Shown here: in pieces, positions 1 through 64,000 of the stretch
How positions within the stretch are numbered: position 1 is the first letter of the stretch
How the letters are laid out: each line of letters begins with the position of its first letter
DNA from: Acidobacteriota bacterium
GTDB taxonomy: Bacteria; Acidobacteriota; Blastocatellia; RBC074
DNA: 64,000 bases
NCBI GenBank assembly: GCA_016196035.1
Contig: JACPYM010000023.1
Coordinates: 37,078 to 101,077 of the forward strand
Direction of reading: 5' to 3'
The notes under the pieces: generated by a model
Seen by the model: only the letters and a program-made list of their open reading frames with translations
Database searches by the model: none
What the model was told of the DNA's origin: nothing
Position numbers and translations under genes: made by a program

Positions 1-1094
1 GCAGCACTGTCACTTGGAGCGGCACTATCGCGGCGAATCAATCAGTGACGATTACCTACCGCGTGCAAGTGGCTGATGGAGTAGTTTCCGGCACAAACCT
101 GTGCATCACTTCTTCAGTCAGCTTCGCAGGTGGACCGCCCGCGACGGTGACGGCTTGTGCAGTAGTCAACTGCCCACTGGCGGGTCCGGGTCTGGCGCAG
201 CCGGCTGCGACGGCAATCAGCGATCAAAAACCCGGCTCCATTCTGGTTTACAACCTTTACGCCTCTGACGCGGCCAATCCGAACCGGCAAAACACGCGCT
301 TGGCTATCACCAACACCGATGCGATACGCACGATTTATGTGCACCTCTTCTTTGTGGATGGCGCTTCATGTTCGATTGCCGATTCCATCATCTGTCTTAC
401 ACCGAATCAGACGGGGGCCTTCTTCGCCTCCGACATTGATCCGGGCACGACAGGTTACCTAATCGCGGTCGCGGTGGATCGGCTGGGTTGCCCCGTCAGT
501 CACAACTTCCTGATCGGCGACGAATTTGTGAAGCTAAGTTCGGGCCACGAGGCCAACCTGGCGGCGGAGGCCATCGCAGCTTTGCCGAATTCAGGTGCGG
601 CCTGCGACCCGAATGCGCCAACGGCCACGCTGAATTTCGATGGGGTGATGTACAACGCCCTGCCGCGCACACTGGCGCTCTCGAACATCGGCAGCCGTGC
701 CGACGGCAACAACACCTTGCTCGTCGTCAACCGCCTCGGCGGCAATCTGGCGACGGGCGCGAACACGCTCGTGGGCGTTTTCGGCGTGCTGTATGACGAT
801 GCCGAATCGCCGTTCAGCTTCAGCTTCTCGCCCGGCGTCTGTCAGTTCCGCAGCGTGATTTCGAGCGCTTTCCCGCGCACGACGCCACGCTTTGAACAGG
901 TCATCCCGGCGGGACGCAGCGGCTGGCTCAAGATTGGCACGCAAGCGGATGGAGCCATTTCAGGGGCGGCCTTGAATCTCAACCCGAATGCGGCGACCAG
1001 TTCCAACGCCTTCAATCAAGGACACAATTTGCACAAGCTGACGCTGACGACGGGGGCGAGTGTGACGGTCCCGATCTTCCCGCCAAGCTGTTAG
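1..1094 (+). CDS. Surface/secreted protein, 3' part (DUF11-like repeat then unknown domain)
   Basis: This is the C-terminal part of a gene that enters from the left edge. The reading frame is open from base 3, so the first in-frame GTG at 45 is internal. The visible N-terminal stretch (TVTWSGTIAANQSVTITYRV) has the form of a DUF11/TIGR01451 conserved repeat, common in long Acidobacteriota surface proteins. About 270 residues of beta-rich sequence follow, with several Cys and many Ala, Asn and Thr residues and no catalytic motif that I recognise. An extracellular location is inferred from the repeat type; the signal peptide would be outside the window. The stop is at 1092-1094, directly before a strong hairpin. 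Its function is unknown. Confidence 0.6.
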   Translation, partial: STVTWSGTIAANQSVTITYRVQVADGVVSGTNLCITSSVSFAGGPPATVTACAVVNCPLAGPGLAQPAATAISDQKPGSILVYNLYASDAANPNRQNTRLAITNTDAIRTIYVHLFFVDGASCSIADSIICLTPNQTGAFFASDIDPGTTGYLIAVAVDRLGCPVSHNFLIGDEFVKLSSGHEANLAAEAIAALPNSGAACDPNAPTATLNFDGVMYNALPRTLALSNIGSRADGNNTLLVVNRLGGNLATGANTLVGVFGVLYDDAESPFSFSFSPGVCQFRSVISSAFPRTTPRFEQVIPAGRSGWLKIGTQADGAISGAALNLNPNAATSSNAFNQGHNLHKLTLTTGASVTVPIFPPSC

Positions 1095-1112
1095 CAGGTT
1101 GGGAATCCCACC

Positions 1113-1160
1113 AAAGGAAAGAGGGGCTGGAAGATGATCTTCCAGCCCCTCTTTCCTTTT
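1113..1160 (+). terminator. Strong hairpin terminator after the surface protein
   Basis: There is a perfect 22-bp stem (1113-1134 with 1138-1159) around a 3-nt loop. The right arm ends in CTTTCCTTTT. It lies 19 bases after the stop at 1094 and before the end of the convergent reductase gene, so it may serve both directions. Confidence 0.8.
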
Positions 1161-1286
1161 CGGCTGTCAAGCTTGCCCACAGGGGCTGACAACTACAACC
1201 CCATTGGCACAAGTCTCTCAATTCAGGTGTAAACCAAATGCCGAACACTGTGCGGCGACAATCCGCTATCCAGCTAAAAACCACCT

Positions 1287-3455
1287 TCAACCGGCAGCGA
1301 ATTTTTCGCAGTAACTGACAAATTCCTGCGCCTGCTCCAACGCCGCGTTCGCGCTGAGTTCAGCGGGGCTGTCGGTTTTCAGGCTCTCGAAGCTGGCGGA
1401 CAAGGCGTGCCAGGAACCGCCGGTTTGACCGGAAAGCACGAACAGGTTTTCAAATTCCCACAAGGCTTCCAACGAAGTGAACGGGTCAACCAGCTTTTGA
1501 TAGAGCGGCACGCGGGCGGCGGCGGCGGCGGCTTCATAAGCTTCGAGCAAGGCTTGTTCGTAGTTGCCGTGTTGAATATACGCCGCCGTCTGCGCCAGCC
1601 GCGTGTGGGCTTTGTCGAAGGTGGGAACGACTTCGGCAATGGTCGTGCCAGCGCATTCGCCGCGCACGCCGGAGCGCACGGTGAAGCGCTCATTCTCATG
1701 CCCATAATCGTCATAAAACTGTGGATCGTCCTCAAAGGCCGGGATCGCTTTGTGCGGCTCAAGCGCTTCTTTCACACGCTGATCGCCGATGCGCGCGAGG
1801 AAGGCGTTGAAATCCTCGCCCGGTTGCTTTTCGGTGTCGTGCAAAGTCAGCAAGGCTTCGACGACGTTGATGGCATTGCGGGCTGGGAAGCGGCCAAAGA
1901 CTTTGGCCGCGCGCGGCTTGCCGTGATTGGCTTGGCCGCCCAGGAAAAGCAGATGCGCGGGCAGATTGTGTCCGTTCTGTGTGACGGCAGCGGCGTGAAA
2001 GCCGATGTTGGCCACGGCGTGTTGTGCGCAACCATTCGGGCAGCCGGAGATTTTGATGCGCAAGTCGCGGTGCGCTTCAAAATGCGGCGCGAGCTTGCCG
2101 TTGAAAAACGAATCGGAAATAGCTGTACCCAGCCCTTTGGCCGAGGCGATGCCCAGGCGGCAGGTGTCAGCGCCGGGGCAAGCCGTCACATCGGCGATGG
2201 TTTCGGCTCCGGCATCCGCCAGCGCAACGGTTTTGAGCGCGGCGTACAATCCCGGCAAGTCAGTCACACGCACCCAGGGCAGAAATAGATTTTGTTCAAT
2301 CGAAACGCGCAGTTCGCCAGCGCTGTATCGGCGCGCGAGGTCAGCTAATGCACGGGCGTTATCAGACGTAAGGTCACCGAACTTGGTGCGCACGTGCACG
2401 CCGCGCAGGTTTTCGACGCGATGGGCGATGACCGAATCGCGCGCCCATTGCTGATACTGCAGGTCATTCGTCAGTGGGTTCAGCACGTTGAGCGAGGTCG
2501 CAGTTTCGGCCAGCACCGGTGTGGTGGCTGCTTCCAAAAAATCTGTCAACGGCGGCAGCGGATCGAGGGCCGCACGTTCGGCATCCACCGCCGCGCGAAA
2601 CTTTTCCCAGCCCATGGATTGCACCAGAAACTTCAGGCGCGCTTTCATCCGCTGCTTGCGCTCGCCGTAGCGATCGAAGATGCGAATCACCGCCGTCGTG
2701 AAATTGAACAGCTCTTCGACCGGCAGGAAGTCGCTGTAAATGTGCGCAAGGTGCGGGCCGCTGCCCATGCCGCCGCCGACGTGCACGCGGAAGCCGCGTT
2801 GCACCTGCCCGTTCTCTTCGCGGATGACGGCGTGAAAACCCAGATCGTGAAAGGCCAGCGCGGAGTGGTCCGCGGCGCAACCTTCAAAGGCGAATTTCAT
2901 TTTGCGCCCCATGTTCTGGTTGTGTTTGTTGCGCAGCAAAAACTTAAACAACGCTTGGGCGTAGGGGTAAACGTTGAAGACTTCGTCGTGCGCAACGCCT
3001 GCGCGGTAACAGGCCGTGATGTTGCGCACGGTATTGCCGCAAGCCTCGCGCGTGGTGATCCCGACTTCGGCGAGTTCGCGCAGCAAGGCGGGCGCGTCTT
3101 CTAATTGCAAGTAATAAAGCTGGGCGTCTTCGCGCGTGGTGAAATGGATAAAACCGCTGGCATAGCGGTCGGCGGTATCGGCCAGGCGCGTCAATTGGTC
3201 GGCATTCAAATAACCGCCCGGGATTTTGATGCGTTGCATCTGCACGCCATCTTGCCGTTGGGCATAGGTACCGAACTGTAGGCGGAACTTTTGCATCTTG
3301 GTTTCACCCAGTTCACCGGCGCGGTATTTTTTGATTTGCTTTTGGTACAGCGCCAACTCTGCTTCGATGGTGGGAGAGAGCGGTTGCACAGCGAGAGGTT
3401 GGACTGCCAATGAGGGGGCGCTTGATTTTTCTGCCTTAACTGAAATCGCGTTCAT
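1287..3455 (-). CDS. Ferredoxin-dependent nitrite/sulfite reductase, siroheme type
   Basis: This 722-aa enzyme reduces sulfite or nitrite by six electrons using siroheme coupled to a 4Fe-4S cluster. Both halves of the family fold are present. The cluster/siroheme cysteines are visible as TACPGADTCRLG and GCPNGCAQH. The N-terminal half contains the expected GNTVRNIT and GGGMGSGPH segments. A helical Ala/Glu-rich tail of about 130 residues extends beyond the reductase core and resembles the HEPN-like tails of some bacterial homologues. The start is the ATG at 3455, behind CAGGAG with 4-nt spacing; longer upstream readings lack an RBS. Sulfite and nitrite activity cannot be separated from sequence alone, but the polycysteine leader upstream favours a role in sulfur assimilation. 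It stands alone, with no visible partner subunit. Confidence 0.88.
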   Translation of the reverse strand: MNAISVKAEKSSAPSLAVQPLAVQPLSPTIEAELALYQKQIKKYRAGELGETKMQKFRLQFGTYAQRQDGVQMQRIKIPGGYLNADQLTRLADTADRYASGFIHFTTREDAQLYYLQLEDAPALLRELAEVGITTREACGNTVRNITACYRAGVAHDEVFNVYPYAQALFKFLLRNKHNQNMGRKMKFAFEGCAADHSALAFHDLGFHAVIREENGQVQRGFRVHVGGGMGSGPHLAHIYSDFLPVEELFNFTTAVIRIFDRYGERKQRMKARLKFLVQSMGWEKFRAAVDAERAALDPLPPLTDFLEAATTPVLAETATSLNVLNPLTNDLQYQQWARDSVIAHRVENLRGVHVRTKFGDLTSDNARALADLARRYSAGELRVSIEQNLFLPWVRVTDLPGLYAALKTVALADAGAETIADVTACPGADTCRLGIASAKGLGTAISDSFFNGKLAPHFEAHRDLRIKISGCPNGCAQHAVANIGFHAAAVTQNGHNLPAHLLFLGGQANHGKPRAAKVFGRFPARNAINVVEALLTLHDTEKQPGEDFNAFLARIGDQRVKEALEPHKAIPAFEDDPQFYDDYGHENERFTVRSGVRGECAGTTIAEVVPTFDKAHTRLAQTAAYIQHGNYEQALLEAYEAAAAAARVPLYQKLVDPFTSLEALWEFENLFVLSGQTGGSWHALSASFESLKTDSPAELSANAALEQAQEFVSYCEKFAAG

Positions 3456-3489
3456 GATGCTCCTGAAAGTGTGATTGCCCTGCGCACAA

Positions 3490-3534
3490 AGCAAAGCGCC
3501 CCGGCTCCTGTGGTTGGAACCGGGGCGCTTTTGC
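3490..3534 (-). promoter_or_regulatory. Attenuator-like GC-rich hairpin in reductase leader
   Basis: A stem of about 15 bp is built on AGCGCCCCGG pairing with CCGGGGCGCT. It lies between the short Cys-rich reading frame and the reductase start. In the transcribed direction the right arm runs into GCTTTGCTTTG, a modest U-rich tail. The position suggests a transcription attenuator; it does not cover the RBS at about 3460. Confidence 0.5.
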
Positions 3535-3551
3535 TAAATCCGTGCGGCATC

Positions 3552-3620
3552 TCAATTCTGCGTGATGCGGCGCTTAGGCGACCAGTTCCACTTGGCTTTA
3601 GCCTTACAACAACAACACAT
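3552..3620 (-). CDS. Putative cysteine-rich leader peptide (22 aa)
   Basis: This short frame starts MCCCCKAKAK and ends RRITQN. Four consecutive TGT codons directly follow the ATG at 3620, and the stop lies 18 nt before the GC-rich hairpin at 3490-3534. The layout matches amino-acid attenuation leaders, in which ribosomes stall at the regulated amino acid. It precedes a gene of sulfur or nitrogen reduction, so cysteine would be the sensed product. No convincing Shine-Dalgarno sequence precedes the ATG; an in-frame TTG lies two codons upstream. The four TGT codons could also be a chance trinucleotide run. Confidence 0.45.
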   Translation of the reverse strand: MCCCCKAKAKWNWSPKRRITQN

Positions 3621-3723
3621 CGTCAATGCGCGGCATTTGGCGCTTGGTTGTTCGGACGTATGTGGAAAGGAAAAGTAAAGGTTCACGATCTGCCTACCGA
3701 TAAATTGAGAATTGGACTGACCG

Positions 3724-3752
3724 AAAATACTGGCGCGTCGCAGGATTGTCAA
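3724..3752 (-). promoter_or_regulatory. Sigma70-like promoter for the leader/reductase transcript
   Basis: On the minus strand, TTGACA (3752-3747), a 17-nt spacer and TATTTT (3729-3724) are seen. This would give a leader RNA of about 260 nt that includes the Cys-rich peptide and the hairpin. Confidence 0.45.
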
Positions 3753-3831
3753 AGGGGCGCGCACAAAAGGATGTTCGTCAATCTTTTCTTTGAAGTTGCG
3801 ACACAACGAATCAATAGACGGCACGGTGTCA

Positions 3832-3944
3832 GTAGCGCAACCCTGCCGAGGTTGCGCGGCTTCCGCGCTTACTTAACTGACAGTTCAACTGGCGGCTCAG
3901 GTAGAAGTGCCTGAAGCCGCGCAACCTCGGCAGGGTTGCGCTAC
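3832..3944. repeat. Large inverted repeat, 32-bp arms
   Basis: The arms 3832-3863 and 3913-3944 are perfect inverted copies (GTAGCGCAACCCTGCCGAGG and onward) around a 49-nt centre. The element is palindromic and intergenic, lying between the divergent reductase and metalloprotease genes. It has no coding capacity and looks like a dispersed REP/MITE-type element. Confidence 0.8.
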
Positions 3945-4134
3945 ACCAGCGAATGTCGCACGTCCTTCTAAGAACACCTGTTGCAACCTTAGACGTTACA
4001 CGAAATTTTGTAGGAGTTGCCATCCTTCAGCCGTTGGCGTGCTTTCCCTCTTACGCTTGTATCAAGTATGCTGCGCGCGTTCGCATGGACTTTCACTAAC
4101 AACTCTCAAACAAATTCGAAGAAGGAATTCACCT
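3945..4134. other. Metalloprotease upstream region
   Basis: This is the rest of the 679-bp gap between the divergent genes. I see no gene and no clear promoter; the RBS GAAGGA lies at its end. Confidence 0.4.
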
Positions 4135-6738
4135 ATGAAAAAGATTGCCAGGCAATGTTATGCGTTACTGCTCGGCGGGGCCATCGGCATGGCACTCGCG
4201 GGCGGCGCGGGCGTTTTGGCGCAAGACCCACCCGCAGGCGGCGGCCAGGAACGCCCGGCTGGCGCGGCGGGCGGCGGTTTCGGCCAGCAACGTGAACCGG
4301 AAATCAAACCCTATGACAAGGTCATCACTAAAGAGGCCAAATCGGATGAAGGCGTCTTCACCGTGCATCGCATCAAGGACAAGCTCTATTACGAAATCCC
4401 CAAGCAGGAACTGGGCAAGGAATTTTTGTGGGTCAGCCAGATCGCGCGCACAACGTTGGGTGTGGGCTATGGCGGCCAGGCGATGGGCAATCGCGTCGTC
4501 AAATGGGAGCGTCGCGACAATCGTGTGCTGTTGCGCAGCGTTTCGTATGAAGTGGTCGCCGACCCGAAAGAGCCGGTAGCCAAGGCCGTGCAGGCGGCCA
4601 ATAACAACGCCATCATCATGTCGTTCTTTGTCGAAGCCCTCGGCAAAGATGATGCGCCAGTGATTGAAGTGACGCGGCTTTTCACGACTGAAGTCACCGA
4701 ATTCAACGCGAAAGCACGCTTGCGCGCGCGCGTGTTCGACGCCTCCCGTTCATTCCTCGAACGCACCGTTTCCTTCCCCACCAACATCGAGATCGAAGCG
4801 ACGCATACGTTCAGCAATCCAGCCGATGCCACACCCGCAGGCCCCGCCGCGCCGCCCAACCCCTTTCAAGGCGCAGGCATGGGCACGGGCAGCGCTTCGG
4901 TGGTGATGCATTACTCGATGGTCAAACTGCCTGAGAAGCCGATGCAGCCACGCCTGTTCGATGAGCGCGTCGGCTACTTCACGACACGGCAGATGGATTA
5001 CAGCAAAGACGAACATCGTGCGCCGCAACGCACCTTCATTACGCGCTGGCGTTTGGAAAAGAAAGACCCAAGCCTAGCGTTATCAGAACCAGTTAAACCG
5101 ATCATCTATTACATTGACCCGGCCACGCCGACGAAATGGGTTCCCTACTTGAAAAAAGGCATCGAGGATTGGCAACCGGCCTTTGAAGAAGCCGGATTCA
5201 AACGCGCCATCATCGCAATGGAGGCACCCAAAGATGATCCCGATTGGAGCCCTGAAGATGCGCGTTACTCGGTGATTCGCTGGCTGCCGTCCACGATTGA
5301 AAACGCTTCAGGGCCGCACATTCACGACCCGCGCACGGGCGAGATTTTGGAATCGGACATCCAGTTCTATCACAACGTGATGAACCTGGCGCGCGACTGG
5401 TACTTCACGCAGGTTGGCCCACTCGATCCGCGCGCGCAGAAACTTCCCTTCCCGGATGACCTGATGGGCGAGTTGATCCGTTATGTCGTCGCGCACGAAG
5501 TCGGGCACACGCTCGGGTTTCAACACAATATGAAAGCCAGTTCGCTGTATCCAATTGAAAAAGTCCACGACCGCGAATGGGTCAAGAAAATGGGCCACAC
5601 GCCGACGTTGATGGATTACTCCCGCTTCAATTATGTCGCGCAACCCGAAGACAAAATTGCCGTCGAAGACCTGATCCCCAAAATCGGGCCGTATGACAAA
5701 TGGGCGACGATGTGGGGTTACAAACCCATCCCCGAAGCCGGTTCCGCCGACGCCGAGAAAAAGACGCTGGATCAATGGGCGTGTGCGCAAGACAGTACGC
5801 CCTGGCTGCGTTTCTCGACAGCTAAATCGCGCGGTGCCGACCCAGGCGAAAATACCGAAGCAGTGGGCGATGCCGACGCCGTCAAAGCCACTGAATTCGG
5901 CGTGAAGAATCTGAAGCGCGTGGCGAATATGCTGCTGGCCGCTTCTTCGACTGAAACGGGCGAACCATACGATGAGCTGGATGAATTGTATGGCCGGATG
6001 CTCGGCCAATGGCGGTTGGAGATGGGACACGTCACCCAGTTAGTGGGCGGGTTCTGGTCACAGCAAAAACACATCGGTCAGCAAGGTGTGTTGTTCACGC
6101 CAGTGCCCAAAGAGAAACAAGCCGAAGCCGTGCGTTTCCTGAATGACAATGCTTTCACCACGCCAATGTGGATGGTCAAGCCTGAAATTTTGCGGCGCAT
6201 TGAAACCAACGGCGTCACAGATCGCCTCAAGACCGCACAGCAGGGCTTACTCAATCAATTACTGAGTTCTGCGCGCTTTGCCCGGTTAACCGAGCAAGAG
6301 GCGTTGGACGGTAACAAGGCTTATCGCGCTGTTGATATGCTGGCCGATCTGCGCAAAGGCGTGTGGAGCGAGTTGAACGGCACAGGCGCGTTGAAAGTTG
6401 AGGTGTTCCGCCGCAATTTGCAACGCACCTACCTGGAAGTCTTGGCCGAAAAACTAAATGGTCGTAACGCGGTGACCGACGAACAACGCCCGCTCATTCG
6501 CGGTGAGTTGCGCGCGCTAAGCGCCGAAGTTACACGGGCCATCCCCCGTGCCACCGAACGCGCGACACGCGCGCATTTGGAAGACGCGCGTGATCAAATT
6601 GCCAAAATTCTCGATCCCAAATTTGCCCAGCCAGCGCCAACTACGCCGGCCTTGGGTGGATTTGGGCGCGGCGGGTTTGAGGATTGGAACGACCTGCAAT
6701 GCTGGCCGGATTATTCAATTCGTAATCCGCGTCAGTAA
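4135..6738 (+). CDS. Secreted zinc metalloprotease (DUF5117/DUF5118 type)
   Basis: This 867-aa exported peptidase opens with [15 protein letters not shown], then a hydrophobic core and a cleavage region near VLAQD. A low-complexity Gly/Gln segment follows. A DUF5118 region ([20 protein letters not shown]) and a DUF5117 region precede a metzincin-type catalytic domain. The zinc-binding motif [11 protein letters not shown] is at residues 454-464. The length fits the family, which is common in Acidobacteriota and Bacteroidota. The start at 4135 has GAAGGA 8 nt upstream and begins the signal peptide; longer upstream readings do not fit. Substrates are unknown. It is probably monocistronic, bounded by the hairpin at 6758. 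Confidence 0.85.
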
Positions 6739-6757
6739 CAAGTCGTGGGGTCATCGG

Positions 6758-6796
6758 AAAAGCGGCAGCGCCAGAACATCTGGCGCTGCCGCTTTT
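6758..6796. terminator. Bidirectional hairpin terminator
   Basis: A 17-bp perfect stem (AAAAGCGGCAGCGCCAG with its complement) has a 5-nt loop. It carries A-run/T-run flanks on both sides and sits between convergent genes ending at 6738 and 6872. Confidence 0.8.
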
Positions 6797-6871
6797 CATT
6801 TGGAGCCTACTTGCCGCCAATATTCATATTCCCAATCGACTTGATCTGTAGCACGGCTTGCGGCAGGCCTT

Positions 6872-7930
6872 TCAGGGCGTTTGGTAGGTAAACACTTGGC
6901 CTTTCTCACTGCAACGATCTGCATCATCGGAACCAGTGCAGATATGAATCGAGACAAGCTGCCCGGCGCTCAGTGGCAAATATGGCACCGCAAAATTTAC
7001 TTGATCCACGCCGACCAGCCCCGGCATACGCCCGGCAAACAGATACCCGGCGCGCAACAGACGCGCACCGCTGCTGTTACGATACTCGACGTAAGTCAGA
7101 TACGGCGTCGTCCACGGTGGTGTCGGCGCAGCATAGCCCTCAGGTTCATGATCGGAGATTTTGCCGAGACCGGTGAGCGTCGCCACCATCACTTGGCCCG
7201 GCTTGACCAGCGCCGGGGTCTGCCAGCCAGGATATTCAACCAACCCGTTCGTAAAGAATTCCGGCGCATGCGAATTGACCTTTAGCTTAAACGTGTTCGA
7301 GCTAACTTTGGTCACGCCATCACGCAACACAGCCAACACAATAAATTCGTAATCGCGGCCTTCAAAGTTGGCAAACCGGCTGTAACCATTGCCGTCTTCT
7401 TCGCTGAACGGCTTATAAAAAAACATCGGCACCTGAAAATTGATCTGATTGGGACCGACATACAACAACGGCGCCGCCCGCCAACCACAACGATTCTGCG
7501 AACCGGAGATGGTGCTGTCCCAATCCGCCGCGCGCCACAAAACCTGCACCCTGCCCAGCAAGCGCGCCAGCGGCGTGCTAGTGGCTGCATACTCTTCTCC
7601 AATTTCGGTAAAACGTGTTCCCCATAAAACCGCCAACCCGCCTGGAGCAATGCGATTGGTAAAGTCGGCGGCATTGGTGATGGCAGCGAGTTCGGGGCGA
7701 ACACCGCTGCTGCCTTTCTTGATTTCGACACAAGACTCGGTACCGTCCAGCACAAATTCATTTAGCCGGCCAGCATAAGCATCTGCGGCTGTGCCAGGGT
7801 CTTGCGTTGGTTCTATTTGGAAATGGCCGGGCCGAACATCACTGTCCGGGTAACGGGAAGTGGCCCATGTAACTGCAACAAGGCTGAGAACAGCACTAAT
7901 CGCCCAAAGGAAAAGTCGAGAGAAACGCAT
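6872..7930 (-). CDS. TIGR03437-type cell-surface protein
   Basis: This 352-aa exported protein has an N-terminal hydrophobic signal (LFLWAISAVLSLVAVTWA). Its first half contains the TIGR03437 hallmark layout: ITNAADF, IAPGGLAVLWGT, then PLLYVGPNQINFQVP. The second half repeats the pattern (VKPGQVMVATLTGLG, GLVGVDQVNFAVP), so it carries two such domains. These domains are strongly enriched in Acidobacteriota, where they are usually C-terminal modules of surface proteins; here they make up nearly the whole protein. The start ATG at 7930 has AGGAGG 7 nt upstream. The role is unknown, with adhesion or surface display likely. Confidence 0.8.
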   Translation of the reverse strand: MRFSRLFLWAISAVLSLVAVTWATSRYPDSDVRPGHFQIEPTQDPGTAADAYAGRLNEFVLDGTESCVEIKKGSSGVRPELAAITNAADFTNRIAPGGLAVLWGTRFTEIGEEYAATSTPLARLLGRVQVLWRAADWDSTISGSQNRCGWRAAPLLYVGPNQINFQVPMFFYKPFSEEDGNGYSRFANFEGRDYEFIVLAVLRDGVTKVSSNTFKLKVNSHAPEFFTNGLVEYPGWQTPALVKPGQVMVATLTGLGKISDHEPEGYAAPTPPWTTPYLTYVEYRNSSGARLLRAGYLFAGRMPGLVGVDQVNFAVPYLPLSAGQLVSIHICTGSDDADRCSEKGQVFTYQTP

Positions 7931-7956
7931 CGTTGAACCTCCTATGACTAGCGGCC

Positions 7957-7984
7957 ATTATAGGGATGATGCGTGACAGGTAAA
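7957..7984 (-). promoter_or_regulatory. Sigma70-like promoter for the TIGR03437 gene
   Basis: On the minus strand, TTTACC (7984-7979), a 16-nt spacer and a consensus TATAAT (7962-7957) lie 27 bases before the ATG. Confidence 0.55.
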
Positions 7985-8158
7985 AGCAAAGCTCGCCCTC
8001 TCAGGTACCTGAATATGAAAAGCATATGCGTCAAGTAACGGCACCGACGTGAGCTTAAATGATTGGAGTGAATCAACTGTGGCTGTCAGGACAAATCAAG
8101 ACGTTATGCTATCGAGTAGTGTCCTGATAAAAAGTTGCAATTCAGTGAAGACTTCAAA

Positions 8159-8266
8159 TCAGCCACAGAGGCACAGAGTATTTTTGAGCAATCTCGCCAA
8201 TCCTTGTGCTTCGCCTCTGTGCCTCTGTGCCTCTGTGCCTCTGTGCCTCTGTGCCTCTGTGGCTGA
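8159..8266. repeat. Inverted repeat with six CCTCTGTG units
   Basis: Six perfect tandem copies of the 8-mer CCTCTGTG occupy 8214-8261. The outer 20 bases (8159-8178) are the inverted complement of 8247-8266, so the block can fold. It sits in the 422-bp gap between the TIGR03437 and parB genes. I see no gene in the rest of that gap. Confidence 0.8.
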
Positions 8267-8352
8267 TTTTGTAAACGCAACTTGCTAGTAGGACATCACC
8301 TGCTATCGGCTGTAGCAACATAATAGAACAGCCCTTGCAGTTTTTGCAGTTG

Positions 8353-9180
8353 TCATTCAGTGCGCTGCTCGGCATCTTCCAATGCAACTTGCATTGCCTT
8401 CATCAATTCGTCACGAGATACACTGGAACGCTTGAACTTTACTTCCAACACGAATTCCCGATTGGCAGCTTGGTAGCGGTAAACAAATGGTTGTGAGCGG
8501 GGCTGTTTTTTTGAACGGGCTTTGCGCGCCTCATCACGCGTCAAACCTTGCTCGGCAATGCGCGTGACAAATTGGCGCATAATTTCTATATTCGGCTGGC
8601 GAACTACTTGTAAGAGCAGCGACTTAGAGCTAATGTCGGCACGACGACATTGCTCCTTTACATCGTTCGGCAGGGTGGCAATGGTAAGCGCTTCAGTGAC
8701 CGTCGAACGCGACTTGCCAATTTTTTTGGCAATTTCGTCATGGGTGTAGTCAAAGCGCTCAGCCAATACCTGTAAGCCCTCAGCTTCTTCAAAGGCGGTG
8801 AGGTCCTTACGTTGCAGGTTCTCAATGAGCGCAATCTCGGCGACGGCGCGGTCGTCTACGTCCATTTCGATACAGGGGAGTTCGGTCAAGCCGACTTCCC
8901 GCGCTGCCCGAAAGCGCCGCTCGCCTGAAATGATCATGAACCGCCCGCCGACTTGCGAGGGACGCACCAACAATGGTTCCAAAACGCCTTTTTCACGGAT
9001 CGAAGCAATCAATTCTTCGAGGTCGCCGAATTCAATCCTTGGCTGTTGCGGATTTGGTTCAAGCCGGTCAATCGGAATCATGCGACCAATCGGCGCTCCC
9101 CGTAAGGAAGCCAACTCTTCCACATAATGGCGATCGTGCCGCATCTTTAAAGTCGTTGGCAATCCTCGTTTAACTGACAC
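8353..9180 (-). CDS. parB: ParB-family partition/nucleoid protein
   Basis: This 275-aa CTPase/DNA-binding protein loads at parS sites and acts with ParA in chromosome segregation. The N-terminal ParB/Sulfiredoxin domain shows [13 protein letters not shown] and the CTP-binding box [10 protein letters not shown] helix-turn-helix follows ([20 protein letters not shown]), then a C-terminal dimerisation region. I chose the GTG at 9180, which overlaps the parA stop by 11 bases and has AAGAGG 9 nt upstream; the resulting N-terminus (VKRGLP...) fits the family. An internal ATG 12 codons later is possible. No parS palindrome was seen in the window. Confidence 0.88.
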
Positions 9181-9937
9181 GACGTAATACCTCTTCGCAA
9201 AGTTTAGCGTATTCGATAGCACCACTGGAGTTGGGTGCGAAGGTGAAAATGGATTCGCGGTACGCAGGGCTCTCTTCCAATCTCACGGAACGTGAGATGG
9301 TAGTCTCAAATACTTTATCTCCGAACACCTGGCAGATTTGATCGAAAATGTCTTTTGATAGTGTCGTTCGCTTATCATGCAAAGTCACTAGCACACCTAA
9401 GACTTCTAGCTGCGGATTTGGGCGCGCTTTAATGCGCTCTACTGTTTCCAACAGATCGTCTGTTCCTTCAAGTGCAAAGTAGGACGACTGAATCGGGATA
9501 ATAAGATGCGTGGAGGCCACTAATGCATTCACCGTGATGAGACCAAGAGTGGGCGGGGTATCAATCACGACGACATCATAATTGCGCGTGACCGGGTCAA
9601 GCCGATCTTTGAGCCGGAAAGGTGCATCAAGTTCCCCAACCAATTTGCCTTCGAGTTTAGCTAGGCTGATCCGAGCCGGCAATATATCAAGGGTCTCGAT
9701 TTTGGTGCGCTTGACGACTTCGGAAAAAGGTAATGAAGGCTCAGTCAATAAATCATAAGCTGAGAGATCAACTTCCTGTAAGTCAAGGAAAGAAATGGTA
9801 CTGTTGGCCTGAGGATCAAGATCAGCCAAAAGCACTCGCTTCCCTTTTTGAGCCATAGCGGCCGCCAAATTAAGCGCGGTTGTGGTTTTCCCAACACCGC
9901 CTTTTTGGTTGGCAATGGCAATCTTTAATCCTTGCAA
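9170..9937 (-). CDS. parA: ParA-family partition ATPase
   Basis: This 255-aa deviant-Walker ATPase forms the ParAB chromosome-partition pair with the overlapping parB. Visible motifs are the Walker [14 protein letters not shown], the Walker A' segment DLDPQANST and the Walker B-like IDTPPTLG. The length is standard for short, chromosomal Soj-type ParA without an N-terminal HTH. The start is a TTG at 9937 behind GGGGAG with 7-nt spacing; no ATG alternative keeps the P-loop. Confidence 0.9.
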
Positions 9938-10033
9938 CGGCTTGCTCCCCCGCTACCTAATAAAGACGGGCCTATTGAAATCTGCTTTAACTGCTAAATG
10001 CTAATAAAAGGGTGGAATTCAAACTGCGGCATA

Positions 10034-10063
10034 ATCCTATGTCATCCTGGAGAGTGCTGTCAA
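10034..10063 (-). promoter_or_regulatory. Possible promoter for parAB
   Basis: On the minus strand, a consensus TTGACA (10063-10058) is followed after 18 nt by TAGGAT (10039-10034). It lies about 100 bases before the parA TTG. Confidence 0.4.
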
Positions 10064-10100
10064 CTGCCCTTCGAGTTACTCATCTTATCTCTATGAAATA

Positions 10101-10586
10101 CTACATCTTATAATCGCTAATATCACCTATTTCCTCAGGCCATTCGACCTCTTCATCGGCGTCTAAATCTTCATCTGAATTCTCAGCTTGGGCGTGATGT
10201 GACGCTTGAATTACTTCTTCGCGCACAAAAATAGGACAATCGGCCCGCAAAGCCAGCGCGATTGCGTCACTGGGACGAGAGTCAATAAAAACGTCTGAAT
10301 CGTTTACCGCAACTTCGATTACCGCATAAAAGGTGTTGTCTTTTAATTCAGTTACGATTACACGCTTAATATAGCCACCCAGTTCAGTGATGACATTCTT
10401 TAAAAGGTCGTGCGTCATCGGGCGTTGAGGGGCTATTTTCTCTATCTCAGAAGCGATTGAATTCGCCTCAAAGGGGCCAACCCAAATAGGCAGCATCATT
10501 TCGCTTTCCAGGTCCTTGAGCAGAACGATTGGCGAGTTGGTGGTCGGGTCCATCAATAAGCCGCGTATCTTCATCTCTCTTTCCAT
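10101..10586 (-). CDS. Bifunctional nuclease family protein (DUF151)
   Basis: This 161-aa protein has the DUF151/BFN domain through residues 1-125: MKIRGLLMDPTTNSPIVLL, LPIWVGPFEANSIA, then DSRPSDAIALALR. The C-terminal 35 residues are very acidic (SDEDLDADEEVEWPEE). The family is named after a plant DNase/RNase, but its bacterial role is unsettled. The start at 10586 has AAGGAG 8 nt upstream; an upstream in-frame start lacks this. It lies downstream of miaB by 76 bases and may be co-transcribed with it. Confidence 0.85.
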   Translation of the reverse strand: MEREMKIRGLLMDPTTNSPIVLLKDLESEMMLPIWVGPFEANSIASEIEKIAPQRPMTHDLLKNVITELGGYIKRVIVTELKDNTFYAVIEVAVNDSDVFIDSRPSDAIALALRADCPIFVREEVIQASHHAQAENSDEDLDADEEVEWPEEIGDISDYKM

Positions 10587-10662
10587 ATCAGATACTCCTT
10601 TTCTCCATCGCATCCAACACTGCCTGCTTAACCCTAGGTTGCTCTATGGTCATAATTGCGCC

Positions 10663-12057
10663 TTAGATAATTTCTTTGGCTTCACTGTTCAGGGTAATTA
10701 CGCCCCGCAAACTATTTGCGCTGACACCATCAATCACAACCTGTACCAATTCCCCAAGAGCACCGGCAGTTTTAGGGAAATTAACCACCTTATTACAGCG
10801 GGTATGTCCTGTGTATTCATTGTCAGAACGCACGCTTTCTCCTTCAACTAGAACTTCAACTACTTTGCCTAAATACCTGGCATAGCGCTGCTTTTGAATA
10901 CGAGATTGTAACTCCTGCAAGCGCACGAAGCGATCTGTCTTCGTTTCCTCTGCAACGGTGTCAGTATAGGTAGCTGCCGGGGTTTTTGGCCGGGGCGAAT
11001 ATTTAAAGATATATAAGCCATCATATTCAACCTCGGCCACAAGGCTCAAGGTTTGCTGAAAATCCTCTTCTGTTTCACCTGGAAAGCCAATGATAATGTC
11101 ACCGGTAATTGAAAAATCGAGCTTGGAGTTCCGCATCAAGGCGATTTTTTCTAAATAATCCTTACGCGTATAGCCACGCCGCATAGCTCGTAGCACACGA
11201 TCACTACCGGATTGCACAGGCAGATGTACCCATGCGCAAAGGTTATGGTGCTTCTCAATTGCCGAAACTATATCAGCGCCAAAATCACGCGGGTAAGACG
11301 TCGTGAACTTAATACGAGGAACGCCGCTTTCAAGGGCGACACGTTCTAGCAAGCGAGCGAAGGTGACCTGATCTGGTGGTAGTGCCTGATTCTTCTGGGA
11401 CAAGGAACTGGTCAAGCGCCCGCTTAAACCGTAGCTATTCACGTTTTGACCAAGCAAGTGAATTTCTTTGTACCCTTGTCCAGCCAAGCGCGACGCTTCC
11501 TCAACGATGCTGTCAGCCGACCGGCTGCGCTCACGCCCGCGCGTAAACGGCACGATGCAGAACGAGCAAAATTTATTGCACCCTTCGGTTATCGTGAGGT
11601 ACGCGATGTGTTCGGTAAGACGTGAATCAGCCTGCAATTCAAAAAACTCAGCGTCTTTACTCAATCGCACATCAATCGCTCGTGGAAATCCTTGTTCTAA
11701 CTGCCCGACTAATTCAGGCAATTTACTGATAGCTTGAGTGCCGAGGACCAAGCGCACATCCTGGCTACGCGCAAATAAACGATCTGCCTCGGCTTGTGCC
11801 ACACATCCCATTACGCCAAAAATCGGGAGAGGCTTTTTCGTTCCTTGCTTTCGCCGCGCAGACTTAAATTCCCCAATACGGCTATATACTTTACGTGCGG
11901 CCTTTTCCCTGACCATACACGTATTGAGCAAGATCAAATCGGCTTCGGCAGACTGCTCAGTCAACTCATATCCGGCTTCACCTAAGATAAAGGCTGCTTT
12001 TTCGCTATCGTGCACGTTCATTTGGCAGCCGAATGTTTCCAGGTATAGCTTCTTCAT
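10663..12057 (-). CDS. miaB: tRNA-2-methylthio-N6-dimethylallyladenosine synthase
   Basis: This 464-aa radical-SAM methylthiotransferase modifies A37 of tRNAs that carry i6A. The N-terminal UPF0004 domain has the auxiliary-cluster cysteines in FGCQMNVHDSE, LNTCMVREKA and GVMGCVAQ. The radical-SAM motif is TEGCNKFCSFCIVPFTRG (CxxxCxxC). A C-terminal TRAM domain begins near residue 375. The length and the GREsR signature favour MiaB over MtaB or RimO. It is 80 bases downstream of recN on the same strand. Confidence 0.93.
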   Translation of the reverse strand: MKKLYLETFGCQMNVHDSEKAAFILGEAGYELTEQSAEADLILLNTCMVREKAARKVYSRIGEFKSARRKQGTKKPLPIFGVMGCVAQAEADRLFARSQDVRLVLGTQAISKLPELVGQLEQGFPRAIDVRLSKDAEFFELQADSRLTEHIAYLTITEGCNKFCSFCIVPFTRGRERSRSADSIVEEASRLAGQGYKEIHLLGQNVNSYGLSGRLTSSLSQKNQALPPDQVTFARLLERVALESGVPRIKFTTSYPRDFGADIVSAIEKHHNLCAWVHLPVQSGSDRVLRAMRRGYTRKDYLEKIALMRNSKLDFSITGDIIIGFPGETEEDFQQTLSLVAEVEYDGLYIFKYSPRPKTPAATYTDTVAEETKTDRFVRLQELQSRIQKQRYARYLGKVVEVLVEGESVRSDNEYTGHTRCNKVVNFPKTAGALGELVQVVIDGVSANSLRGVITLNSEAKEII

Positions 12058-12137
12058 AGTTCAGACCCACAGACTTTATCAGACCAGCATAGATTGATTA
12101 TGCAAAACGAAATCCGATCTGGCAACGAGGCTAAGTC

Positions 12138-13856
12138 TTAACGTGATTTCAATAGCTCACGCGCATGTTTCTTCGCGGTCACAGTGATTTCAGTACCCGC
12201 CAACATGCGTGCCAGTTCTTCGATCTTTCCTTGCTGACCTAAAGCCTCTACAAAAGTCTTTGTACGTTTTTCTCCCACTTCTTTACTGACCAGAAAATGC
12301 GTGTCAGCATAGCGGGCAATTTGCGCTTGGTGCGTAACACAAAGAACCTGATTTGTCGCCGCAAGTTTCTTCAGGCGCATCCCAACAGCATCCGCTACGC
12401 GCCCCCCAATCCCCGTGTCAATTTCATCAAATATCAATGTGCGGGGAAACTGAGTAGGGGCAATGATGGTTTTTAACACCAACATCAACCGCGACAACTC
12501 GCCGCCTGAAGCAACATCACGAATTGGCCTTAATTCTTCACCCGTATTCGCTGAAAAATAAAATTCAATGGCTTCTTGCCCAAACCGACCAATTGCACCT
12601 TTTGCGTGCAATTCGACTGAAAAGCGACTGAGGCGGTCTCTCATGTCAGAAGGAAAGGAGTGCTCAAAATTGACCTTAAAACGTGCGTGTTCAAGCGCAA
12701 CTTGAGCTAGTTCACTAGCCGATAATTTCTCAAATTTCTTACTGTTAGCCTTACGTTGTTCACTTAGCTGATTAGCAACTGAAGCATACGATGCCAAGGC
12801 CGACTTAATCTCGTCAATTAGCCTTTGCGCTCTAACATCGTTATTTTTCAACGCATCATATTTAAGCTCCAAAGTGCTAAATGTTTCAAGTATTGACTCG
12901 ATTGAACCGCCATACTTCTTTTTTAACCGTTCAATTTCAACAAGACGGTCCTCAACTATTCGCAATCTCTCAGGTGAAGCTTCAACTGACTCAGCATAAT
13001 TCCTAATAAAATAAGCAATATCTTCTAAGGTGTATTTTATGCTTGCTAGTTGCTCACGATATTGTTCAAAGGTTATATCTACTTGTGCCAACTCATCTAA
13101 GCGTCGCTGAGCCTGGCTTATTTGAGAAAGTGCAGATTCTTCATTGTCATAAAGAATGCTATATGACTCATCGCAAAGCATAGCTAGGCGTTCAGCATTA
13201 GCCAGGATATTGCGCTCTTGCCCTAAAGAATCATCTTCATTTCGGATGAGACTGGCCTTCTTAATTTCTTTCAGTTGATACTCAAGCAGGTCGAGCAATT
13301 GCAAGCGCTCAGATTCGGAGCGTTGTGAAGACTCCAGTTCACCAACCAGGCCAAAGATTTGCTCATAAGCAGCTTCTACTGTATGCCTTAGCGTTGTTAC
13401 GTTAATAAATGAATCAAAGATTCTCAGGTGGTTTTCAGATGCAAGCAGACTCTGTTGGTCACCTTGGCCATGAATGTCTATGATATGGGGTTGTACCTGC
13501 TTTAACAGCGAAAGAGTTGCAGACTGATTATTTACGAAGACACGCCCGCGACCGCTAGTAGATATCTCGCGTTTAATGACAATCTCATCGCTGTCAACCT
13601 CGATCCCGGCGTCTGCGAGTAATGCAAACAAGGGTGTATTACCTGCAATGTCAATGACCCCTTCCACAAACGCCTTTTCTTCGCCAGTACGAATAAGCTC
13701 TTGCGTTACCCGATTACCAGAAAGGATACCTAAGGCATCAACGACAATAGATTTGCCAGAGCCGGTTTCCCCACTCAAAATGTTAAGGCCGGAGCCGAAT
13801 TCGATTTGCAAGCTATCAACGACTGCGAGGTTAGAGATATTCAGTAGTTTGAGCAT
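12138..13856 (-). CDS. recN: DNA repair protein RecN
   Basis: This 572-aa SMC-like ATPase acts in double-strand break repair. Walker A is GETGSGKSIVVDAL near residue 30, the ABC signature is VASGGELSRL, and Walker B is LIFDEIDTGIGG. About 300 residues between the ATPase lobes are coiled coil, rich in Glu, Gln and Leu. The ATG at 13856 gives the standard N-terminus (MLKLLNISNLAVVDSL). An AAAGGAG lies 20 nt upstream, farther than usual, and no nearer RBS is visible. Base composition is notably AT-rich, especially in the coiled-coil part. Confidence 0.93.
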   Translation of the reverse strand: MLKLLNISNLAVVDSLQIEFGSGLNILSGETGSGKSIVVDALGILSGNRVTQELIRTGEEKAFVEGVIDIAGNTPLFALLADAGIEVDSDEIVIKREISTSGRGRVFVNNQSATLSLLKQVQPHIIDIHGQGDQQSLLASENHLRIFDSFINVTTLRHTVEAAYEQIFGLVGELESSQRSESERLQLLDLLEYQLKEIKKASLIRNEDDSLGQERNILANAERLAMLCDESYSILYDNEESALSQISQAQRRLDELAQVDITFEQYREQLASIKYTLEDIAYFIRNYAESVEASPERLRIVEDRLVEIERLKKKYGGSIESILETFSTLELKYDALKNNDVRAQRLIDEIKSALASYASVANQLSEQRKANSKKFEKLSASELAQVALEHARFKVNFEHSFPSDMRDRLSRFSVELHAKGAIGRFGQEAIEFYFSANTGEELRPIRDVASGGELSRLMLVLKTIIAPTQFPRTLIFDEIDTGIGGRVADAVGMRLKKLAATNQVLCVTHQAQIARYADTHFLVSKEVGEKRTKTFVEALGQQGKIEELARMLAGTEITVTAKKHARELLKSR

Positions 13857-13971
13857 GGTTAGATTTCGTGGAAGTTCTCCTTTGTTGATCTGCACCACTA
13901 ACCAAGTCCGCACAATTCCATTTCATCAGTTGTCACTTTCGGTAGGTTCTTTTGATAAACGAGACAAACCA

Positions 13972-14000
13972 TTTACGCAACCCTTCGGAGCGATTATACT
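13972..14000 (+). promoter_or_regulatory. Sigma70-like promoter for cpoB
   Basis: TTTACG (13972-13977), a 17-nt spacer and TATACT (13995-14000) lie in the divergent recN-cpoB gap, about 80 bases before the cpoB ATG. Confidence 0.5.
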
Positions 14001-14080
14001 AACCAGCGTCTGGCAAAATCTTTTACCCCTTGTTTAGAGACAGTCCAACAACCACATTTTTACTACAGGAGTGAGGGAAT

Positions 14081-14998
14081 ATGAAAGAACACGCGCCTTG
14101 GATCATAGTATCGGCCTTGGTCGTCCTCTTGGGTGCCAGTTCTCCGGCCAGCGGAGAGAAAGAATTGATTATCCGGCTACAGGGCGAAGTGCTCGTATTG
14201 CAGCGGCAGTTGAGAGATTTACAAGAGTCTTTCGATAAGGCACAAGGCCAATCTAACGCATCCTTACAAAAGCTTGCCGATTCATCGGAAGGTTCACAAC
14301 GCATCTTAGCTGGCATTGAGGAAAGTTTTAAGACGACCCAAACCTCACAAACCAACAATCTTGCCGGCACAAACGCCCGATTGAATAAAATCATTGATCA
14401 GTTGACTACCAATGAGCAGAAGTTCAATCAACTAGGCCAGCAGGTTCAGGGGCTTAAAAGCACTGTCGAGCAGTACCAGCACCGGTTGGACACAGTAAAT
14501 GAGGAACAACGCGAACGTGAGAAGAAACAGGCTGACGCGGTTCCGACTATTACTGGGCCTGAACAACTTTACTCATTCGCCTACAACCAATTTAGTCAGG
14601 GTAAATACGATCAGGCAATTGCCAATTTCCGCCGCTACCTCAATGGCTATGGTCAAACGGAAGCTGCCGACAATGCGCTCTTTTGGATAGCCGAGAGCCT
14701 GACTGCACAAGGCAAAATCGCTGAGGCATTACGTGAATACGAGCGCTTGCTGATTGATTACCCTAACTCTGATCGCGGGGCATCAACCACATTCAAAAAA
14801 GGCGTCTTACTACTACAACTTGAACGGCGTGAAGAGGGTGTAGGCGCTTTACGTTCGGTTATTGCCCGATACCCCGCATCACCAGAAGCTAGCCAGGCAA
14901 CGCAAGAATTAACACGGCTGGGGGAGAGCCTTACGCCTCCAGCACAACCGGCAACCAAACCAAACACCCGCATCAGGAGTGGGAAACCCACGCCCTAA
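14081..14998 (+). CDS. cpoB: CpoB/YbgF-like periplasmic TPR protein
   Basis: This 305-aa envelope protein has a signal peptide (IIVSALVVLLGASSPASG). Residues about 25-145 are a coiled coil, and a TPR array of YbgF type follows (YSFAYNQFSQGKYDQAIANF and FWIAESLTAQGKIAEALREY). CpoB proteins coordinate peptidoglycan synthesis with Tol-Pal outer-membrane constriction. No tol or pal gene is in the window, so the assignment rests on domain order alone. The Pro/Lys-rich C-terminus is unstructured. The start ATG at 14081 follows CAGGAG. It is 47 bases upstream of ssb and probably shares its transcript. Confidence 0.72.
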   Translation: MKEHAPWIIVSALVVLLGASSPASGEKELIIRLQGEVLVLQRQLRDLQESFDKAQGQSNASLQKLADSSEGSQRILAGIEESFKTTQTSQTNNLAGTNARLNKIIDQLTTNEQKFNQLGQQVQGLKSTVEQYQHRLDTVNEEQREREKKQADAVPTITGPEQLYSFAYNQFSQGKYDQAIANFRRYLNGYGQTEAADNALFWIAESLTAQGKIAEALREYERLLIDYPNSDRGASTTFKKGVLLLQLERREEGVGALRSVIARYPASPEASQATQELTRLGESLTPPAQPATKPNTRIRSGKPTP

Positions 14999-15045
14999 CA
15001 ACTTGGCGGAAACCTTCAACCCCAAATATGATCGGAGAGTAACCA

Positions 15046-15480
15046 ATGGCATCCTTCAATAAAATTACCATCGTAGGGTATTTAGGGCGCGACCCCGAGA
15101 TTCGCTATACCCCCAGCGGTGAAGCGGTCTGTAACTTCTCGGTCGCTACGACCGAGCGGCGTAAAGATGCTTCCGGCGAATTTCAGGACCTAACGACCTG
15201 GTTCAAGATTACCGTATGGCGCAGGCAAGCAGAAATTGCCAACCAATATCTTTCAAAAGGCAAGCAAGTCTATGTTGAAGGCCGCTTGCGTCAGACTGAA
15301 TATACTGACCGCGATGGCAACCGTCGCACAGCTTTGGAAGTAACGGCTTCGGACATTCAATTCCTCGGAGCCAAGGGCGAGGAGAGCGGAACGCCTTCAA
15401 CTGTCAAGCCAGTCGCCCGCTCAGCTACCCCCGACAGTGGCTTCGACGCGCCCGTCAACGACGACGAAATACCATTCTAG
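15046..15480 (+). CDS. ssb: Single-stranded DNA-binding protein
   Basis: This 144-aa protein has an N-terminal OB fold (MASFNKITIVGYLGRDPEIR and TTWFKITVWRRQAE) over residues 1-105. A short flexible linker precedes the acidic tip DDDEIPF, which recruits partner proteins. Length and ends are typical. The RBS GGAGAG precedes the ATG at 15046. Transcription ends at the hairpin at 15490. Confidence 0.95.
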   Translation: MASFNKITIVGYLGRDPEIRYTPSGEAVCNFSVATTERRKDASGEFQDLTTWFKITVWRRQAEIANQYLSKGKQVYVEGRLRQTEYTDRDGNRRTALEVTASDIQFLGAKGEESGTPSTVKPVARSATPDSGFDAPVNDDEIPF

Positions 15481-15489
15481 TTTCAAGAA

Positions 15490-15527
15490 ATTAGGCTGTA
15501 TGTCGGCGTGCCGACATACAGCCTAAT
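15490..15527. terminator. Hairpin terminator containing GTCGGCGTGCCGAC
   Basis: An 18-bp perfect stem (15490-15507 with 15510-15527) sits between the convergent ssb and accA genes. Its core is a one-base variant of the palindrome GTCGGCGCGCCGAC found at 27728 and 31529. Confidence 0.75.
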
Positions 15528-15556
15528 CAGCCCGAACCAGCGTCTGTTCAGCCCGA

Positions 15557-16384
15557 CTAAATCTCTAAAAACTGCCCCATGTAGCGAAACTTTTTATAGC
15601 GAAGAGCGTTTCGCTCCGCTACGCTCAATTCTTCCACTTCACTAAGTGACTGTCGCAGGCTTACCGCAAGGAAGGACGCTGCCGCATCCCAATCTTCGTG
15701 TGCGCCTCCAGCAGGTTCTTGAATAATCTCATCAACAATCCCGGCTTCAGCCAAGTCGGGGGCAGTCATTTTCATTCCCGCCGCCGCATGCGCCGACTGT
15801 CCAGCATCTTTCCATAGAATCGCGGCACAGCCTTCCGGGGTAATAACGGAATAGACCGCGTTTTCCAGAATGTTCACCCGGTCGCCCACGCCTATTGCCA
15901 ACGCACCGCCAGAACCGCCCTCACCTGTTATGGTGACAATCACCGGAACCTTGAGCTTGGACATCTCGCGCAAGTTCAACGCGATGGCCTCCCCTTGCCC
16001 GCGCTCTTCGGCGTCCAAACCAGGAAAAGCGCCGGGCGTGTCAATCAGAGTAAAGATCGGGCGATTGAACTTTTCAGCCAGCTTCATCACACGCAAGGCC
16101 TTGCGGTAGCCATCCGGTTTGGGCATACCGAAATTGCGTTCTTGCCGTTCTTTAACGTGGCGGCCTTTCTGATGCGCAATGATGGCGACCGGGCGGCCAT
16201 CAAGTTTGGCCATCCCCGCGACAATCGCAGCATCATCCAGGCACTTTCGGTCACCGTGCACTTCCTGAAAATCGGTAAAGATGCGTTCGATAAAATCCAA
16301 CGCATAGGGGCGACGCTCGTGGCGGGCTAACTGCACCCGTTGCATCGGTTCTTGATTCAAAGGCTCAACGACTTGTAAGCTCAC
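15557..16384 (-). CDS. accA: Acetyl-CoA carboxylase carboxyltransferase alpha subunit
   Basis: This 275-aa subunit transfers carboxyl from biotin to acetyl-CoA in fatty acid synthesis. The crotonase-fold core is intact: GDRKCLDDAAIVAG, HQKGR, LIDTPGAFPGLDAEERGQ, GEGGSGGALAIGVGD, and ITPEGCAAILWKD. It is about 40-45 residues shorter at the N-terminus than the usual roughly 320 aa, starting near RPYALDFIERIF and lacking most of the leading helical segment. Of two nearby GTG codons I prefer 16384, which has AAGGAG at 5 nt; the one at 16390 overlaps the RBS. It lies 23 bases after dnaE, so a dnaE-accA transcript is likely. accD is not in the window. Confidence 0.9.
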   Translation of the reverse strand: MSLQVVEPLNQEPMQRVQLARHERRPYALDFIERIFTDFQEVHGDRKCLDDAAIVAGMAKLDGRPVAIIAHQKGRHVKERQERNFGMPKPDGYRKALRVMKLAEKFNRPIFTLIDTPGAFPGLDAEERGQGEAIALNLREMSKLKVPVIVTITGEGGSGGALAIGVGDRVNILENAVYSVITPEGCAAILWKDAGQSAHAAAGMKMTAPDLAEAGIVDEIIQEPAGGAHEDWDAAASFLAVSLRQSLSEVEELSVAERNALRYKKFRYMGQFLEI

Positions 16385-16407
16385 TCGCACTCCTTCGCTT
16401 TGACAAT

Positions 16408-19400
16408 TTACTCAAGCACGACTTCCCATTTCGAACAGATTTGCCCAATGCCCTCGATCAACTTTGGGGTCACCTGCACTCGTAAAAACTGATTTGCCCG
16501 CACGCGAATCAGCGACTGTTCTGCCGTTTTCAGATCAAAGAAAACGGGCGTAGGGCCTTGGCGCGCACCTAGCAATTCGCCCAACTCGGCCAACAAATCA
16601 TCGCCAACTGTCTCTTCTGGCAGCTTAACCACAAAGGCTTTGGCCACCCCAGCCCGCGCGTTTTCCAATTGTTGAATCTCTTGGGCAAAAATGGTTGCCG
16701 CACCTTCGTCAGTCAATTCCAACTTCCCTTTCACGAGCAACACCATGTCTGTTTGCAATAAGGTCTTGTACCTGTTGAAAGATTCTGGCCAGCAAACAAT
16801 CTTGATCGAACCGAATTGATCTTCAATGCGAAACAATGCAAAGCGGTCACCCTTCTTGGTGGTCTTGATCGCCAAATCAACAACCATGCCGCCCAACGCG
16901 ATGATCTCGCCATCTTCACGCTCGGTGAGGTTTCCAGCATCCGTGTTCGTCAGGCTTTGGATGGATTCGGAGTAGTCTTCTAAGGGGTGCCCACTGGCAT
17001 AGAATCCTAGTGCATCTTTTTCGTATGCCAGCAGCTCCCTACGGCTCCAGGGCTTGACTTCAGTCAATGGTGGATCAACTGATTCAGGATTATCAGCCTC
17101 GGTAAAAACAGCGAATAATCCTGTTTGCCCGGAGGCCTTATCCTTTTGTGCCCGAGTGCCATTTTCAATCGCACGATCCACTGCGGCCAACATCGCCGCA
17201 CGATTGGCCGCTTGAAAATCGAAGGCCCCCGCTTTGATTAGCGATTCAAAGACGCGCTTGTTCGCAGCCCGTGAATCAACACGTTCAGCAAAATCAAAAA
17301 TTGAGCGGAATGGCCCATCGGCGCGTGCCTGAATAATCATCTGCACAGCACTGGAACCGATGCCCTTGATCGCCGCCAACCCGAACCGAACGGCATTGCC
17401 GACCGCCGTAAAGCCTTCGTGACTGGTATTGACATCCGGTGGCAGAACCTGAATTCCAAAGGACTTCATCTCACTGATATAACGCGATAATTTCTCGGTG
17501 TTCGAGGCTTCGTTGGAGAGCACTGCCGCGTAAAAATGAGTAGGGTAGTGGGCTTTGAGAAAGGCTGTTTGATAGGCAAGGTATGCGTAAGCAAACGAAT
17601 GCGAGCGGTTAAATCCATAATCGGCAAACTGCGCCATCAAGTTAAAGACAGTGGCGGCTTTCTCCTTGGCAATCCCACGCTCAATGGTGCCATTGATAAA
17701 TTTCTCTTCGTGGGCCGCCATCTCTTCCTTCTTCTTTTTGCCCATGGCCCGGCGCATCAGGTCAGCTTCGCCTAGCGAGTAGCCTGCCAGCTTTTGCGCC
17801 AACTGCATGATCTGTTCCTGGTAAACGAGAATGCCATAGGTATTTTCCAGGATGTCCTTCATTTGCGGCACAATATAGGTAACTTTTTTGCGTCCGTGCC
17901 GACGGTCAATGTAATCGTCCACCATGCCACCATCGAGTGGGCCAGGGCGATAAAGCGCGTTGAGCGCAGAAAGATCCTCCAATCCTTGCGGACGCATCTT
18001 CCGGCAAATTTCGACCATGCCGGAGCTTTCAAACTGGAACACCGCATTCAGCAATCCGTCAGAGAATAGCTTCAGGGACTTTTCATCATTTAAGGGTATC
18101 TTGGCCAAGTCTGGCCGATGTCCATGCTCCCGTTCAATCGAGCGCAGACAGTCTTCGATAATCGTCAACGTCGTCAACGCCAAAAAGTCCATCTTGAGCA
18201 TGCCCGTCTTTTCAAGATCGGACATGACAAATTGCGTGGTGAGCTCGTCGTTCTGCCCTTTGCAGACCGGGATCAATTCATGAATAGGCCTAGGGGAGAT
18301 GACCACGCCGGCAGCGTGAACGGAGGTGTGCCGCGCGTTACCTTCCAACTTACGCGCTACTTCAATCAACTCAGCAACCTTCTCGTTGGTTTCAATGGCC
18401 TGCTTCAAGTCAGGATTTTGAGCAATCGCATCCTCAATAGAAACGTTCCGACCACGTACAGGTGGTGGGATCATCTTGGCGACTTTTTCCACCTCGCCAT
18501 AATCCATTCCCAAAACCCGACCAACATCCTTAACGACTGCGCGTGATGCCATTGTCCCAAAAGTGATGATTTGAGCTACATTTTGACGCCCGTAAAGGTC
18601 GCTCACGTAATTTATGACTTCAGCGCGCCCTCGCACACAGAAATCAACGTCAACGTCTGGCATACTTACGCGCTCCGGATTCAGAAATCGCTCGAAGAGT
18701 AGATCATACTGAAGCGGGTCAACGTCCGTGATCTTCATGCAATACGCGACCAAGCTGCCAGCAGCAGAACCTCTTCCTGGTCCTACAGGTATTCCATTTT
18801 TCTTCGCGTAGTTTATGAAGTCCCAGACAATCAGAAAATATCCGGGAAACCCCATCTTTTTAATCGTAGCGATCTCGTGGGCCAAGCGCTCCTTATATTT
18901 CGTCACGGAGTAGCGCAACGACCCGGCACCCTCTAAAGCCAGCCAAACCTCTTGATACCTTGTTTCGAATCCATCCCAAGCAGTCTTCTCAAAATAGCTT
19001 TCAATGGTGAACCCTTCCGGTACGGGGTAAACAGGAACCTGATCAATGGTTTTCGGAAATTCCAAGTTGCATTTTTCGGCGATCTCCAAGGTATTCTGTA
19101 AAAGCTGAGGTTCTTCGCCAAAAAGTCCCCACATCTCGTCCGCGCTAGTGAAGTAAAAATTGGGAGTCCCATATATCGGGGTACTGATTTCGCTGATCTT
19201 TTTGCCACGGCCAATACAAAGCAGCGCATCGTGCGCCTTCACATCCGCCGCATTTAAGTAATGGGAGTCGTTCGTGCCAACCAACGGCACACCCGTCTTC
19301 TTTGATAACTCAACCATGGGCTTTCGGATACGGCGCTGTGCATCAAGCCCATGCTCCTGAATTTCCAAGTAGTAATTTCCTTTGCCGAGGATGTCTTGAA

Positions 19401-19899
19401 ATTCAGTCGCAGCAGCCACGGCCTCATCAAATTTGTCGCGTAAAAGAAGGGCTGGCGGGACACCGCTAATACAGGCTGACAATCCAATCAGGCCAGCGCT
19501 GTGCTGAGCCAACAATTCCTTATCAATCCTTGGCTTGCGCCAGAAACCTTCAGTAAAAGCGAAGGAAGAAAGCTTGACTAAATTGTGATACCCCTCAAGG
19601 TCTTTGGCCAAAAGCACAATATGATTCGTGCCTTTTTCGCCTGGCTGTAAATTATCGTTACCACGATCATGCCTGCTACCTCGTGTGATATAGGCTTCAA
19701 TTCCAATAATGGGCTTCACACCCACAGCTTTCATTTTGTGGTAAAAGGAGAGTGAGCCATAAAGATTCCCGTGGTCGGTAATCGCCACTGCGGGCATTTG
19801 CATCTCTGCCGCTCGCTTAGCAAGCGGACCGATCTTGATGGCCCCATCAAGCAAGCTATAATCAGTGTGCAGATGTAGGTGGACAAACTGTTTAGTCAT
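16408..19899 (-). CDS. dnaE: DNA polymerase III alpha subunit
   Basis: This 1163-aa replicative polymerase starts with a PHP domain (HLHLHTDYSLLDGA, ITDHGNLYGS). The palm carries the catalytic aspartates in MPDVDVDFCVRGR, with a further DFLALTTLTI segment. The GPGRGSAAGSLVAYCM box is present. Helix-hairpin-helix motifs follow around residues 830-880 (GLAAIKGIGSSAVQMI), then an OB domain near 1000. The length is normal for the DnaE1 group. The ATG at 19899 gives the standard start MTKQFVHLHLHT. Confidence 0.96.
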   Translation of the reverse strand: MTKQFVHLHLHTDYSLLDGAIKIGPLAKRAAEMQMPAVAITDHGNLYGSLSFYHKMKAVGVKPIIGIEAYITRGSRHDRGNDNLQPGEKGTNHIVLLAKDLEGYHNLVKLSSFAFTEGFWRKPRIDKELLAQHSAGLIGLSACISGVPPALLLRDKFDEAVAAATEFQDILGKGNYYLEIQEHGLDAQRRIRKPMVELSKKTGVPLVGTNDSHYLNAADVKAHDALLCIGRGKKISEISTPIYGTPNFYFTSADEMWGLFGEEPQLLQNTLEIAEKCNLEFPKTIDQVPVYPVPEGFTIESYFEKTAWDGFETRYQEVWLALEGAGSLRYSVTKYKERLAHEIATIKKMGFPGYFLIVWDFINYAKKNGIPVGPGRGSAAGSLVAYCMKITDVDPLQYDLLFERFLNPERVSMPDVDVDFCVRGRAEVINYVSDLYGRQNVAQIITFGTMASRAVVKDVGRVLGMDYGEVEKVAKMIPPPVRGRNVSIEDAIAQNPDLKQAIETNEKVAELIEVARKLEGNARHTSVHAAGVVISPRPIHELIPVCKGQNDELTTQFVMSDLEKTGMLKMDFLALTTLTIIEDCLRSIEREHGHRPDLAKIPLNDEKSLKLFSDGLLNAVFQFESSGMVEICRKMRPQGLEDLSALNALYRPGPLDGGMVDDYIDRRHGRKKVTYIVPQMKDILENTYGILVYQEQIMQLAQKLAGYSLGEADLMRRAMGKKKKEEMAAHEEKFINGTIERGIAKEKAATVFNLMAQFADYGFNRSHSFAYAYLAYQTAFLKAHYPTHFYAAVLSNEASNTEKLSRYISEMKSFGIQVLPPDVNTSHEGFTAVGNAVRFGLAAIKGIGSSAVQMIIQARADGPFRSIFDFAERVDSRAANKRVFESLIKAGAFDFQAANRAAMLAAVDRAIENGTRAQKDKASGQTGLFAVFTEADNPESVDPPLTEVKPWSRRELLAYEKDALGFYASGHPLEDYSESIQSLTNTDAGNLTEREDGEIIALGGMVVDLAIKTTKKGDRFALFRIEDQFGSIKIVCWPESFNRYKTLLQTDMVLLVKGKLELTDEGAATIFAQEIQQLENARAGVAKAFVVKLPEETVGDDLLAELGELLGARQGPTPVFFDLKTAEQSLIRVRANQFLRVQVTPKLIEGIGQICSKWEVVLE

Positions 19900-20000
19900 A
19901 ACTCTTAAATTTGGCAGGGGAACAGCTTAAGCAAAGCGCGTTTTAATGCCCTACCTGCTTAACTCTTTAACCTTAACGCTTAAGCAAGCTAAGCGTTCGC

Positions 20001-21542
20001 CTATTCCCACTCAATCGTACTCGGAGGCTTTGAACTAATATCGTAAACAACTCGATTAACCCCCCGCACCTCACTGATAATCCTTTGACTAAGCCGCGCG
20101 AGCAAGTCATAAGGTAAGCGCGACCAGTCTGCCGTCATTCCATCTTGGCTTTCAACTGCGCGGATGGCGATAACGTTTTCATAGGTGCGCTGATCTCCCA
20201 TAACGCCAACCGTGCGTACTGGCAACAAAACAGCAAACACTTGCCATAGTTTATGATAGAGGCCAGCATCACACACTTCTTCCTGAATTATCTGATCCGC
20301 ATCTTGTAAGACCCGAACTTTATCCGCGTCAATATCGCCCAATATTCTTACGGCTAAGCCTGGGCCTGGAAAAGGGTGACGATCTACCAAATCAGAAGAA
20401 AGCCCCAGCGCACGACCAACAGCCCTGACCTCATCCTTAAACAGTTCGCGTAATGGTTCTATAAGTTTAAGGTGCATCTTTTCAGGCAAACCGCCCACAT
20501 TGTGATGACTCTTGATCACTGCCGACGGCCCTTTAACCGATTGTGACTCAATCACATCGGGATAGAGCGTTCCTTGCACCAAAAAATCAACCTCACCCAA
20601 TTTGACGGCTTCTTCCTGAAACACTTCGATAAATTCATTGCCGATGATCTTTCGTTTGCGCTCCGGGTCAGATTCTGCTTTAAGCGAATTCAAAAAGCGC
20701 CCCCCCGCCGCGACTCCGACGATTTGCAAATCATCAATTTGCTTAAACGCCTTAAGCACATCCTCAAATTCGTGCTTACGTAAGACCCCATTATCAACAA
20801 AGACACAGGTTAAGCGTTTGCCTATAGCTTTTGAGACCAGCGCTGCGGCTACTGAAGAATCAACCCCGCCGGAAAGGCCGCAAATAGCCCTCCCCTCGCC
20901 AACTTGCGCACGAATCTGTCGAATTGCATCTTCGATGAAGGACTCAGACGTCCAATCCCCCTTACAGCCACAGATGCTTTTGACAAAATTCTCTAGAATG
21001 TGGCTGCCATCAGGCGTGTGCGCGACCTCAGGGTGAAACTGAATCCCATACCAGGATTTGGCGGTGCAAGCCACTGCCCCCAACGAATTCTCACTTGCGG
21101 CAAGCACTTCAAACCCTGGCGGCGCAACTGTGACGTGATCTCCATGACTCATCCAAACCGGAAATTCGGTTGGAACATTAGCAAATAAGGGGCTGGTAGC
21201 TGTAATGCGTATCGTTGCGGCACCGAATTCACGCCGGGCCGAAGGTTCAACCCGTCCGCCAAGAAAGTAGCTGAGCAGTTGTAAGCCATAACAAATGCCG
21301 AGAACCGGAGCACCTAGATGCAAAACCTCAACGGACGAATGCGGAGCATCCTTGTCATACACAGAACTCGGCCCGCCGGATAAAATGACCCCCTTGAGAT
21401 TTCTTTGTTTCAGCAGTTCGGTTGATTGATTGTAGGGGTGGATTTCGCAATAGACCCCCAGTTCTCGAATGCGCCGGGCGATCAACTGCGTGTATTGCGA
21501 GCCGAAGTCCAGTATCACAATAGTTTCGAATGAATTGGACAC
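20001..21542 (-). CDS. guaA: GMP synthase (glutamine-hydrolysing)
   Basis: This 513-aa enzyme converts XMP to GMP. The class-I glutamine amidotransferase domain shows GGPSSVYD, the nucleophile Cys in [10 protein letters not shown] and the His/Glu in [10 protein letters not shown]. The ATP-pyrophosphatase domain has the PP-loop [14 protein letters not shown]. The C-terminal dimerisation domain ends in the standard KPPSTIEWE. The start is placed at the GTG at 21542, with GAGGTG 6 nt upstream. A GTG at 21551 is in frame but overlaps that RBS. Confidence 0.96.
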
Positions 21543-21664
21543 TCTTTGCACCTCAGTATTTTTCTGATTGAAGATAGGTAAGAGGCCGTGAGTATACGCG
21601 AGCCATAACCAGAGAACAACCAGCCTGGCTGAAGCTTGACTGCAAGAACGGTGGCAGGGCTAGC

Positions 21665-22555
21665 TTATACTTCGATAGAGCCAGATGCTTCATTCGTCTT
21701 GCTTTTAGACGGTTGCCGCAGGCGCCCAAACAATCCTAGTAATTTCAAAAGCGGGCCGTGGATGACATACCCAAAACTCAGTACCAACAGCATCAGTTGA
21801 GAGTGAAACCAGATCAAAGCCAATAAGAGAGAGAAAAGCGGAAGGGCGATAAATGGCTTGTTTGATTGAAAGCCAATGTCTTTAAAACTGGTATACCGTA
21901 ACGTACTCACCATTAAGACAGCTAAGAACCCCATCCCTGCAAGTAGTGACCAACTCAAGAACTCTTTTTGTGGTGGCGAATACATGGCAATCGGCAAAGG
22001 GGCAAAATGAACTACAGCAGCCAGCATTCCTGCGGCTGGGGGGATGGGTAAGCCAACAAAATAACGTTTATCCAGCTTAGGAGTATTGCCGGGTTGAGCA
22101 AATTTCGGAGACCTCGCCATCACATTGAATCGGGCCAGGCGCAAAGCTCCGCAAATCAGGAAAAAAAACGAGATGGCCCAACTCCATTTTTCCAGGCCGA
22201 TCGTTGAGCCATACCCCCAGGTGTAGGCCAAAACTGCAGGAGCAACTCCGAACGTCACCACATCCGCGATACTGTCCAATTCAACGCCAAATTCACTGGT
22301 GGTCTTTGTCATGCGGGCAATTCGGCCATCTAAGCCATCGAAAAGGACAGCGACCCCAATCGCAATCGCGGCCTTATCAAAAAGGTGCGCCGCTTCCGGA
22401 GCGGCCAGGTTTTGAAAAGCTTTGGCAGAGTTTATCACTGCGTAAAATCCGCACAAGATATTCCCAATAGTGAATGCACTCGGAATGATATAGATACCTT
22501 TCCGAATGCCTCGGCGCGGGGGATTGCCTAGATTCGTTTCACTTGTATTCGTCAA
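21665..22555 (-). CDS. pssA: CDP-diacylglycerol-serine O-phosphatidyltransferase
   Basis: This membrane enzyme of about 296 aa makes phosphatidylserine. The CDP-alcohol phosphatidyltransferase motif is visible as DGLDGRIARMTKTTSEFG followed by ELDSIADVVTFG. Several hydrophobic segments span residues about 25-270. The tail is Ser/Lys-rich. The start codon is uncertain: TTG at 22555 has GGAG 7 nt upstream, while TTG at 22570 has no RBS. No psd gene is adjacent. Confidence 0.9.
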   Translation of the reverse strand: MTNTSETNLGNPPRRGIRKGIYIIPSAFTIGNILCGFYAVINSAKAFQNLAAPEAAHLFDKAAIAIGVAVLFDGLDGRIARMTKTTSEFGVELDSIADVVTFGVAPAVLAYTWGYGSTIGLEKWSWAISFFFLICGALRLARFNVMARSPKFAQPGNTPKLDKRYFVGLPIPPAAGMLAAVVHFAPLPIAMYSPPQKEFLSWSLLAGMGFLAVLMVSTLRYTSFKDIGFQSNKPFIALPLFSLLLALIWFHSQLMLLVLSFGYVIHGPLLKLLGLFGRLRQPSKSKTNEASGSIEV

Positions 22556-22668
22556 TGCGTGTCTCCGCAAATAAATTACACCTATCCAACCTGCGAGGCT
22601 CTACTCAACAGATAGTCCCAGGTTATGCACCTTAATCTGGTTAATTGATGGCGTGGATTCTAACACGA

Positions 22669-22702
22669 AGAGGGCGGAAACGCTGCTGCGTCTCCGCCCT
22701 CT
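22669..22702 (-). terminator. Hairpin after the YdcH-like gene
   Basis: The arms AGAGGGCGGA and TCCGCCCTCT surround a 14-nt centre that can pair further. It lies between the YdcH-like stop at 22739 and pssA. Confidence 0.55.
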
Positions 22703-22738
22703 CAACTCTTGTTCACATATTTTGCCAAACCAGCCAGC

Positions 22739-22981
22739 TTAATGCGAGGTATTGCTCGACTTATACTTATGGACGATAGCCTCCATCTGATCTTTCAGAT
22801 GGAGCTTTTTCTTTTTAAGCAATATCTCTTCCATTTGTTCATCAGTGTTTGGGAAGGATAATTCGGAAAGTTCATGTAATCGTTCATCGTATTGATGATG
22901 TTCACTCGCCAAAGCACGATAATGCTCGTCATTAGCGAGAAGAAATTCTTTCAAGGATGTTTCAGTTGCTGGAATGCTCAT
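22739..22981 (-). CDS. YdcH family protein (DUF465)
   Basis: This 80-aa, highly charged helical protein has the DUF465 pattern: a central loop (SELSFPNTDEQMEEILLKKK) followed by a Lys/Leu helix (KLHLKDQMEAIVHKYK). The function of the family is not established. The ATG at 22981 follows AGGAGG with 8-nt spacing. It precedes pssA by about 180 bases and is separated from it by a hairpin, so it is probably a separate unit. Confidence 0.8.
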   Translation of the reverse strand: MSIPATETSLKEFLLANDEHYRALASEHHQYDERLHELSELSFPNTDEQMEEILLKKKKLHLKDQMEAIVHKYKSSNTSH

Positions 22982-23079
22982 CGGCTTGTCCTCCTTATAG
23001 GTAAGAGTTAGCGTTTAGGCGTCTGGTATCAGACAGGATGTGCAGATGGGCCGGATAATAATCCAAAGCCATTCGGTTT

Positions 23080-23583
23080 TCAAGATAGTCTCAAATTCAA
23101 ATCGTGCTCTGCGTCCAAAATCTCAAGTCGAAAAAGGAGTGCGTCTTCTGGCGGGTCTCTGTAATAATCACGTCGTTTGCCAACCAGTACGAATCCGATG
23201 GATTTGTATAAACAGGTTGCTGCCAAATTGCTTTCCCGGACTTCTAAAAACGCTTGTCTGACTCCGCACTGCCAAGCCTGCCTAATGGCTACTGTCATCA
23301 GAGCCAACCCAATTCCCTGTCGGCGTGCAGTAGCAGCCACTACCAAGCTGTCCACTTCCAATTCATCAGGAACAATATACCCCGAAAACATCCCAATTAA
23401 GCTTCTGGAAGATCCCGAATCATGGACTTCTATAGCAGTTAAAAGCAATGATTGAGAATTGGAGACCCGCCGCAATAGAGCCGCTTCACCTAGACTTTGC
23501 AGTCCTGAATCAATTTCGAGTTGGCAAGCGGCGGCAACGTCGGGCGCTGAGAGCAGTTCAATTTTATATGCTTTTTTTTGCAT
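23080..23583 (-). CDS. rimI: GNAT acetyltransferase, RimI-like
   Basis: This 167-aa GNAT-fold enzyme has the acetyl-CoA motif A as VVAATARRQGIGLALMTVAI, followed by FLEVRESNLAATCLYKSIGF, the RimI signature of N-terminal protein acetyltransferases. Its start at 23583 overlaps the 3' end of tsaB by 20 bases, the frequent tsaB-rimI pairing, which supports the name. The long upstream extension of this frame lies inside tsaB and is discarded. Confidence 0.82.
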   Translation of the reverse strand: MQKKAYKIELLSAPDVAAACQLEIDSGLQSLGEAALLRRVSNSQSLLLTAIEVHDSGSSRSLIGMFSGYIVPDELEVDSLVVAATARRQGIGLALMTVAIRQAWQCGVRQAFLEVRESNLAATCLYKSIGFVLVGKRRDYYRDPPEDALLFRLEILDAEHDLNLRLS

Positions 23584-24241
23584 ATTTGATCTCTGCGTCT
23601 GAAGGTCTGAGGTAATAAGCATGCAGTTCGGGATTGGGGTCATTTTCAAGAAAGTCATCCGCGTACAGTGCGAGCGTGACTGCCAGCGATGATTCCGGCC
23701 ATTCGCATCGCTGCAAATAGTTAAGGGTAGACCGAAGGGACTCCGGGCCAATTATCGAAGCGCCCGAAGTTTCTGCACTCAGAAGTTCTGACAATTCAGT
23801 AATAGGCACGACCACATCGGGCGCGATCGTTTGAATGGGCATACGATGGCTTACAGACCGTTTCGCAACAATGACTTCATTTCTGCCTGCCTCAAGCACC
23901 ACGATAAATTCACCCGGCACGCCTACTGAAAGGGCGGTAAGATCAATGGTATTCACTCCCAGAATGCGGCACTGTGCGGCTTGGGCTAAGCCCTTGAGAG
24001 CAGAAAGCCCAACTCGCAGCCCGGTAAAACTACCAGGCCCGGTGACTCCGGCAAAAAGATCTATTTGCGTTAGGCTTAATCCCGCCTTAGTTAATAGAGT
24101 TTGCAAATTACCAAAAAACGATTGTGAATGTGGGGCCTGGCTTTCATTGCATAGCGCAGCGATTAACGTGCGGTTTCTTGCCACAGCATAACTAGCCAGG
24201 GCTGCCGTTGTATCCACAGCAAGTACAATTTTCCCATCCAT
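23564..24241 (-). CDS. tsaB: tRNA threonylcarbamoyladenosine biosynthesis protein TsaB
   Basis: This 225-aa ASKHA-fold protein is the partner that TsaD and TsaE need for t6A37 formation in tRNA. The N-terminus KIVLAVDTTAALASYAV and the segment GVTGPGSFTGLRVGLSALKG are diagnostic. The C-terminal half is less conserved, as is usual. The ATG at 24241 has AAAGGA about 10 nt upstream. tsaD and tsaE are not in the window. Confidence 0.9.
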   Translation of the reverse strand: MDGKIVLAVDTTAALASYAVARNRTLIAALCNESQAPHSQSFFGNLQTLLTKAGLSLTQIDLFAGVTGPGSFTGLRVGLSALKGLAQAAQCRILGVNTIDLTALSVGVPGEFIVVLEAGRNEVIVAKRSVSHRMPIQTIAPDVVVPITELSELLSAETSGASIIGPESLRSTLNYLQRCEWPESSLAVTLALYADDFLENDPNPELHAYYLRPSDAEIKYAKKSI

Positions 24242-24273
24242 ATATCGGTCGTCCTTTAACTGATTTGGCATGT

Positions 24274-24303
24274 TTGACAGCCCTGTAAATCAAATTATAT
24301 ATT
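24274..24303 (+). promoter_or_regulatory. Sigma70-like promoter for mutS
   Basis: A consensus TTGACA (24274-24279) is followed after 16 nt by TATATA (24296-24301), or after 18 nt by TATATT. It lies in the tsaB-mutS divergent gap, 70 bases before the mutS ATG. Confidence 0.6.
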
Positions 24304-24371
24304 GCGCTCGACCTGACAACAATCAGCCGGATTTGCAACCCCTTTTCGCAAAGAATGATAGGATAAGTAAC

Positions 24372-27008
24372 ATGAGATCAACCGAAAAGGCTCCACAGCT
24401 TACTCCCATGCTAAGGCAATATCACGAGATAAAAAGACAGTACCCCGGAACGCTACTTTTTTTTCGTTTGGGTGACTTTTACGAGTTGTTCTACGACGAT
24501 GCTTTAATCGGTTCGCGCGAGATGGAAATCACGTTGACGGCACGCCACAAGGAGCGCGGCTCGCCCGTGCCGATGTGCGGAGTACCCTATCACGCGGCGG
24601 CCAATTACATTGCCAAGCTGGTCAAGAAAGGCTACCGCGTGGCAATTTGCGACCAAGCCGAACCGGCACAAACCGCCAAACTGGTCAGACGCGAGGTCGT
24701 GCGCGTGATCACGCCCGGCACGGCGCTGGAAAACCAGTTACTAGAAAGTAAGCAGAACAATTATCTGGCTTCAGTCTGCGGGTCGGGCGAGGGGATGGGT
24801 TTGGCCTTGCTGGATATTTCTACCGGCGAATTCCTGACCACACAGTTTCGCGGAGCCGAAGCGTGGCAACAGCTTCAGGAGCAACTGGCGATTTTTGCGC
24901 CGAAAGAGATCATCCTGCCGCACTCCCTGTCACCTCTCTTTGCCAAACCAAAAAGTGCCGAACCCGCGCACACATCAGTCATCCCAACGGAAACAACCAA
25001 TCCCCAAATATCAAGCGAATCAAAAACCACCCCGTTATCAGACTATCGAACTGCCAGCGAACAGGCGGCCTTGACCCATTTGGACGATTGGCTGTTCGGC
25101 TTTGAGCATGCGGAGTCTTTGTTGCGCACCCAATTGGAAGTGATTTCACTGGACGGGTTCGGGTTAGCGGGCAAAACCTTTGCCATCTGCGCGGCGGGTG
25201 CTGCGGTACATTATGTCAACGAAACGCAGCGCGCACAGGCGACGCATTTGAGCGAGATCACATTCTTCGAGCAACACGACGCGCTGATTCTCGACGCACC
25301 GACGGTCAGTAATTTGGAGTTGGTCAGTGCTTCCAACGGCAGTACTGAGGGGAGCCTGTTTGGAATTCTGGATGAAACGATGACCGGGATGGGGGCGCGG
25401 TTGTTGCGGCAATGGCTATTGCGGCCGTCGGTCAAGCTGGGCGAGATCAACACGCGTCTGGATGCGGTCGAGGAATTGAAAACCGCGCCGATCAAACGCG
25501 ATCAGATTCGGCGGCAGTTGGAGCCGATGGGCGACCTGGAACGGCTGGCCGGCAAGGTCACGCTGGGGCGGGCGAATGCGCGCGATCTGGTGGCGTTGCG
25601 GCAATCGCTGGAGGTCATTCCCACGCTGCACCACACCATCGCCGAATCGCGGACTTCCCTGTTGCAGGTGTTGGCCGAAGGGCTGGATGAATTGGAAGAC
25701 GTGCGTACCCTGATCACCGAAGCCGTCGCCGAGGAACCGCCCGCCGCCAGTAATGAGCCGGGGATGATCCGCGCAGGGTACAACCCTGAACTGGATGAGT
25801 TGCGGAATCTGGCGCAGAGCGGCAAAAGCTACATCGCGGCCATCGAAGCGCGCGAGCGGGGCCGTTCAGGTATCGCTTCACTCAAGGTTAAGTATAACAA
25901 TGTCTTTGGTTACTTTATCGAGGTTAGTAATTCACATAAAGATAAAGTCCCATCTGAATATGAGCGCAAGCAAACTCTTGTGAATGCAGAACGGTTTACA
26001 ACACCTGAGCTAAAAGAATATGAAATTAAGGTTTTAGGCGCGGAAGATCGCATCATTCAATTGGAAATAGAGCTATTTAGCTCGATTCGCCAGAGCATCG
26101 CTCGCGAGGTCAAACGCATTCAGGCCGTGGCCCGCGTTTTGGCGGCGCTGGACTGCCTGACTTCGCTGGCCGAGGTCGCGGCGCGGCGCAATTACACCCG
26201 GCCCGCACTGCACGAAGGCGATGAGATCAAGATCATGGGCGGGCGCCACGCGGTCATTGAGACGCTGGGCGAACGCTTTGTGCCGAATGACCTGCTGGTC
26301 AACAACACGACCGACCGGTTGCTGATCATCACCGGGCCGAATATGGGCGGCAAATCGGTCTTCCTGAAACAGACCGCCCTGATCGTCATCCTGGCGCAGA
26401 TAGGCAGCTTCGTACCCGCCGCATCGGCTTCGTTGGCGCTGGTGGATCGCATCTTCACGCGGGTGGGCGCGTCGGACAATCTGGCGCTGGGCCGTTCAAC
26501 CTTTATGGTAGAGATGACCGAGACCTCGAACATCCTCAACACCGCCACGCCGCGCAGCTTGGTGCTGCTGGACGAGGTCGGACGCGGGACGGCGACCTTC
26601 GACGGATTGTCGCTGGCCTGGGCGATTGCCGAATACCTGCACGACCACGGCCAGCACAATGCCAAGACGCTCTTCGCCACGCACTACCACGAACTAACCG
26701 AACTGGCGAAGCTGCGCCCCGGCGTGCGCAATTATCAGGTCGCCGTGTCCGAAGCCGGCGGCGACATCGTCTTCCTGCGCCGCGTCGTGCCGGGGAGCGC
26801 GAGCAAAAGCTACGGTATAGAAGTCGCACGGTTGGCCGGGTTGCCGAAAACGGTGATCGAACGGGCGCGGGAGATTCTGACGAATTTGGAGCAGAACGAA
26901 CTGGATGTGACTGGCAAACCGAAGTTCGCGCGGCATTTGAAGAAACCCAGCAAGCACGTCAATCAACTTTCGTTGCTTGATCCGCCGCCCGATGAAAGCG
27001 AAACGTAA
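24372..27008 (+). CDS. mutS: DNA mismatch repair protein MutS
   Basis: This 878-aa mismatch sensor has an N-terminal domain with the mismatch-wedging motif (FFRLGDFYELFYDDA) near residue 35. Connector, lever and clamp domains follow. The C-terminal ATPase shows Walker A TGPNMGGKSVFLKQ, Walker B LVLLDEVGRGTATFDG and FATHYHELTEL. A weakly conserved Pro/Ser/Thr-rich insert (residues about 192-225) interrupts the connector. The start ATG at 24372 follows AGGA; a longer in-frame reading overlaps the promoter and is rejected. Composition shifts within the gene: the first ~110 bases and 25876-26095 are AT-rich, the rest GC-rich. Confidence 0.95.
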   Translation: MRSTEKAPQLTPMLRQYHEIKRQYPGTLLFFRLGDFYELFYDDALIGSREMEITLTARHKERGSPVPMCGVPYHAAANYIAKLVKKGYRVAICDQAEPAQTAKLVRREVVRVITPGTALENQLLESKQNNYLASVCGSGEGMGLALLDISTGEFLTTQFRGAEAWQQLQEQLAIFAPKEIILPHSLSPLFAKPKSAEPAHTSVIPTETTNPQISSESKTTPLSDYRTASEQAALTHLDDWLFGFEHAESLLRTQLEVISLDGFGLAGKTFAICAAGAAVHYVNETQRAQATHLSEITFFEQHDALILDAPTVSNLELVSASNGSTEGSLFGILDETMTGMGARLLRQWLLRPSVKLGEINTRLDAVEELKTAPIKRDQIRRQLEPMGDLERLAGKVTLGRANARDLVALRQSLEVIPTLHHTIAESRTSLLQVLAEGLDELEDVRTLITEAVAEEPPAASNEPGMIRAGYNPELDELRNLAQSGKSYIAAIEARERGRSGIASLKVKYNNVFGYFIEVSNSHKDKVPSEYERKQTLVNAERFTTPELKEYEIKVLGAEDRIIQLEIELFSSIRQSIAREVKRIQAVARVLAALDCLTSLAEVAARRNYTRPALHEGDEIKIMGGRHAVIETLGERFVPNDLLVNNTTDRLLIITGPNMGGKSVFLKQTALIVILAQIGSFVPAASASLALVDRIFTRVGASDNLALGRSTFMVEMTETSNILNTATPRSLVLLDEVGRGTATFDGLSLAWAIAEYLHDHGQHNAKTLFATHYHELTELAKLRPGVRNYQVAVSEAGGDIVFLRRVVPGSASKSYGIEVARLAGLPKTVIERAREILTNLEQNELDVTGKPKFARHLKKPSKHVNQLSLLDPPPDESET

Positions 27009-27078
27009 ATCCGCTTGTCAGCCTGCCGCTTGCGGGGGAGAATGCGTCTGTCTCAAAAAGCGCAAAAGAGAGGCCCGT

Positions 27079-27720
27079 GATGAGTTTGCCGCAGCGTGAA
27101 TTGCAATTTACTGTCGCCGAATACCACGCGACAGAACATTAAACTGTGGAACGGAACGAATACCTGGACGGGTTCATTTACCGAATGGCTGGTGAAAGCA
27201 CGGGGCAATCGGTACCAACCTTACGCGCGTCATCAGTACGCAGTTGCTGGGCACCCCTTGCCAAGTTTTCAGCAAGGACACCAAAGTCCGCAGCGGCCCA
27301 TTACCAGAGCGTTTCAATTCAACCAAAGGACTGTTTTCTTATCCTGATGTGGTTGTCGTTTGCGGCAAGCTGCAACTCCTGGACGAACATCGCGACGTGT
27401 TGCTCAATCCGACGGTCATCATTGAGGTCACTTCCCCAACCACCGAGCATTTTGACCGCACGGAAAATGGATGCGCTATCAACGCTGGCTACTGACCTTG
27501 AGCGACTACATCCTGGTAGCCCAAACCCGCCCCCGTCATCGAATATTACCAACGCGCCGCCGAGAACCGCTGGACGTACACGGCGGTGAGCGAAACGGGC
27601 AGCCTGTTTATTGCTTCGATTGAATGCACATTGGTGTTGGCGGAGGTTTATGACCAGGTTGAATTTCCGCCGCCAAATATGACTAATGACATAGATCATT
27701 CAACTCAATCAATAAGTTAG
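27079..27720 (+). pseudogene. Broken Uma2-family endonuclease-like gene
   Basis: Pieces of a Uma2 (PD-(D/E)XK-like) protein are recognisable in order but in different frames. They are MSLPQRELQFTVAEYHATEH then a stop, VERNEYLDGFIYRMAGES, the core SYPDVVVVCGKLQLLDEHRD with NPTVIIEVTSPTTEHFDR, and the tail ECTLVLAEVYDQVEFPPP. At least one in-frame stop and several frameshifts separate them. Intact members are about 190-210 aa and abundant in Acidobacteriota, Cyanobacteria and Chloroflexota. This one cannot make a full protein as read. Confidence 0.8.
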
Positions 27721-27727
27721 CTCAGTT

Positions 27728-27741
27728 GTCGGCGCGCCGAC
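27728..27741. repeat. GTCGGCGCGCCGAC palindrome, copy 1
   Basis: This perfect 14-bp palindrome lies just after the Uma2 remnant. The same palindrome recurs at 31529-31542, and a one-base variant forms the ssb terminator core. Confidence 0.75.
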
Positions 27742-27764
27742 ATTCAGCAGTTACAATCCACTGT

Positions 27765-28664
27765 TCAAATACGATGTTCTTTGATCGGGATGGATTTTGG
27801 AGATATTCGTTGCAGAGTTGTCCAAAGAACATCAGCCTCGGAATTTTGTTGCAGGGTTTCCCTGATCAGATACCCTTCGAAAATTTTGCCAATTTTCGTC
27901 TCTTCAACTTTCCCCCAACGTTCGTCATATGACCCGTTAAAAATGTCGCATGGCAAATGAACGCTAGCATGCGGGTTCTCGTACACGACAACTCGTAAGA
28001 CTTTTCTGGTGATAATACCTCTCTGTTTCAATTCTAAAATGTTGTTGAGAGCAATTACGGCCTCTGCAACTCCATCATAATCTGACGGCAAAAGCCTGTG
28101 TTGATCGTCCAGCATTTGCGTCATCTCGGTTGGCACCACAGTTACTTCCTCAAGCACAATAACAAAGCTAAAGTGCTGATAGCACGGTTCTTGTTTTTGA
28201 TAATCGAACATGCGCCCAGCCCGAAAACCTATGTCGCGCCAATCGCCGAAAGAGGTTTTTGTCGTGCCGGATTCATCAAATTGCCACGACATCACACCAA
28301 ACATTGCACCCAAGACAATACCTGGCTCCAGAAAGATTGGATCTGAACTGTTGTTGTATAACACCACGGAGCACGAGAACTCTTTGTAATCGTCGAACTG
28401 CTTCGAAGCCTTCTTGATCTTTGTGAATATACGCCGGTAAGGATCAAGCTCTTCTTCAGCAAAAATTCCCGTACCGGGCGGCAAAGATTGGTCACCCTCA
28501 AATTCTTTCACATCGAAATACAAGTCTGCTCCCCCGATAGACACACGGTCGTCAAGCTGGTGCGTTTTCCCCGCCAGCATTTTCGGTTGGGGTTCAAATA
28601 CGTAGCCGCGCTCGGCTAGGTATTGATCGAACAAAAGTTCTGATTTGGTTCTTTCCTTTGGCAT
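27765..28664 (-). CDS. Putative PD-(D/E)XK nuclease-like protein
   Basis: I do not recognise this 299-aa family. The N-terminal 55 residues look like a restriction-type nuclease core: a helix with KSELLFDQYLAERG, then a loop, then VSIGGADLYFDVKEFEG, giving an Asp...Asp-x-Lys arrangement. The remainder is mixed alpha/beta without a motif I can name. The start ATG at 28664 has GGAGG 4 nt upstream; a much longer reading frame continues upstream but overlaps the next gene. It is the last gene of a three-gene minus-strand unit (ParA-like, 133-aa, this gene), starting 14 bases after the 133-aa gene ends. Defence or plasmid-like partition are both possible roles. Confidence 0.55.
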   Translation of the reverse strand: MPKERTKSELLFDQYLAERGYVFEPQPKMLAGKTHQLDDRVSIGGADLYFDVKEFEGDQSLPPGTGIFAEEELDPYRRIFTKIKKASKQFDDYKEFSCSVVLYNNSSDPIFLEPGIVLGAMFGVMSWQFDESGTTKTSFGDWRDIGFRAGRMFDYQKQEPCYQHFSFVIVLEEVTVVPTEMTQMLDDQHRLLPSDYDGVAEAVIALNNILELKQRGIITRKVLRVVVYENPHASVHLPCDIFNGSYDERWGKVEETKIGKIFEGYLIRETLQQNSEADVLWTTLQRISPKSIPIKEHRI

Positions 28665-28678
28665 TTGTCCTCCCTTGA

Positions 28679-29080
28679 TTATTGGTTGTCTCTCCCGATA
28701 AACGCGGAACCACGTGATTGCCGCGCACGAAGGCCATCGGCGATGAAGTCCGCAAGCTTTTCCGCTTCCTTCCATTTGGCGGTTCGGCGTGTGGCGTCCA
28801 TATCTTCTGCGCGGATGATTGCACGCAAAACAGGGATTGACTGATCGCGCAGCCAAAGGCGAAAGTCCGTTTCGTCGCGGGAGTTCCACTCGGCATGAAT
28901 GTCAGGCAGATTCTTCGGCAAGCGCACCGTCGGCGTTTTCTTCGGCTTTGCTTTCTTTTCGGGCAGTTCAGATAGCAGGGCTTCAAGCTTGCTCGAAAAC
29001 TCCAGGTTGCGCGCGGACTCCTCGGCGAGCAAATCCACTAAGCCGCGCAGCAAATCAATCAGTGCTTTTTCTTTTCGCAT
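28679..29080 (-). CDS. Unknown 133-aa protein of the ParA/nuclease cassette
   Basis: This small charged protein has a helical, possibly coiled N-terminus (residues 1-45), a Lys/Pro linker (KKAKPKKTPTVRLPKN) and a second helical part rich in Trp, Arg and Asp. No family is recognised. Its start ATG at 29080 overlaps the end of the ParA-like gene by 22 bases, which implies translational coupling. By analogy with ParA partner proteins it could be the DNA-binding or adaptor subunit; this is inference from position and size only. Confidence 0.6.
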   Translation of the reverse strand: MRKEKALIDLLRGLVDLLAEESARNLEFSSKLEALLSELPEKKAKPKKTPTVRLPKNLPDIHAEWNSRDETDFRLWLRDQSIPVLRAIIRAEDMDATRRTAKWKEAEKLADFIADGLRARQSRGSAFIGRDNQ

Positions 29081-30135
29081 AGCTGCTTGATCTCCTGAGT
29101 AAGGCCGCGCAATGGTTCATATGCGTTGCCGTATTTTCCCTTGAAGGTATGGATGTCGGCATCCACGTCCGCACCACGAGCAACTGCAACGGCCTGCGGA
29201 ATCTCGTTGTTAAACAATGGCGGCTGCGGCAATACACCAGGCTCGTTGAAGTGACCAAGCCGTCTCTCCCTAAGGTCAGCGATAACCCTAGGGTGCAGAT
29301 TATTGTTAGCTTGTACCTTGGTAGCTACGATTCCCAGTGGGGGAATTGGACGACTGATGTCTTCAGCGAAGCGCACCACATTCTCAACAATCTGATAAAT
29401 GCCCCACGTTGATAGAATGTCTGGGATGGTGGGAATCACGTACCCTGTGGAAATTCTCAGTCCGTTTTTTGTAACGATGCCAAGACTTGGAGGACAGTCA
29501 ATGAGGATGTAGTCATAGCGGTCAATGATGGGTTGGATCGCCACGCGCAGGATTTCGAGCGGATTGGCGGTGAAGTTGCCGGACAGCGCAATCATTGGGA
29601 TGCTTTCCTGGAGATCAAGGAGCCGGATGCTCGAAGGCAACAAATCAAGCCGCGCGATGCCGTCATTGATAGTTGAAACCCCGTGGACAATTGCTTTTTC
29701 GATATCGAACTTTGGTGCCTCGCGCGGTTTCAGCCGATCTTCGAAAAGTTGTGCGATGGTACGACCTTCCTTATCCAGGTCCTCCCATTGCTTTTCCTTG
29801 ATGACTGCAATGGTCGCGTTGGTTTGTGGGTCGAGATCAATAAGAAGTACGTGCTTGTGCTCTTCCTGCGCCAGCATTTCGGCTACAGCTACCGCTGTGG
29901 TGGTCTTTCCAACGCCACCCTTCAGGTTAATGAAGCTTAGGACATGAGTTTCCTTCCTCTTGAATATCTTTACCCAAGCTTCGATTCGCTCCCGTTCCCA
30001 GACCGGCCCACTCTGTAGGTTCTGAATAGGGCGTGGAAAGTCGTCGTATCGCATGCGCCAGTTGCTGACTACTTGCTTGGAGACTCCTGCGAGATCAGCG
30101 ATTTCAGCTACTCCAACGAGGTTATCAGTAGGCAT
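29059..30135 (-). CDS. ParA-like ATPase with N-terminal helix-turn-helix
   Basis: This 358-aa protein has an N-terminal HTH (VAEIADLAGVSKQVVSNWR, residues about 7-27) followed by a wing-like segment. The ParA ATPase core comes next: Walker [16 protein letters not shown]' DLDPQTNATI and Walker B IDCPPSLGIV. Plasmid-type ParA proteins share this HTH-ATPase order. The chromosomal parA at 9170 is clearly different. The ATG at 30135 has AAAGGAG 7 nt upstream. No parB follows; instead there is a 133-aa protein and a putative nuclease, so the role may be defence or maintenance of a mobile segment. The HTH suggests autoregulation. Confidence 0.8.
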   Translation of the reverse strand: MPTDNLVGVAEIADLAGVSKQVVSNWRMRYDDFPRPIQNLQSGPVWERERIEAWVKIFKRKETHVLSFINLKGGVGKTTTAVAVAEMLAQEEHKHVLLIDLDPQTNATIAVIKEKQWEDLDKEGRTIAQLFEDRLKPREAPKFDIEKAIVHGVSTINDGIARLDLLPSSIRLLDLQESIPMIALSGNFTANPLEILRVAIQPIIDRYDYILIDCPPSLGIVTKNGLRISTGYVIPTIPDILSTWGIYQIVENVVRFAEDISRPIPPLGIVATKVQANNNLHPRVIADLRERRLGHFNEPGVLPQPPLFNNEIPQAVAVARGADVDADIHTFKGKYGNAYEPLRGLTQEIKQLCEKKKH

Positions 30136-30187
30136 AAATAAGCTCCTTTCAGCTTTCAAATCTAATAATCTAGTGCGAATAACCCAC

Positions 30188-30236
30188 ACAATACGCCATA
30201 TTTGTGTACAATATCAACAAAACATTGTTCTTGTAT
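30188..30236 (-). promoter_or_regulatory. Promoter and possible operator of the ParA cassette
   Basis: On the minus strand, TTGATA (30217-30212), an 18-nt spacer and TATTGT (30193-30188) are seen. They overlap an AT-rich inverted repeat (TACAAT at 30207-30212, ATTGT at 30224-30228, TTGTA at 30231-30235). It is a plausible binding site for the HTH of the ParA-like protein. Confidence 0.4.
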
Positions 30237-30251
30237 AGAAACCTCCTTCGG

Positions 30252-31357
30252 CTAAATATCAGCCTTTGACGAATCGCTTGATCTTCTCCCAATCGAAATT
30301 CTGTGCGCGAGGTGATGACGAAGCGGCAGCGCGGATAGGTTTTGATCTGCTGATCTACCCATTGCGAGAGTGCGCGCCGTTGGCGCTGTCAGCCACTTCA
30401 CCCAAGCCATCCAGCAGAACAAGGCACTGATTGGCTTTGAGTTGTTGCGCAACCAAGCGGTGGGCGGGTTGAGTTTGGGGTAATGGTCTTTACGGCTGAA
30501 ATAGCTTTGCGCCAGCTCGGCCAGCGTCAACGCGGGATTAGCGGTCACTGCCGCTAGGTGATCGCGCAGGAAGAGCAGGATCGGCGTGTAGGAGGTAACG
30601 CGATAAGGGCGCTGCCGGTTGGGGCCAGCGTGATGGCGGCGTGTTGCAACGGCGTTATCTTGCCATAGCTTCACAGGAAAGAGGGCGGGCCGATGATCGC
30701 CAAGGCACACCCATCTTCGGAGCGGTCTTTGATGGCGCGCACATAATTCCACAAGCTGCGCGCGTTCTCGAAGGCCTTTTTCGCCAGCGAGTCGTTGAGG
30801 GTGCGCTCAAAACATGCGGAAGCGATTTTGAGGTACACGAAGACGCGCTCTAGCTTGCTCGTGTGCGCGCCGATCAGGCCCAGGCCTTCGATGTTGAAGA
30901 CTTCGTAATCGAGCGCGACTTGGCAGCGGTAGCGTTTGGCAAAGCCGGGCGAGTATTTGGCGGGCAGAGCTTTGAGCCAACTGGCTGTGGCGACGAGGGT
31001 GCTGTCCTTGAAATGCTTTTCCCAGAGCTCGCGGCAGGGGTAATGGTTCAACTAGGAGAACCATTACCCGCGTAGGAAGGCGGGCGCAGAATTTGGCGAT
31101 TGCCAACAGCAGGAGCGCGAATCCGTAGGCCAGCACGATTGCAACCAAAGTGTTTTGATCACGTCGAGGCGAAAAGGCCAAGCCGTAGCGAGACCCGCCA
31201 GCAACAACGGTTGCGCAGAGGGCAAGGCCTTCTTGATGAATTCGAGCAATTCGCCGATGACTTTCTCTTCGTCGGACACGTGCACGCGTTCCTCTTTGGC
31301 ATTTGGGTTTGGGGGTTGCGGCGTTGCTGAAGTGTACAAGGTTCTCAGCGCGGGCAT
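30252..31357 (-). pseudogene. Decayed NACHT-domain ATPase gene
   Basis: Fragments of one STAND/NACHT protein appear in order in shifting frames. They are an N-terminal piece (HVSDEEKVIGELLEFIKKAL), a transmembrane piece (VAIVLAYGFALLLLAIAKF), and a long middle piece (NHYPCRELWEKHF to EDGCALAIIGPP). After these comes the NACHT core (YRVTSYTPILLFLRDHLAAV, Walker B-like CLVLLDGLGEVADSA, WVDQQIKTYPRCRFVITSR). The P-loop is lost: after IIGPP the frame runs to a stop where GSGKTT is expected. The effector part after the NACHT domain is absent. Such proteins are often anti-phage sensors; this copy is non-functional. Confidence 0.75.
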
Positions 31358-31528
31358 TTTACGGAGTAGGTTCGCAATTGGCTAGCAGTTTTTCGGGCCG
31401 ATAAGCTTGTGTTTTCCGTATGCAGAGCGGGCTGATCGCTTCCTGCGGTCCGAAGGACAAACGCATTGGCGACCCGGCAAGGGTAGTTACCGTGACAGAG
31501 CAAACCAACAATTTGCCCTATATCGGCT

Positions 31529-31542
31529 GTCGGCGCGCCGAC
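31529..31542. repeat. GTCGGCGCGCCGAC palindrome, copy 2
   Basis: It is identical to 27728-27741. The two copies bracket the ParA/nuclease cassette and the NACHT remnant. Confidence 0.75.
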
Positions 31543-31953
31543 CAAAACCAGAAACCATTTCGGCTTAATAAGAAAGCAAGTCTCAGCTAAGCATACAGTT
31601 AAATGAAATTAGGGCAAATCTCAGATTAAACTTCAGCTTCAACTGAAATTTCAAATACTATATTTTTCTATTATTTACAGAACTAAACCAATCAATTACT
31701 AGAATCATTCTCAAGTAAATTCACATTCTATATTCAGATTTTAAGCTTCCCTTTCAGTGCCATTAAGGGAATTTCGTCAGATCAAAGCACCCATGAAAGC
31801 AGTCATTCATCGGCGGAATAGCAGCACATTAGTGTGTTCGAAGCAGTTGTAATTGCTGAAGCTGCCGAGGGGAGACCTTTGGTCTCAACCTTATCAGATG
31901 TTTCTCCATTGCGAAGAATGGCGGATGCGAGTTTGTTGACTGTGCTGCGGTCA

Positions 31954-31981
31954 TTGCCTACGCATATGTTTATGCTAAGAT
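31954..31981 (+). promoter_or_regulatory. Possible promoter for the STAS operon
   Basis: TTGCCT (31954-31959), a 16-nt spacer and TAAGAT (31976-31981) lie 70 bases before the GTG start. The match is moderate. Confidence 0.3.
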
Positions 31982-32051
31982 GTGCGCGCATTAAGGCAGT
32001 ATTCTCAATTCGCACGTTCCAGTTGCATTCATTCCTAAGGAGGCTAGCCAA

Positions 32052-32405
32052 GTGCCAAACCCATTTGCGCTACAAACTTCGCAGCAGGATGGCTTATCTG
32101 TCATCACGCTGGAAGGGTTTGTTGACGCCCACACCGCGCCACAATTTGAGAGCGCTGTTCAATCCGAAATGGACGCGGGCCGCACCAAAATCATCGTGGA
32201 TTGCATGAAGCTCAATTATATTTCGTCTGCCGGGTTGGGCGTGTTTATGAGCTTTATTGAGGAGATCCGCGAGCTTGGCGGCGACATCAAAATTTGCGGT
32301 CTTGTCCCCAAGGTCAAACATACATTCGAAATTCTGGGCTTCCAGGACATCTTCGAAATGGTGGACGATCTGCCCACCGCCGCGCAGCGTTTCGCGCAGG
32401 GGTAA
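32052..32405 (+). CDS. STAS-domain anti-sigma factor antagonist
   Basis: This 117-aa protein consists of a single STAS domain of SpoIIAA/RsbV type. In partner switching, the unphosphorylated form binds the anti-sigma kinase and frees the sigma factor. The conserved phospho-site region is CMKLNYISSAGLGVF, with the target Ser in the SS pair. The start is GTG at 32052 behind AGGAGG. The anti-sigma kinase and two SpoIIE phosphatases follow within 5 kb on the same strand, completing a regulatory set; the sigma factor is not in the window. Confidence 0.88.
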   Translation: MPNPFALQTSQQDGLSVITLEGFVDAHTAPQFESAVQSEMDAGRTKIIVDCMKLNYISSAGLGVFMSFIEEIRELGGDIKICGLVPKVKHTFEILGFQDIFEMVDDLPTAAQRFAQG

Positions 32406-32455
32406 CACCCATTTCACCTCACTTATCTGCCCCACTTATCCGGAGGACGACTGCG

Positions 32456-32893
32456 ATGGCATCCATCGAAAGACGTTTTACGCTGCAAGTTCCCTCTTCT
32501 ACTGAAAATCTGGCGCTGATCCGTGAGTTCGTTGTCGGTGTGAGCGGACAAGCCGGCTTAGACGAGGGCGAAATTCCCAAGCTTGAACTGGCTGTAGATG
32601 AAGCTTGCGCCAACGTGATTGAGCACGCCTATGGGCACGACATAAGCCAGGACGTAACAATACGAGTGACGTTTGACGAATCCGCCCTACGCATTTCTGT
32701 GATTGACGAAGGGCGCGGATTTGACCCGGGTCACCTACCCGACGCGAACGTTGACCGGCTGGTACATGAACGCAAATCGGGCGGCTTAGGCGTGCGGCTG
32801 ATTCGCACCTTGATGGATGAAGTCGAATACCAAAATGTGCCCGGCCAGAAAAACGAACTGCACATGACCAAACTTATTCGCAAAACTGCCTAA
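32456..32893 (+). CDS. Anti-sigma regulatory factor, RsbW/SpoIIAB-type kinase
   Basis: This 145-aa GHKL-fold ATPase would phosphorylate the STAS antagonist and hold a sigma factor or another partner. The N-box is [19 protein letters not shown], the G1 region is [11 protein letters not shown], and the G2 region is [19 protein letters not shown]. The start at 32456 follows CGGAGG with about 9-nt spacing; a longer frame runs back into the STAS gene and is rejected. It lies 50 bases downstream of the STAS gene. Confidence 0.88.
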
Positions 32894-32956
32894 GCCGATT
32901 ATGGCGGCCTCTTTCAAAATAGGCTGATCACATCCAGGCGCTATCCCCATTTCTCT

Positions 32957-34633
32957 ATGACAACCTCGCTCGCACCTTCCCGGCTAGAAGCCCTGCTCGA
33001 ATCCGCGCAGTTGCTCCATTCCTCGCTCAATCTCGAAGACCTGCTGCGCCACCTGCTGCGTTCCGTGATGGGCCGCTTGCTGGTCACCAAAGCTTTCATC
33101 GCCGTCGCGCACGAAGACGGGATGAAACTTGAGTTGGTGCGCGGTCTGGCGAAACTCAAGACCGGCAACGCCTATCGGCCTGAAGACGCTCGCGAAGTCG
33201 GTATTGATCTGATCTTGCCGATTGGCGATGAATCCAATCCCACCGGGCTGCTGGGCATTTGCAAACCTGGCAATCGCGAATTGGATGACGAAGAGATTGC
33301 GTTTATTCAGGCTCTGCTGGGTATGGCCGCCAGCGGCATTGACAATGCGCGTTCGCACGCCGAAACCAACCGGCTAAATCAAGCGCTGGATCAAAAGGTA
33401 CAGGACATGCAGGCGCTGATTGATCTGGGACGGGGATTGACATCGAGTTTCGAGCCTGAAGAAGTTGCGCAACTGCTGATGCTGACCTTGTCCGGACGCT
33501 GGATGGTGCGCAAGTACGCCCTGATTGCCTGGAAAAAAGGCCAGCCGCCGGTCGTTCGTCAAAAGGGCATGAGCCTCGAAGCACTCACCGATTACGACCG
33601 CTATGGTTATGACCCCGAAAAGCTGGACGATGCCTTGCGGCCCGACCAAATGCCCGAAGGCTGGGTCAGAGACCTGATCGAAGCGGAACAAGGCAAGATT
33701 GTTTTCCCGATCAAAGCCGGTGACGACACCACTGGCGGCCTAGTGATCTTAGGCGCGCGTCCCGGCAATCTGCCCTACTCCGCGCCTGATCTGGAATTCG
33801 GCGCGGGCCTGGTCGCCCAAGCCGCCGTAGCCTTTGAAAACTCCTGGTTCTTTCGCACGGCGGTCGAGCGCAAAAAGGTCGAGCAGGAATTGGAATTGGC
33901 AGCTTCGATTCAACAAAACCTCTTCCCTGGCAATTTGCCCAAACTGGCAAATTATGACCTGGCCGCGCGCAACCGCCCCGCGCGCCAGTGCGGCGGCGAT
34001 TATTATGACTTGCTGCCGATGGGTGTTGGCTACACCGACGACCAGCATTTGATTTGCGTAGCCGATGTTTCCGGTAAAGGGCTGCCGGCCTCGCTGCTGA
34101 TGAGCAATATGCAAGCGACCTTGCGCGCCTTGATCGGTCGCCTTCCCTGCCTGACCGATCTCGTCACACATACCAATGCCCTGCTGTTTGCGACGACGCC
34201 TTCCAATAAATATGTCACGGCAATCTTGCTGGAACTGGATGCGGCCACAGGCAAGTGCCGCTACGTCAACGCCGGCCACACCGATTGTCTGCTCCTGCGC
34301 GCCGATGGCGAAGCCGTCTGGTTGCAATCTACAGGAACGCCGCTGGGATTGATGGCCCCTGACGTCGTGGCAATGTTGCAGCCATACGAACAATGCGAGT
34401 TCATCTTGAATCCCGGCGACCTCGTGGCGCTCTTTTCTGACGGCGTCACCGAAGCACAGGACATAGACGAGAACGAATTCGGCGAAGAACGCACGGCCAA
34501 CTTTATCAGACCCATCGCCCACGAACCGGCAGCCGAGGTTGTTGAAAAAGTCTTCAACGAGATTGACCGGTATGCGGGTGCCGCGCCGCAATACGACGAC
34601 ATCACGCTGATGGTGATCAAACGATTGGCCTAA
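32957..34633 (+). CDS. GAF-SpoIIE PP2C phosphatase (RsbU-like)
   Basis: This 558-aa cytoplasmic Ser phosphatase is likely to act on the STAS antagonist. Two GAF-like sensor regions are seen at about residues 10-140 and 150-290. The PP2C domain starts at [18 protein letters not shown] and has metal-binding Asp residues in [10 protein letters not shown] and [17 protein letters not shown]. Later motifs are [12 protein letters not shown] and [11 protein letters not shown]. It follows the anti-sigma gene by 63 bases, which fits one operon. The GAF ligand is not predictable. Confidence 0.87.
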
Positions 34634-34695
34634 CGCCAACCCCTGCGTTCTGTGGGAAGCCTTTTGAATATCCTTAAAGCAGTGAGCCGCAAACT

Positions 34696-36822
34696 ATGAA
34701 GCCTCCATCGCGCTGGGTTCATGTCTGTATTCTGCTTGGCCTCTGGGCGCTCCTTTACGCCTCTGCCTTCGCACAAGCGACGCCCTTTACGCTGACTGCC
34801 AACAGCTTGCGCGAGGGCAAAGCGGTTGAACTCGACAAGCCGGGCTGGAAATATACTCCCGGCGATGAGCCGCGCTTTGCCGATCCGCAGTTCGATGATC
34901 GTGCGTGGGAAACCTTGCCCGGCACAGCGATCACGCTCGACAGTATTCCAAAGAGAGGCTGGCACGGCAGCGGCTGGTTTCGGCTGCGTTTGCAAGTTGA
35001 TCCGGCGCTCGCCAATCAGCCGCTGGCGCTGGTGATGGTGCATTACGGCGCGTCTGAGATTTTCCTGGATGGCAAGCTCGTCGAGCGTTTTGGCATGGTC
35101 GGGACGACACCAGAAACGGAAGTCGTTTACAACCCCAACACGCTGCCCATCAATATTGTGCTGGACGCACGCGGCGAGCATGTGCTGGCAGTGCGGCATT
35201 CGTGTATGGAAATGCGGGATATGTCCAGCGGCTGGGGTAAATGGATCGCGCGGCAAAGCGCCAGACCAGTAGTAAGCGCCTATGCCAATCGCACCAACAA
35301 CTATGGCGCAGGGTTCGGCGTCTGGCTGGTAGAGGCCGGGCAGGCACGCGACGACCAGGTCACCAGAAGGACAGCCGGTGGCTTATACTTGCTGAATTTC
35401 GGACTGCTCCTAGCCATCGGGTTATTACATCTGCTGCTGTTCTGGTTCTATCCGAGCCAACGCGCCAATCTTTTCTTTGGCTTGTTTGCCTGCTCTTCCG
35501 CCGCCAGTAATATCATCTACTACCGTTGGAGCCTAAGCCATCAAAGCGCGACAGGCATTCTGTTGCAGAATGGGGCGAACAATACGTTGTCCTTTCTGGC
35601 GTTGGGAACGCTGCTGGCATTTATGTACACGGCGTTTGCGGAGTGCATTCCGAAAGGGCGCTGGCCGAAATGGTTCTGGCTCTGGGTCATGGCGGCGGCG
35701 CTCTATATTCCAATGAATTCAATTTTTGTGGGACTGGCTGAGACACGTTATTGGTACTTGTACATCCAGGCACTGACCTGGTTCCCTGTCATTGAGGTTG
35801 GGCGAGGAATGAGCCTGCCAGTTAAGAACAAGGTCTCGGGCGCCTGGATCGTCGGTGCCGGGATGCTCGGTTATACCTTGTATATGGCGTTGAACGTACT
35901 GATTCTGGTGCGGGGATTGTCAGGGGCGAACTTTTCAATAGCGATCAGGAGTGTGGTCATCCTCTTTCTGACCGGAGCCGTTTCGATCTTCCTAGCACGT
36001 CAGTTCGCTCGTACTAATCTCAATCTCGAAGAACAACTGGTACAAGTCAACCAACTCTCCGCCGCAGCGCTGGAACACGAGAAAGTCAAAGCCGAAAACG
36101 ACCGCCGCGCCGCTGAACTGGAAGAAGCCCGCCAGTTGCAGCTTTCGATGCTGCCAAAGAAATTGCCCAACCTGCCGTATCTCGACATCGCCGCGTATAT
36201 GAAAACCGCTTCGGAGATCGGCGGCGATTACTACGACTTTCATCTGGGCGAAGACGGCACGCTGACGATTGCGGTGGGCGATGCGACGGGACACGGTTTG
36301 AAAGCAGGCACGCTGGTCGCATCCATCAAAAGCTTGTTCGTCTCGCTGGCCTATCATTCCGACATCCCGCACATCTTCCACCGGATGAGCCGCGTGCTGA
36401 AAGAGATGAAACTGCGCGGCTTGTTTATGGCGATGACAATGGTCAAGGTGCAGGACCAGCAACTGTCCGTCTGCATTGCCGGGATGCCCTCCGTGCTGAT
36501 TTATCGCGCCGCAACAGGCGAAGTCGAAGAGGTGCCGATCAAAGCAGTGCCGCTGGGCAGCCTGGCCAATTATCAATACCAACAACGTGAACTGACGCTG
36601 GCGGGCGGCGACGTGATCGTCTTGCTCAGCGACGGCTTGCTCGAACGCTTTAACCCCCAGCAGGAGATGTTCGAGGAAGCCCGCACCAAAGCAGCCCTCT
36701 GTGCCTGTGCGCAAACGGCTCCGGCAACCATCATCGAACAGCTTGTCAAAGCGGGTGAAGACTGGGCCGCAGGGCAAACACAGGATGACGATGTGACGTT
36801 GGTTGTGGTGAAGATGCGCTGA
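34696..36822 (+). CDS. Membrane SpoIIE PP2C phosphatase with extracytoplasmic sensor
   Basis: This 708-aa protein has a signal-like N-terminus (ILLGLWALLYASAFAQA). An extracytoplasmic galactose-binding-like region (residues about 30-225; GWHGSGWFRLRLQV) and roughly seven transmembrane helices (about 235-440) follow. A short coiled coil (EEQLVQVNQLSAAALEHEKV) leads into a PP2C domain with IGGDYYDFHLGEDG, VGDATGHGLKAG, LLSDGLLERF and DDDVTLVVVKMR. The order resembles 7TM-DISM receptors. It gives the partner-switching set a second, membrane-facing input beside the soluble GAF phosphatase 62 bases upstream. Confidence 0.85.
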   Translation: MKPPSRWVHVCILLGLWALLYASAFAQATPFTLTANSLREGKAVELDKPGWKYTPGDEPRFADPQFDDRAWETLPGTAITLDSIPKRGWHGSGWFRLRLQVDPALANQPLALVMVHYGASEIFLDGKLVERFGMVGTTPETEVVYNPNTLPINIVLDARGEHVLAVRHSCMEMRDMSSGWGKWIARQSARPVVSAYANRTNNYGAGFGVWLVEAGQARDDQVTRRTAGGLYLLNFGLLLAIGLLHLLLFWFYPSQRANLFFGLFACSSAASNIIYYRWSLSHQSATGILLQNGANNTLSFLALGTLLAFMYTAFAECIPKGRWPKWFWLWVMAAALYIPMNSIFVGLAETRYWYLYIQALTWFPVIEVGRGMSLPVKNKVSGAWIVGAGMLGYTLYMALNVLILVRGLSGANFSIAIRSVVILFLTGAVSIFLARQFARTNLNLEEQLVQVNQLSAAALEHEKVKAENDRRAAELEEARQLQLSMLPKKLPNLPYLDIAAYMKTASEIGGDYYDFHLGEDGTLTIAVGDATGHGLKAGTLVASIKSLFVSLAYHSDIPHIFHRMSRVLKEMKLRGLFMAMTMVKVQDQQLSVCIAGMPSVLIYRAATGEVEEVPIKAVPLGSLANYQYQQRELTLAGGDVIVLLSDGLLERFNPQQEMFEEARTKAALCACAQTAPATIIEQLVKAGEDWAAGQTQDDDVTLVVVKMR

Positions 36823-36831
36823 CAAAGAGGT

Positions 36832-36894
36832 GTTCAGAGTTCACGCTTCAGCGTGTCTAAGTCGAAGGCACACGCTGAAGCGTGAACTCTGAAC
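36832..36894. repeat. Inverted repeat, 25-bp arms
   Basis: The arms 36832-36856 and 36870-36894 (GTTCAGAGTTCACGCTTCAG and onward) are perfect complements around 13 nt. It lies 10 bases after the phosphatase stop and could terminate transcription. A related sequence (TTTAGAGTTCCGCC) is cut by the right edge of the window. Confidence 0.75.
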
Positions 36895-36991
36895 CTTAAT
36901 TCAGTGCCATTACCCTGATAGCGCGTCGCGTCTGGACTCCCACCAACAGCTCCGGTAGATTGACGCTGGTAGATTTCAGCTTGAGTAGTAA

Positions 36992-39900
36992 ATGCCGATT
37001 GATCCGGGAACACGCTTCGACCGTTATCGAATTCTCGCTCCACTGGGGTCGGGCGGGATGGGAGAGGTTTATTTAGCCCAAGACACCAAACTCGGGCGCA
37101 AGGTGGCACTCAAACTCCTACCTGAGAGATATACGCAAGACCCGAAGCGGCTGCGACGCTTTGAACAGGAGGCACGGGCGGCTTCGGCACTCAATCATCC
37201 CAACATCATTACCATTCATGAGATCGGCGAGGTAGGCGGCGTTCATTTCATCGCCACCGAATTCATCGAAGGCATCACCTTGCGCAAACGGCTCAGGCAG
37301 GAACGGCTGAGTATCAAAGAAGCCTTGGACGTTGCCATTCAGGTCGCCAACGCGTTAGTGGCGGCGCATTCCGCCAGCATCGTGCATCGCGACATCAAAC
37401 CCGAAAACGTCATGCTGCGGCCCGATGGGTACGTTAAGGTTCTGGATTTCGGCTTGGCCAAGTTGATCGAGCAGAGTGTGCCCGCACAAACAGAAGCCGA
37501 AACGCGCACGACGGGAGAAAATGCTGACGAGGCCACAGGCGAAACTTCGCTTAACCGGCTAACTGACGACTCGGAAATGGTTTCTACGGAAACAATTGAC
37601 CAAGCGACAGTCGCGCGGTCAACCGTCAAGCCCTTTGCAAACGAGCTTGTCTTTCCGGTGCTGGATCAGACTTCACCGACCGAGGTGGACACGGCGGGCG
37701 CCCAGTCATTGAGCGGCCATCCAACGCAGGCGGACGCCCCGCTCGGCCAGACGGTTCCCGGCTTGGTGATGGGGACGCTGCATTACATGTCGCCGGAACA
37801 GGTGCGCGGATTACGGATAGATACCCGCACGGACATTTTCAGTCTGGGTGTCATGATTTATGAAATGTTGGCGGGGCAGATGCCGTTTGAGGGCCGCGTG
37901 CGCAAAGACATCATGGCCGCCATCCTGTCTGACGAACCATTGCCCATCACGCGGCTGCGGCCTGAAACGCCTGATTTGTTGGAATGGATCACGGCCAAGG
38001 CGTTGATCAAAGAGCGCGAAGAGCGCTATCAGACGGCACGCGAGATGCTGAATGACTTGAAACGTTTGACGCAACGTTTAGATGTCGAAACAGAGTTGGC
38101 ACGCAACCGCCGCGGGTTGGAAGACAGCGGCGGGGCGGAAGCCGAGTCAGCGCGCGACAGTGGTAGTCAACGGCTAACCAGAGATTCAGCCGGTAATCCA
38201 ATTCCTCAAGACGCCGCGCAAAACCAGGTGCTATCAACCCAACATTTCAAAATGACCGAGCCCTCAGGCCCGAATTTCTACCCCGTCACTGATACGGCCA
38301 GCGTCAGGCGCCAACGCACGTTGCAGAACTTCCTCATCGCGATTCCATTGCTGCTGCTGAGTGGCTACCTCATCTACAATTTCGTTATCAGCCGCAAGAC
38401 TCCGCCACTGCCCTTCTCGCAGATGAAAGTGACGCGCTTTACTTCCAGCGGCAAGGCGTTGCGCGCGGCGCTTTCGCCGGATGGGAAATACGTGGTCTAT
38501 GCGGCGGGCGACACACGGCAACAACGCCTCTTGGTGCAACAAGTCACGACCGCCGGTTTAGCCGAGGCCGTGCCCGCCACCGAAGCGATCTATCGCGGGT
38601 TGACCTTTGCGCCGGATAGCAACTCCATTTTTTATGTTGTGCAAGAAGGCAACAATCCGACCCAGACGTTGTATCAAGTGCCCGTCTTGGGCGGCGCGCC
38701 GCGCAAGGTACTCACGGAAATTGACAGCGCCGTCAGTTTTGCGCCCGATGGCAAACGCCTGGCCTTCGTGCGGCGGTCGTTGGGCGCTAAAGAAGACTTG
38801 TTAATCATTGCCGATCCAAGCGGGAATGAATTGCAGCGACTAGCCGTGCGCAAGGGCGCGGAATTTTTCCAGACGACTGGTCTCGCCTGGTCGCCCAACG
38901 GCAAGACAATCGTCTGTCCGGCAGGCACAAATGAAGGTGGCCGTCATTTGTTCTATGTCGCGGTAGACGCGGTGACAGGGCAGATGCGCAAGCTGGCCGA
39001 AACCCGCTGGTCGAATGCCGGCCAACCGGCTTGGCTGCCTTCGGGTCAGGGCTTGATCGTCAGCGGCATCGAGTCCGGCACGACGCAGGCCCAGATTTGG
39101 CAAATCACCTTTCCGCAAGGCCGCGTGCAGCGATTGACCAATGGCTTGAATGACTACCGGGATTTGAGCATCGCGGCGGATGCGCACACGCTGATTGCCG
39201 TGCAAACCGAAGCGCAGGTCAACATCTGGATTACGCCGCAAGGCGCGCCGGGGCAGCCGAAACAAATTACGTCCGGCATCGGCCAATACAACGGCGTGCG
39301 TGGGCTGGGCTGGACGCCGGATGGCCGCCTCACCTATGTCTCGCGGCAAAGCGGCAGCCAGGATGTCTGGATCATGAATGGCGACGGTACACAGCCGCGC
39401 CAATTGACGACGCCGGAAACACGCGCCGATGTTTATCCCGTTGTCACGCCGGATGGGCAAACCATCGTCTTTGTTTCGACGCGCACGGGCAGTTCCAACT
39501 TGTACAGCATGGCCTTGGATGGCACGAATCAAAAACAACTGACCAACGGAACGAGCGATGAATTCCCTGTCATCACCGGCGATGGCCGCGCGGTGATATA
39601 CACCATGACCGGCTCGACGCTGTATACCCTGTGGCGCGTGCCCATCAAGGGTGGACAGCCCGTGCAATTGACCGATCATTTATCGCAATGGCCGGCGGCC
39701 TCGCCTGACGGCAAGTGGATCGCGTGTTGGTATCGGCAGGAAACCAAACAACCCTGGCGTTTGGCGCTGCTCCCGGCCACAGGCGGCGCGCCGATGAAAA
39801 CCCTGGCCTTGCCCGCCTCTGCCGACAGCGCGTTGCCGGTGCGTTGGTTGCCGATGCACGGCCCTGATGACGCGGGGGCCATCTGTTTTGTGGACACACG

Positions 39901-40078
39901 CAATGGCGTTTCCAATCTCTGGGCCTATCACATCGCGGATGGCACGGTGAGACAATTGACGGACTTCAACAGCGATCTCATCTTCTGGTTCGACATTGCC
40001 CCGGATGGAAAACAGATTGCCACCTCGCGCGGAACGCTGATCAACGACGTCCTCATGTTTTCGTTACCCAAAGAATGA
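36992..40078 (+). CDS. Ser/Thr protein kinase with TolB-like beta-propeller (PD40)
   Basis: This 1028-aa kinase begins with a PknB-type domain: [34 protein letters not shown] (from residue 132), DFG at 152-154 and [13 protein letters not shown] from 261. The segment between DFG and [10 protein letters not shown] is about 105 residues, much longer than usual. It is rich in Thr, Glu and Asp, with many possible phosphosites. A single transmembrane helix (residues about 446-466, [18 protein letters not shown]) leads to an extracytoplasmic propeller with repeated [12 protein letters not shown] and [24 protein letters not shown] blades. The architecture is very common in Acidobacteriota. Ligand and substrates are unknown. 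Confidence 0.9.
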
Positions 40079-40598
40079 CCCCTTAACGGCAAACATTAAA
40101 TCCCGTTAGGTGCGGTTTCGACCATTGGCCTTCCTCAAACTTGCGGCTATACTCTGCGGCACTTACAAACCTCTTTTTAGCAAACACAATCAAGACCGCC
40201 GCTTTTGCGGATGTACCACGGGTTGTCTGAAGTTGTGCGGGAGCAACATTCAGACAAACAGCTTGGCGTTTGGTGCGTGTGTGTGGACTGTCCACGGCAA
40301 GCGTGCGGGTTTCAGAGACTATAACCGACCAGTGTTTTAGGGCTTCAAATCGGTTGCCAGTTGCTGAAACTGAGGTGTTGAGGTGTGCCCTGTCCAGGCG
40401 CGCGCCAACGGCGGTGAATTCCGCCTTGAGCGCGGCTGGCTTGGCGTCATTCCCCACGTTTACGCTGAATCAACTTTTTGGGTTTTGTGCTGCTGAGCCT
40501 GCGATCCAGGTTTTGTCAGCAATGGGGTGTTGTGCGCCTATCCTCCGCTCAAACAAGCGCCGCAGCTTTCCCATCGTCACCAACTTGAAGGAGAAATC
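40079..40598. other. Long intergenic region without a supported gene
   Basis: This stretch is about 520 bases long. Short open frames are present, but none has an RBS, a recognisable domain or codon structure. The last bases carry GAAGGAG, the RBS of the next gene. Confidence 0.5.
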
Positions 40599-41732
40599 AT
40601 GTTCGAACTTCGTTGCCTCCCCCTTACTGTTACTACTTTGTCCCTGCGCGGCGTCAGAGCCGCAGCTCTATGGCCCAGATTACTTTGGCTGTTGCTGATG
40701 ACTTTGCTCTTGTGCCTGCCGGCGTTAGCCCAAACTGAAGACCCCTGGAACCGGCTCTATGTCACCAATTTTTTATCCAATAACGTTTCGGTGGTAGACC
40801 TGACGGCGGGCAAAGTGATGGCGACGATCCCCGTCGGAAAAAATCCAACCGGGATGGCTGTTTCACCCGACAAAGAAGAGGTTTACGTAGCCAATATGTG
40901 GTCAGGCACGGTCTCGGTCATCTCGACCGCCCAGAATGCCGTTACGCATACAATTCCGATTCCGACCTTCAATGAGCCGGCAGTACCTTTTGGACTGGCG
41001 ATGATGCCGGATGGCAGCAAGGTATATGTCACCAATCTCAACGATGGCACAGTCCGGGTCATTGATACGCAAACCAAAAAAGTTGTTGATACCATCACGG
41101 CGGCTTACGACTGGGCAATGCGTTACATCGCGATTTCGCCGGATGGCGAGTACGCTTGGGCCATCGGCACCGGCGACGGCAAAATTTCAATAATTCGTAC
41201 TTCGGACAACACCGTGGTCACCAAAATCCTGGGCCTGCCGAGCGCCCGGCATCTGGCGTTCACGCCGGACGGGACGCGCGCCTATGTAACAGGCGAGAAA
41301 TTCAGCCGGGTTTATGTGATTGATGCGGTCAAATTTGTGCTGCTTTCGGTGATTCAATTTCCGGCAGGGGTCGGCACCATCACCACGGACATTTGCCGGG
41401 ATGGCAAATTTGCAATGGTCTCGAACTTCTTTGGCAAGCCGACGCTGATAGACATTGACCCCCAATCGAGCCGCTATCATCAGATCATCGGTGAAGTCCC
41501 GCCCAAGAGTTCTTATGAATACTGTATTGTTATTGCTCCGGACGGAAAGTTTGCCTATCTGAGCAATCAGGCAGATCGCGGCGCGACACCCAATTCAATC
41601 AACATCATTGATCTAGATGCGGATTCGCCCACGCGGAACACCATCATCAATAGCATCCCGGTTGGCACACAACCCTGGGGCATTGCGGTAGTCAGGCAAT
41701 TGCCCAGCTTTGAAAGCAACGCCCAAAATTGA
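40599..41732 (+). CDS. YVTN-family beta-propeller protein, exported
   Basis: This 377-aa secreted protein has a signal peptide after a basic start (LLWLLLMTLLLCLPALAQ), followed by a seven-bladed YVTN/NHL-like propeller. Repeated units show RLYVTNFLSNNVSVVDLTAG, EEVYVANMWSGTVSVIST and KVYVTNLNDGTVRVIDTQT. These propellers occur in surface or binding proteins; the partner is unknown. The ATG at 40599 has GAAGGAG 5 nt upstream and starts the signal peptide. Confidence 0.83.
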   Translation: MFELRCLPLTVTTLSLRGVRAAALWPRLLWLLLMTLLLCLPALAQTEDPWNRLYVTNFLSNNVSVVDLTAGKVMATIPVGKNPTGMAVSPDKEEVYVANMWSGTVSVISTAQNAVTHTIPIPTFNEPAVPFGLAMMPDGSKVYVTNLNDGTVRVIDTQTKKVVDTITAAYDWAMRYIAISPDGEYAWAIGTGDGKISIIRTSDNTVVTKILGLPSARHLAFTPDGTRAYVTGEKFSRVYVIDAVKFVLLSVIQFPAGVGTITTDICRDGKFAMVSNFFGKPTLIDIDPQSSRYHQIIGEVPPKSSYEYCIVIAPDGKFAYLSNQADRGATPNSINIIDLDADSPTRNTIINSIPVGTQPWGIAVVRQLPSFESNAQN

Positions 41733-41838
41733 GCCGTTCTTGGGAAAAGGAAAAGTTGCGGCGCATTGCAAAGCGCAAGCTGAGCCGCCAGGATTTTAGA
41801 GCGGGTTGCAATTGCGTGTACGGTAGAGCGCGCAGCGC

Positions 41839-41936
41839 CGAGGCGGTACCGCGCGCGTGAGCAAGCGGCGCGTCAAGCTTACGCCCTTGCCCGAATCGCC
41901 CAGGTGCCGCTTGCTCACGCGCGCGGTACCGCCTCG
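41839..41936. repeat. Inverted repeat, 31-bp arms
   Basis: The arms 41839-41869 and 41906-41936 (CGAGGCGGTACCGCGCGCGT and onward) are perfect inverted copies around 36 nt. It lies in the 373-bp gap between convergent genes; no gene is seen there. Confidence 0.8.
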
Positions 41937-42020
41937 CGGCGCGGCTTTTCCCGTCAACTGAAGTGAAAGTCGGCGCTAGGATTGGTGGCGGGCATGTGGC
42001 CGACGGCGGAGTTGAAAACG

Positions 42021-42066
42021 AATGGCGCTGAAGCAGTCCCGGCAGTGGTACTGCTTCAGTGCCATT
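42021..42066. terminator. Hairpin between convergent genes
   Basis: A 17-bp stem with one mismatch (AATGGCGCTGAAGCAGT against its complement) has a 12-nt loop. It lies 40 bases after the end of the small minus-strand gene and could end transcription from either side. Confidence 0.5.
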
Positions 42067-42105
42067 CTTCAAAACCAGTTGGCTGGAGTTGTAGCGGTAA
42101 AGCCT

Positions 42106-42333
42106 TCAGCCAAGCTTGCGAATCGGCCCGCTGTAGGCGTACTTCACGGTGACTCCATCCAATTGCTCAGGCAGTGCTGCGCGCAACTTTGGATCTTTCG
42201 TATCCAAATAAACCGTGAGCTCGGCTTCACCCGAATCTTTGATGTCAATGTCCAGGCCGACCACACCGGGTTGCCGCAAGAGTTCAGCCGCATACTTGCG
42301 CTTCAACGCGCGTACTTCATTGAGCGTTGCCAT
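42106..42333 (-). CDS. Free-standing companion domain of the Nal1-like protease
   Basis: This 75-aa protein reads GVVGLDIDIKDSGEAELTVY, then LPEQLDGVTVKYAYSG. The pattern closely parallels the N-terminal domain of the protease immediately upstream (NNIVGVGVDEKLVDGVPTGV, then LPASIDGMPTDVEEVG). It looks like a separate copy of that small alpha/beta domain. The ATG at 42333 has AAGGAG 6 nt upstream; an ATG at 42336 is also possible, and an upstream TTG is not supported. It is 38 bases after the protease stop, so the two are probably one operon. A regulatory or inhibitory role is inference. Confidence 0.65.
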   Translation of the reverse strand: MATLNEVRALKRKYAAELLRQPGVVGLDIDIKDSGEAELTVYLDTKDPKLRAALPEQLDGVTVKYAYSGPIRKLG

Positions 42334-42371
42334 CATCGTCTCCTTCAAAGCCGGAGGCCGCCGCCAGCGTT

Positions 42372-43484
42372 TCAGGCCAAGCGCACTTTCAATTGCGTCA
42401 ACACATCCGTGATGTGATTTGCAAAAGTGAAGGCGCCATTGGTCGAACCGGCGAACAGCAGGCCCACGACTTTATTGGTGTCGCGCTCCAGAATGCTTGA
42501 TCCCGAATCGCCCGAATCACTAAACCGTTTGCCATTCAACCCACGAATCGCGATTTGATCCGTGAATGTCACGTCGCCGACTTCATAGGGCACGGTGAGA
42601 TCGAATAAAACGCTGCTGACGCGGCCCGCGCGATATGAAGTGGTACGCCCGAATTTATGCACGATCATATCCTTCGCCGCCGTCTTGGTGCCAGTCGGTG
42701 CGCCAATGAAAAGAATCTCGCGCTTCACCTGGGCAGCCAGCACCACTTTGGCGATGGCGCAATCCACCAGGTTATCCGTGCGATCCGCGCGCAAGTCCAC
42801 CCATCGCGTTAGCTCCGCCAGCTTATCGGTTGAAATTTTGCCGCCATCCAACAACCCCGGTTGAAAGATAGGCGCACCCGGGCTGAGCGCCTGCCGTATG
42901 GTCGTGCCATCGGGTTCCACGCCGCTTTCAAAGGCCAGCACATGATTGTTGCTGAGGATGTACAGGTTCCCTGCCGTATCCTTCACCAGCGCACCAAAGG
43001 TGCCGGCCATGACAAAGGCATCAGACGGTTCGCGAAATCCCACCGATGAACCGGGCTGAGCGGGTCGCGCTCGTTTCTTTGGGTCGGGCATGGCGGCTGC
43101 CGCCGGAGCCGCTGCTTTCTTGGCCGCCTTTTTCGCCGCCAGCGGCACGATCATGCCGACCTCCTCGACATCGGTCGGCATCCCGTCAATGCTGGCGGGC
43201 AGCTTTTCTTGTTTGGATAAAGCGGATTCGCGCAGCTTCGTGCGCACCAAAAACTTGATCGCCATCACCCCCGTGGGCACGCCATCCACGAGCTTTTCGT
43301 CAACCCCGACGCCCACAATGTTATTGGCCGTCGCCGCCGCGGCCACGGCTCTGAAGGTGATCGCCCGCCCTCGCACATTGGTCTGGCGGCTCAGATATTT
43401 GGAGGACATGGCGGACTTGGCTTGCGTCAAATCGGCCATTTCAGTTGCTGATAAGGTGGAAAAAAGTTTGGTTGCTGAACTCAT
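42372..43484 (-). CDS. Trypsin-fold serine protease, Nal1-like
   Basis: This 370-aa protein has a small N-terminal alpha/beta domain (residues about 50-110). An Ala/Lys-rich linker (AAKKAAKKAAAPAAAAMP) precedes a chymotrypsin-like domain. A candidate catalytic triad is visible: His181 in LSNNHVLA, Asp241 in NLVDCAIA and Ser327 in DSGDSGSSIL. The plant NAL1 group and many bacterial homologues have this order. No signal peptide is seen, so it is probably cytoplasmic or exported by another route. The start ATG at 43484 has AAAGGAG 8 nt upstream. Substrate is unknown. Confidence 0.75.
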   Translation of the reverse strand: MSSATKLFSTLSATEMADLTQAKSAMSSKYLSRQTNVRGRAITFRAVAAAATANNIVGVGVDEKLVDGVPTGVMAIKFLVRTKLRESALSKQEKLPASIDGMPTDVEEVGMIVPLAAKKAAKKAAAPAAAAMPDPKKRARPAQPGSSVGFREPSDAFVMAGTFGALVKDTAGNLYILSNNHVLAFESGVEPDGTTIRQALSPGAPIFQPGLLDGGKISTDKLAELTRWVDLRADRTDNLVDCAIAKVVLAAQVKREILFIGAPTGTKTAAKDMIVHKFGRTTSYRAGRVSSVLFDLTVPYEVGDVTFTDQIAIRGLNGKRFSDSGDSGSSILERDTNKVVGLLFAGSTNGAFTFANHITDVLTQLKVRLA

Positions 43485-43573
43485 CTGAGATGCTCCTTTC
43501 AAGGCTTGAACGTTGGTTGTTTACGTGAAGGCTGTCACTGCGATTCAGTTCGGCGCCTTCCGCAATTTGTTAC

Positions 43574-44632
43574 TTATAGCATCACTTCCAGAATACGCGT
43601 CAGACGATGTGCATAGGTATGATGCTTGAGCGCTTGCTCTCTGCCCGCGCGTGCAATGCGGTCACCATCACTGCCCAGCAGTCGCGCGGCCCAGCGCAAA
43701 CACTCTGAAGCAGTACCGACTTGAACTAAATGCTCGCCTTGGATAAGTCCCAACCTTTCGTATGCATCTGAACGTGAGCAAAGGAAGGGCTTCCCACAAG
43801 CAAGCGCTTCAAAAGTCCGCATACTGGTCATGACCGTTTTGGCGATGCCATCCAGGCCCCTCCGTTGGTTATTCAACCCAAGCACTACCTGGCCATGCCG
43901 ATACTGTTCCGCTGTCGTTAGATAATGCGTATGTGCTCGCCAGTGGCGTCGGTACGGGTCAGGCCACATAAAATTCTCATAGCAATAGAGGGTTAAGGTA
44001 TGCCCGATGTCTAACAATGGCTTCACTACCGTTTCTACGGCCCAGCGGCGCGCTTGATTGGAATACCAGTTGGCGCTGATTACAAATTCCGTGGCGTCCT
44101 CCGCAATGGGAAGAGGATGATGTATCTCAGGGCTGCAGGCGAGCGGGAGCCAAAATATACGGTCGTGACCTAATCGTTCCCGGTATAGAGGTAAACATTC
44201 TTCGTCGGTGGTAAAGACATAGTCAGCTAAGCGCGCTTGCGTGATGAATGCCTCAAACCAGTTGGGGTCTTCAATCGTCCACCAAGCGATAGGCTTTTCA
44301 AAATGACGGGCTTCGGCCAGTTTAACCACCGCGTCCGCCGCAACGCTGTTGAATGCCAAAATAATATCCGCCTCTTCTGGATGCCCGACAAAATGCGCGC
44401 AAGGTGTCAGGAAAGGCCCCAGGAACTCACCGCCGAGAGGATAGATGCGGGCACTGGCGAACTGGGTGTCGAATTCGGCTTCAACTTGTGCGGATGGCAA
44501 TTCGGTCATCATTGTGTCGAGAGCGCGCTTGAGTAATGGCTGTGGGCGACAAACAACGCCACCAGTCAAAGGCACGAATACCTTCGCACGGTTGAGAGCG
44601 GCCCGTCGTTGATTATCGGCACGAGTGACCAC
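43574..44632 (-). CDS. CgeB-like glycosyltransferase (GT1/GT4 fold)
   Basis: This protein of about 352 aa has features of the CgeB/DUF3880 group. The N-terminal half contains EEADIILAFNSVAADAV, PIAWWTIEDPNWF and ADYVFTTDEECLPLY. The C-terminal nucleotide-sugar domain has TSMRTFEALACGKPFLCSRS and ends with a Glyco_trans_1_2-like tail. The GTG at 44632 overlaps the upstream gene by 67 bases and has no clear RBS, so the true start may be internal. The sugar and acceptor are unknown. It follows another sugar-transfer gene on the same strand. Confidence 0.75.
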   Translation of the reverse strand: MVTRADNQRRAALNRAKVFVPLTGGVVCRPQPLLKRALDTMMTELPSAQVEAEFDTQFASARIYPLGGEFLGPFLTPCAHFVGHPEEADIILAFNSVAADAVVKLAEARHFEKPIAWWTIEDPNWFEAFITQARLADYVFTTDEECLPLYRERLGHDRIFWLPLACSPEIHHPLPIAEDATEFVISANWYSNQARRWAVETVVKPLLDIGHTLTLYCYENFMWPDPYRRHWRAHTHYLTTAEQYRHGQVVLGLNNQRRGLDGIAKTVMTSMRTFEALACGKPFLCSRSDAYERLGLIQGEHLVQVGTASECLRWAARLLGSDGDRIARAGREQALKHHTYAHRLTRILEVML

Positions 44633-46830
44633 TTATCGAGCAGATGTTGCCGGCGCTTGGCGAAGAGACCCGCGGCGTCAATGCCTTGAGCACGCATGTT
44701 GCGGATAGAAGAACGCGCATCCCGATGTAGGTACGTCATCCCATGAAAGCATTGGATTTGGTATCCCTTCAGCTCCATTTGAAAAGCCAGGTCGTTATCT
44801 TCAAATCCCCAACCCGCGCCGTTGAACGGCCCGCTCTCATCAAATCTGATGCCGTCAGCGAAGACCTCGCGGCGGAACATGCCATACTGCGTCCAGGCAA
44901 CGATGTTACTTGTCTCGATCTTCATCCCGCTGACGCTGAAAAGTGTTGTCGCCGCGCGCGACCGTTGCGGAGACTGCCAGAATGAATTCGCCCCGATACA
45001 GCCTAACCATCGTTCGCTATTTTCCAGGTGGCGCATCATGGCGAAACTCGAGCACGGGACGATTTCAATGTCCCCATCAAGAAACAATAAATAATCCGCG
45101 CCCGCTTCGAGAAAGTAATCAATGATCTGATTTCTGGCGATTGAGTTCCCCAGGTTTTCGGTATTGAGAATCAGCCTGTATGGTACATCAATCTCCGGCT
45201 CGAGCGCGCGCAAGGCCGCCGCCATTCCGTCAGTCGAACCGTTATCGCAAAGGCAGAGAAAAGGCTGCTGGCCGAGCCGCCGCAGCATCCGCGCCTCCTC
45301 CAAATGAGCGCGCACTGAATCTATGCTGACATCACGTGTGTTCCACACGAGCAGGGCCAACATGACTTTCTTGCCTAAGGGCAGTTCAATCTGTGCTGCT
45401 GCCTTTTGATAGATACCGGCGATGCAGGCGTGGGGATAGGGCGGCAGGTTGAGGAATAGAGTTGAGTCCTCTTCGCGCGGCTCTGCTACTTCTTCAACCA
45501 AGGGCAGCAAACCGTTAGCTCGACACGCTGACTCAAGCGCTGCCGGGGTAACTTTATTCCAGCCGTTAAAAACTTCGCTGCGATCTGGCCGCATCACACC
45601 CAGCTTAAGCATGGCTGGCTCTTCCCAAAGAGAATCAAAGTAGTAATCGGAGGTCACAATCAGCAACCCGCCCGGTTTCAGCTTGCGTGCCATTTCCGCC
45701 AGCAGCGTTTCCCGTTGCACAGCCAACAAATGTTCCAGCGTGTTGATGCAGAAGACGCGCTCGAAAGCTTCGTCGGGAACGTCCACAGGCAACTGAAAAC
45801 GCCCTTGTTGAATGGGGCTCCAATGCTGGTAGCGCACGTCAGGATACAGCCGGGCCAACTGCTCACCGAACCCGGCTGGATTGATGGTACAGTCCAATAC
45901 TGACATTGTGTTTCCCAACCGCGCTTGGAATAAGGCAAAGGGCAATTCCCATTGCCGCATACGCGGCAATGCCTTTCCAGCATTAAAGGCTTTGTATTCG
46001 GGCAAGCTTAGGTCGGTTTGTTTGGCAATCATCATGACGCTATTTCCCTCCGCTGAAACCATTGACGAGACCGCTGCCGAGGTGCCGCCCGCTTTCGTCA
46101 GGTCAAGCTGTAGTGCTGGAGACTGCGTTATCAAAGCCTGAGATGGTTGATAACAGTCCCATTCCGCGCCCATCACCTGGCGAATCTCGGCGAGTGCACA
46201 AGGATGATAGCGGGCGTCTTGCGTGCGTTTCGGACTGGTATTTTGGTCGTGAATCAGCGCCACAAAGAACGACGCATCCGGCAGCGCCAAAATCTTCTTG
46301 CCACGGGCCGCGCAAGCCCAAACGAAGCGCGTGTCTTCGCCCGTGTTGATCTCGGGAAAGGGCTGTGCCTGCCAGACCGCTTTGCGGTAACAGAGCGTCC
46401 CGCCCGCCACCCACGCCCGCAGCCCCGCCGGATAAACATACTTCCAAGCCCGCGGCGCTACCGGATCGAAAAAGAACAACTCGCGCAACCCGCACACCTC
46501 GGCCTCGTGCGCCAGCAACTGCTCGACTTGATAACCGATGCGCCAATCGGCCATCCAATCATCATCATCCCAATGCAAAATGATCTCGCCGCGCGCTTGT
46601 TGGCAGGCGAGATTGCGTTTCGCGCCCAGGCTGTGGCGTTCGGGCAAGCGGAGATAACGGATGCGGTCATCGGCTGGAAGGAGGTCGGCCACGGCGTCTG
46701 TACCATCGTCCACGATCAGCAATTCTTTGGCAGGATAGTCTTGCCGCAGAAATTGGTGAATGGCGCGGGGGAGAAAGGCGCGACGGTTATGCGTGGGTAA
46801 AATGCAAGAGACGAAGAGCTGTGGATTCAT
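44566..46830 (-). CDS. Three-domain GT2-methyltransferase-GT2 protein
   Basis: This 754-aa protein appears to fuse three enzymes. Residues about 5-230 are a family-2 glycosyltransferase (CILPTHNRRAFLPRAIHQF with DDDDW). Residues about 300-465 are a class-I SAM methyltransferase (FERVFCINTLEHLLAVQ then LKPGGLLIVTSDYY). Residues about 500-735 are a second GT2 (CDNGSTDGMAAALRALEP, DYLLFLDGDIEI, GWGFEDNDLAFQMELKGYQI). It probably builds and methylates a surface glycan. The ATG at 46830 is preferred; an in-frame TTG at 46851 lies against the immunity-gene stop. Confidence 0.8.
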   Translation of the reverse strand: MNPQLFVSCILPTHNRRAFLPRAIHQFLRQDYPAKELLIVDDGTDAVADLLPADDRIRYLRLPERHSLGAKRNLACQQARGEIILHWDDDDWMADWRIGYQVEQLLAHEAEVCGLRELFFFDPVAPRAWKYVYPAGLRAWVAGGTLCYRKAVWQAQPFPEINTGEDTRFVWACAARGKKILALPDASFFVALIHDQNTSPKRTQDARYHPCALAEIRQVMGAEWDCYQPSQALITQSPALQLDLTKAGGTSAAVSSMVSAEGNSVMMIAKQTDLSLPEYKAFNAGKALPRMRQWELPFALFQARLGNTMSVLDCTINPAGFGEQLARLYPDVRYQHWSPIQQGRFQLPVDVPDEAFERVFCINTLEHLLAVQRETLLAEMARKLKPGGLLIVTSDYYFDSLWEEPAMLKLGVMRPDRSEVFNGWNKVTPAALESACRANGLLPLVEEVAEPREEDSTLFLNLPPYPHACIAGIYQKAAAQIELPLGKKVMLALLVWNTRDVSIDSVRAHLEEARMLRRLGQQPFLCLCDNGSTDGMAAALRALEPEIDVPYRLILNTENLGNSIARNQIIDYFLEAGADYLLFLDGDIEIVPCSSFAMMRHLENSERWLGCIGANSFWQSPQRSRAATTLFSVSGMKIETSNIVAWTQYGMFRREVFADGIRFDESGPFNGAGWGFEDNDLAFQMELKGYQIQCFHGMTYLHRDARSSIRNMRAQGIDAAGLFAKRRQHLLDKWSLVPIINDGPLSTVRRYSCL

Positions 46831-46851
46831 CGGGTGCTCGCGCGAGTTCAA

Positions 46852-47436
46852 TCAACGTCGCTGAATTGGGGCAAGGTCGGCCAGCATTGACAGGGCTTCG
46901 AGCGCTTTCACGCGTTCAATGCGTGACGACGATTCGCTGCCGCCCAGCGCCAGCGCGGGCACATAGGTGTACATTTCGTCCCAGGCAAGAGCGCCGGCTT
47001 TTTTGCGCGCCTTACGAACCAGCCCAGGCAGGTATGTTTGCGGCGCGAAATCGCTCGCCGTCAACATGCGTGAAAAGAACCGATCGGCATCACCAACCGT
47101 CATCATAATCAGCGACTCGTGCACCATCACAAACCAGAAGACGCCTTCATCCCACACGAAAAGATCGCCGATTGCCGTGCGCGCCAGGACTTGTGCATGC
47201 GGCGAATTCGCAAACCACGCGGCTGCCGCGTTACGCCAATCATCGGGATCACAAAGCCATAAGACCTGCTCCTTATATGAACACCAGCCTTCTTTGCTCA
47301 GTATCTCGCGCATCACCGGCGGAATTCGCTCACCCAGGCGCGCCTCGTCGGCGGCGCTGTAGTCGCGATAACATTCGCCCGGGCCGAAGGCTTGTAAAAA
47401 GCTTTCCGCTGCAGATAACTTGGAACGACGTGCCAT
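46852..47436 (-). CDS. GAD-like/DUF1851 protein, putative immunity protein
   Basis: This 194-aa protein has a GAD-like N-terminal domain (FLQAFGPGECYRDY; ILSKEGWCSYKEQVLWLCDP; ARTAIGDLFVWDEGVFWFV). Its C-terminal DUF1851 domain reads LAWDEMYTYVPALALGG and ends VKALEALSMLADLAPIQRR. This pairing is that of Tdi1, the immunity protein for a type VI DNase toxin, and of many relatives. The ATG at 47436 has GAGGA 7 nt upstream, and the gene starts 10 bases after the 1040-aa gene ends. It may protect the cell from the neighbouring product or be an orphan immunity gene. Confidence 0.75.
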   Translation of the reverse strand: MARRSKLSAAESFLQAFGPGECYRDYSAADEARLGERIPPVMREILSKEGWCSYKEQVLWLCDPDDWRNAAAAWFANSPHAQVLARTAIGDLFVWDEGVFWFVMVHESLIMMTVGDADRFFSRMLTASDFAPQTYLPGLVRKARKKAGALAWDEMYTYVPALALGGSESSSRIERVKALEALSMLADLAPIQRR

Positions 47437-47446
47437 TTTGTTTTCC

Positions 47447-50400
47447 TCAGTGTTTTAACGAAACGTTCATCTTAACCTGACGCCAAAATGCGCGGCGTAT
47501 TCTCAAACGCTTCATCGCCGCCTCAACACCCTTTTTAAGCACACTCGCCAAGTGCGCCGGCTTTCTTTTAGCTTGCCCCCAGTTTGCACCAATATCCAGA
47601 TTGACCGGGCCTGAGCCGAGACCTGTTAGTTGGTCATAGCTTCCGCCTACCCGTTGATCCGGCGAATGAAGCGCCTGTTGTGTCGCCATCCACTCATCCA
47701 CTCTTGCCGTGGCGGTACTTTCGGCCAGGCCCTTGCGTTGAGTGGTCACAGAGTAATCGGCAAAAACACTCGCAACGAACACCGCGAGATGCGGATCGGC
47801 ATTAATCGCTGCGGCCTCAGGCCCGGTCGCGTTAATTCCCAGCTCAAGACGCTCGATCAACTGCTGTCTGATTACAGCGCGAAGGTTCTGTTGAGCCTTG
47901 CCCGATTTAGGATGCCGTCCTGACGGCTTTTGCTTTCCTTGATCTTTCTCCAGTTTTTTGCGTTCATCATAGCGATCGTAATTTGCAATCCAATCAGCCA
48001 CCACCATCGCATTGATTCCCGCTTCTTGCAGTGCCAGTTGCCGTGCATACTCGGTCAAATCAAGCCCCTGCTCCACAGTGAATTGAACTTTGATTGGCGG
48101 TGTGATCTGTGCAGGCATTTTCACCTCGAGCGCGTTCAAGATATTTGCCAAAAGCGGGCGGAGCGTCTTTTCATCGCCTTCGATCTTGTTATCGAGTTTG
48201 TTGCGCTGGTCGGTATCAATGACGGCAGAGGCCGCGTGCTGCGAATCCTTCTCGATGGATTTTGCGAGCGGCAAAGCTTGTTTGATCCAACCCAGCACTT
48301 GATCGCGCGTGGTTTTGTCATCAATGTCGCCGGCCTGTGTGCGGAACTCGTCGAGGTATTCCGAAAGCGGTTTCGGTTTGCTTGCCAGCATCACCGTCAC
48401 GACTGTGCCTTTGACCTGCACCCAGAGGCGATGCGCTTCTGTGCCTGCTGAAATTTGCAGCGTTTCGCCGATCTCGCCGTCAGCCGGGATTGGCTTGCCC
48501 GCCAGCTTTGCAGCCTCACCTGGCGGCGGCTTCTTCCCTTTCTTCAACGCTTCTTCCTGATGCTGCTTAACGAGCTTGCCGCCTTTTGTCTTTGCATTCG
48601 GGTCAACGTTCTGATCGCCTTTCTTCCCCGCCAAACGTGGCGTTTTGGCTGACGGCAAGGCGGCAGCTTTGCCCTTCGCAGCATTACCTTGCGGACTGGT
48701 TTTCGCGGGTGGGTCGGCGGCAGCGCTGTTCTTTTCAGCCCATTTGCCTTTTTGTTCGACTTCTTTGCCCGACCCCGATTTGGCCTTGTCTTCGTATAGA
48801 TTGGTCGTGAACTTGTCGGCGTCGAACTGTACCGGTTTGAAATCGAACTTCGGGTATTGGCCCGAACCGAAGACGTAATCCACCGAGACCAGCATGCCCA
48901 GGGTGCTGCCGAGCGGCCATTCTTTGTTGAAGAGCGGCCAAGTCCATTTCTTATCGGGCACGGGCGACCACCAGGGCGCGTCAATCTCAACAAAAAGATC
49001 GCCGCTCAAACCCAGGAAGGGTTGCGCCGCGACTTCCAGGTCGCCGCGAATGAACCATTCGCCTTTCTTGTCTTCGCCCTCCGCCGCTTTTTCGCGGTAG
49101 CCGATGATGGGTGTGGCTTCGGCATAAGCTTTCACGCCCGCGATGGCGTTGATGCCCGCGCCGGCTTTGATGTCGTGCGCCAGGATGGTCAGCACGGCGC
49201 CGATTTCGGCGCGCAAACGCGCGCCCGCCGCTGCCGAGATGTTCAGGCTGCCACGAATCGCGAAGTCCTTGGCCACGGTCGGATCGGTCGAATAGGTGCC
49301 TTCGACAACGATGTTATAAAACTTGGCCGGCCCCAACTTGGCGAACAAATCCATGCTGAGGTTGCCAAAGATGCCGATGCTGCCGACGACGGGAATGCCG
49401 TAAGAAGCCCGCGCTTCGAGTTTGAAAAGCTGCTTAACATAATCTTTCTGCTCAAAGAGGATGAACTCTTTCTGCGGCGTGATCTTGCCGATGACTGTGA
49501 CGTTGCCTTTCGGATCAACAATCACATGCGCCGTGCCGCTGAGCCAGGTGGTGAAGCTAAAACTCAAATCGCCTTCGCCGAACACCACGTAATCGAGCTT
49601 AGCCGGTTTCTTGGCCGCGTTGGCGTTGGCTTTGGGCGCAGCGGCTTCGGGCGCTTTTTTGGCGGCGGCGAGTTGCTGCGCTTGATTCTTCTCCATCAAC
49701 TGCAACGTGACTTCGCCAGAGAATTTCTCGCCGCGATAACCGACTTTGCCGAGGCCCGTGATGGCGACGCCATCCCAGGCTACTTCGACGTTGCCAGTAA
49801 AACTCTTGGGCAATACCAGCCCGATGGTGGCTTTGCCGGTAATTGCGCCATTTGCCGCGCGCTGCAAATCCAACGCGCCGTTCGCCAACCCTTTGACGGC
49901 CACGGCGGCATTGCCGCTGAAAACTACATCGGCGTTGCTCACCTCAAAGTTGAAGGTACCCGCGAAAGCCGCGCCGAGCGCAAACTTCACACCCTTCAAT
50001 CCGAAAAGCAGATTGCCGTTTTCGAGTTTGTTGGTGAGGGTTGGCAGCGAGTTGATCGTGAATCCGGCGAGGCCCAACAGCTCCGGCGCTTTGGAAAGTT
50101 GGGGCGCGAACGCTTGAATCTTTTTGCCGCTGAGCAGCGCGACTTCACCCGTGATCTTGCCGTTGCTGGCGCTCACCACCAAAGCCGGGGTCAAGCCGGG
50201 CGCAAACTCAGTCACGCGCGCCAAGGCCGGATGCGTCAAAGGCAGCGGCTGTTTTTTAATGCGATATTTGCCTTTTGCGGTTTGCTCAACTTCGATAGGC
50301 CCCTGTGCCAGATTGCCGAAACGCGCGTTGATGGTCGAAGTTTTGTTTTGCTCTAAAACCTCGGCCAACGGCCCCAGCGGCTTGAACTCTGCCAGGCCTT

Positions 50401-50569
50401 TGAATTCCAGCACGCCCGGTGTGCCTGTGCTGGCTGGCGCATTCCCTAACCGCACGGCGGGCGGGCCGGATTGAACCGACGTGGGCGCCGGCACGCGGGC
50501 TGGGGCTGCCGCTTGGGTTGCCGGTTGAGTCGTAACAGGTCGCTTGGTTTTTTCGGGTCCTGGCGGCAT
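47447..50569 (-). CDS. Large eCIS-associated protein, candidate cargo
   Basis: This 1040-aa protein has no catalytic motif that I can name. The N-terminus is a Pro/Thr/Ala-rich segment. Residues about 90-600 are repetitive beta-strand-rich sequence (NGNLLFGLKGVKFALGAAF; GYRGEKFSGEVTLQL). Near residue 500 comes ADATPIIGYREKAAEG-like sequence, and then WWSPVPDKKWTWPL, segments I associate with long proteins of eCIS loci. A Lys/Ala/Pro linker (about 610-700) precedes a helical C-terminal third ending in a very basic helix (KRLRIRRAFWRQVKMNVSLK). The start is the ATG at 50569, with AAAGGA 12 nt upstream; a longer frame overlaps the ATPase gene. The immunity-like gene follows at once, suggesting that the C-terminus could be toxic; this is inference. 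Confidence 0.6.
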   Translation of the reverse strand: MPPGPEKTKRPVTTQPATQAAAPARVPAPTSVQSGPPAVRLGNAPASTGTPGVLEFKGLAEFKPLGPLAEVLEQNKTSTINARFGNLAQGPIEVEQTAKGKYRIKKQPLPLTHPALARVTEFAPGLTPALVVSASNGKITGEVALLSGKKIQAFAPQLSKAPELLGLAGFTINSLPTLTNKLENGNLLFGLKGVKFALGAAFAGTFNFEVSNADVVFSGNAAVAVKGLANGALDLQRAANGAITGKATIGLVLPKSFTGNVEVAWDGVAITGLGKVGYRGEKFSGEVTLQLMEKNQAQQLAAAKKAPEAAAPKANANAAKKPAKLDYVVFGEGDLSFSFTTWLSGTAHVIVDPKGNVTVIGKITPQKEFILFEQKDYVKQLFKLEARASYGIPVVGSIGIFGNLSMDLFAKLGPAKFYNIVVEGTYSTDPTVAKDFAIRGSLNISAAAGARLRAEIGAVLTILAHDIKAGAGINAIAGVKAYAEATPIIGYREKAAEGEDKKGEWFIRGDLEVAAQPFLGLSGDLFVEIDAPWWSPVPDKKWTWPLFNKEWPLGSTLGMLVSVDYVFGSGQYPKFDFKPVQFDADKFTTNLYEDKAKSGSGKEVEQKGKWAEKNSAAADPPAKTSPQGNAAKGKAAALPSAKTPRLAGKKGDQNVDPNAKTKGGKLVKQHQEEALKKGKKPPPGEAAKLAGKPIPADGEIGETLQISAGTEAHRLWVQVKGTVVTVMLASKPKPLSEYLDEFRTQAGDIDDKTTRDQVLGWIKQALPLAKSIEKDSQHAASAVIDTDQRNKLDNKIEGDEKTLRPLLANILNALEVKMPAQITPPIKVQFTVEQGLDLTEYARQLALQEAGINAMVVADWIANYDRYDERKKLEKDQGKQKPSGRHPKSGKAQQNLRAVIRQQLIERLELGINATGPEAAAINADPHLAVFVASVFADYSVTTQRKGLAESTATARVDEWMATQQALHSPDQRVGGSYDQLTGLGSGPVNLDIGANWGQAKRKPAHLASVLKKGVEAAMKRLRIRRAFWRQVKMNVSLKH

Positions 50570-50597
50570 TTCCGTTGCGAATCCTTTGCAGCGTGCC

Positions 50598-52664
50598 TTA
50601 GTAAGCCATCCAATCCAGCGTCGAACGCAAAGGGCAAACCGCGCCTGCCTTGCGATATTCGCGCTGCACGGCGGCTTCCAAATGCGCCGTGTTGATGACG
50701 CCGTGTTCGTCAAGTGCCAGCAAGGCGGCGTGCAGCGCGGCGTTGCGCACCTGGCCGCCTGTCAACGCGCAACGCCCGGCGATTTCCAGCAAGCGCTCGG
50801 CCTCCACTTTATTCGCTTCGGGCAAATGCAATTGCCAGATGCTCAGGCGTTCGGCGGCGTCGGGCAGGCGGAAATCCACGACCACATCCATGCGGCGTTG
50901 AAAGGCGCTGTCAATGCGTTCGGCGGCATTGGTCGTGACAATCAGGATGCCCTCGAACGTTTCGAGCCGTTGCAACAGGTAATTGGTTTCGAGGTTGGCG
51001 TAGCGGTCATTGGCGTTGGTGACATTGGTGCGTTGCGTGAGCAGCGCGTCGCCTTCGTCGAGCAGCAAGATGACATCCAGTTCTTCGGCGCGCGCAAACA
51101 GCCGCTGCAAACCCTTTTCCGTTTCGCCGATGTATTTGTTGACGATGGCTGCGAGGTCGAGCCGATAGAGGTCTTTGTGCAAAGTCGCCGCCAGCAAGCG
51201 CGCGGCCAGTGTTTTGCCCGTGCCGCTGGGGCCGCAAAACAACGCGCGCACCCCGGCATTGAGTTGCGCGCCGAGCGCCGCGCCCGCGCTGTCGAGCAAA
51301 CGTTCGCGCTGGCGGCAACGGCGGGTCAGGTTGTGCAATTCGGCCAGCGTGGTCGTGTTGGCCGCGAGCTGGTTCCAGTCGCCGCTGACGTTGAGGCGCG
51401 TCGCCAGCGTATCCAGGGCTTGGCGGTTGAGCGTGCGGCCCGCCTGTTGCACATCGTTCAAATTGATTTGCGCGCGTCCATCCAAGGCCGCGCAGGCGCT
51501 TGCTAATTGGGCGGCGCGGCGAATGTTGCCGCCCGTCAGGCGATAGCGTTCGGCAATCGTGGTCAGCGTGGCGGCGTCCTGCTCCGGCAACGCGCTTTGC
51601 CAATGTGCCAAACGCGCGGCGGCTTCGGGCATGGGCAAAGTCAGCGTCAGCGCGTGTTCGCTCGCCGCGCCGCTGACACCGCCTTGTTGCCCCAACACCA
51701 CGCCCAACGGCCCAGTGAAAGCCACCAACTCAGGCAAGACAGCCGTTTCGCCCGGCGCAGGTTCGCAACTCAACACCGGCAGCGCGTGCAGCGCCGTCGC
51801 CAGCGGCCCCAACCAGCGCCAACGCGCGTCGTGCGGTTCGTGCACGTCTTTGGCGACGAGCACACCGCGCCCGAGTTGCCGCGCCAGCGTGCCCAGCAAC
51901 GTCTTGCGCCCGTTGTGTTCCGGCCCGCGCAGCAGCACCGTGCGCACTTGCCCGGTGCGCAGCAGCGCCGGCAATTGGGCGAGTTGCGCACGCAATTCGT
52001 CAGGCACAAGCAACTGTTCTAATGGCAATAATTCGGCGGGCGCGTGATAGCGCAACCCGGCGGCGGGTTGCGCCGCTTGCTCGCCACGCAAGGCATCCCA
52101 GAGCGCGCCCGGCACTTGCAAGGTCCATTCGCTGCGCGGGGCTTCGCGGTTGGCGATCTGAATCAAGCCGTGTTCTTCGAGGTGGCGGATGCGCGTGTGC
52201 AAGCCGGTCGGCGCGCCGCTCGCGCTCCACCACATATTCAACAGGCCCACAGTGGCGCGGTGCTGGCCCGGCGTGCCCTGTTGCGCGGCAAAGAGCGCGC
52301 CGAAGCGCGCGTCTTCTTCGGCCAGGCCGATGCTCAGCCACAAACTCAACGCCGCATCATCCAGTTGCGCCGCTTCACACACAGCGCGCAAGGGCAGATG
52401 TGCGGCGCTCTGTTGTTCCCAGGCGTGCAGTTGCTCAAACCAACACTGCCAGGCTTCCGCCGGAGTCAAACCGCCCACGCCTTGCGCCGCCAGTTCGTTG
52501 TTATAGCCGGTCAGAAACGGGAATTGCGCAAAGGCGGCTTCATAGGAACCGAGCATGAGCGCGACCTGTTCGATCACGCGCAACACCGCCGCATAAAAAC
52601 AGCGCCGAAAGTGTTCGGCGGGCGCGTCAGGCGTCGCTTGATTGGTGGAAGGGTCTATGAACAT
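50598..52664 (-). CDS. AAA+ ATPase of the eCIS locus
   Basis: This 688-aa ATPase has a divergent N-terminal half with a winged-helix-like stretch and a degenerate P-loop-like region (VLLRGPEHNGRKTLLGTLAR). The C-terminal AAA+ module is intact: FCGPSGTGKTLAARLLA (about residue 478), Walker B VILLLDEGDALL (about 530), sensor 1 LIVTTNAAERIDSAF and the Arg-finger region FQRRMDVVVDF. This two-part layout is that of the ATPase found in most eCIS loci, where its exact role is unclear. The ATG at 52664 lacks a strong RBS; an in-frame TTG at 52703 is the alternative. Confidence 0.82.
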   Translation of the reverse strand: MFIDPSTNQATPDAPAEHFRRCFYAAVLRVIEQVALMLGSYEAAFAQFPFLTGYNNELAAQGVGGLTPAEAWQCWFEQLHAWEQQSAAHLPLRAVCEAAQLDDAALSLWLSIGLAEEDARFGALFAAQQGTPGQHRATVGLLNMWWSASGAPTGLHTRIRHLEEHGLIQIANREAPRSEWTLQVPGALWDALRGEQAAQPAAGLRYHAPAELLPLEQLLVPDELRAQLAQLPALLRTGQVRTVLLRGPEHNGRKTLLGTLARQLGRGVLVAKDVHEPHDARWRWLGPLATALHALPVLSCEPAPGETAVLPELVAFTGPLGVVLGQQGGVSGAASEHALTLTLPMPEAAARLAHWQSALPEQDAATLTTIAERYRLTGGNIRRAAQLASACAALDGRAQINLNDVQQAGRTLNRQALDTLATRLNVSGDWNQLAANTTTLAELHNLTRRCRQRERLLDSAGAALGAQLNAGVRALFCGPSGTGKTLAARLLAATLHKDLYRLDLAAIVNKYIGETEKGLQRLFARAEELDVILLLDEGDALLTQRTNVTNANDRYANLETNYLLQRLETFEGILIVTTNAAERIDSAFQRRMDVVVDFRLPDAAERLSIWQLHLPEANKVEAERLLEIAGRCALTGGQVRNAALHAALLALDEHGVINTAHLEAAVQREYRKAGAVCPLRSTLDWMAY

Positions 52665-52717
52665 AACACAATCACACTCACTCAAAATGAAGTGATGGAT
52701 CAATGGGAAGCGAGATT

Positions 52718-52801
52718 ACGGAACAGGCGGAAATAACGGAACAGGCGGAATCAAGTTTGCTGGTGAGTTTCCGTCTGTTTCGTCCATTCTGTCTGTTCCG
52801 T
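52718..52801. repeat. Four-copy ACGGAACAGGCGGAA repeat, two direct and two inverted
   Basis: Two perfect copies of ACGGAACAGGCGGAA lie at 52718-52732 and 52736-52750. Two inverted copies with two mismatches each lie at 52769-52783 and 52787-52801. They can form a cruciform in the gap between the 624-aa gene and the ATPase gene. Confidence 0.75.
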
Positions 52802-52832
52802 ATTCTTCCCTTTGCCTTCTCTGCTTGCGTCG

Positions 52833-54707
52833 CTACTCAAAATGAAAGGCGATGAAACGCCCCGCCGCAGGCACCCAGCCCGGATCGCGGTCGAGTCCCG
52901 CCAGGCGTATCGCCAGCGGCAATTCAGCTAAACAAAACCAGACGTCCAAATGCGTCGCGGTCACGGTCACGCGGGCGGATTGACGGCACAGCCAAGCGGG
53001 CAAATCCGCGACCTCGCGCAAGCCCAACGCGCGTTGCAAGCGGGCGCACAGATACGGCAACAGCCAAGCCAGCCAGCCCGACCACGCGGGCGCATCAGGT
53101 TGCGGGTTTTCAGTTTCAGCAGCGGCGACATCCAGCACGCAAAACCCGGCGGGGTGCCAGGCGCACAGACGTCCAGCAATCGTCTCGACCGGCAAAACTT
53201 CCTGCTCGGCAAAAGGCGTCAACCATTCCGCCGGCATACGCCATTCCACCGGCGCGTCGAAATCCGCGCCCGGCGCAGCGTCGGCAGCCCGCCCGGCCAG
53301 CCGCGCCAGCAACGGCCCCAGCGGATCGGCGCGCCAGTCTTCGCCTAGCCAGGCCGCGCCCAGCATTGCCAGCCAATCCCACAGCGGCAAATTCAACCCG
53401 CGTTGTTGCGGCGCGGTGAAATCGTCGTAAAGCTCCAGCGCCAACGCCAGGTTGATCAGATAAAACACGCCGCCGCAGGCCGTTTCGATTTCGCTTTGGG
53501 TTAGCCGGTCTGTTAGCGCAGGCACAGGCAGCGCGGTTTGTGCGGTGCTGATCAGAATCGTTTCTTCTATTGCAGCGGTGCTTTCCGGGGCGCGCCGACT
53601 TGCAGCAAGTGCGCGCCCCGCAGTGCCTGGCGGCGAGTCAACATCCATTGCGTGTGCCGCGCTGAAGGCTATTCCGGCCTCAGCCGTCGCTATCGGCGTA
53701 ACGCCACGCGCAGCCGTCCGTGGCGCTGTGGGCACTGTGGCAAACGGTTCCAACGGCGGTGGCACGGACGGCGTTGCAGGCTCAGCGCAAGCAGCGTCGT
53801 GCAAGCGAGCCGCTTGCGCCCAAGCACGCGCGGCTTGCGCAAACACAGGCGCACGCACCACGGCAGGCGCGCGCACCAACATCAATCCGATACCTAACAA
53901 GGCCTGTTGCTCGGTTCCCAACAGCAACGAGTGAGCAGGTACATATGGCAACCACGGCGGAGCGTATTCAGATGGCGGCGGTGTTGTTGCATCTGCTACC
54001 ACACTCAAATTGTCCGTCAAACTTTCAGCCAACGATGTGAAGTGAGCAGGCACATATGGCAACCACGGCGGGGCGTATTCAGATGGCGGCGGTGTTGTTG
54101 CATCTGCTACCACACTCAAATTGTCCGTCAAACTTTCAGCCAACGATGTGAGCAGAAATTGCCGAGTCACGGCGTCGCGCAACCCGCGCGCTTCTGTCGG
54201 AGTCAGTTGCTGCAAAAAGTTCACGGCCTGACCGCGTGTGTCCAGGCGTTCCAACGCCGCCGGGATGAAGGCGGGCGCGCTGTGCCAAGCTTGCCAGACG
54301 GTCTGTCGCCAGGTGGCAGGTGTGCGCGCCAGGCGCAACAAACTTTGCCACCACCAACGTTCACCCAAACATTGCACGCACCAGTCTTGAGCGAGACAGG
54401 CCAACAGTTCAGCGCGGTCGGCAAACAGCACGGCTTCGGCGTTGGCGGGCACGGCTTGCAACGCGGGGCGCGCGGCGGTGCGGGTCAATGCTTCAAGCCG
54501 TGCGGCGAGGCGGCGTTCCCAGGCTTGGTCAGCCAATCCGGCGCCGGGCATTTGTGGTCGTGTAATCCGCCACGGTGCGCGCAACTGCCGCACACAAAGG
54601 ATGGCTCCGGTCGGCAACTGCGTTGCTGCTGGTGTGACTTGCGCCAGGGCGCGGCTCAGTGACAGCCGCCACGCCCAGGCGTCCGTCACGCCACCAGTAA
54701 CACGCAA
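52833..54707 (-). CDS. eCIS-associated protein of unknown function (624 aa)
   Basis: The protein is Ala/Leu/Trp-rich. The layout (LPTGAILCVRQLRAPW; AEAVLFADRAELLACLAQDW; FYLINLALALELYDDFTAPQ; WHPAGFCVLDVA) matches what I recall of a hypothetical protein repeatedly found beside the eCIS ATPase, possibly related to tape-measure or chaperone-like factors. Residues about 185-260 contain a perfect-looking 37-residue tandem duplication. The start is uncertain: TTG at 54707 has no RBS. A CTG at 54722 has GGAG 6 nt upstream and gives the more natural opening LEINRLRVTGG. It lies in the same frame as the upstream glycosyltransferase, separated by its TAA. Confidence 0.6.
   Translation of the reverse strand: MRVTGGVTDAWAWRLSLSRALAQVTPAATQLPTGAILCVRQLRAPWRITRPQMPGAGLADQAWERRLAARLEALTRTAARPALQAVPANAEAVLFADRAELLACLAQDWCVQCLGERWWWQSLLRLARTPATWRQTVWQAWHSAPAFIPAALERLDTRGQAVNFLQQLTPTEARGLRDAVTRQFLLTSLAESLTDNLSVVADATTPPPSEYAPPWLPYVPAHFTSLAESLTDNLSVVADATTPPPSEYAPPWLPYVPAHSLLLGTEQQALLGIGLMLVRAPAVVRAPVFAQAARAWAQAARLHDAACAEPATPSVPPPLEPFATVPTAPRTAARGVTPIATAEAGIAFSAAHAMDVDSPPGTAGRALAASRRAPESTAAIEETILISTAQTALPVPALTDRLTQSEIETACGGVFYLINLALALELYDDFTAPQQRGLNLPLWDWLAMLGAAWLGEDWRADPLGPLLARLAGRAADAAPGADFDAPVEWRMPAEWLTPFAEQEVLPVETIAGRLCAWHPAGFCVLDVAAAETENPQPDAPAWSGWLAWLLPYLCARLQRALGLREVADLPAWLCRQSARVTVTATHLDVWFCLAELPLAIRLAGLDRDPGWVPAAGRFIAFHFE
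53931..54152. repeat. 111-bp in-frame tandem duplication
   Basis: The copies 53931-54041 and 54042-54152 are adjacent and differ at about two bases (GTACAT/GCACAT; CGGAGCG/CGGGGCG). The unit is 37 codons, so the host gene stays open. Confidence 0.9.
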
Positions 54708-54744
54708 TCGGTTGATTTCCAGACGCCCCTCCGTTTCCAGCGCG

Positions 54745-56070
54745 TTACGTTAGCCGCTGGGCTTTCAACGCGAGCGCTTCTTCGATAATCGCGGCGTAGC
54801 CATCTGCGGCCTGCGCCAGCGTAAAGTCCCGGCGGATGCGCGCGCGCGCCGCCGCCCCCAGTGCACGGGCGCGGCGCGGTTCGTGCAAGAGCTGCCAGGC
54901 TTGTTCGGCAAACGCCGCCGCATCGTAAGGATCGAGTTGGATGCTTTCGGTTTCCGAAGCCAACACTTCGGGCACAAAGGCGCGATTCGAGGTCACAATC
55001 GGCAAGCCCGCCGACATGGCTTCGAATAAACTCCAATTGGCCGCGCCCTCAAAAATCGGCAGCACCGCCAAATCCAAACAGACCAGATGGCGCAGGAATT
55101 CGTCGTGCGGCATCATGCGCCGCCACACGACCGCCTCTTCCGGCAAGCCGGCTTGGGCCAGCGCATAATCTTTGAAGGTGCGCCCCCCCAGATAGCGCGT
55201 CTCGTTGCCATAAATCGTTTGGTCTTCGCCGACGATGAGGAAGCGCAAGCTGGCATCGCGCTCGTACAAGCGCCGCGCCATTTGGGCAAAGATGTCGAAG
55301 CCGCGCACGGCTTCGAGCGTGCGCCCGGTGAAGCCCACCAGTTTGGCCTCCACCGGCAACCCCAACGCGGCGCGCGCGTCCGGCCCGCCCGTGGGCAAAT
55401 GCTCGGTCTCGAACCCTTCCATCTGCACGCGCACTTTGGCCTGCAATTCCAGCGGGAACAGGCGGCGCGCGTGGGCCGACGGCGTGATGCAGAGATCTGA
55501 ATGCAGCACGCTGCTCGCGATCAGCGCTTCATAAACGGTGCCGACGAGCGCATTTTCAAAGGTGGGCGGGAATTCCAGCCGCGCCGCCGCCGTTTGAAAG
55601 CTGGGCAATTCGACATACGAGATAAGCGCGCCATCAAAGAGGTACTTGAGAAACAATGTCGCGCCAAAGGCCGCGTGGCCGATGATGGCGTCGAAGCGAT
55701 ACGTTTGTTGCAAGGCGGGCAACACCGCCGCGATGCCCAAGCCGTTGCGCGCGCCCGACTCAAAAGTTTCCAGTAACGGATAGGCGTGCGTGGCACCTTG
55801 CGCATCCGGCACAAAACCAAAATACGGCAGCCCCGGCTCAGCCGCTGCGACAGCGGGCAGGAAGGCCTGATTCACCAGCCCATAACATTCAAAGCCGGGC
55901 TGTGCGTTTAGCGTGGTGGCCAGCGCCGAAAATTGATTGGGGAAGGAAGGGTGAATGAATAACACGCGCCGCACGGCTGTCGGCGGCGCTGCTTTCTTTG
56001 CGGCTTTGCGCGCCACGGGGGCAGCGGCGCGCGGGCGTGCTTTGGTGGGGCGTTTGCTATTCTTTTTCAT
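54745..56070 (-). CDS. GT4 glycosyltransferase with basic N-terminal tail
   Basis: This 441-aa GT-B fold enzyme has a Lys/Arg/Ala-rich tail in residues 1-33 (MKKNSKRPTKARPRAAAPVA). The acceptor-side domain starts at RRVLFIHPSFPNQFSALATT, as in CDS-type glycosyltransferases with a DUF-like N-domain. The donor domain has LVGFTGRTLEAVRGFDIFAQ, FLIVGEDQTIYG and SLFEAMSAGLPIVTSNRAFV. The ATG at 56070 has AGGAG 9 nt upstream; the longer frame lacks an RBS. Its place between eCIS-type genes is unusual and suggests glycosylation of a particle component or simply a shared transcript. Confidence 0.78.
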   Translation of the reverse strand: MKKNSKRPTKARPRAAAPVARKAAKKAAPPTAVRRVLFIHPSFPNQFSALATTLNAQPGFECYGLVNQAFLPAVAAAEPGLPYFGFVPDAQGATHAYPLLETFESGARNGLGIAAVLPALQQTYRFDAIIGHAAFGATLFLKYLFDGALISYVELPSFQTAAARLEFPPTFENALVGTVYEALIASSVLHSDLCITPSAHARRLFPLELQAKVRVQMEGFETEHLPTGGPDARAALGLPVEAKLVGFTGRTLEAVRGFDIFAQMARRLYERDASLRFLIVGEDQTIYGNETRYLGGRTFKDYALAQAGLPEEAVVWRRMMPHDEFLRHLVCLDLAVLPIFEGAANWSLFEAMSAGLPIVTSNRAFVPEVLASETESIQLDPYDAAAFAEQAWQLLHEPRRARALGAAARARIRRDFTLAQAADGYAAIIEEALALKAQRLT

Positions 56071-56086
56071 GGTGCACCGCTCCTGT

Positions 56087-57160
56087 TTAACGCGGGCCAA
56101 GCAGCGCGCGCGCAATGCCGACCAGTCCGGCGGCTTCCACTGGTTGCACATTCAAGGTCTCGGCCAGGCGCGCCGGTTCGGCCTCGGCCAATGCGCCCAC
56201 GTTGCCGATGCCGGCCTCGTGCAACAAACGTTGCTCTTCGCGGCCCAGGCCCGGAATCACTTGGACAGATTCTTCATGTTCGACCAGCCGGTTGATAATC
56301 AACGGTTGATTGATCAAGCTGGGGCCAATGCGCGTCGGCCTGATCAAGGTCGGCCCGATCAAGGTTGACTCTACCAGCGTCGAGTTGAGTGTGGCGGTCA
56401 GCGCCGAGTTAAGCACCGTGTTCGGCAGCGTCAAGGTGTGTAACGTCACCGTCGAAGTAGGCGTCGGTTGCGCAGTAATGGCATTACTCGTGCCGCCGCC
56501 AAGCAGAAAGCGTTTGAGCGGCAGACTGTAAATCCCCCAAACAAAGAGCAGTGCCGCCAGCCGCGCGTTGGCGGCACTGCTTTCCAGATCCGCCGGTACG
56601 ATCGAGGATAAATAATCGTAACTGATTGCTCCACGATTGGCGGGCACGATGCCGATAAAGGCCGCATTGTCACGCAAGCGTATCGCACGCCCCAACGCGG
56701 CGCCGCCCACTGCTGCCAGCGCCGCGCGCGCCGCCGCGTTCAACTGGCTTGCATACGCATCGTGCGTCACCGCGATCACAATGTCTTGCGGCGCGGCTTG
56801 CGCGTTGAGGTCGGCGGCCAGGTCGTTGGCGGCGCTGGCCGAACCGAAGGTGTCATAGGCCTGCCGGAACTTGACCGTCAACGTGCTATCGAGAATCACC
56901 AAATTTACGCCGCGCGTCACCTGGCTGGTGAGCAGTGGGCTGCCATCCAAAAAGATGCCCCCGCCCGCTTCAAAGCCCGTGCCGAGCGCCACCAGGGTAT
57001 GCACATCCACACCCAGCGGCCCCAGCGCCAGACCCGTGCCCGCGCCCATTTCGAGCGCGCCCAGCCGCGCCAGCATCTGATTGATCAGGCTGGAACTGAT
57101 GATGTCGCCGGGTTGCACTTGCAGTAAAGAACCAGTAAACGAACCAGTAAACGCTGCCAT
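56087..57160 (-). CDS. ILEI/FAM3-like domain protein with C-terminal helix-hairpin-helix
   Basis: This 357-aa protein shows, at residues about 63-190, the ILEI/FAM3 (interleukin-like EMT inducer) pattern: GGGIFLDGSPLL, RGVNLVILD, YDTFGSASAANDLAADL, DIVIAVTHDAYASQLNAAA and a following GIVPANRGAIS. Residues about 240-292 are short Thr/Leu/Ile/Pro repeats (TLIGPTLIRPTRIGPSLI). Residues about 298-355 form a DUF4332-like helix-hairpin-helix (IPGLGREEQRLLHEAGIGNV). The ILEI fold occurs in secreted vertebrate cytokine-like proteins and in some phage/tail proteins, where carbohydrate binding is proposed. ATG 57160 has GGAGG 8 nt upstream. It sits 16 bases before the GT4 gene. Confidence 0.72.
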   Translation of the reverse strand: MAAFTGSFTGSLLQVQPGDIISSSLINQMLARLGALEMGAGTGLALGPLGVDVHTLVALGTGFEAGGGIFLDGSPLLTSQVTRGVNLVILDSTLTVKFRQAYDTFGSASAANDLAADLNAQAAPQDIVIAVTHDAYASQLNAAARAALAAVGGAALGRAIRLRDNAAFIGIVPANRGAISYDYLSSIVPADLESSAANARLAALLFVWGIYSLPLKRFLLGGGTSNAITAQPTPTSTVTLHTLTLPNTVLNSALTATLNSTLVESTLIGPTLIRPTRIGPSLINQPLIINRLVEHEESVQVIPGLGREEQRLLHEAGIGNVGALAEAEPARLAETLNVQPVEAAGLVGIARALLGPR

Positions 57161-57186
57161 AAACTTTTCCTCCATTACCCAAATGC

Positions 57187-57409
57187 GGTAGTGATAAAAA
57201 TATAAGGCCGTTGTTTTTGCCGCATAGCGGCAGTTGAATTTAGAAATTCAGCGTGTGATCAGCGCGTCGCGTCAGCGCCGCCTGAATTCAGGCGGCGCTG
57301 ACGCGACGCGCTGTCTTCTTCGTTGTCTTCCCGGCGTTGAAACGCCGGGCTAAACTCAAGTCGTCGCTCACGCGACTGCAAATCTGGCCTGACATTTTTA
57401 TCACCACCC
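57187..57409. mobile_element. MITE-like element with terminal inverted repeats
   Basis: The ends 57187-57209 and 57386-57409 form an imperfect inverted repeat (20 of 23 bases match; core GTGATAAAAAT). Inside are a perfect 54-bp palindrome (57260-57313) and a 9-bp-arm hairpin (57330-57349). It fills the gap between two genes of the eCIS-like run and has no coding capacity. Confidence 0.6.
57260..57313. repeat. Perfect 54-bp palindrome
   Basis: The 27-base left half (CAGCGCGTCGCGTCAGCGCC and onward, ending GCCTGAA) is followed directly by its exact complement without a loop. It is extremely GC-rich and could terminate transcription or extrude as a cruciform. Confidence 0.85.
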
Positions 57410-57414
57410 TAAAA

Positions 57415-58725
57415 TCAAAGCGTCTCGTTCAGCGCCGTGTAGTTGCTGAAATCCCAGCGCGAGACATCGAAACGCGCCGCGCCGAAAAACGGCAGGTCGC
57501 CGCCCGCGAACGCCAGATAGGGCGCGACGCCGCCCGCCTGCCTGTTTTCACGCACCTGATAAAGCCGGATCAATTCGCCGCTGCCCAATGCGATGGGCGG
57601 GTAGGCGAACGACAGCCGCAGCAGATGCTCCAGCCGCGCGCCTTCGATGATGAGCGGTTGCGCCGCCACTTGCCCGCTGAAAAAGACCTGCGCATTGAAC
57701 CCGCGCCCCCGGCCCGTGAGCGGCAACACGCCGGCGGGCGGCAGGAAATGAAAATGTTGATTGGCCCGGATCGCCTCGGGCGTCGTGCCGGCCCCGCGCA
57801 AGGTTTCGAGTTCTTCCGTAAACTGCCACAACCGCGCCTCGCCTTCGCCCACGCGCCGGTCGCTCAACAGCCGGCCTTCCCGGCTGTGGGCCGGGCGCAA
57901 GACGCGGCGGCGCACGGCCCATTGATCCACAAAGGCGATGCGGTTCTGCGTCCAATGCAACACGGCCAGCGGCACCTCGCATTCGGTCAAGGCGGGCGAG
58001 AGCGCCAGCGTTTCAAATCCATAACGATTGTCTTGTGGCTCGAAAGGCGAGGCCGCAAAAAAGTTCGTGCCGAACCCGAAGCATTTGGCCGCCACCAGAT
58101 TGCGCAAACGCGGCGCGTCGTTCAATTCGCTGGCCGTCACGTCCAGCAGTTGATGCAATTTGAATTGCACGCCTTCGAGCAGTTGATCCACATTGCAATC
58201 GGCGCTGCGCGCGCTCAGGCTGCTGACGGGCGCGCGGCCCCGGCGGCCTTCAGCGGGCGCGATGCCCAGCACATACAGACCCTGGCCCGTGACATACACG
58301 CCCGCCTGAAACGGCAGGCATTCGCTAAACAGCGCCTGGCCCGTCGGCGGCGCGAGCGGTTGCGCGGGCGGCACCAGCGACAAGGTGATCGGCTGGTTAA
58401 GCTGCAACAATTCGCCCTTGCGATTGAGCGCCAAGCCGGGCGTGACGGTGAGTTGCGGCGCGCTGGTCCCAGTCTGGGCGATGCGCGCCGTGTTTGCATT
58501 CACAGGCTGTGTAGCCGTGACGTTGGTGATAGACGTAGGTGGCAGGGCGATTTCCAGACCGTAGGCGACGCCCGTGCCAAAGGCGCGGCCATAGCCCGAC
58601 AACTTGGCGCGTCCAGCCCGACGCTCTTCGGTCAGGTCTTCCGCCGCCAGCAAGCGGCCATTAAAGAAGTTCACCGCCGGTTGGCTGTCGTTGAGAATCG
58701 GTTCGAGTAACGAAATTGCACTCAT
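57415..58725 (-). CDS. eCIS-associated protein, paralogous N-terminal domain (436 aa)
   Basis: The protein starts with VNFFNGRLLAAEDLTEERRA and KLSGYGRAFGTGVAYGLEIA, then GLALNRKGELLQLNQPI. The next protein upstream in the operon has the same plan (MVLGADDFEQEF; GYGTIAGLRV; GTALSPRGQLLRVP), so the two share one N-terminal domain. The remaining 300 residues have no motif that I recognise. Similar proteins occur near phage-tail-like loci; a structural or baseplate-fibre role is inferred. The ATG at 58725 has GGGAGG 9 nt upstream. Confidence 0.6.
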   Translation of the reverse strand: MSAISLLEPILNDSQPAVNFFNGRLLAAEDLTEERRAGRAKLSGYGRAFGTGVAYGLEIALPPTSITNVTATQPVNANTARIAQTGTSAPQLTVTPGLALNRKGELLQLNQPITLSLVPPAQPLAPPTGQALFSECLPFQAGVYVTGQGLYVLGIAPAEGRRGRAPVSSLSARSADCNVDQLLEGVQFKLHQLLDVTASELNDAPRLRNLVAAKCFGFGTNFFAASPFEPQDNRYGFETLALSPALTECEVPLAVLHWTQNRIAFVDQWAVRRRVLRPAHSREGRLLSDRRVGEGEARLWQFTEELETLRGAGTTPEAIRANQHFHFLPPAGVLPLTGRGRGFNAQVFFSGQVAAQPLIIEGARLEHLLRLSFAYPPIALGSGELIRLYQVRENRQAGGVAPYLAFAGGDLPFFGAARFDVSRWDFSNYTALNETL

Positions 58726-58746
58726 CGTTCAGTTCCTCCCGCACCA

Positions 58747-60576
58747 TCAAATGGCAAACCGGCTGACTTCGATCATCAAAACGCTAATGTTGAGGACGTC
58801 CTTTGCAATCGGTTTTTGCTGGCTATCCATGAACCCCAAGCTGAAAGCTGGTAGGCCTGTGGTTACCGGTTCGTTTTTGAAGTCACGAAAATAAATAAAC
58901 ATCGGAAAGGGAACATTGCCTACATTATTCAATCCTAGAAGCACTTTGACGATGTACTGCGAACTCTTGTCAGGTAGCTGCATATTGTCGAAAGTGAAAA
59001 CCGCTTCTCCGTTATCAACGCGCAACACATGCAAATTGTTATAGACCGGAAAAGGATTCCGCGCGGCCGGGTTGCACAGCACGCGGCCCGCCGCCACGAT
59101 TTCATAACCCGGCAAGTCCGCCGGATGTTCAACCGCATTCGGGTTGCCGCCGCCCGTTACCGGTTCAAGCTGCCACTGTTTGTTGCGAAAGGTCAGCACC
59201 CGCCCTGCATCGGCGGCGCTAGGTTGAACCACCGGGAAATTCTGTAATCCCGTCACCGTGGCACTCCCGACAACACCGCTGAGATCGCCCTTCAGGTCGT
59301 GCGCATTCGGATTGCCGACGTGCGGCGGGATCGGGTTGGGCATCGTGCCGTGCGTGTGATCGGCGGGGCTGTATTGCGTTACGCTGCCCGCGAAGTCGGG
59401 CAGATCAAAATCCTTTTCTTTCACAACAGTCGTGGCCGGGCTTGGCGCGGCGGGCAAATCGCGTGGCTCCCACACGCCATGTCCGAATTGCAAAACCTGC
59501 TTCACCTTAGGCGCGGTTTTCGCCAAGGGCTGTCCCTGCAAAGCCGTGACTGTCGTCGCGCTCACCGGCCCTACCACATCGCCCGCCAACACGGGCGGCG
59601 GCGTGACTGGCGCGCGCGCGCACAGCAACATTTCCTGCAACAGCCGCAAATGAATCAGGTAGGGACGCTCGCTCTCGTCAATCACGATTTGGGCGGGCGC
59701 GCCCACCTGCCATTGCGCGCCGCTTTTGAGAATCGGCAGATTGACCGCCGCCAGCAGCAAACAATCTTCGAACTGGTCATCTGGCGTGACGGTCTGGCCC
59801 GCGCAACCGCGCCCCTGACCAAACCAATCGGGCCGCCGTTGCGGGCGCAATTCGGTTGCCCACACGCGCATCGCTTCGCGCAGGTAATGGCATAGATCAT
59901 CCTGATGAATTTTGTGCGCGGCGGGCGGCGAACCCACCGTGGCCGCGCGCACGGCGTCGAGGAAGACTTGCAAATCCACACTCGCGCCGGTGGTGACGAC
60001 TTCGATTTCATCGTGCAACCAGTCCACGAAATCGCGCACCGCCTGCTCTTCCTGTTGCGCCGGTTTGACTAGCCGCAGTTCCAATTGAAAGTCGTCGGTG
60101 CGCCGCGAGGGCACGAGCAAATCCTCTTCGCTGCGGCAGGGTTCGCCCGCAATCGGCACGGGGTCGGACAGGCATTCGCGGTAACAGAGCACGACATAGG
60201 CCGCCACCGTATCGCCGCCGGTATTGCGGTTTTGCAGTTCCGTGCTGATGGCGTCGAGCTGCAACCAATCATTGAGCGCCGCGCATTGCGCCGTGGGTAC
60301 GCGCAACAATTGCCCGCGCGGACTGAGCGCCGTGCCGCGTTCGACCACCAGTCGGGGGCCTTGCGTCGCATCCACTTCGCTCGTCACGCGCAATCCGGCG
60401 ATGGTGCCGTAACCCAACAGATCGCGCGCCAGCCATTGATCGCGCCCGTTTTGATAGGCGAATTCCTGCTCGAAATCGTCCGCGCCCAGCACCATGCCCA
60501 ACTGGAAATTGACGTGCTTCGTCGGGTCGAGCGCGGGCGTGCTCAGCGTGTTGGTACGGGTGGTAAAGCTACTCAT
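58747..60576 (-). CDS. Putative tail-fibre-like protein of the eCIS locus (609 aa)
   Basis: Residues about 20-110 carry the domain shared with the 436-aa neighbour. Two tail-fibre-like modules follow. The first, at about 328-375, reads LAGDVVGPVSATTVTALQG then VLQFGHGVWEP. The second, at about 425-475, reads LKGDLSGVVGSATVTGLQ then VLTFRNKQWQLEP. Such GD-x2-G...TV-x2-LQ...VL-x-F...W modules are typical of phage fibres. The C-terminal 130 residues look like a beta-sandwich head. It may be a receptor-binding element. The ATG at 60576 has AGGAG 8 nt upstream. It is 21 bases before the next gene. Confidence 0.65.
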   Translation of the reverse strand: MSSFTTRTNTLSTPALDPTKHVNFQLGMVLGADDFEQEFAYQNGRDQWLARDLLGYGTIAGLRVTSEVDATQGPRLVVERGTALSPRGQLLRVPTAQCAALNDWLQLDAISTELQNRNTGGDTVAAYVVLCYRECLSDPVPIAGEPCRSEEDLLVPSRRTDDFQLELRLVKPAQQEEQAVRDFVDWLHDEIEVVTTGASVDLQVFLDAVRAATVGSPPAAHKIHQDDLCHYLREAMRVWATELRPQRRPDWFGQGRGCAGQTVTPDDQFEDCLLLAAVNLPILKSGAQWQVGAPAQIVIDESERPYLIHLRLLQEMLLCARAPVTPPPVLAGDVVGPVSATTVTALQGQPLAKTAPKVKQVLQFGHGVWEPRDLPAAPSPATTVVKEKDFDLPDFAGSVTQYSPADHTHGTMPNPIPPHVGNPNAHDLKGDLSGVVGSATVTGLQNFPVVQPSAADAGRVLTFRNKQWQLEPVTGGGNPNAVEHPADLPGYEIVAAGRVLCNPAARNPFPVYNNLHVLRVDNGEAVFTFDNMQLPDKSSQYIVKVLLGLNNVGNVPFPMFIYFRDFKNEPVTTGLPAFSLGFMDSQQKPIAKDVLNISVLMIEVSRFAI

Positions 60577-60591
60577 AGTCGGCTCTCCTGT

Positions 60592-63500
60592 TTATTGGTT
60601 GAGCGGTGTTGCTGCGTCAAAATCGCCGCACGCGCATGCGCCAAGCGTGGCGCTGCCGAGCAACAAACGGTCGCCTGTCGCGTCGGCCAGCCTGTCGGGC
60701 AGCCTGACGCCCAGCCAGCCCTCGCCCAGAAAACTTTCGTCCAGCACGAAGGGCGGCAACAAATCCGGCGCGCGGCTGCCCTGATCGAGCACCGTGTCGA
60801 ACCCCAGCCGCACCGCGCCAACCCGAAACAAATCGCGATAAAACCGCACGTCGAAAACGGTGTGCGCGGGCTTTTCCAAAGCGATGATGCGCGCGGCGAT
60901 GGCCTGCCGCTGACGGCGCGCCTCTTCTGCCGCCGCGCGTGTCATCGTGCCTGCTGTCGTGCCTGCTGTCGTAATAGGCAACAACACCGTGAAGCGGTGC
61001 GCGGTGCTGTGCATGGCCTGCACGACGCCTTCAAATTGAAACCAATCCGCCAGGCGTTGCGGCGTCTCAGGCACGGCTGACGGCAAAGGGACGGCGGCAA
61101 ACGAAGCCCAGGCGCTCTGGTGCGCGGCATTCAAACTGGTGAGGCTGCGGTAACGGCGCGCCAAAAAGTCCTGCCAGCGGCGGCGCGTGACCGTCGTCAC
61201 ACCGCTGAGGGCCGCGATGAATTCCTGCCAGTCCGCGCGCGGCACCGCGCCAACTGGTTCGCGGTCGGGCAACGTCACTTCGGCAAAGCTGCCAAACGCG
61301 GTGGCGTATTGCGCATTGAAGGATTCGATGTCGGCATATTTGCCGGTCAAAAAATCGCGCCACAACTGCTGCTCGCTCGCGCTGACCGAGGGCACGAAGC
61401 CCAACGCCTGTTGCGCAAAGGCGCTCCAGGCGGCGGCTTTCTCGCTGATGAACGCATTCCAGGCGGCCAGCAACGGCGTGCCCGGCGGCACGGCAATAGG
61501 GAAAACGCTGCTGATCTGACCGGTTTGCCGCAAGACAAAATCATTCCACAACGCGTCATCGCCCAACTCGCGCGGCGTGGTGAACACACTCGCGCCCGCG
61601 GGCGGCGCCTGGCGCAACGGCAGCAATTGCCAGTCGGGATTGCGTAGCGCAAAGCGCAGCGCCGAGGGCAGCGTCGTGCGGTAACGCCCGTTGAGAAATT
61701 CGCGATAGCGCCGATGCAAATCCGCCGCGCCCGCGCTGGGTTGCCAACGCGCCCGATTGCTCGTCGCGGTCGGCAAATTGGCGGCAGGGGCCGTAACATC
61801 GCCCAACGCAAGGCCCGGTGTGCGCCGCGTGCGGAACTGTTCGATGATGCGGATGCCCTGCCGGTGCGGTTCGACGTGCGCGCAGGTAATCAACGTATCG
61901 TCCACCTTGGCATCCAGCGCCAGCCGCAGCGCCAGCCGCAAGCCCGCCACGGTGCCGCGCGCTTGAAAGAAGGTCAGCGCGTATTTGAGCAACAGCCGTT
62001 TGCGCGCTTCGTCCCAGGTCGGATCGGTCACCAACCCAAACCAGTCGGCCAGCCAATCCAGGGTTTCCGCCGGAGCACTGCGCCAATCAAACAGCAATTG
62101 CGCGGCGGCGATGCGGTCTTCGATGCCGGTCAGGATGCCTTCAAAATTCGCCAGCAGGCGTTCGAGCAACGAAGCCGACGTGGCGTCTTCGCGATAGACG
62201 GCGGGCAGGTATTGGGCGAGATAGGAAAAGCGTGGAAAGTACACGCGCAACGCCGCCAGCCGGGGCGTCGCGCGCCCATCGCCCAGCAACGTGACTTCGA
62301 GTTGCAGATAGCGCCCGCGCGCCCGTTGCAACAACAGCTCCCAGGTAGCGCGACCCGGCGGGTGCGCGATGAAAGGCAATTCGGAGCCGCTGCGGCGCAG
62401 ATAAAATTGTGGTTCGCTTTGCCAGGGCGCGGCGTCCAGCGCGGCTTGTTCATTGGCGGCACGGCTGCGCACACTGACGCGAGTTTCCGGCGGCAGGCAG
62501 GCGTCGAGCATCACGCGATGCCAGACGCAATCGGGTTCGGCGCTGTCAAAGACTTCGCTCAAGATCACCCCCGCCACCGCATAGCGCGGACGGTTTTGCG
62601 CGACCAATGGAATCCAGCGGTCGGCGAAGTCGTAATAAACCTGCGCGCCCGCCGCGACCAGCCCCTTGCCGCCAAAAGCGCGCAACGGCAGATATTCGGG
62701 CAGCGGCTTGAGTTGCCATTGCCCGCCGCTTTCAGACAAAGCAAACGCAAAAGCCTGATTCCCTTCCGGCGCGACAAAATAAAGCGTGCCGCGTTTGCTG
62801 GCAGCGGCTCCGTCCGGCGCAGGCACAAAAGCAAAATCGTGGGCGCGCAGGGTGAAGCTTGCGTGCTGGGCCGGTTCGATCATTTGCTGAATCACCGCCG
62901 TCGTCAGCGGCGCGTCTGGCGCTTGCCCCGGACGGCGCGGAAACACTTGCGCAAAGCCGCTGGCCGCGTCATCGGCCAGCACCAGCACCGTGTTGTCCGG
63001 CAAGACTTCGATAGCCACCGCGTCCAGCCCAGGCAAGGGCCAAGCGTCCGCATCCAACACGGGCGCGGCGGCGGGCGGCGGCACTTTGGTCACGGCGGGT
63101 TGCAGCGGCGGCAACGGCGTTTTGGGTTGGAACAAATCCGACGCAGACGACGGCGCATAGGGCGCGGCGACAGGATTTTGCGTGACGATGTGCAGATGGC
63201 GATCCATTTCCCACAAACGCGGCACGCGGCTGGGAACGTTGAAATCGCGGTCGAGAATCCACGCGCCACCGCCCGGACGCGCGGCCAGATCGAACGGCGC
63301 AAACGGCGTTTCGCTCGTCCACAACAGCCACTGCGGCGGCCCGCCCGCGTGCAGATCAAAGACCAGCAAGCCGCCCGGTTCCAACGTGCCCACCAGCAAA
63401 AAATGGTCAACCGTGATGGTCAGGCCGCGCAATTGTCCCGGCACCGGTGCGGGCGCGGCACCACGGGTTTGAAACGCGCCGAACTCGCTCGCCGGTTCGC

Positions 63501-63885
63501 ACTGCACGCCGTCGCACGCCGCCCAAAAGTGCGTGGTGTTGTGCGTGCCCGCCGAATTGACCAGCAATTCCTGGCCGCTCTCAGCGATCCAATACCAATT
63601 GCCGTAACGGTCGCGCGCGGCCCCACGCCGCGTCGGCAAGGCCACCGGGTTGGCTTGGCCCGCCTGTCGAAATTCAAAGAGTTGCTGGCGCAAGGTGAGT
63701 TCCGCGCGCGCCTCATCCCAATCGCACGGCGGGTCGCTTTCGATGATGGGCGCGGAACTCGCCACGCCTTCCAACTGCCACGCGCGGAAATTGCCAAGCT
63801 CATGCCCGCTGCCGTGCACATCGGTGCAGCGCGCCCAATCGGCGCGTCCGAGCAGCAGTTTGAATTTGGTTCCGTTGGCGTCCAT
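60592..63885 (-). CDS. Phage tail protein (TIGR02242/gpI-like) with large N-terminal propeller
   Basis: This 1097-aa protein has an N-terminal half that is a probable beta-propeller (YRYGNWYWIAESGQEL-like blades, GGAWILDRDFNVPSRVPRLW). The TIGR02242 tail domain begins near residue 550: YLAQYLPAVYREDATSASLL, LLDWRSAPAETLDWLADWFG and LLLKYALTFFQARGTVAGLR. Inside its C-terminal part sits an insertion of repeated Trp-rich units (LWRDFLTGKYADIESFNAQY; RWQDFLARRYRSLTSLNAAH). The P2 gpI-like domain normally sits at the baseplate of contractile tails. No strong RBS precedes the ATG at 63885, and more eCIS genes are expected beyond 64 kb. Confidence 0.78.
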   Translation of the reverse strand: MDANGTKFKLLLGRADWARCTDVHGSGHELGNFRAWQLEGVASSAPIIESDPPCDWDEARAELTLRQQLFEFRQAGQANPVALPTRRGAARDRYGNWYWIAESGQELLVNSAGTHNTTHFWAACDGVQCEPASEFGAFQTRGAAPAPVPGQLRGLTITVDHFLLVGTLEPGGLLVFDLHAGGPPQWLLWTSETPFAPFDLAARPGGGAWILDRDFNVPSRVPRLWEMDRHLHIVTQNPVAAPYAPSSASDLFQPKTPLPPLQPAVTKVPPPAAAPVLDADAWPLPGLDAVAIEVLPDNTVLVLADDAASGFAQVFPRRPGQAPDAPLTTAVIQQMIEPAQHASFTLRAHDFAFVPAPDGAAASKRGTLYFVAPEGNQAFAFALSESGGQWQLKPLPEYLPLRAFGGKGLVAAGAQVYYDFADRWIPLVAQNRPRYAVAGVILSEVFDSAEPDCVWHRVMLDACLPPETRVSVRSRAANEQAALDAAPWQSEPQFYLRRSGSELPFIAHPPGRATWELLLQRARGRYLQLEVTLLGDGRATPRLAALRVYFPRFSYLAQYLPAVYREDATSASLLERLLANFEGILTGIEDRIAAAQLLFDWRSAPAETLDWLADWFGLVTDPTWDEARKRLLLKYALTFFQARGTVAGLRLALRLALDAKVDDTLITCAHVEPHRQGIRIIEQFRTRRTPGLALGDVTAPAANLPTATSNRARWQPSAGAADLHRRYREFLNGRYRTTLPSALRFALRNPDWQLLPLRQAPPAGASVFTTPRELGDDALWNDFVLRQTGQISSVFPIAVPPGTPLLAAWNAFISEKAAAWSAFAQQALGFVPSVSASEQQLWRDFLTGKYADIESFNAQYATAFGSFAEVTLPDREPVGAVPRADWQEFIAALSGVTTVTRRRWQDFLARRYRSLTSLNAAHQSAWASFAAVPLPSAVPETPQRLADWFQFEGVVQAMHSTAHRFTVLLPITTAGTTAGTMTRAAAEEARRQRQAIAARIIALEKPAHTVFDVRFYRDLFRVGAVRLGFDTVLDQGSRAPDLLPPFVLDESFLGEGWLGVRLPDRLADATGDRLLLGSATLGACACGDFDAATPLNQ

Positions 63886-63966
63886 AGCGTGCTTGATAGA
63901 GCCACTTCTAAATCAACCCAATGAAGACTGGCGCACTGACTGAATCTACAACTCAAGCGCCACGGT

Positions 63967-64000
63967 GTTTAGAGTTCCGCCTTTAGGCGGTCAGCGCGCC
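63967..64000. repeat. Edge of a GTTTAGAGTTC-type repeat
   Basis: TTTAGAGTTCCGCCTTTAGG is related to the 36832 inverted repeat (GTTCAGAGTTCACGCTTCAG) and runs off the window. Only part can be seen. Confidence 0.4.

Follow-up and report, generated by a model that had tools for sequence, protein, structure and literature searches.

On the minus strand of a 64,000-nucleotide stretch of Acidobacteriota DNA (the window), a short leader frame with clustered Cys codons and a terminator-like hairpin precede the gene of a siroheme-type reductase. Together, these parts very probably constitute a cysteine-sensing transcription attenuator of a gene predicted to encode an assimilatory sulfite reductase. 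Related bacteria show the arrangement ahead of this gene as well, and therefore sulfur assimilation is likely switched on when ribosomes stall for cysteine. This proposal names a concrete sensor, signal and target, and ascribes sulfite reduction to a divergent siroheme reductase. The parts are as follows.

3747 to 3752, minus strand: −35 box TTGACA, from reading the sequence
3724 to 3729, minus strand: −10 box TATTTT after a 17-nt spacer, with the same box and spacing in L016, L017 and L005
3552 to 3686, minus strand: leader frame, likely 44 codons from a putative GTG start at 3686, VNLYFSFPHTSEQPSAKCRALTMCCCCKAKAKWNWSPKRRITQN
3606 to 3617, minus strand: four consecutive TGT (Cys) codons, the predicted sensor; Cys clusters occur in 13 leaders
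3582 to 3589, minus strand: segment 2, GGAACTGG, putative strand of the antiterminator, 16 nt past the last Cys codon
3516 to 3531, minus strand: segment 3, AAAGCGCCCCGGTTCC, 5′ terminator arm, which could pair with segment 2 instead
3493 to 3508, minus strand: segment 4, GGAGCCGGGGCGCTTT, 3′ arm of the terminator
3481 to 3492, minus strand: U-rich tail GCTTTGTGCGCA, weak
3460 to 3464, minus strand: reductase Shine-Dalgarno sequence AGGAG, outside the hairpin
1287 to 3455, minus strand: siroheme-type reductase of 722 aa, predicted assimilatory sulfite reductase (Pfam PF01077 and PF03460, R-K-M-K motif)

The TTGACA-17-TATTTT promoter sequence that an earlier note had read on this strand is present. 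TTGACA also lies 16–18 nt ahead of a −10-like box in L016, L017, L005, L018, L021, L022, L032 and L040, and TTGACT takes its place in L023 and L026; no convincing TTGACA-type −35 box was found in the upstream regions of L025 and L020. The same note had described a 22-codon frame opening with ATG 3620 and four TGT codons (3617–3606; MCCCCKAKAKWNWSPKRRITQN), whose stop ends at 3552. Its Cys run stands, in a window whose 31 long frames contain 1.0% Cys codons, but its start is perhaps placed too far downstream. The 22-codon version is the 3′ half of the 44-codon frame, which stays open 5′ of ATG 3620 as far as 3824. By eye, the in-frame GTG 3686 has an SD-like AGG ahead of it and ATG 3620 has none, and the leaders of 10 relatives span 32–53 codons with starts picked by script; for these reasons the window leader may comprise 44 codons rather than 22. 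The predicted −10 box lies ~38 nt ahead of GTG 3686 and ~104 nt ahead of ATG 3620.

Behind the leader, the minus strand folds from 3531 to 3493 into a hairpin of 16 bp, including one G-U, at −32.5 kcal/mol, and none of 200 shuffles of this stretch gave an equally good terminator-like site. The GC-rich hairpin of the earlier note is thus present, but its U-rich tail is weak: only 4 of the 9 nt next to the stem are T, as in L005 and L018, few loci compared here have a poorer U tract, and most relatives have better ones. A ribosome-binding site 3′ of the hairpin had also been proposed, and AGGAG (3464–3460) indeed lies between the stem and the ATG at 3455. Terminator-like hairpins with U-rich tails occur in the window and 12 further loci, and in all 13 the site beats its shuffles (0/200 as good in 12 loci, 1/200 in L020).

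Recurrence was assessed in 19 orthologues, defined as distinct loci with at least 50% identity and DNA ahead of the gene; duplicates (L003, L004, L006, L008, L090, L091) and 5′-truncated loci (L007/L019, L009/L033, L031, L034) were set aside. A frame with at least four Cys in eight codons lies within 450 nt upstream in 10 of the 19. The controls gave 2 of 975 windows drawn at random from these loci, 7 of 1,484 drawn from the 64,000-nt stretch, and 1 of 67 regions ahead of other genes, taken from 17 of the loci (all but L001 and L005); the single positive gene among the 67 is a PAPS reductase. The corresponding Fisher p values of 2e-17, 1e-16 and 3e-7 are optimistic because the orthologues are related. 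Adding L026 under a looser filter, and L020 and L043 with leaders further upstream, brings the count to 13 of 19. In 11 of the 13 loci with terminator-like hairpins the last clustered Cys codon stands 67–79 nt, and the leader stop 20–34 nt, from the terminator arm; the attenuator-like order of parts claimed earlier is seen again at similar spacing. L043 has a Cys-rich frame, yet no terminator-like site was found behind it. No leader was found near the reductase in the remaining six orthologues (L024, L027, L028, L029, L030, L035), of which three belong to Omnitrophota, L024 lies behind sat-cysC, and L030 has a leader before cysH.

Conservation in close relatives, which the earlier note had named as its check, was upheld in both the frame and the stem. 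Four close orthologues carry MCCCC, MCCCC, VCCCCC and MCCCCC in their leaders. Nine of the 13 terminator loci were aligned, with L023 and L026, whose terminators are of another sequence, aligned separately, and L020 and L040 left out for their other spacing. In the terminator helix 93.1% of 144 cells are paired and 10 cells show changes on both sides, each value reached by 0 of 500 shuffles; 4 of 16 pairs are changed on both sides, a count reached by 47 of 500.

The earlier model contained the order of Cys leader and terminator, which holds, but no antiterminator. We observed a GGAACYGG-like segment 2 complementary to the terminator 5′ arm, and on that basis we predict a trp-type antiterminator formed by segments 2 and 3, with modest statistical support. 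In all nine aligned sequences segment 2, which was picked for its complementarity, starts 8–19 nt past the last Cys codon; given its footprint, a ribosome stalled on Cys would leave this stretch free. Pairing reaches 95.8% of 72 cells, matched by 24 of 500 shuffles. Columns 21/98 and 27/92 change on both sides, a count that 258 of 500 shuffles reach; column 98 changes jointly with its partners 21 and 109, and is G-U in L005. Sliding the antiterminator by −1 raised the covariation score from 0.264 to 0.299, but paired cells fell to 72.2%. As proof of an antiterminator, the duplex energy of leader and terminator arm compared with dinucleotide shuffles was too weak: locus by locus it was not significant (p 0.05–0.95), with combined p values of 0.075 (13 loci), 0.044 (11 loci) and 0.14 (8 loci, thinned for relatedness), and GC-rich arms also pair well with shuffled sequence. 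L023, with its different terminator, showed no convincing antiterminator.

From these parts we infer where transcription starts, that the leader is translated, that transcripts terminate and that cysteine supply is what the system responds to. RNA polymerase would start at the TTGACA/TATTTT promoter, with a ribosome trailing it along the leader. As long as Cys-tRNA suffices, this ribosome would pass the Cys codons and cover segment 2 (GGAACUGG), leaving segment 3 to pair with segment 4 and halt transcription ahead of the reductase. With Cys-tRNA short, it would stall on the Cys codons and leave segment 2 free to pair with segment 3 (CCGGUUCC), forming the antiterminator and allowing read-through.

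The identity of the target enzyme bears on this proposal. PF01077 and PF03460 both score above cut-off and the siroheme/4Fe-4S Cys motif is present, placing the protein in the nitrite/sulfite reductase superfamily (Pfam NIR_SIR). Against the NCBIfam equivalogs CysI, Sir, NirA and NirB, its best score is 259.9 bits with a cut-off of 523. That match is to the NirA family, and among solved chains the top scorers bear the name nitrite reductase (3b0l, E 3.4e-37), so one might suppose a real attenuator ahead of an assimilatory nitrite reductase. We consider this very unlikely, because in relatives the gene clusters with sat, cysC and cysH, and its product carries a K-x-K motif. In L020, L023, L026 and L027 CbiX/TP_methylase and CysH come behind the reductase, with Sat too in three of the four, and in L024 the reductase comes after Sat-CysC. 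R-K-x-K is present in 19 of 19 orthologues and aligns with R-K-W-K of chain 3vlx, whereas other chains listed for that enzyme, such as 3b0g, read R-K-W-N; we take 3vlx to be a mutant and the K/N residue after R-K-W to set substrate preference. The enzyme is, moreover, the sole full-length match in its genome. The earlier assignment as an assimilatory sulfite reductase is thus backed, and we retain it as a prediction.

A different output is conceivable, with the stalled ribosome refolding the RNA to free the reductase Shine-Dalgarno sequence and the hairpin not acting as a terminator. Mycobacterial poly-Cys short frames act on downstream translation, according to PMC9031893 and PMC13236596, the weak U tract of the window would fit, and the sat and peroxiredoxin-cysK leaders of the same genome were found without intrinsic terminators. 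However, the reductase start lies 18–69 nt 3′ of the stem in 11 of 11 loci, so that a Shine-Dalgarno sequence in its usual place falls outside the stem, and the better U tracts of most relatives also speak for termination; translational attenuation therefore seems improbable. The Cys-rich peptide might instead sense copper, another metal or thiol oxidation through its side chains rather than tRNA-Cys charging. Clustered Cys residues can bind metals, and a copper-responsive upstream frame exists in Bordetella. Yet the Cys spacing varies freely (CCCC, CVCRCTC, CACICTC, CLCPCCC, CRCMC), a freedom more in keeping with the counting of codons than with a metal site, and in several lineages the genes behind the leaders serve sulfate assimilation; we regard a peptide sensor as highly improbable. 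Chance juxtaposition of a TGT repeat and a terminator-like hairpin has in its favor that the genome is rich in TGY runs (counting both strands, 230 exact matches to TGYTGYTGYTGY versus 106 for the reversed control), but recurrence before orthologues at fixed spacing despite diverged sequence already contradicts it and makes it scarcely credible.

Ribosome-mediated transcription attenuators of the trp/his type combine a leader rich in the regulatory codon, a terminator, a mutually exclusive antiterminator and a biosynthetic gene. The cysteine-sensing attenuator proposed here has the same layout of parts, on which the likeness rests: Cys codons cluster in a short leader, a predicted intrinsic terminator stands before a biosynthetic gene, and a segment complementary to the terminator 5′ arm supplies the candidate antiterminator. 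It differs in using Cys as the regulatory codon and a siroheme reductase as the target. An actinobacterial trp attenuator is treated in PMC1262725, which also describes actinobacterial cys leaders without conserved terminator hairpins. Polycysteine leaderless short ORFs are known from mycobacteria (Canestrari et al. 2020, as related in PMC9031893, PMC9094748 and PMC13236596), and act on translation (PMC9031893). As these sources present them, both resemble the window in having consecutive Cys codons within a short frame ahead of genes of the cysteine pathway; unlike them, the window has a terminator-like hairpin behind the Cys leader, a candidate antiterminator, and a predicted promoter upstream of the frame. 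The uORFC-8-2 motif, found before cysS in Rhodobacterales, likewise combines leader Cys codons with a predicted intrinsic terminator, and tRNA-Cys attenuation was proposed for it; PMC8632094 reports it only in that alphaproteobacterial order, with two tandem Cys codons usually at positions 14–15. By that description the window is set apart by its four tandem Cys codons and by a target that is the reductase rather than cysS. Measured against these accounts, Cys-run leaders are already known in actinobacteria (without a terminator, or translational) and before Rhodobacterales cysS, and the window would represent a new variant with a terminator and candidate antiterminator. The earlier statement that no Cys-responsive leader has been described for Acidobacteriota agrees with the open-access literature, among the matches listed.

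Two further poly-Cys leaders in the same genome precede sat-cysC-cysH and peroxiredoxin-cysK, so that three operons of one genome are linked by the same kind of leader. Intrinsic terminators were absent behind four of six sat leaders, with poor candidates in the other two, and behind four of four peroxiredoxin-cysK leaders; none was found for the leaders of L041, L042 and L048, and no terminator-like site lies behind that of L010. A sat leader throughout the class had been expected, and this idea was abandoned: none of 24 sat loci from other families had four Cys in eight codons (up to 800 nt examined, less in eight, merely 2 nt in L212), although in these genomes sat may sit inside an operon. 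Three of four cysE upstream regions pass a looser filter (three Cys in six codons), with no consistent leader among them. Cys-rich leaders with terminators precede sulfur genes in records of Gemmatimonadetes, Chloroflexi and Deltaproteobacteria. Taken jointly, we lean slightly towards an undescribed sulfur-starvation switch of Cys-codon leaders and intrinsic terminators in Acidobacteriota, Balneolaceae, Gemmatimonadota, Chloroflexi and Deltaproteobacteria. It would have a Met/Cys counterpart ahead of metY in another Acidobacteriota family, and within a single genome one Cys-codon sensor would serve two output modes (terminator-type before sulfite reductase, terminator-less before sat-cysC-cysH and peroxiredoxin-cysK). 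The layout offers a simple sequence rule for finding others, namely a Cys cluster, ~75 nt, then a terminator. Rfam gave no match in the window at gathering score, and four matches at 3400–3850 each fell below it. Run over 347 genomes from the phylum, covariance model R1 had a match with an E value of at most 0.01 in 25, with only four already known reductase loci above 90 bits. Nine weaker R1 loci were inspected; eight were without a Cys cluster, and L158 has a Met/Cys leader and a terminator.

The leader region of the siroheme-type reductase was read on the minus strand of the window, together with the divergent gene beyond it (L-numbers denote compared loci and G-numbers genomes, G000 being the window's own). 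The closest relatives of the window that bear a name are Acidobacteria and Blastocatellia MAGs.

Features of the leader region, positions in the window:
3752–3724, minus strand: promoter TTGACA-17-TATTTT, read from the sequence
3620–3606, minus strand: ATG TGT TGT TGT TGT inside the leader frame, read from the sequence
3552, minus strand: end of the leader-frame stop codon, read from the sequence
3531–3493, minus strand: 16-bp hairpin of −32.5 kcal/mol, terminator-like site behind the leader
between hairpin and reductase start, minus strand: AGGAG, read from the sequence
3455, minus strand: reductase ATG (722-aa product), read from the sequence
3907–6738, plus strand: DUF5117/DUF4953 metalloprotease-like gene, mechanical frame

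The proposed succession of promoter, Cys-codon frame, hairpin and reductase ribosome-binding site was confirmed at the sequence level. An earlier note had drawn a 22-codon frame from the ATG at 3620; its four TGT codons stand, but the frame is open upstream as far as 3824, and a leader of 44 codons appears likelier, given an SD-like AGG ahead of the in-frame GTG at 3686 (none precedes the ATG, by eye) and lengths of 32–53 codons in 10 relatives, with starts chosen by script. Over 31 long frames of the window, 1.0% of codons specify Cys. The GC-rich hairpin was likewise borne out; the U-rich tail claimed with it is present, yet short and weak. A perfect 32-nt inverted repeat (GTAGCGCAACCCTGCCGAGGTTGCGCGGCTTC; 3832–3863 and 3913–3944, arms 49 nt apart) sits between the reductase promoter and the metalloprotease-like gene.

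The earlier note had named two marks to look for in relatives, a conserved short Cys-rich frame and compensatory changes in the hairpin, and both were found. We scanned 45 loci upstream of reductase matches (some duplicates). A fixed filter (≥4 Cys in 8 codons, no more than 450 nt upstream) was passed by 10/19 orthologues, versus 2/975 random windows of the same loci and 7/1484 windows of the given DNA. Upstream of other genes 1/67 passed, that of the PAPS reductase gene in L030. A looser filter (3 Cys in 6 codons) retained 11/19 orthologues versus 50/972 and 107/1471 windows, respectively. Cys-rich frames before reductase orthologues exceed chance. Close orthologues carry the runs MCCCCPAKTDENRLPADITG (L003/L016), MCCCCPAKSKGNRLPASIDIAG (L017), MCCCCCLPKIQWNRSSLPAIIAT (L018) and CMMVCCCCCK (L005); more distant ones carry CVCRCTC (L021), CACICTC (L022), CLCPCCC (L032), CCCMC (L023) and CRCMC (L026), and a Balneolaceae MAG (L025) has CCCIMC.

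All 13 leaders picked for anatomy comparison are followed by a terminator-like hairpin, with 0/200 shuffles as good in 12 loci and 1/200 in L020. The 5′ arm begins 67–79 nt after the last clustered Cys codon and 20–34 nt after the leader stop codon in 11 of the 13, the spacing exceptions being L020 (151 nt) and L040 (33 nt). Across nine aligned sequences 93.1% of terminator cells pair (0/500 shuffles), and both sides have changed in 4 pairs (47/500 shuffles) and 10 cells (0/500). The reductase start lies 18–69 nt behind the stem in 11/11 loci, a distance that argues for control of transcription. Cys-rich frames in L043 and L010 were also checked, and neither has a terminator-like hairpin behind it; that of L010 (G003, same genus) ends CCCCCMCCRCC and lies upstream of another reductase, NirA-like and 31% identical.

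The terminator 5′ arm has a putative alternative partner: a GGAACYGG-like leader segment, 8–19 nt past the final Cys codon in 9/9 sequences, is complementary to CCGGTTYC of the arm, with 95.8% of 72 cells paired. Alignment column 98 follows its two alternative partners, reading C opposite G and T opposite A, apart from a G-U in L005. The paired percentage was matched by 24/500 shuffles and the number of compensated pairs by 258/500; sliding the segment by −1 gave covariation of 0.299 versus 0.264 and pairing of 72.2% versus 95.8%. Duplex energies showed no advantage over shuffled leaders locus by locus, with combined p of 0.075 (13 loci), 0.044 (11) and 0.14 (8). Judged by these shuffle, slide and energy results, the case for the predicted antiterminator comes more from complementarity that is conserved, together with its offset, than from covariation.

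Pfam places NIR_SIR domains in the window reductase, which fell under the cut-off for all NCBIfam equivalogs. The residue after R-K-x, which we take to separate sulfite from nitrite reductases, is Lys in 19/19 orthologues; alignment to chain 3vlx places R-K-x-K on R-K-W-K, and other chains of that enzyme, e.g. 3b0g, read R-K-W-N. Orthologues are followed by CbiX/TP_methylase and PAPS reductase genes (L027), then also ATP sulfurylase (L026) and APS kinase (L020, L023); L034 appears to match L023, as judged from its sequences, and in L024 Sat and CysC precede the reductase. Together with its being the sole full-length match in its genome, these neighbours and the R-K-x-K motif support the earlier assignment, and we take the enzyme to be the predicted assimilatory sulfite reductase.

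Two further poly-Cys leaders occur in G000. One (L112, contig C99, 4150–4311 of the reversed locus) precedes a Pfam-assigned sat-cysC-cysH cluster, contains SSLNTCCCCCRCCC and ends in CCCCCRCCC; such a leader stands before sat in 6/6 family genomes with DNA there (G000, G004, G005, G006, G009, G010), a count that leaves out G007 and G008, whose contigs are truncated, and in 0/24 sat loci of the same class outside the family. The other (L122, contig C84; MLQSFQSICCCSRTETCTCCCR) stands ~50 nt ahead of the gene for a 1-Cys peroxiredoxin, behind which lies cysK; L123, L126 and L127 have similar leaders (peroxiredoxin assigned by Pfam in L122, L123 and L127). No convincing intrinsic terminator was found behind the leaders of sat or of peroxiredoxin-cysK, and hence the signal they share with the reductase probably acts there in another way. 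Reductase, sat-cysC-cysH and peroxiredoxin-cysK would form a predicted Cys-leader regulon of one genome.

By eye, the four peroxiredoxin-cysK leaders share a small stem (GCCGG/CCGGC, GTCGG/CCGAC) across the leader stop codon. In L121, L125 and L129, again by eye, the cysK start falls inside a Cys-rich frame of another reading frame (NCCYATDTRCCC, TCCYEYDKPCCCCR, NCYATIDTRCCCCC), so that the Cys leader overlaps the gene under possible control; the looser filter picked out 3 of the remaining 15 cysK-family loci, at scattered distances. In L120 (G007, contig C110; reversed locus 602–748), a CCCCCCMC frame lies downstream of a sat fragment and directly precedes another gene, of unknown function.

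Cys leaders as a kind are already known. PMC1262725 describes Cys-run leaders without conserved terminators upstream of actinobacterial cys operons; PMC9031893 and PMC13236596 ascribe attenuation at the level of translation to the leaders of Canestrari et al. 2020; and uORFC-8-2, before Rhodobacterales cysS, combines two Cys codons with a terminator according to PMC8632094. Among the best-ranked open-access titles none describes a Cys leader for Acidobacteriota, the sole phylum searched by name, in agreement with the earlier note. Its observation is confirmed and its reading of a cysteine-responsive attenuator is supported and extended; the window's arrangement is a new variant.

Both strands of 44 reductase-recruited loci yielded 22 short frames that reach a density of 4 Cys in 8 codons, a count distinct from a genome-wide rate since the loci were selected for containing the reductase. 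Ten precede the reductase, five PAPS reductase genes (L030, L041, L042, L046, L048) and three sulfur-like genes (L036, NAD_binding_7; L039, PALP; L051, cysN-like by sequence); four lie elsewhere (L031, L038, L057 and one in L043). The cluster ahead of the L040 (Chloroflexi) reductase, VCCCGP, is weaker. Terminators follow the Cys leaders of cysH (L030, L046), the NAD_binding_7 gene (L036), the PALP-family gene (L039) and the L040 reductase, in records from Gemmatimonadetes, Chloroflexi, Deltaproteobacteria and others. None was found behind the leaders of L041, L042 and L048 (Deltaproteobacteria records, about 4100–4336), where SCTCCCCC or SCTCCCWC precedes cysH; in place of a terminator, inspection by eye shows pairing of CCTCCGG with CCGGAGG about the SD, which suggests translational control. 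In one Acidobacteriota family (that of G181; L177–L187) a Met/Cys leader, e.g. TMAMCMCM, occurs in 9/14 metY-like loci, with a terminator in 8/9 of these versus 0/5 loci lacking the leader. In L187 the terminator arm is, by eye, complementary to a leader segment (CCGTGGGT / ACCCACGG).
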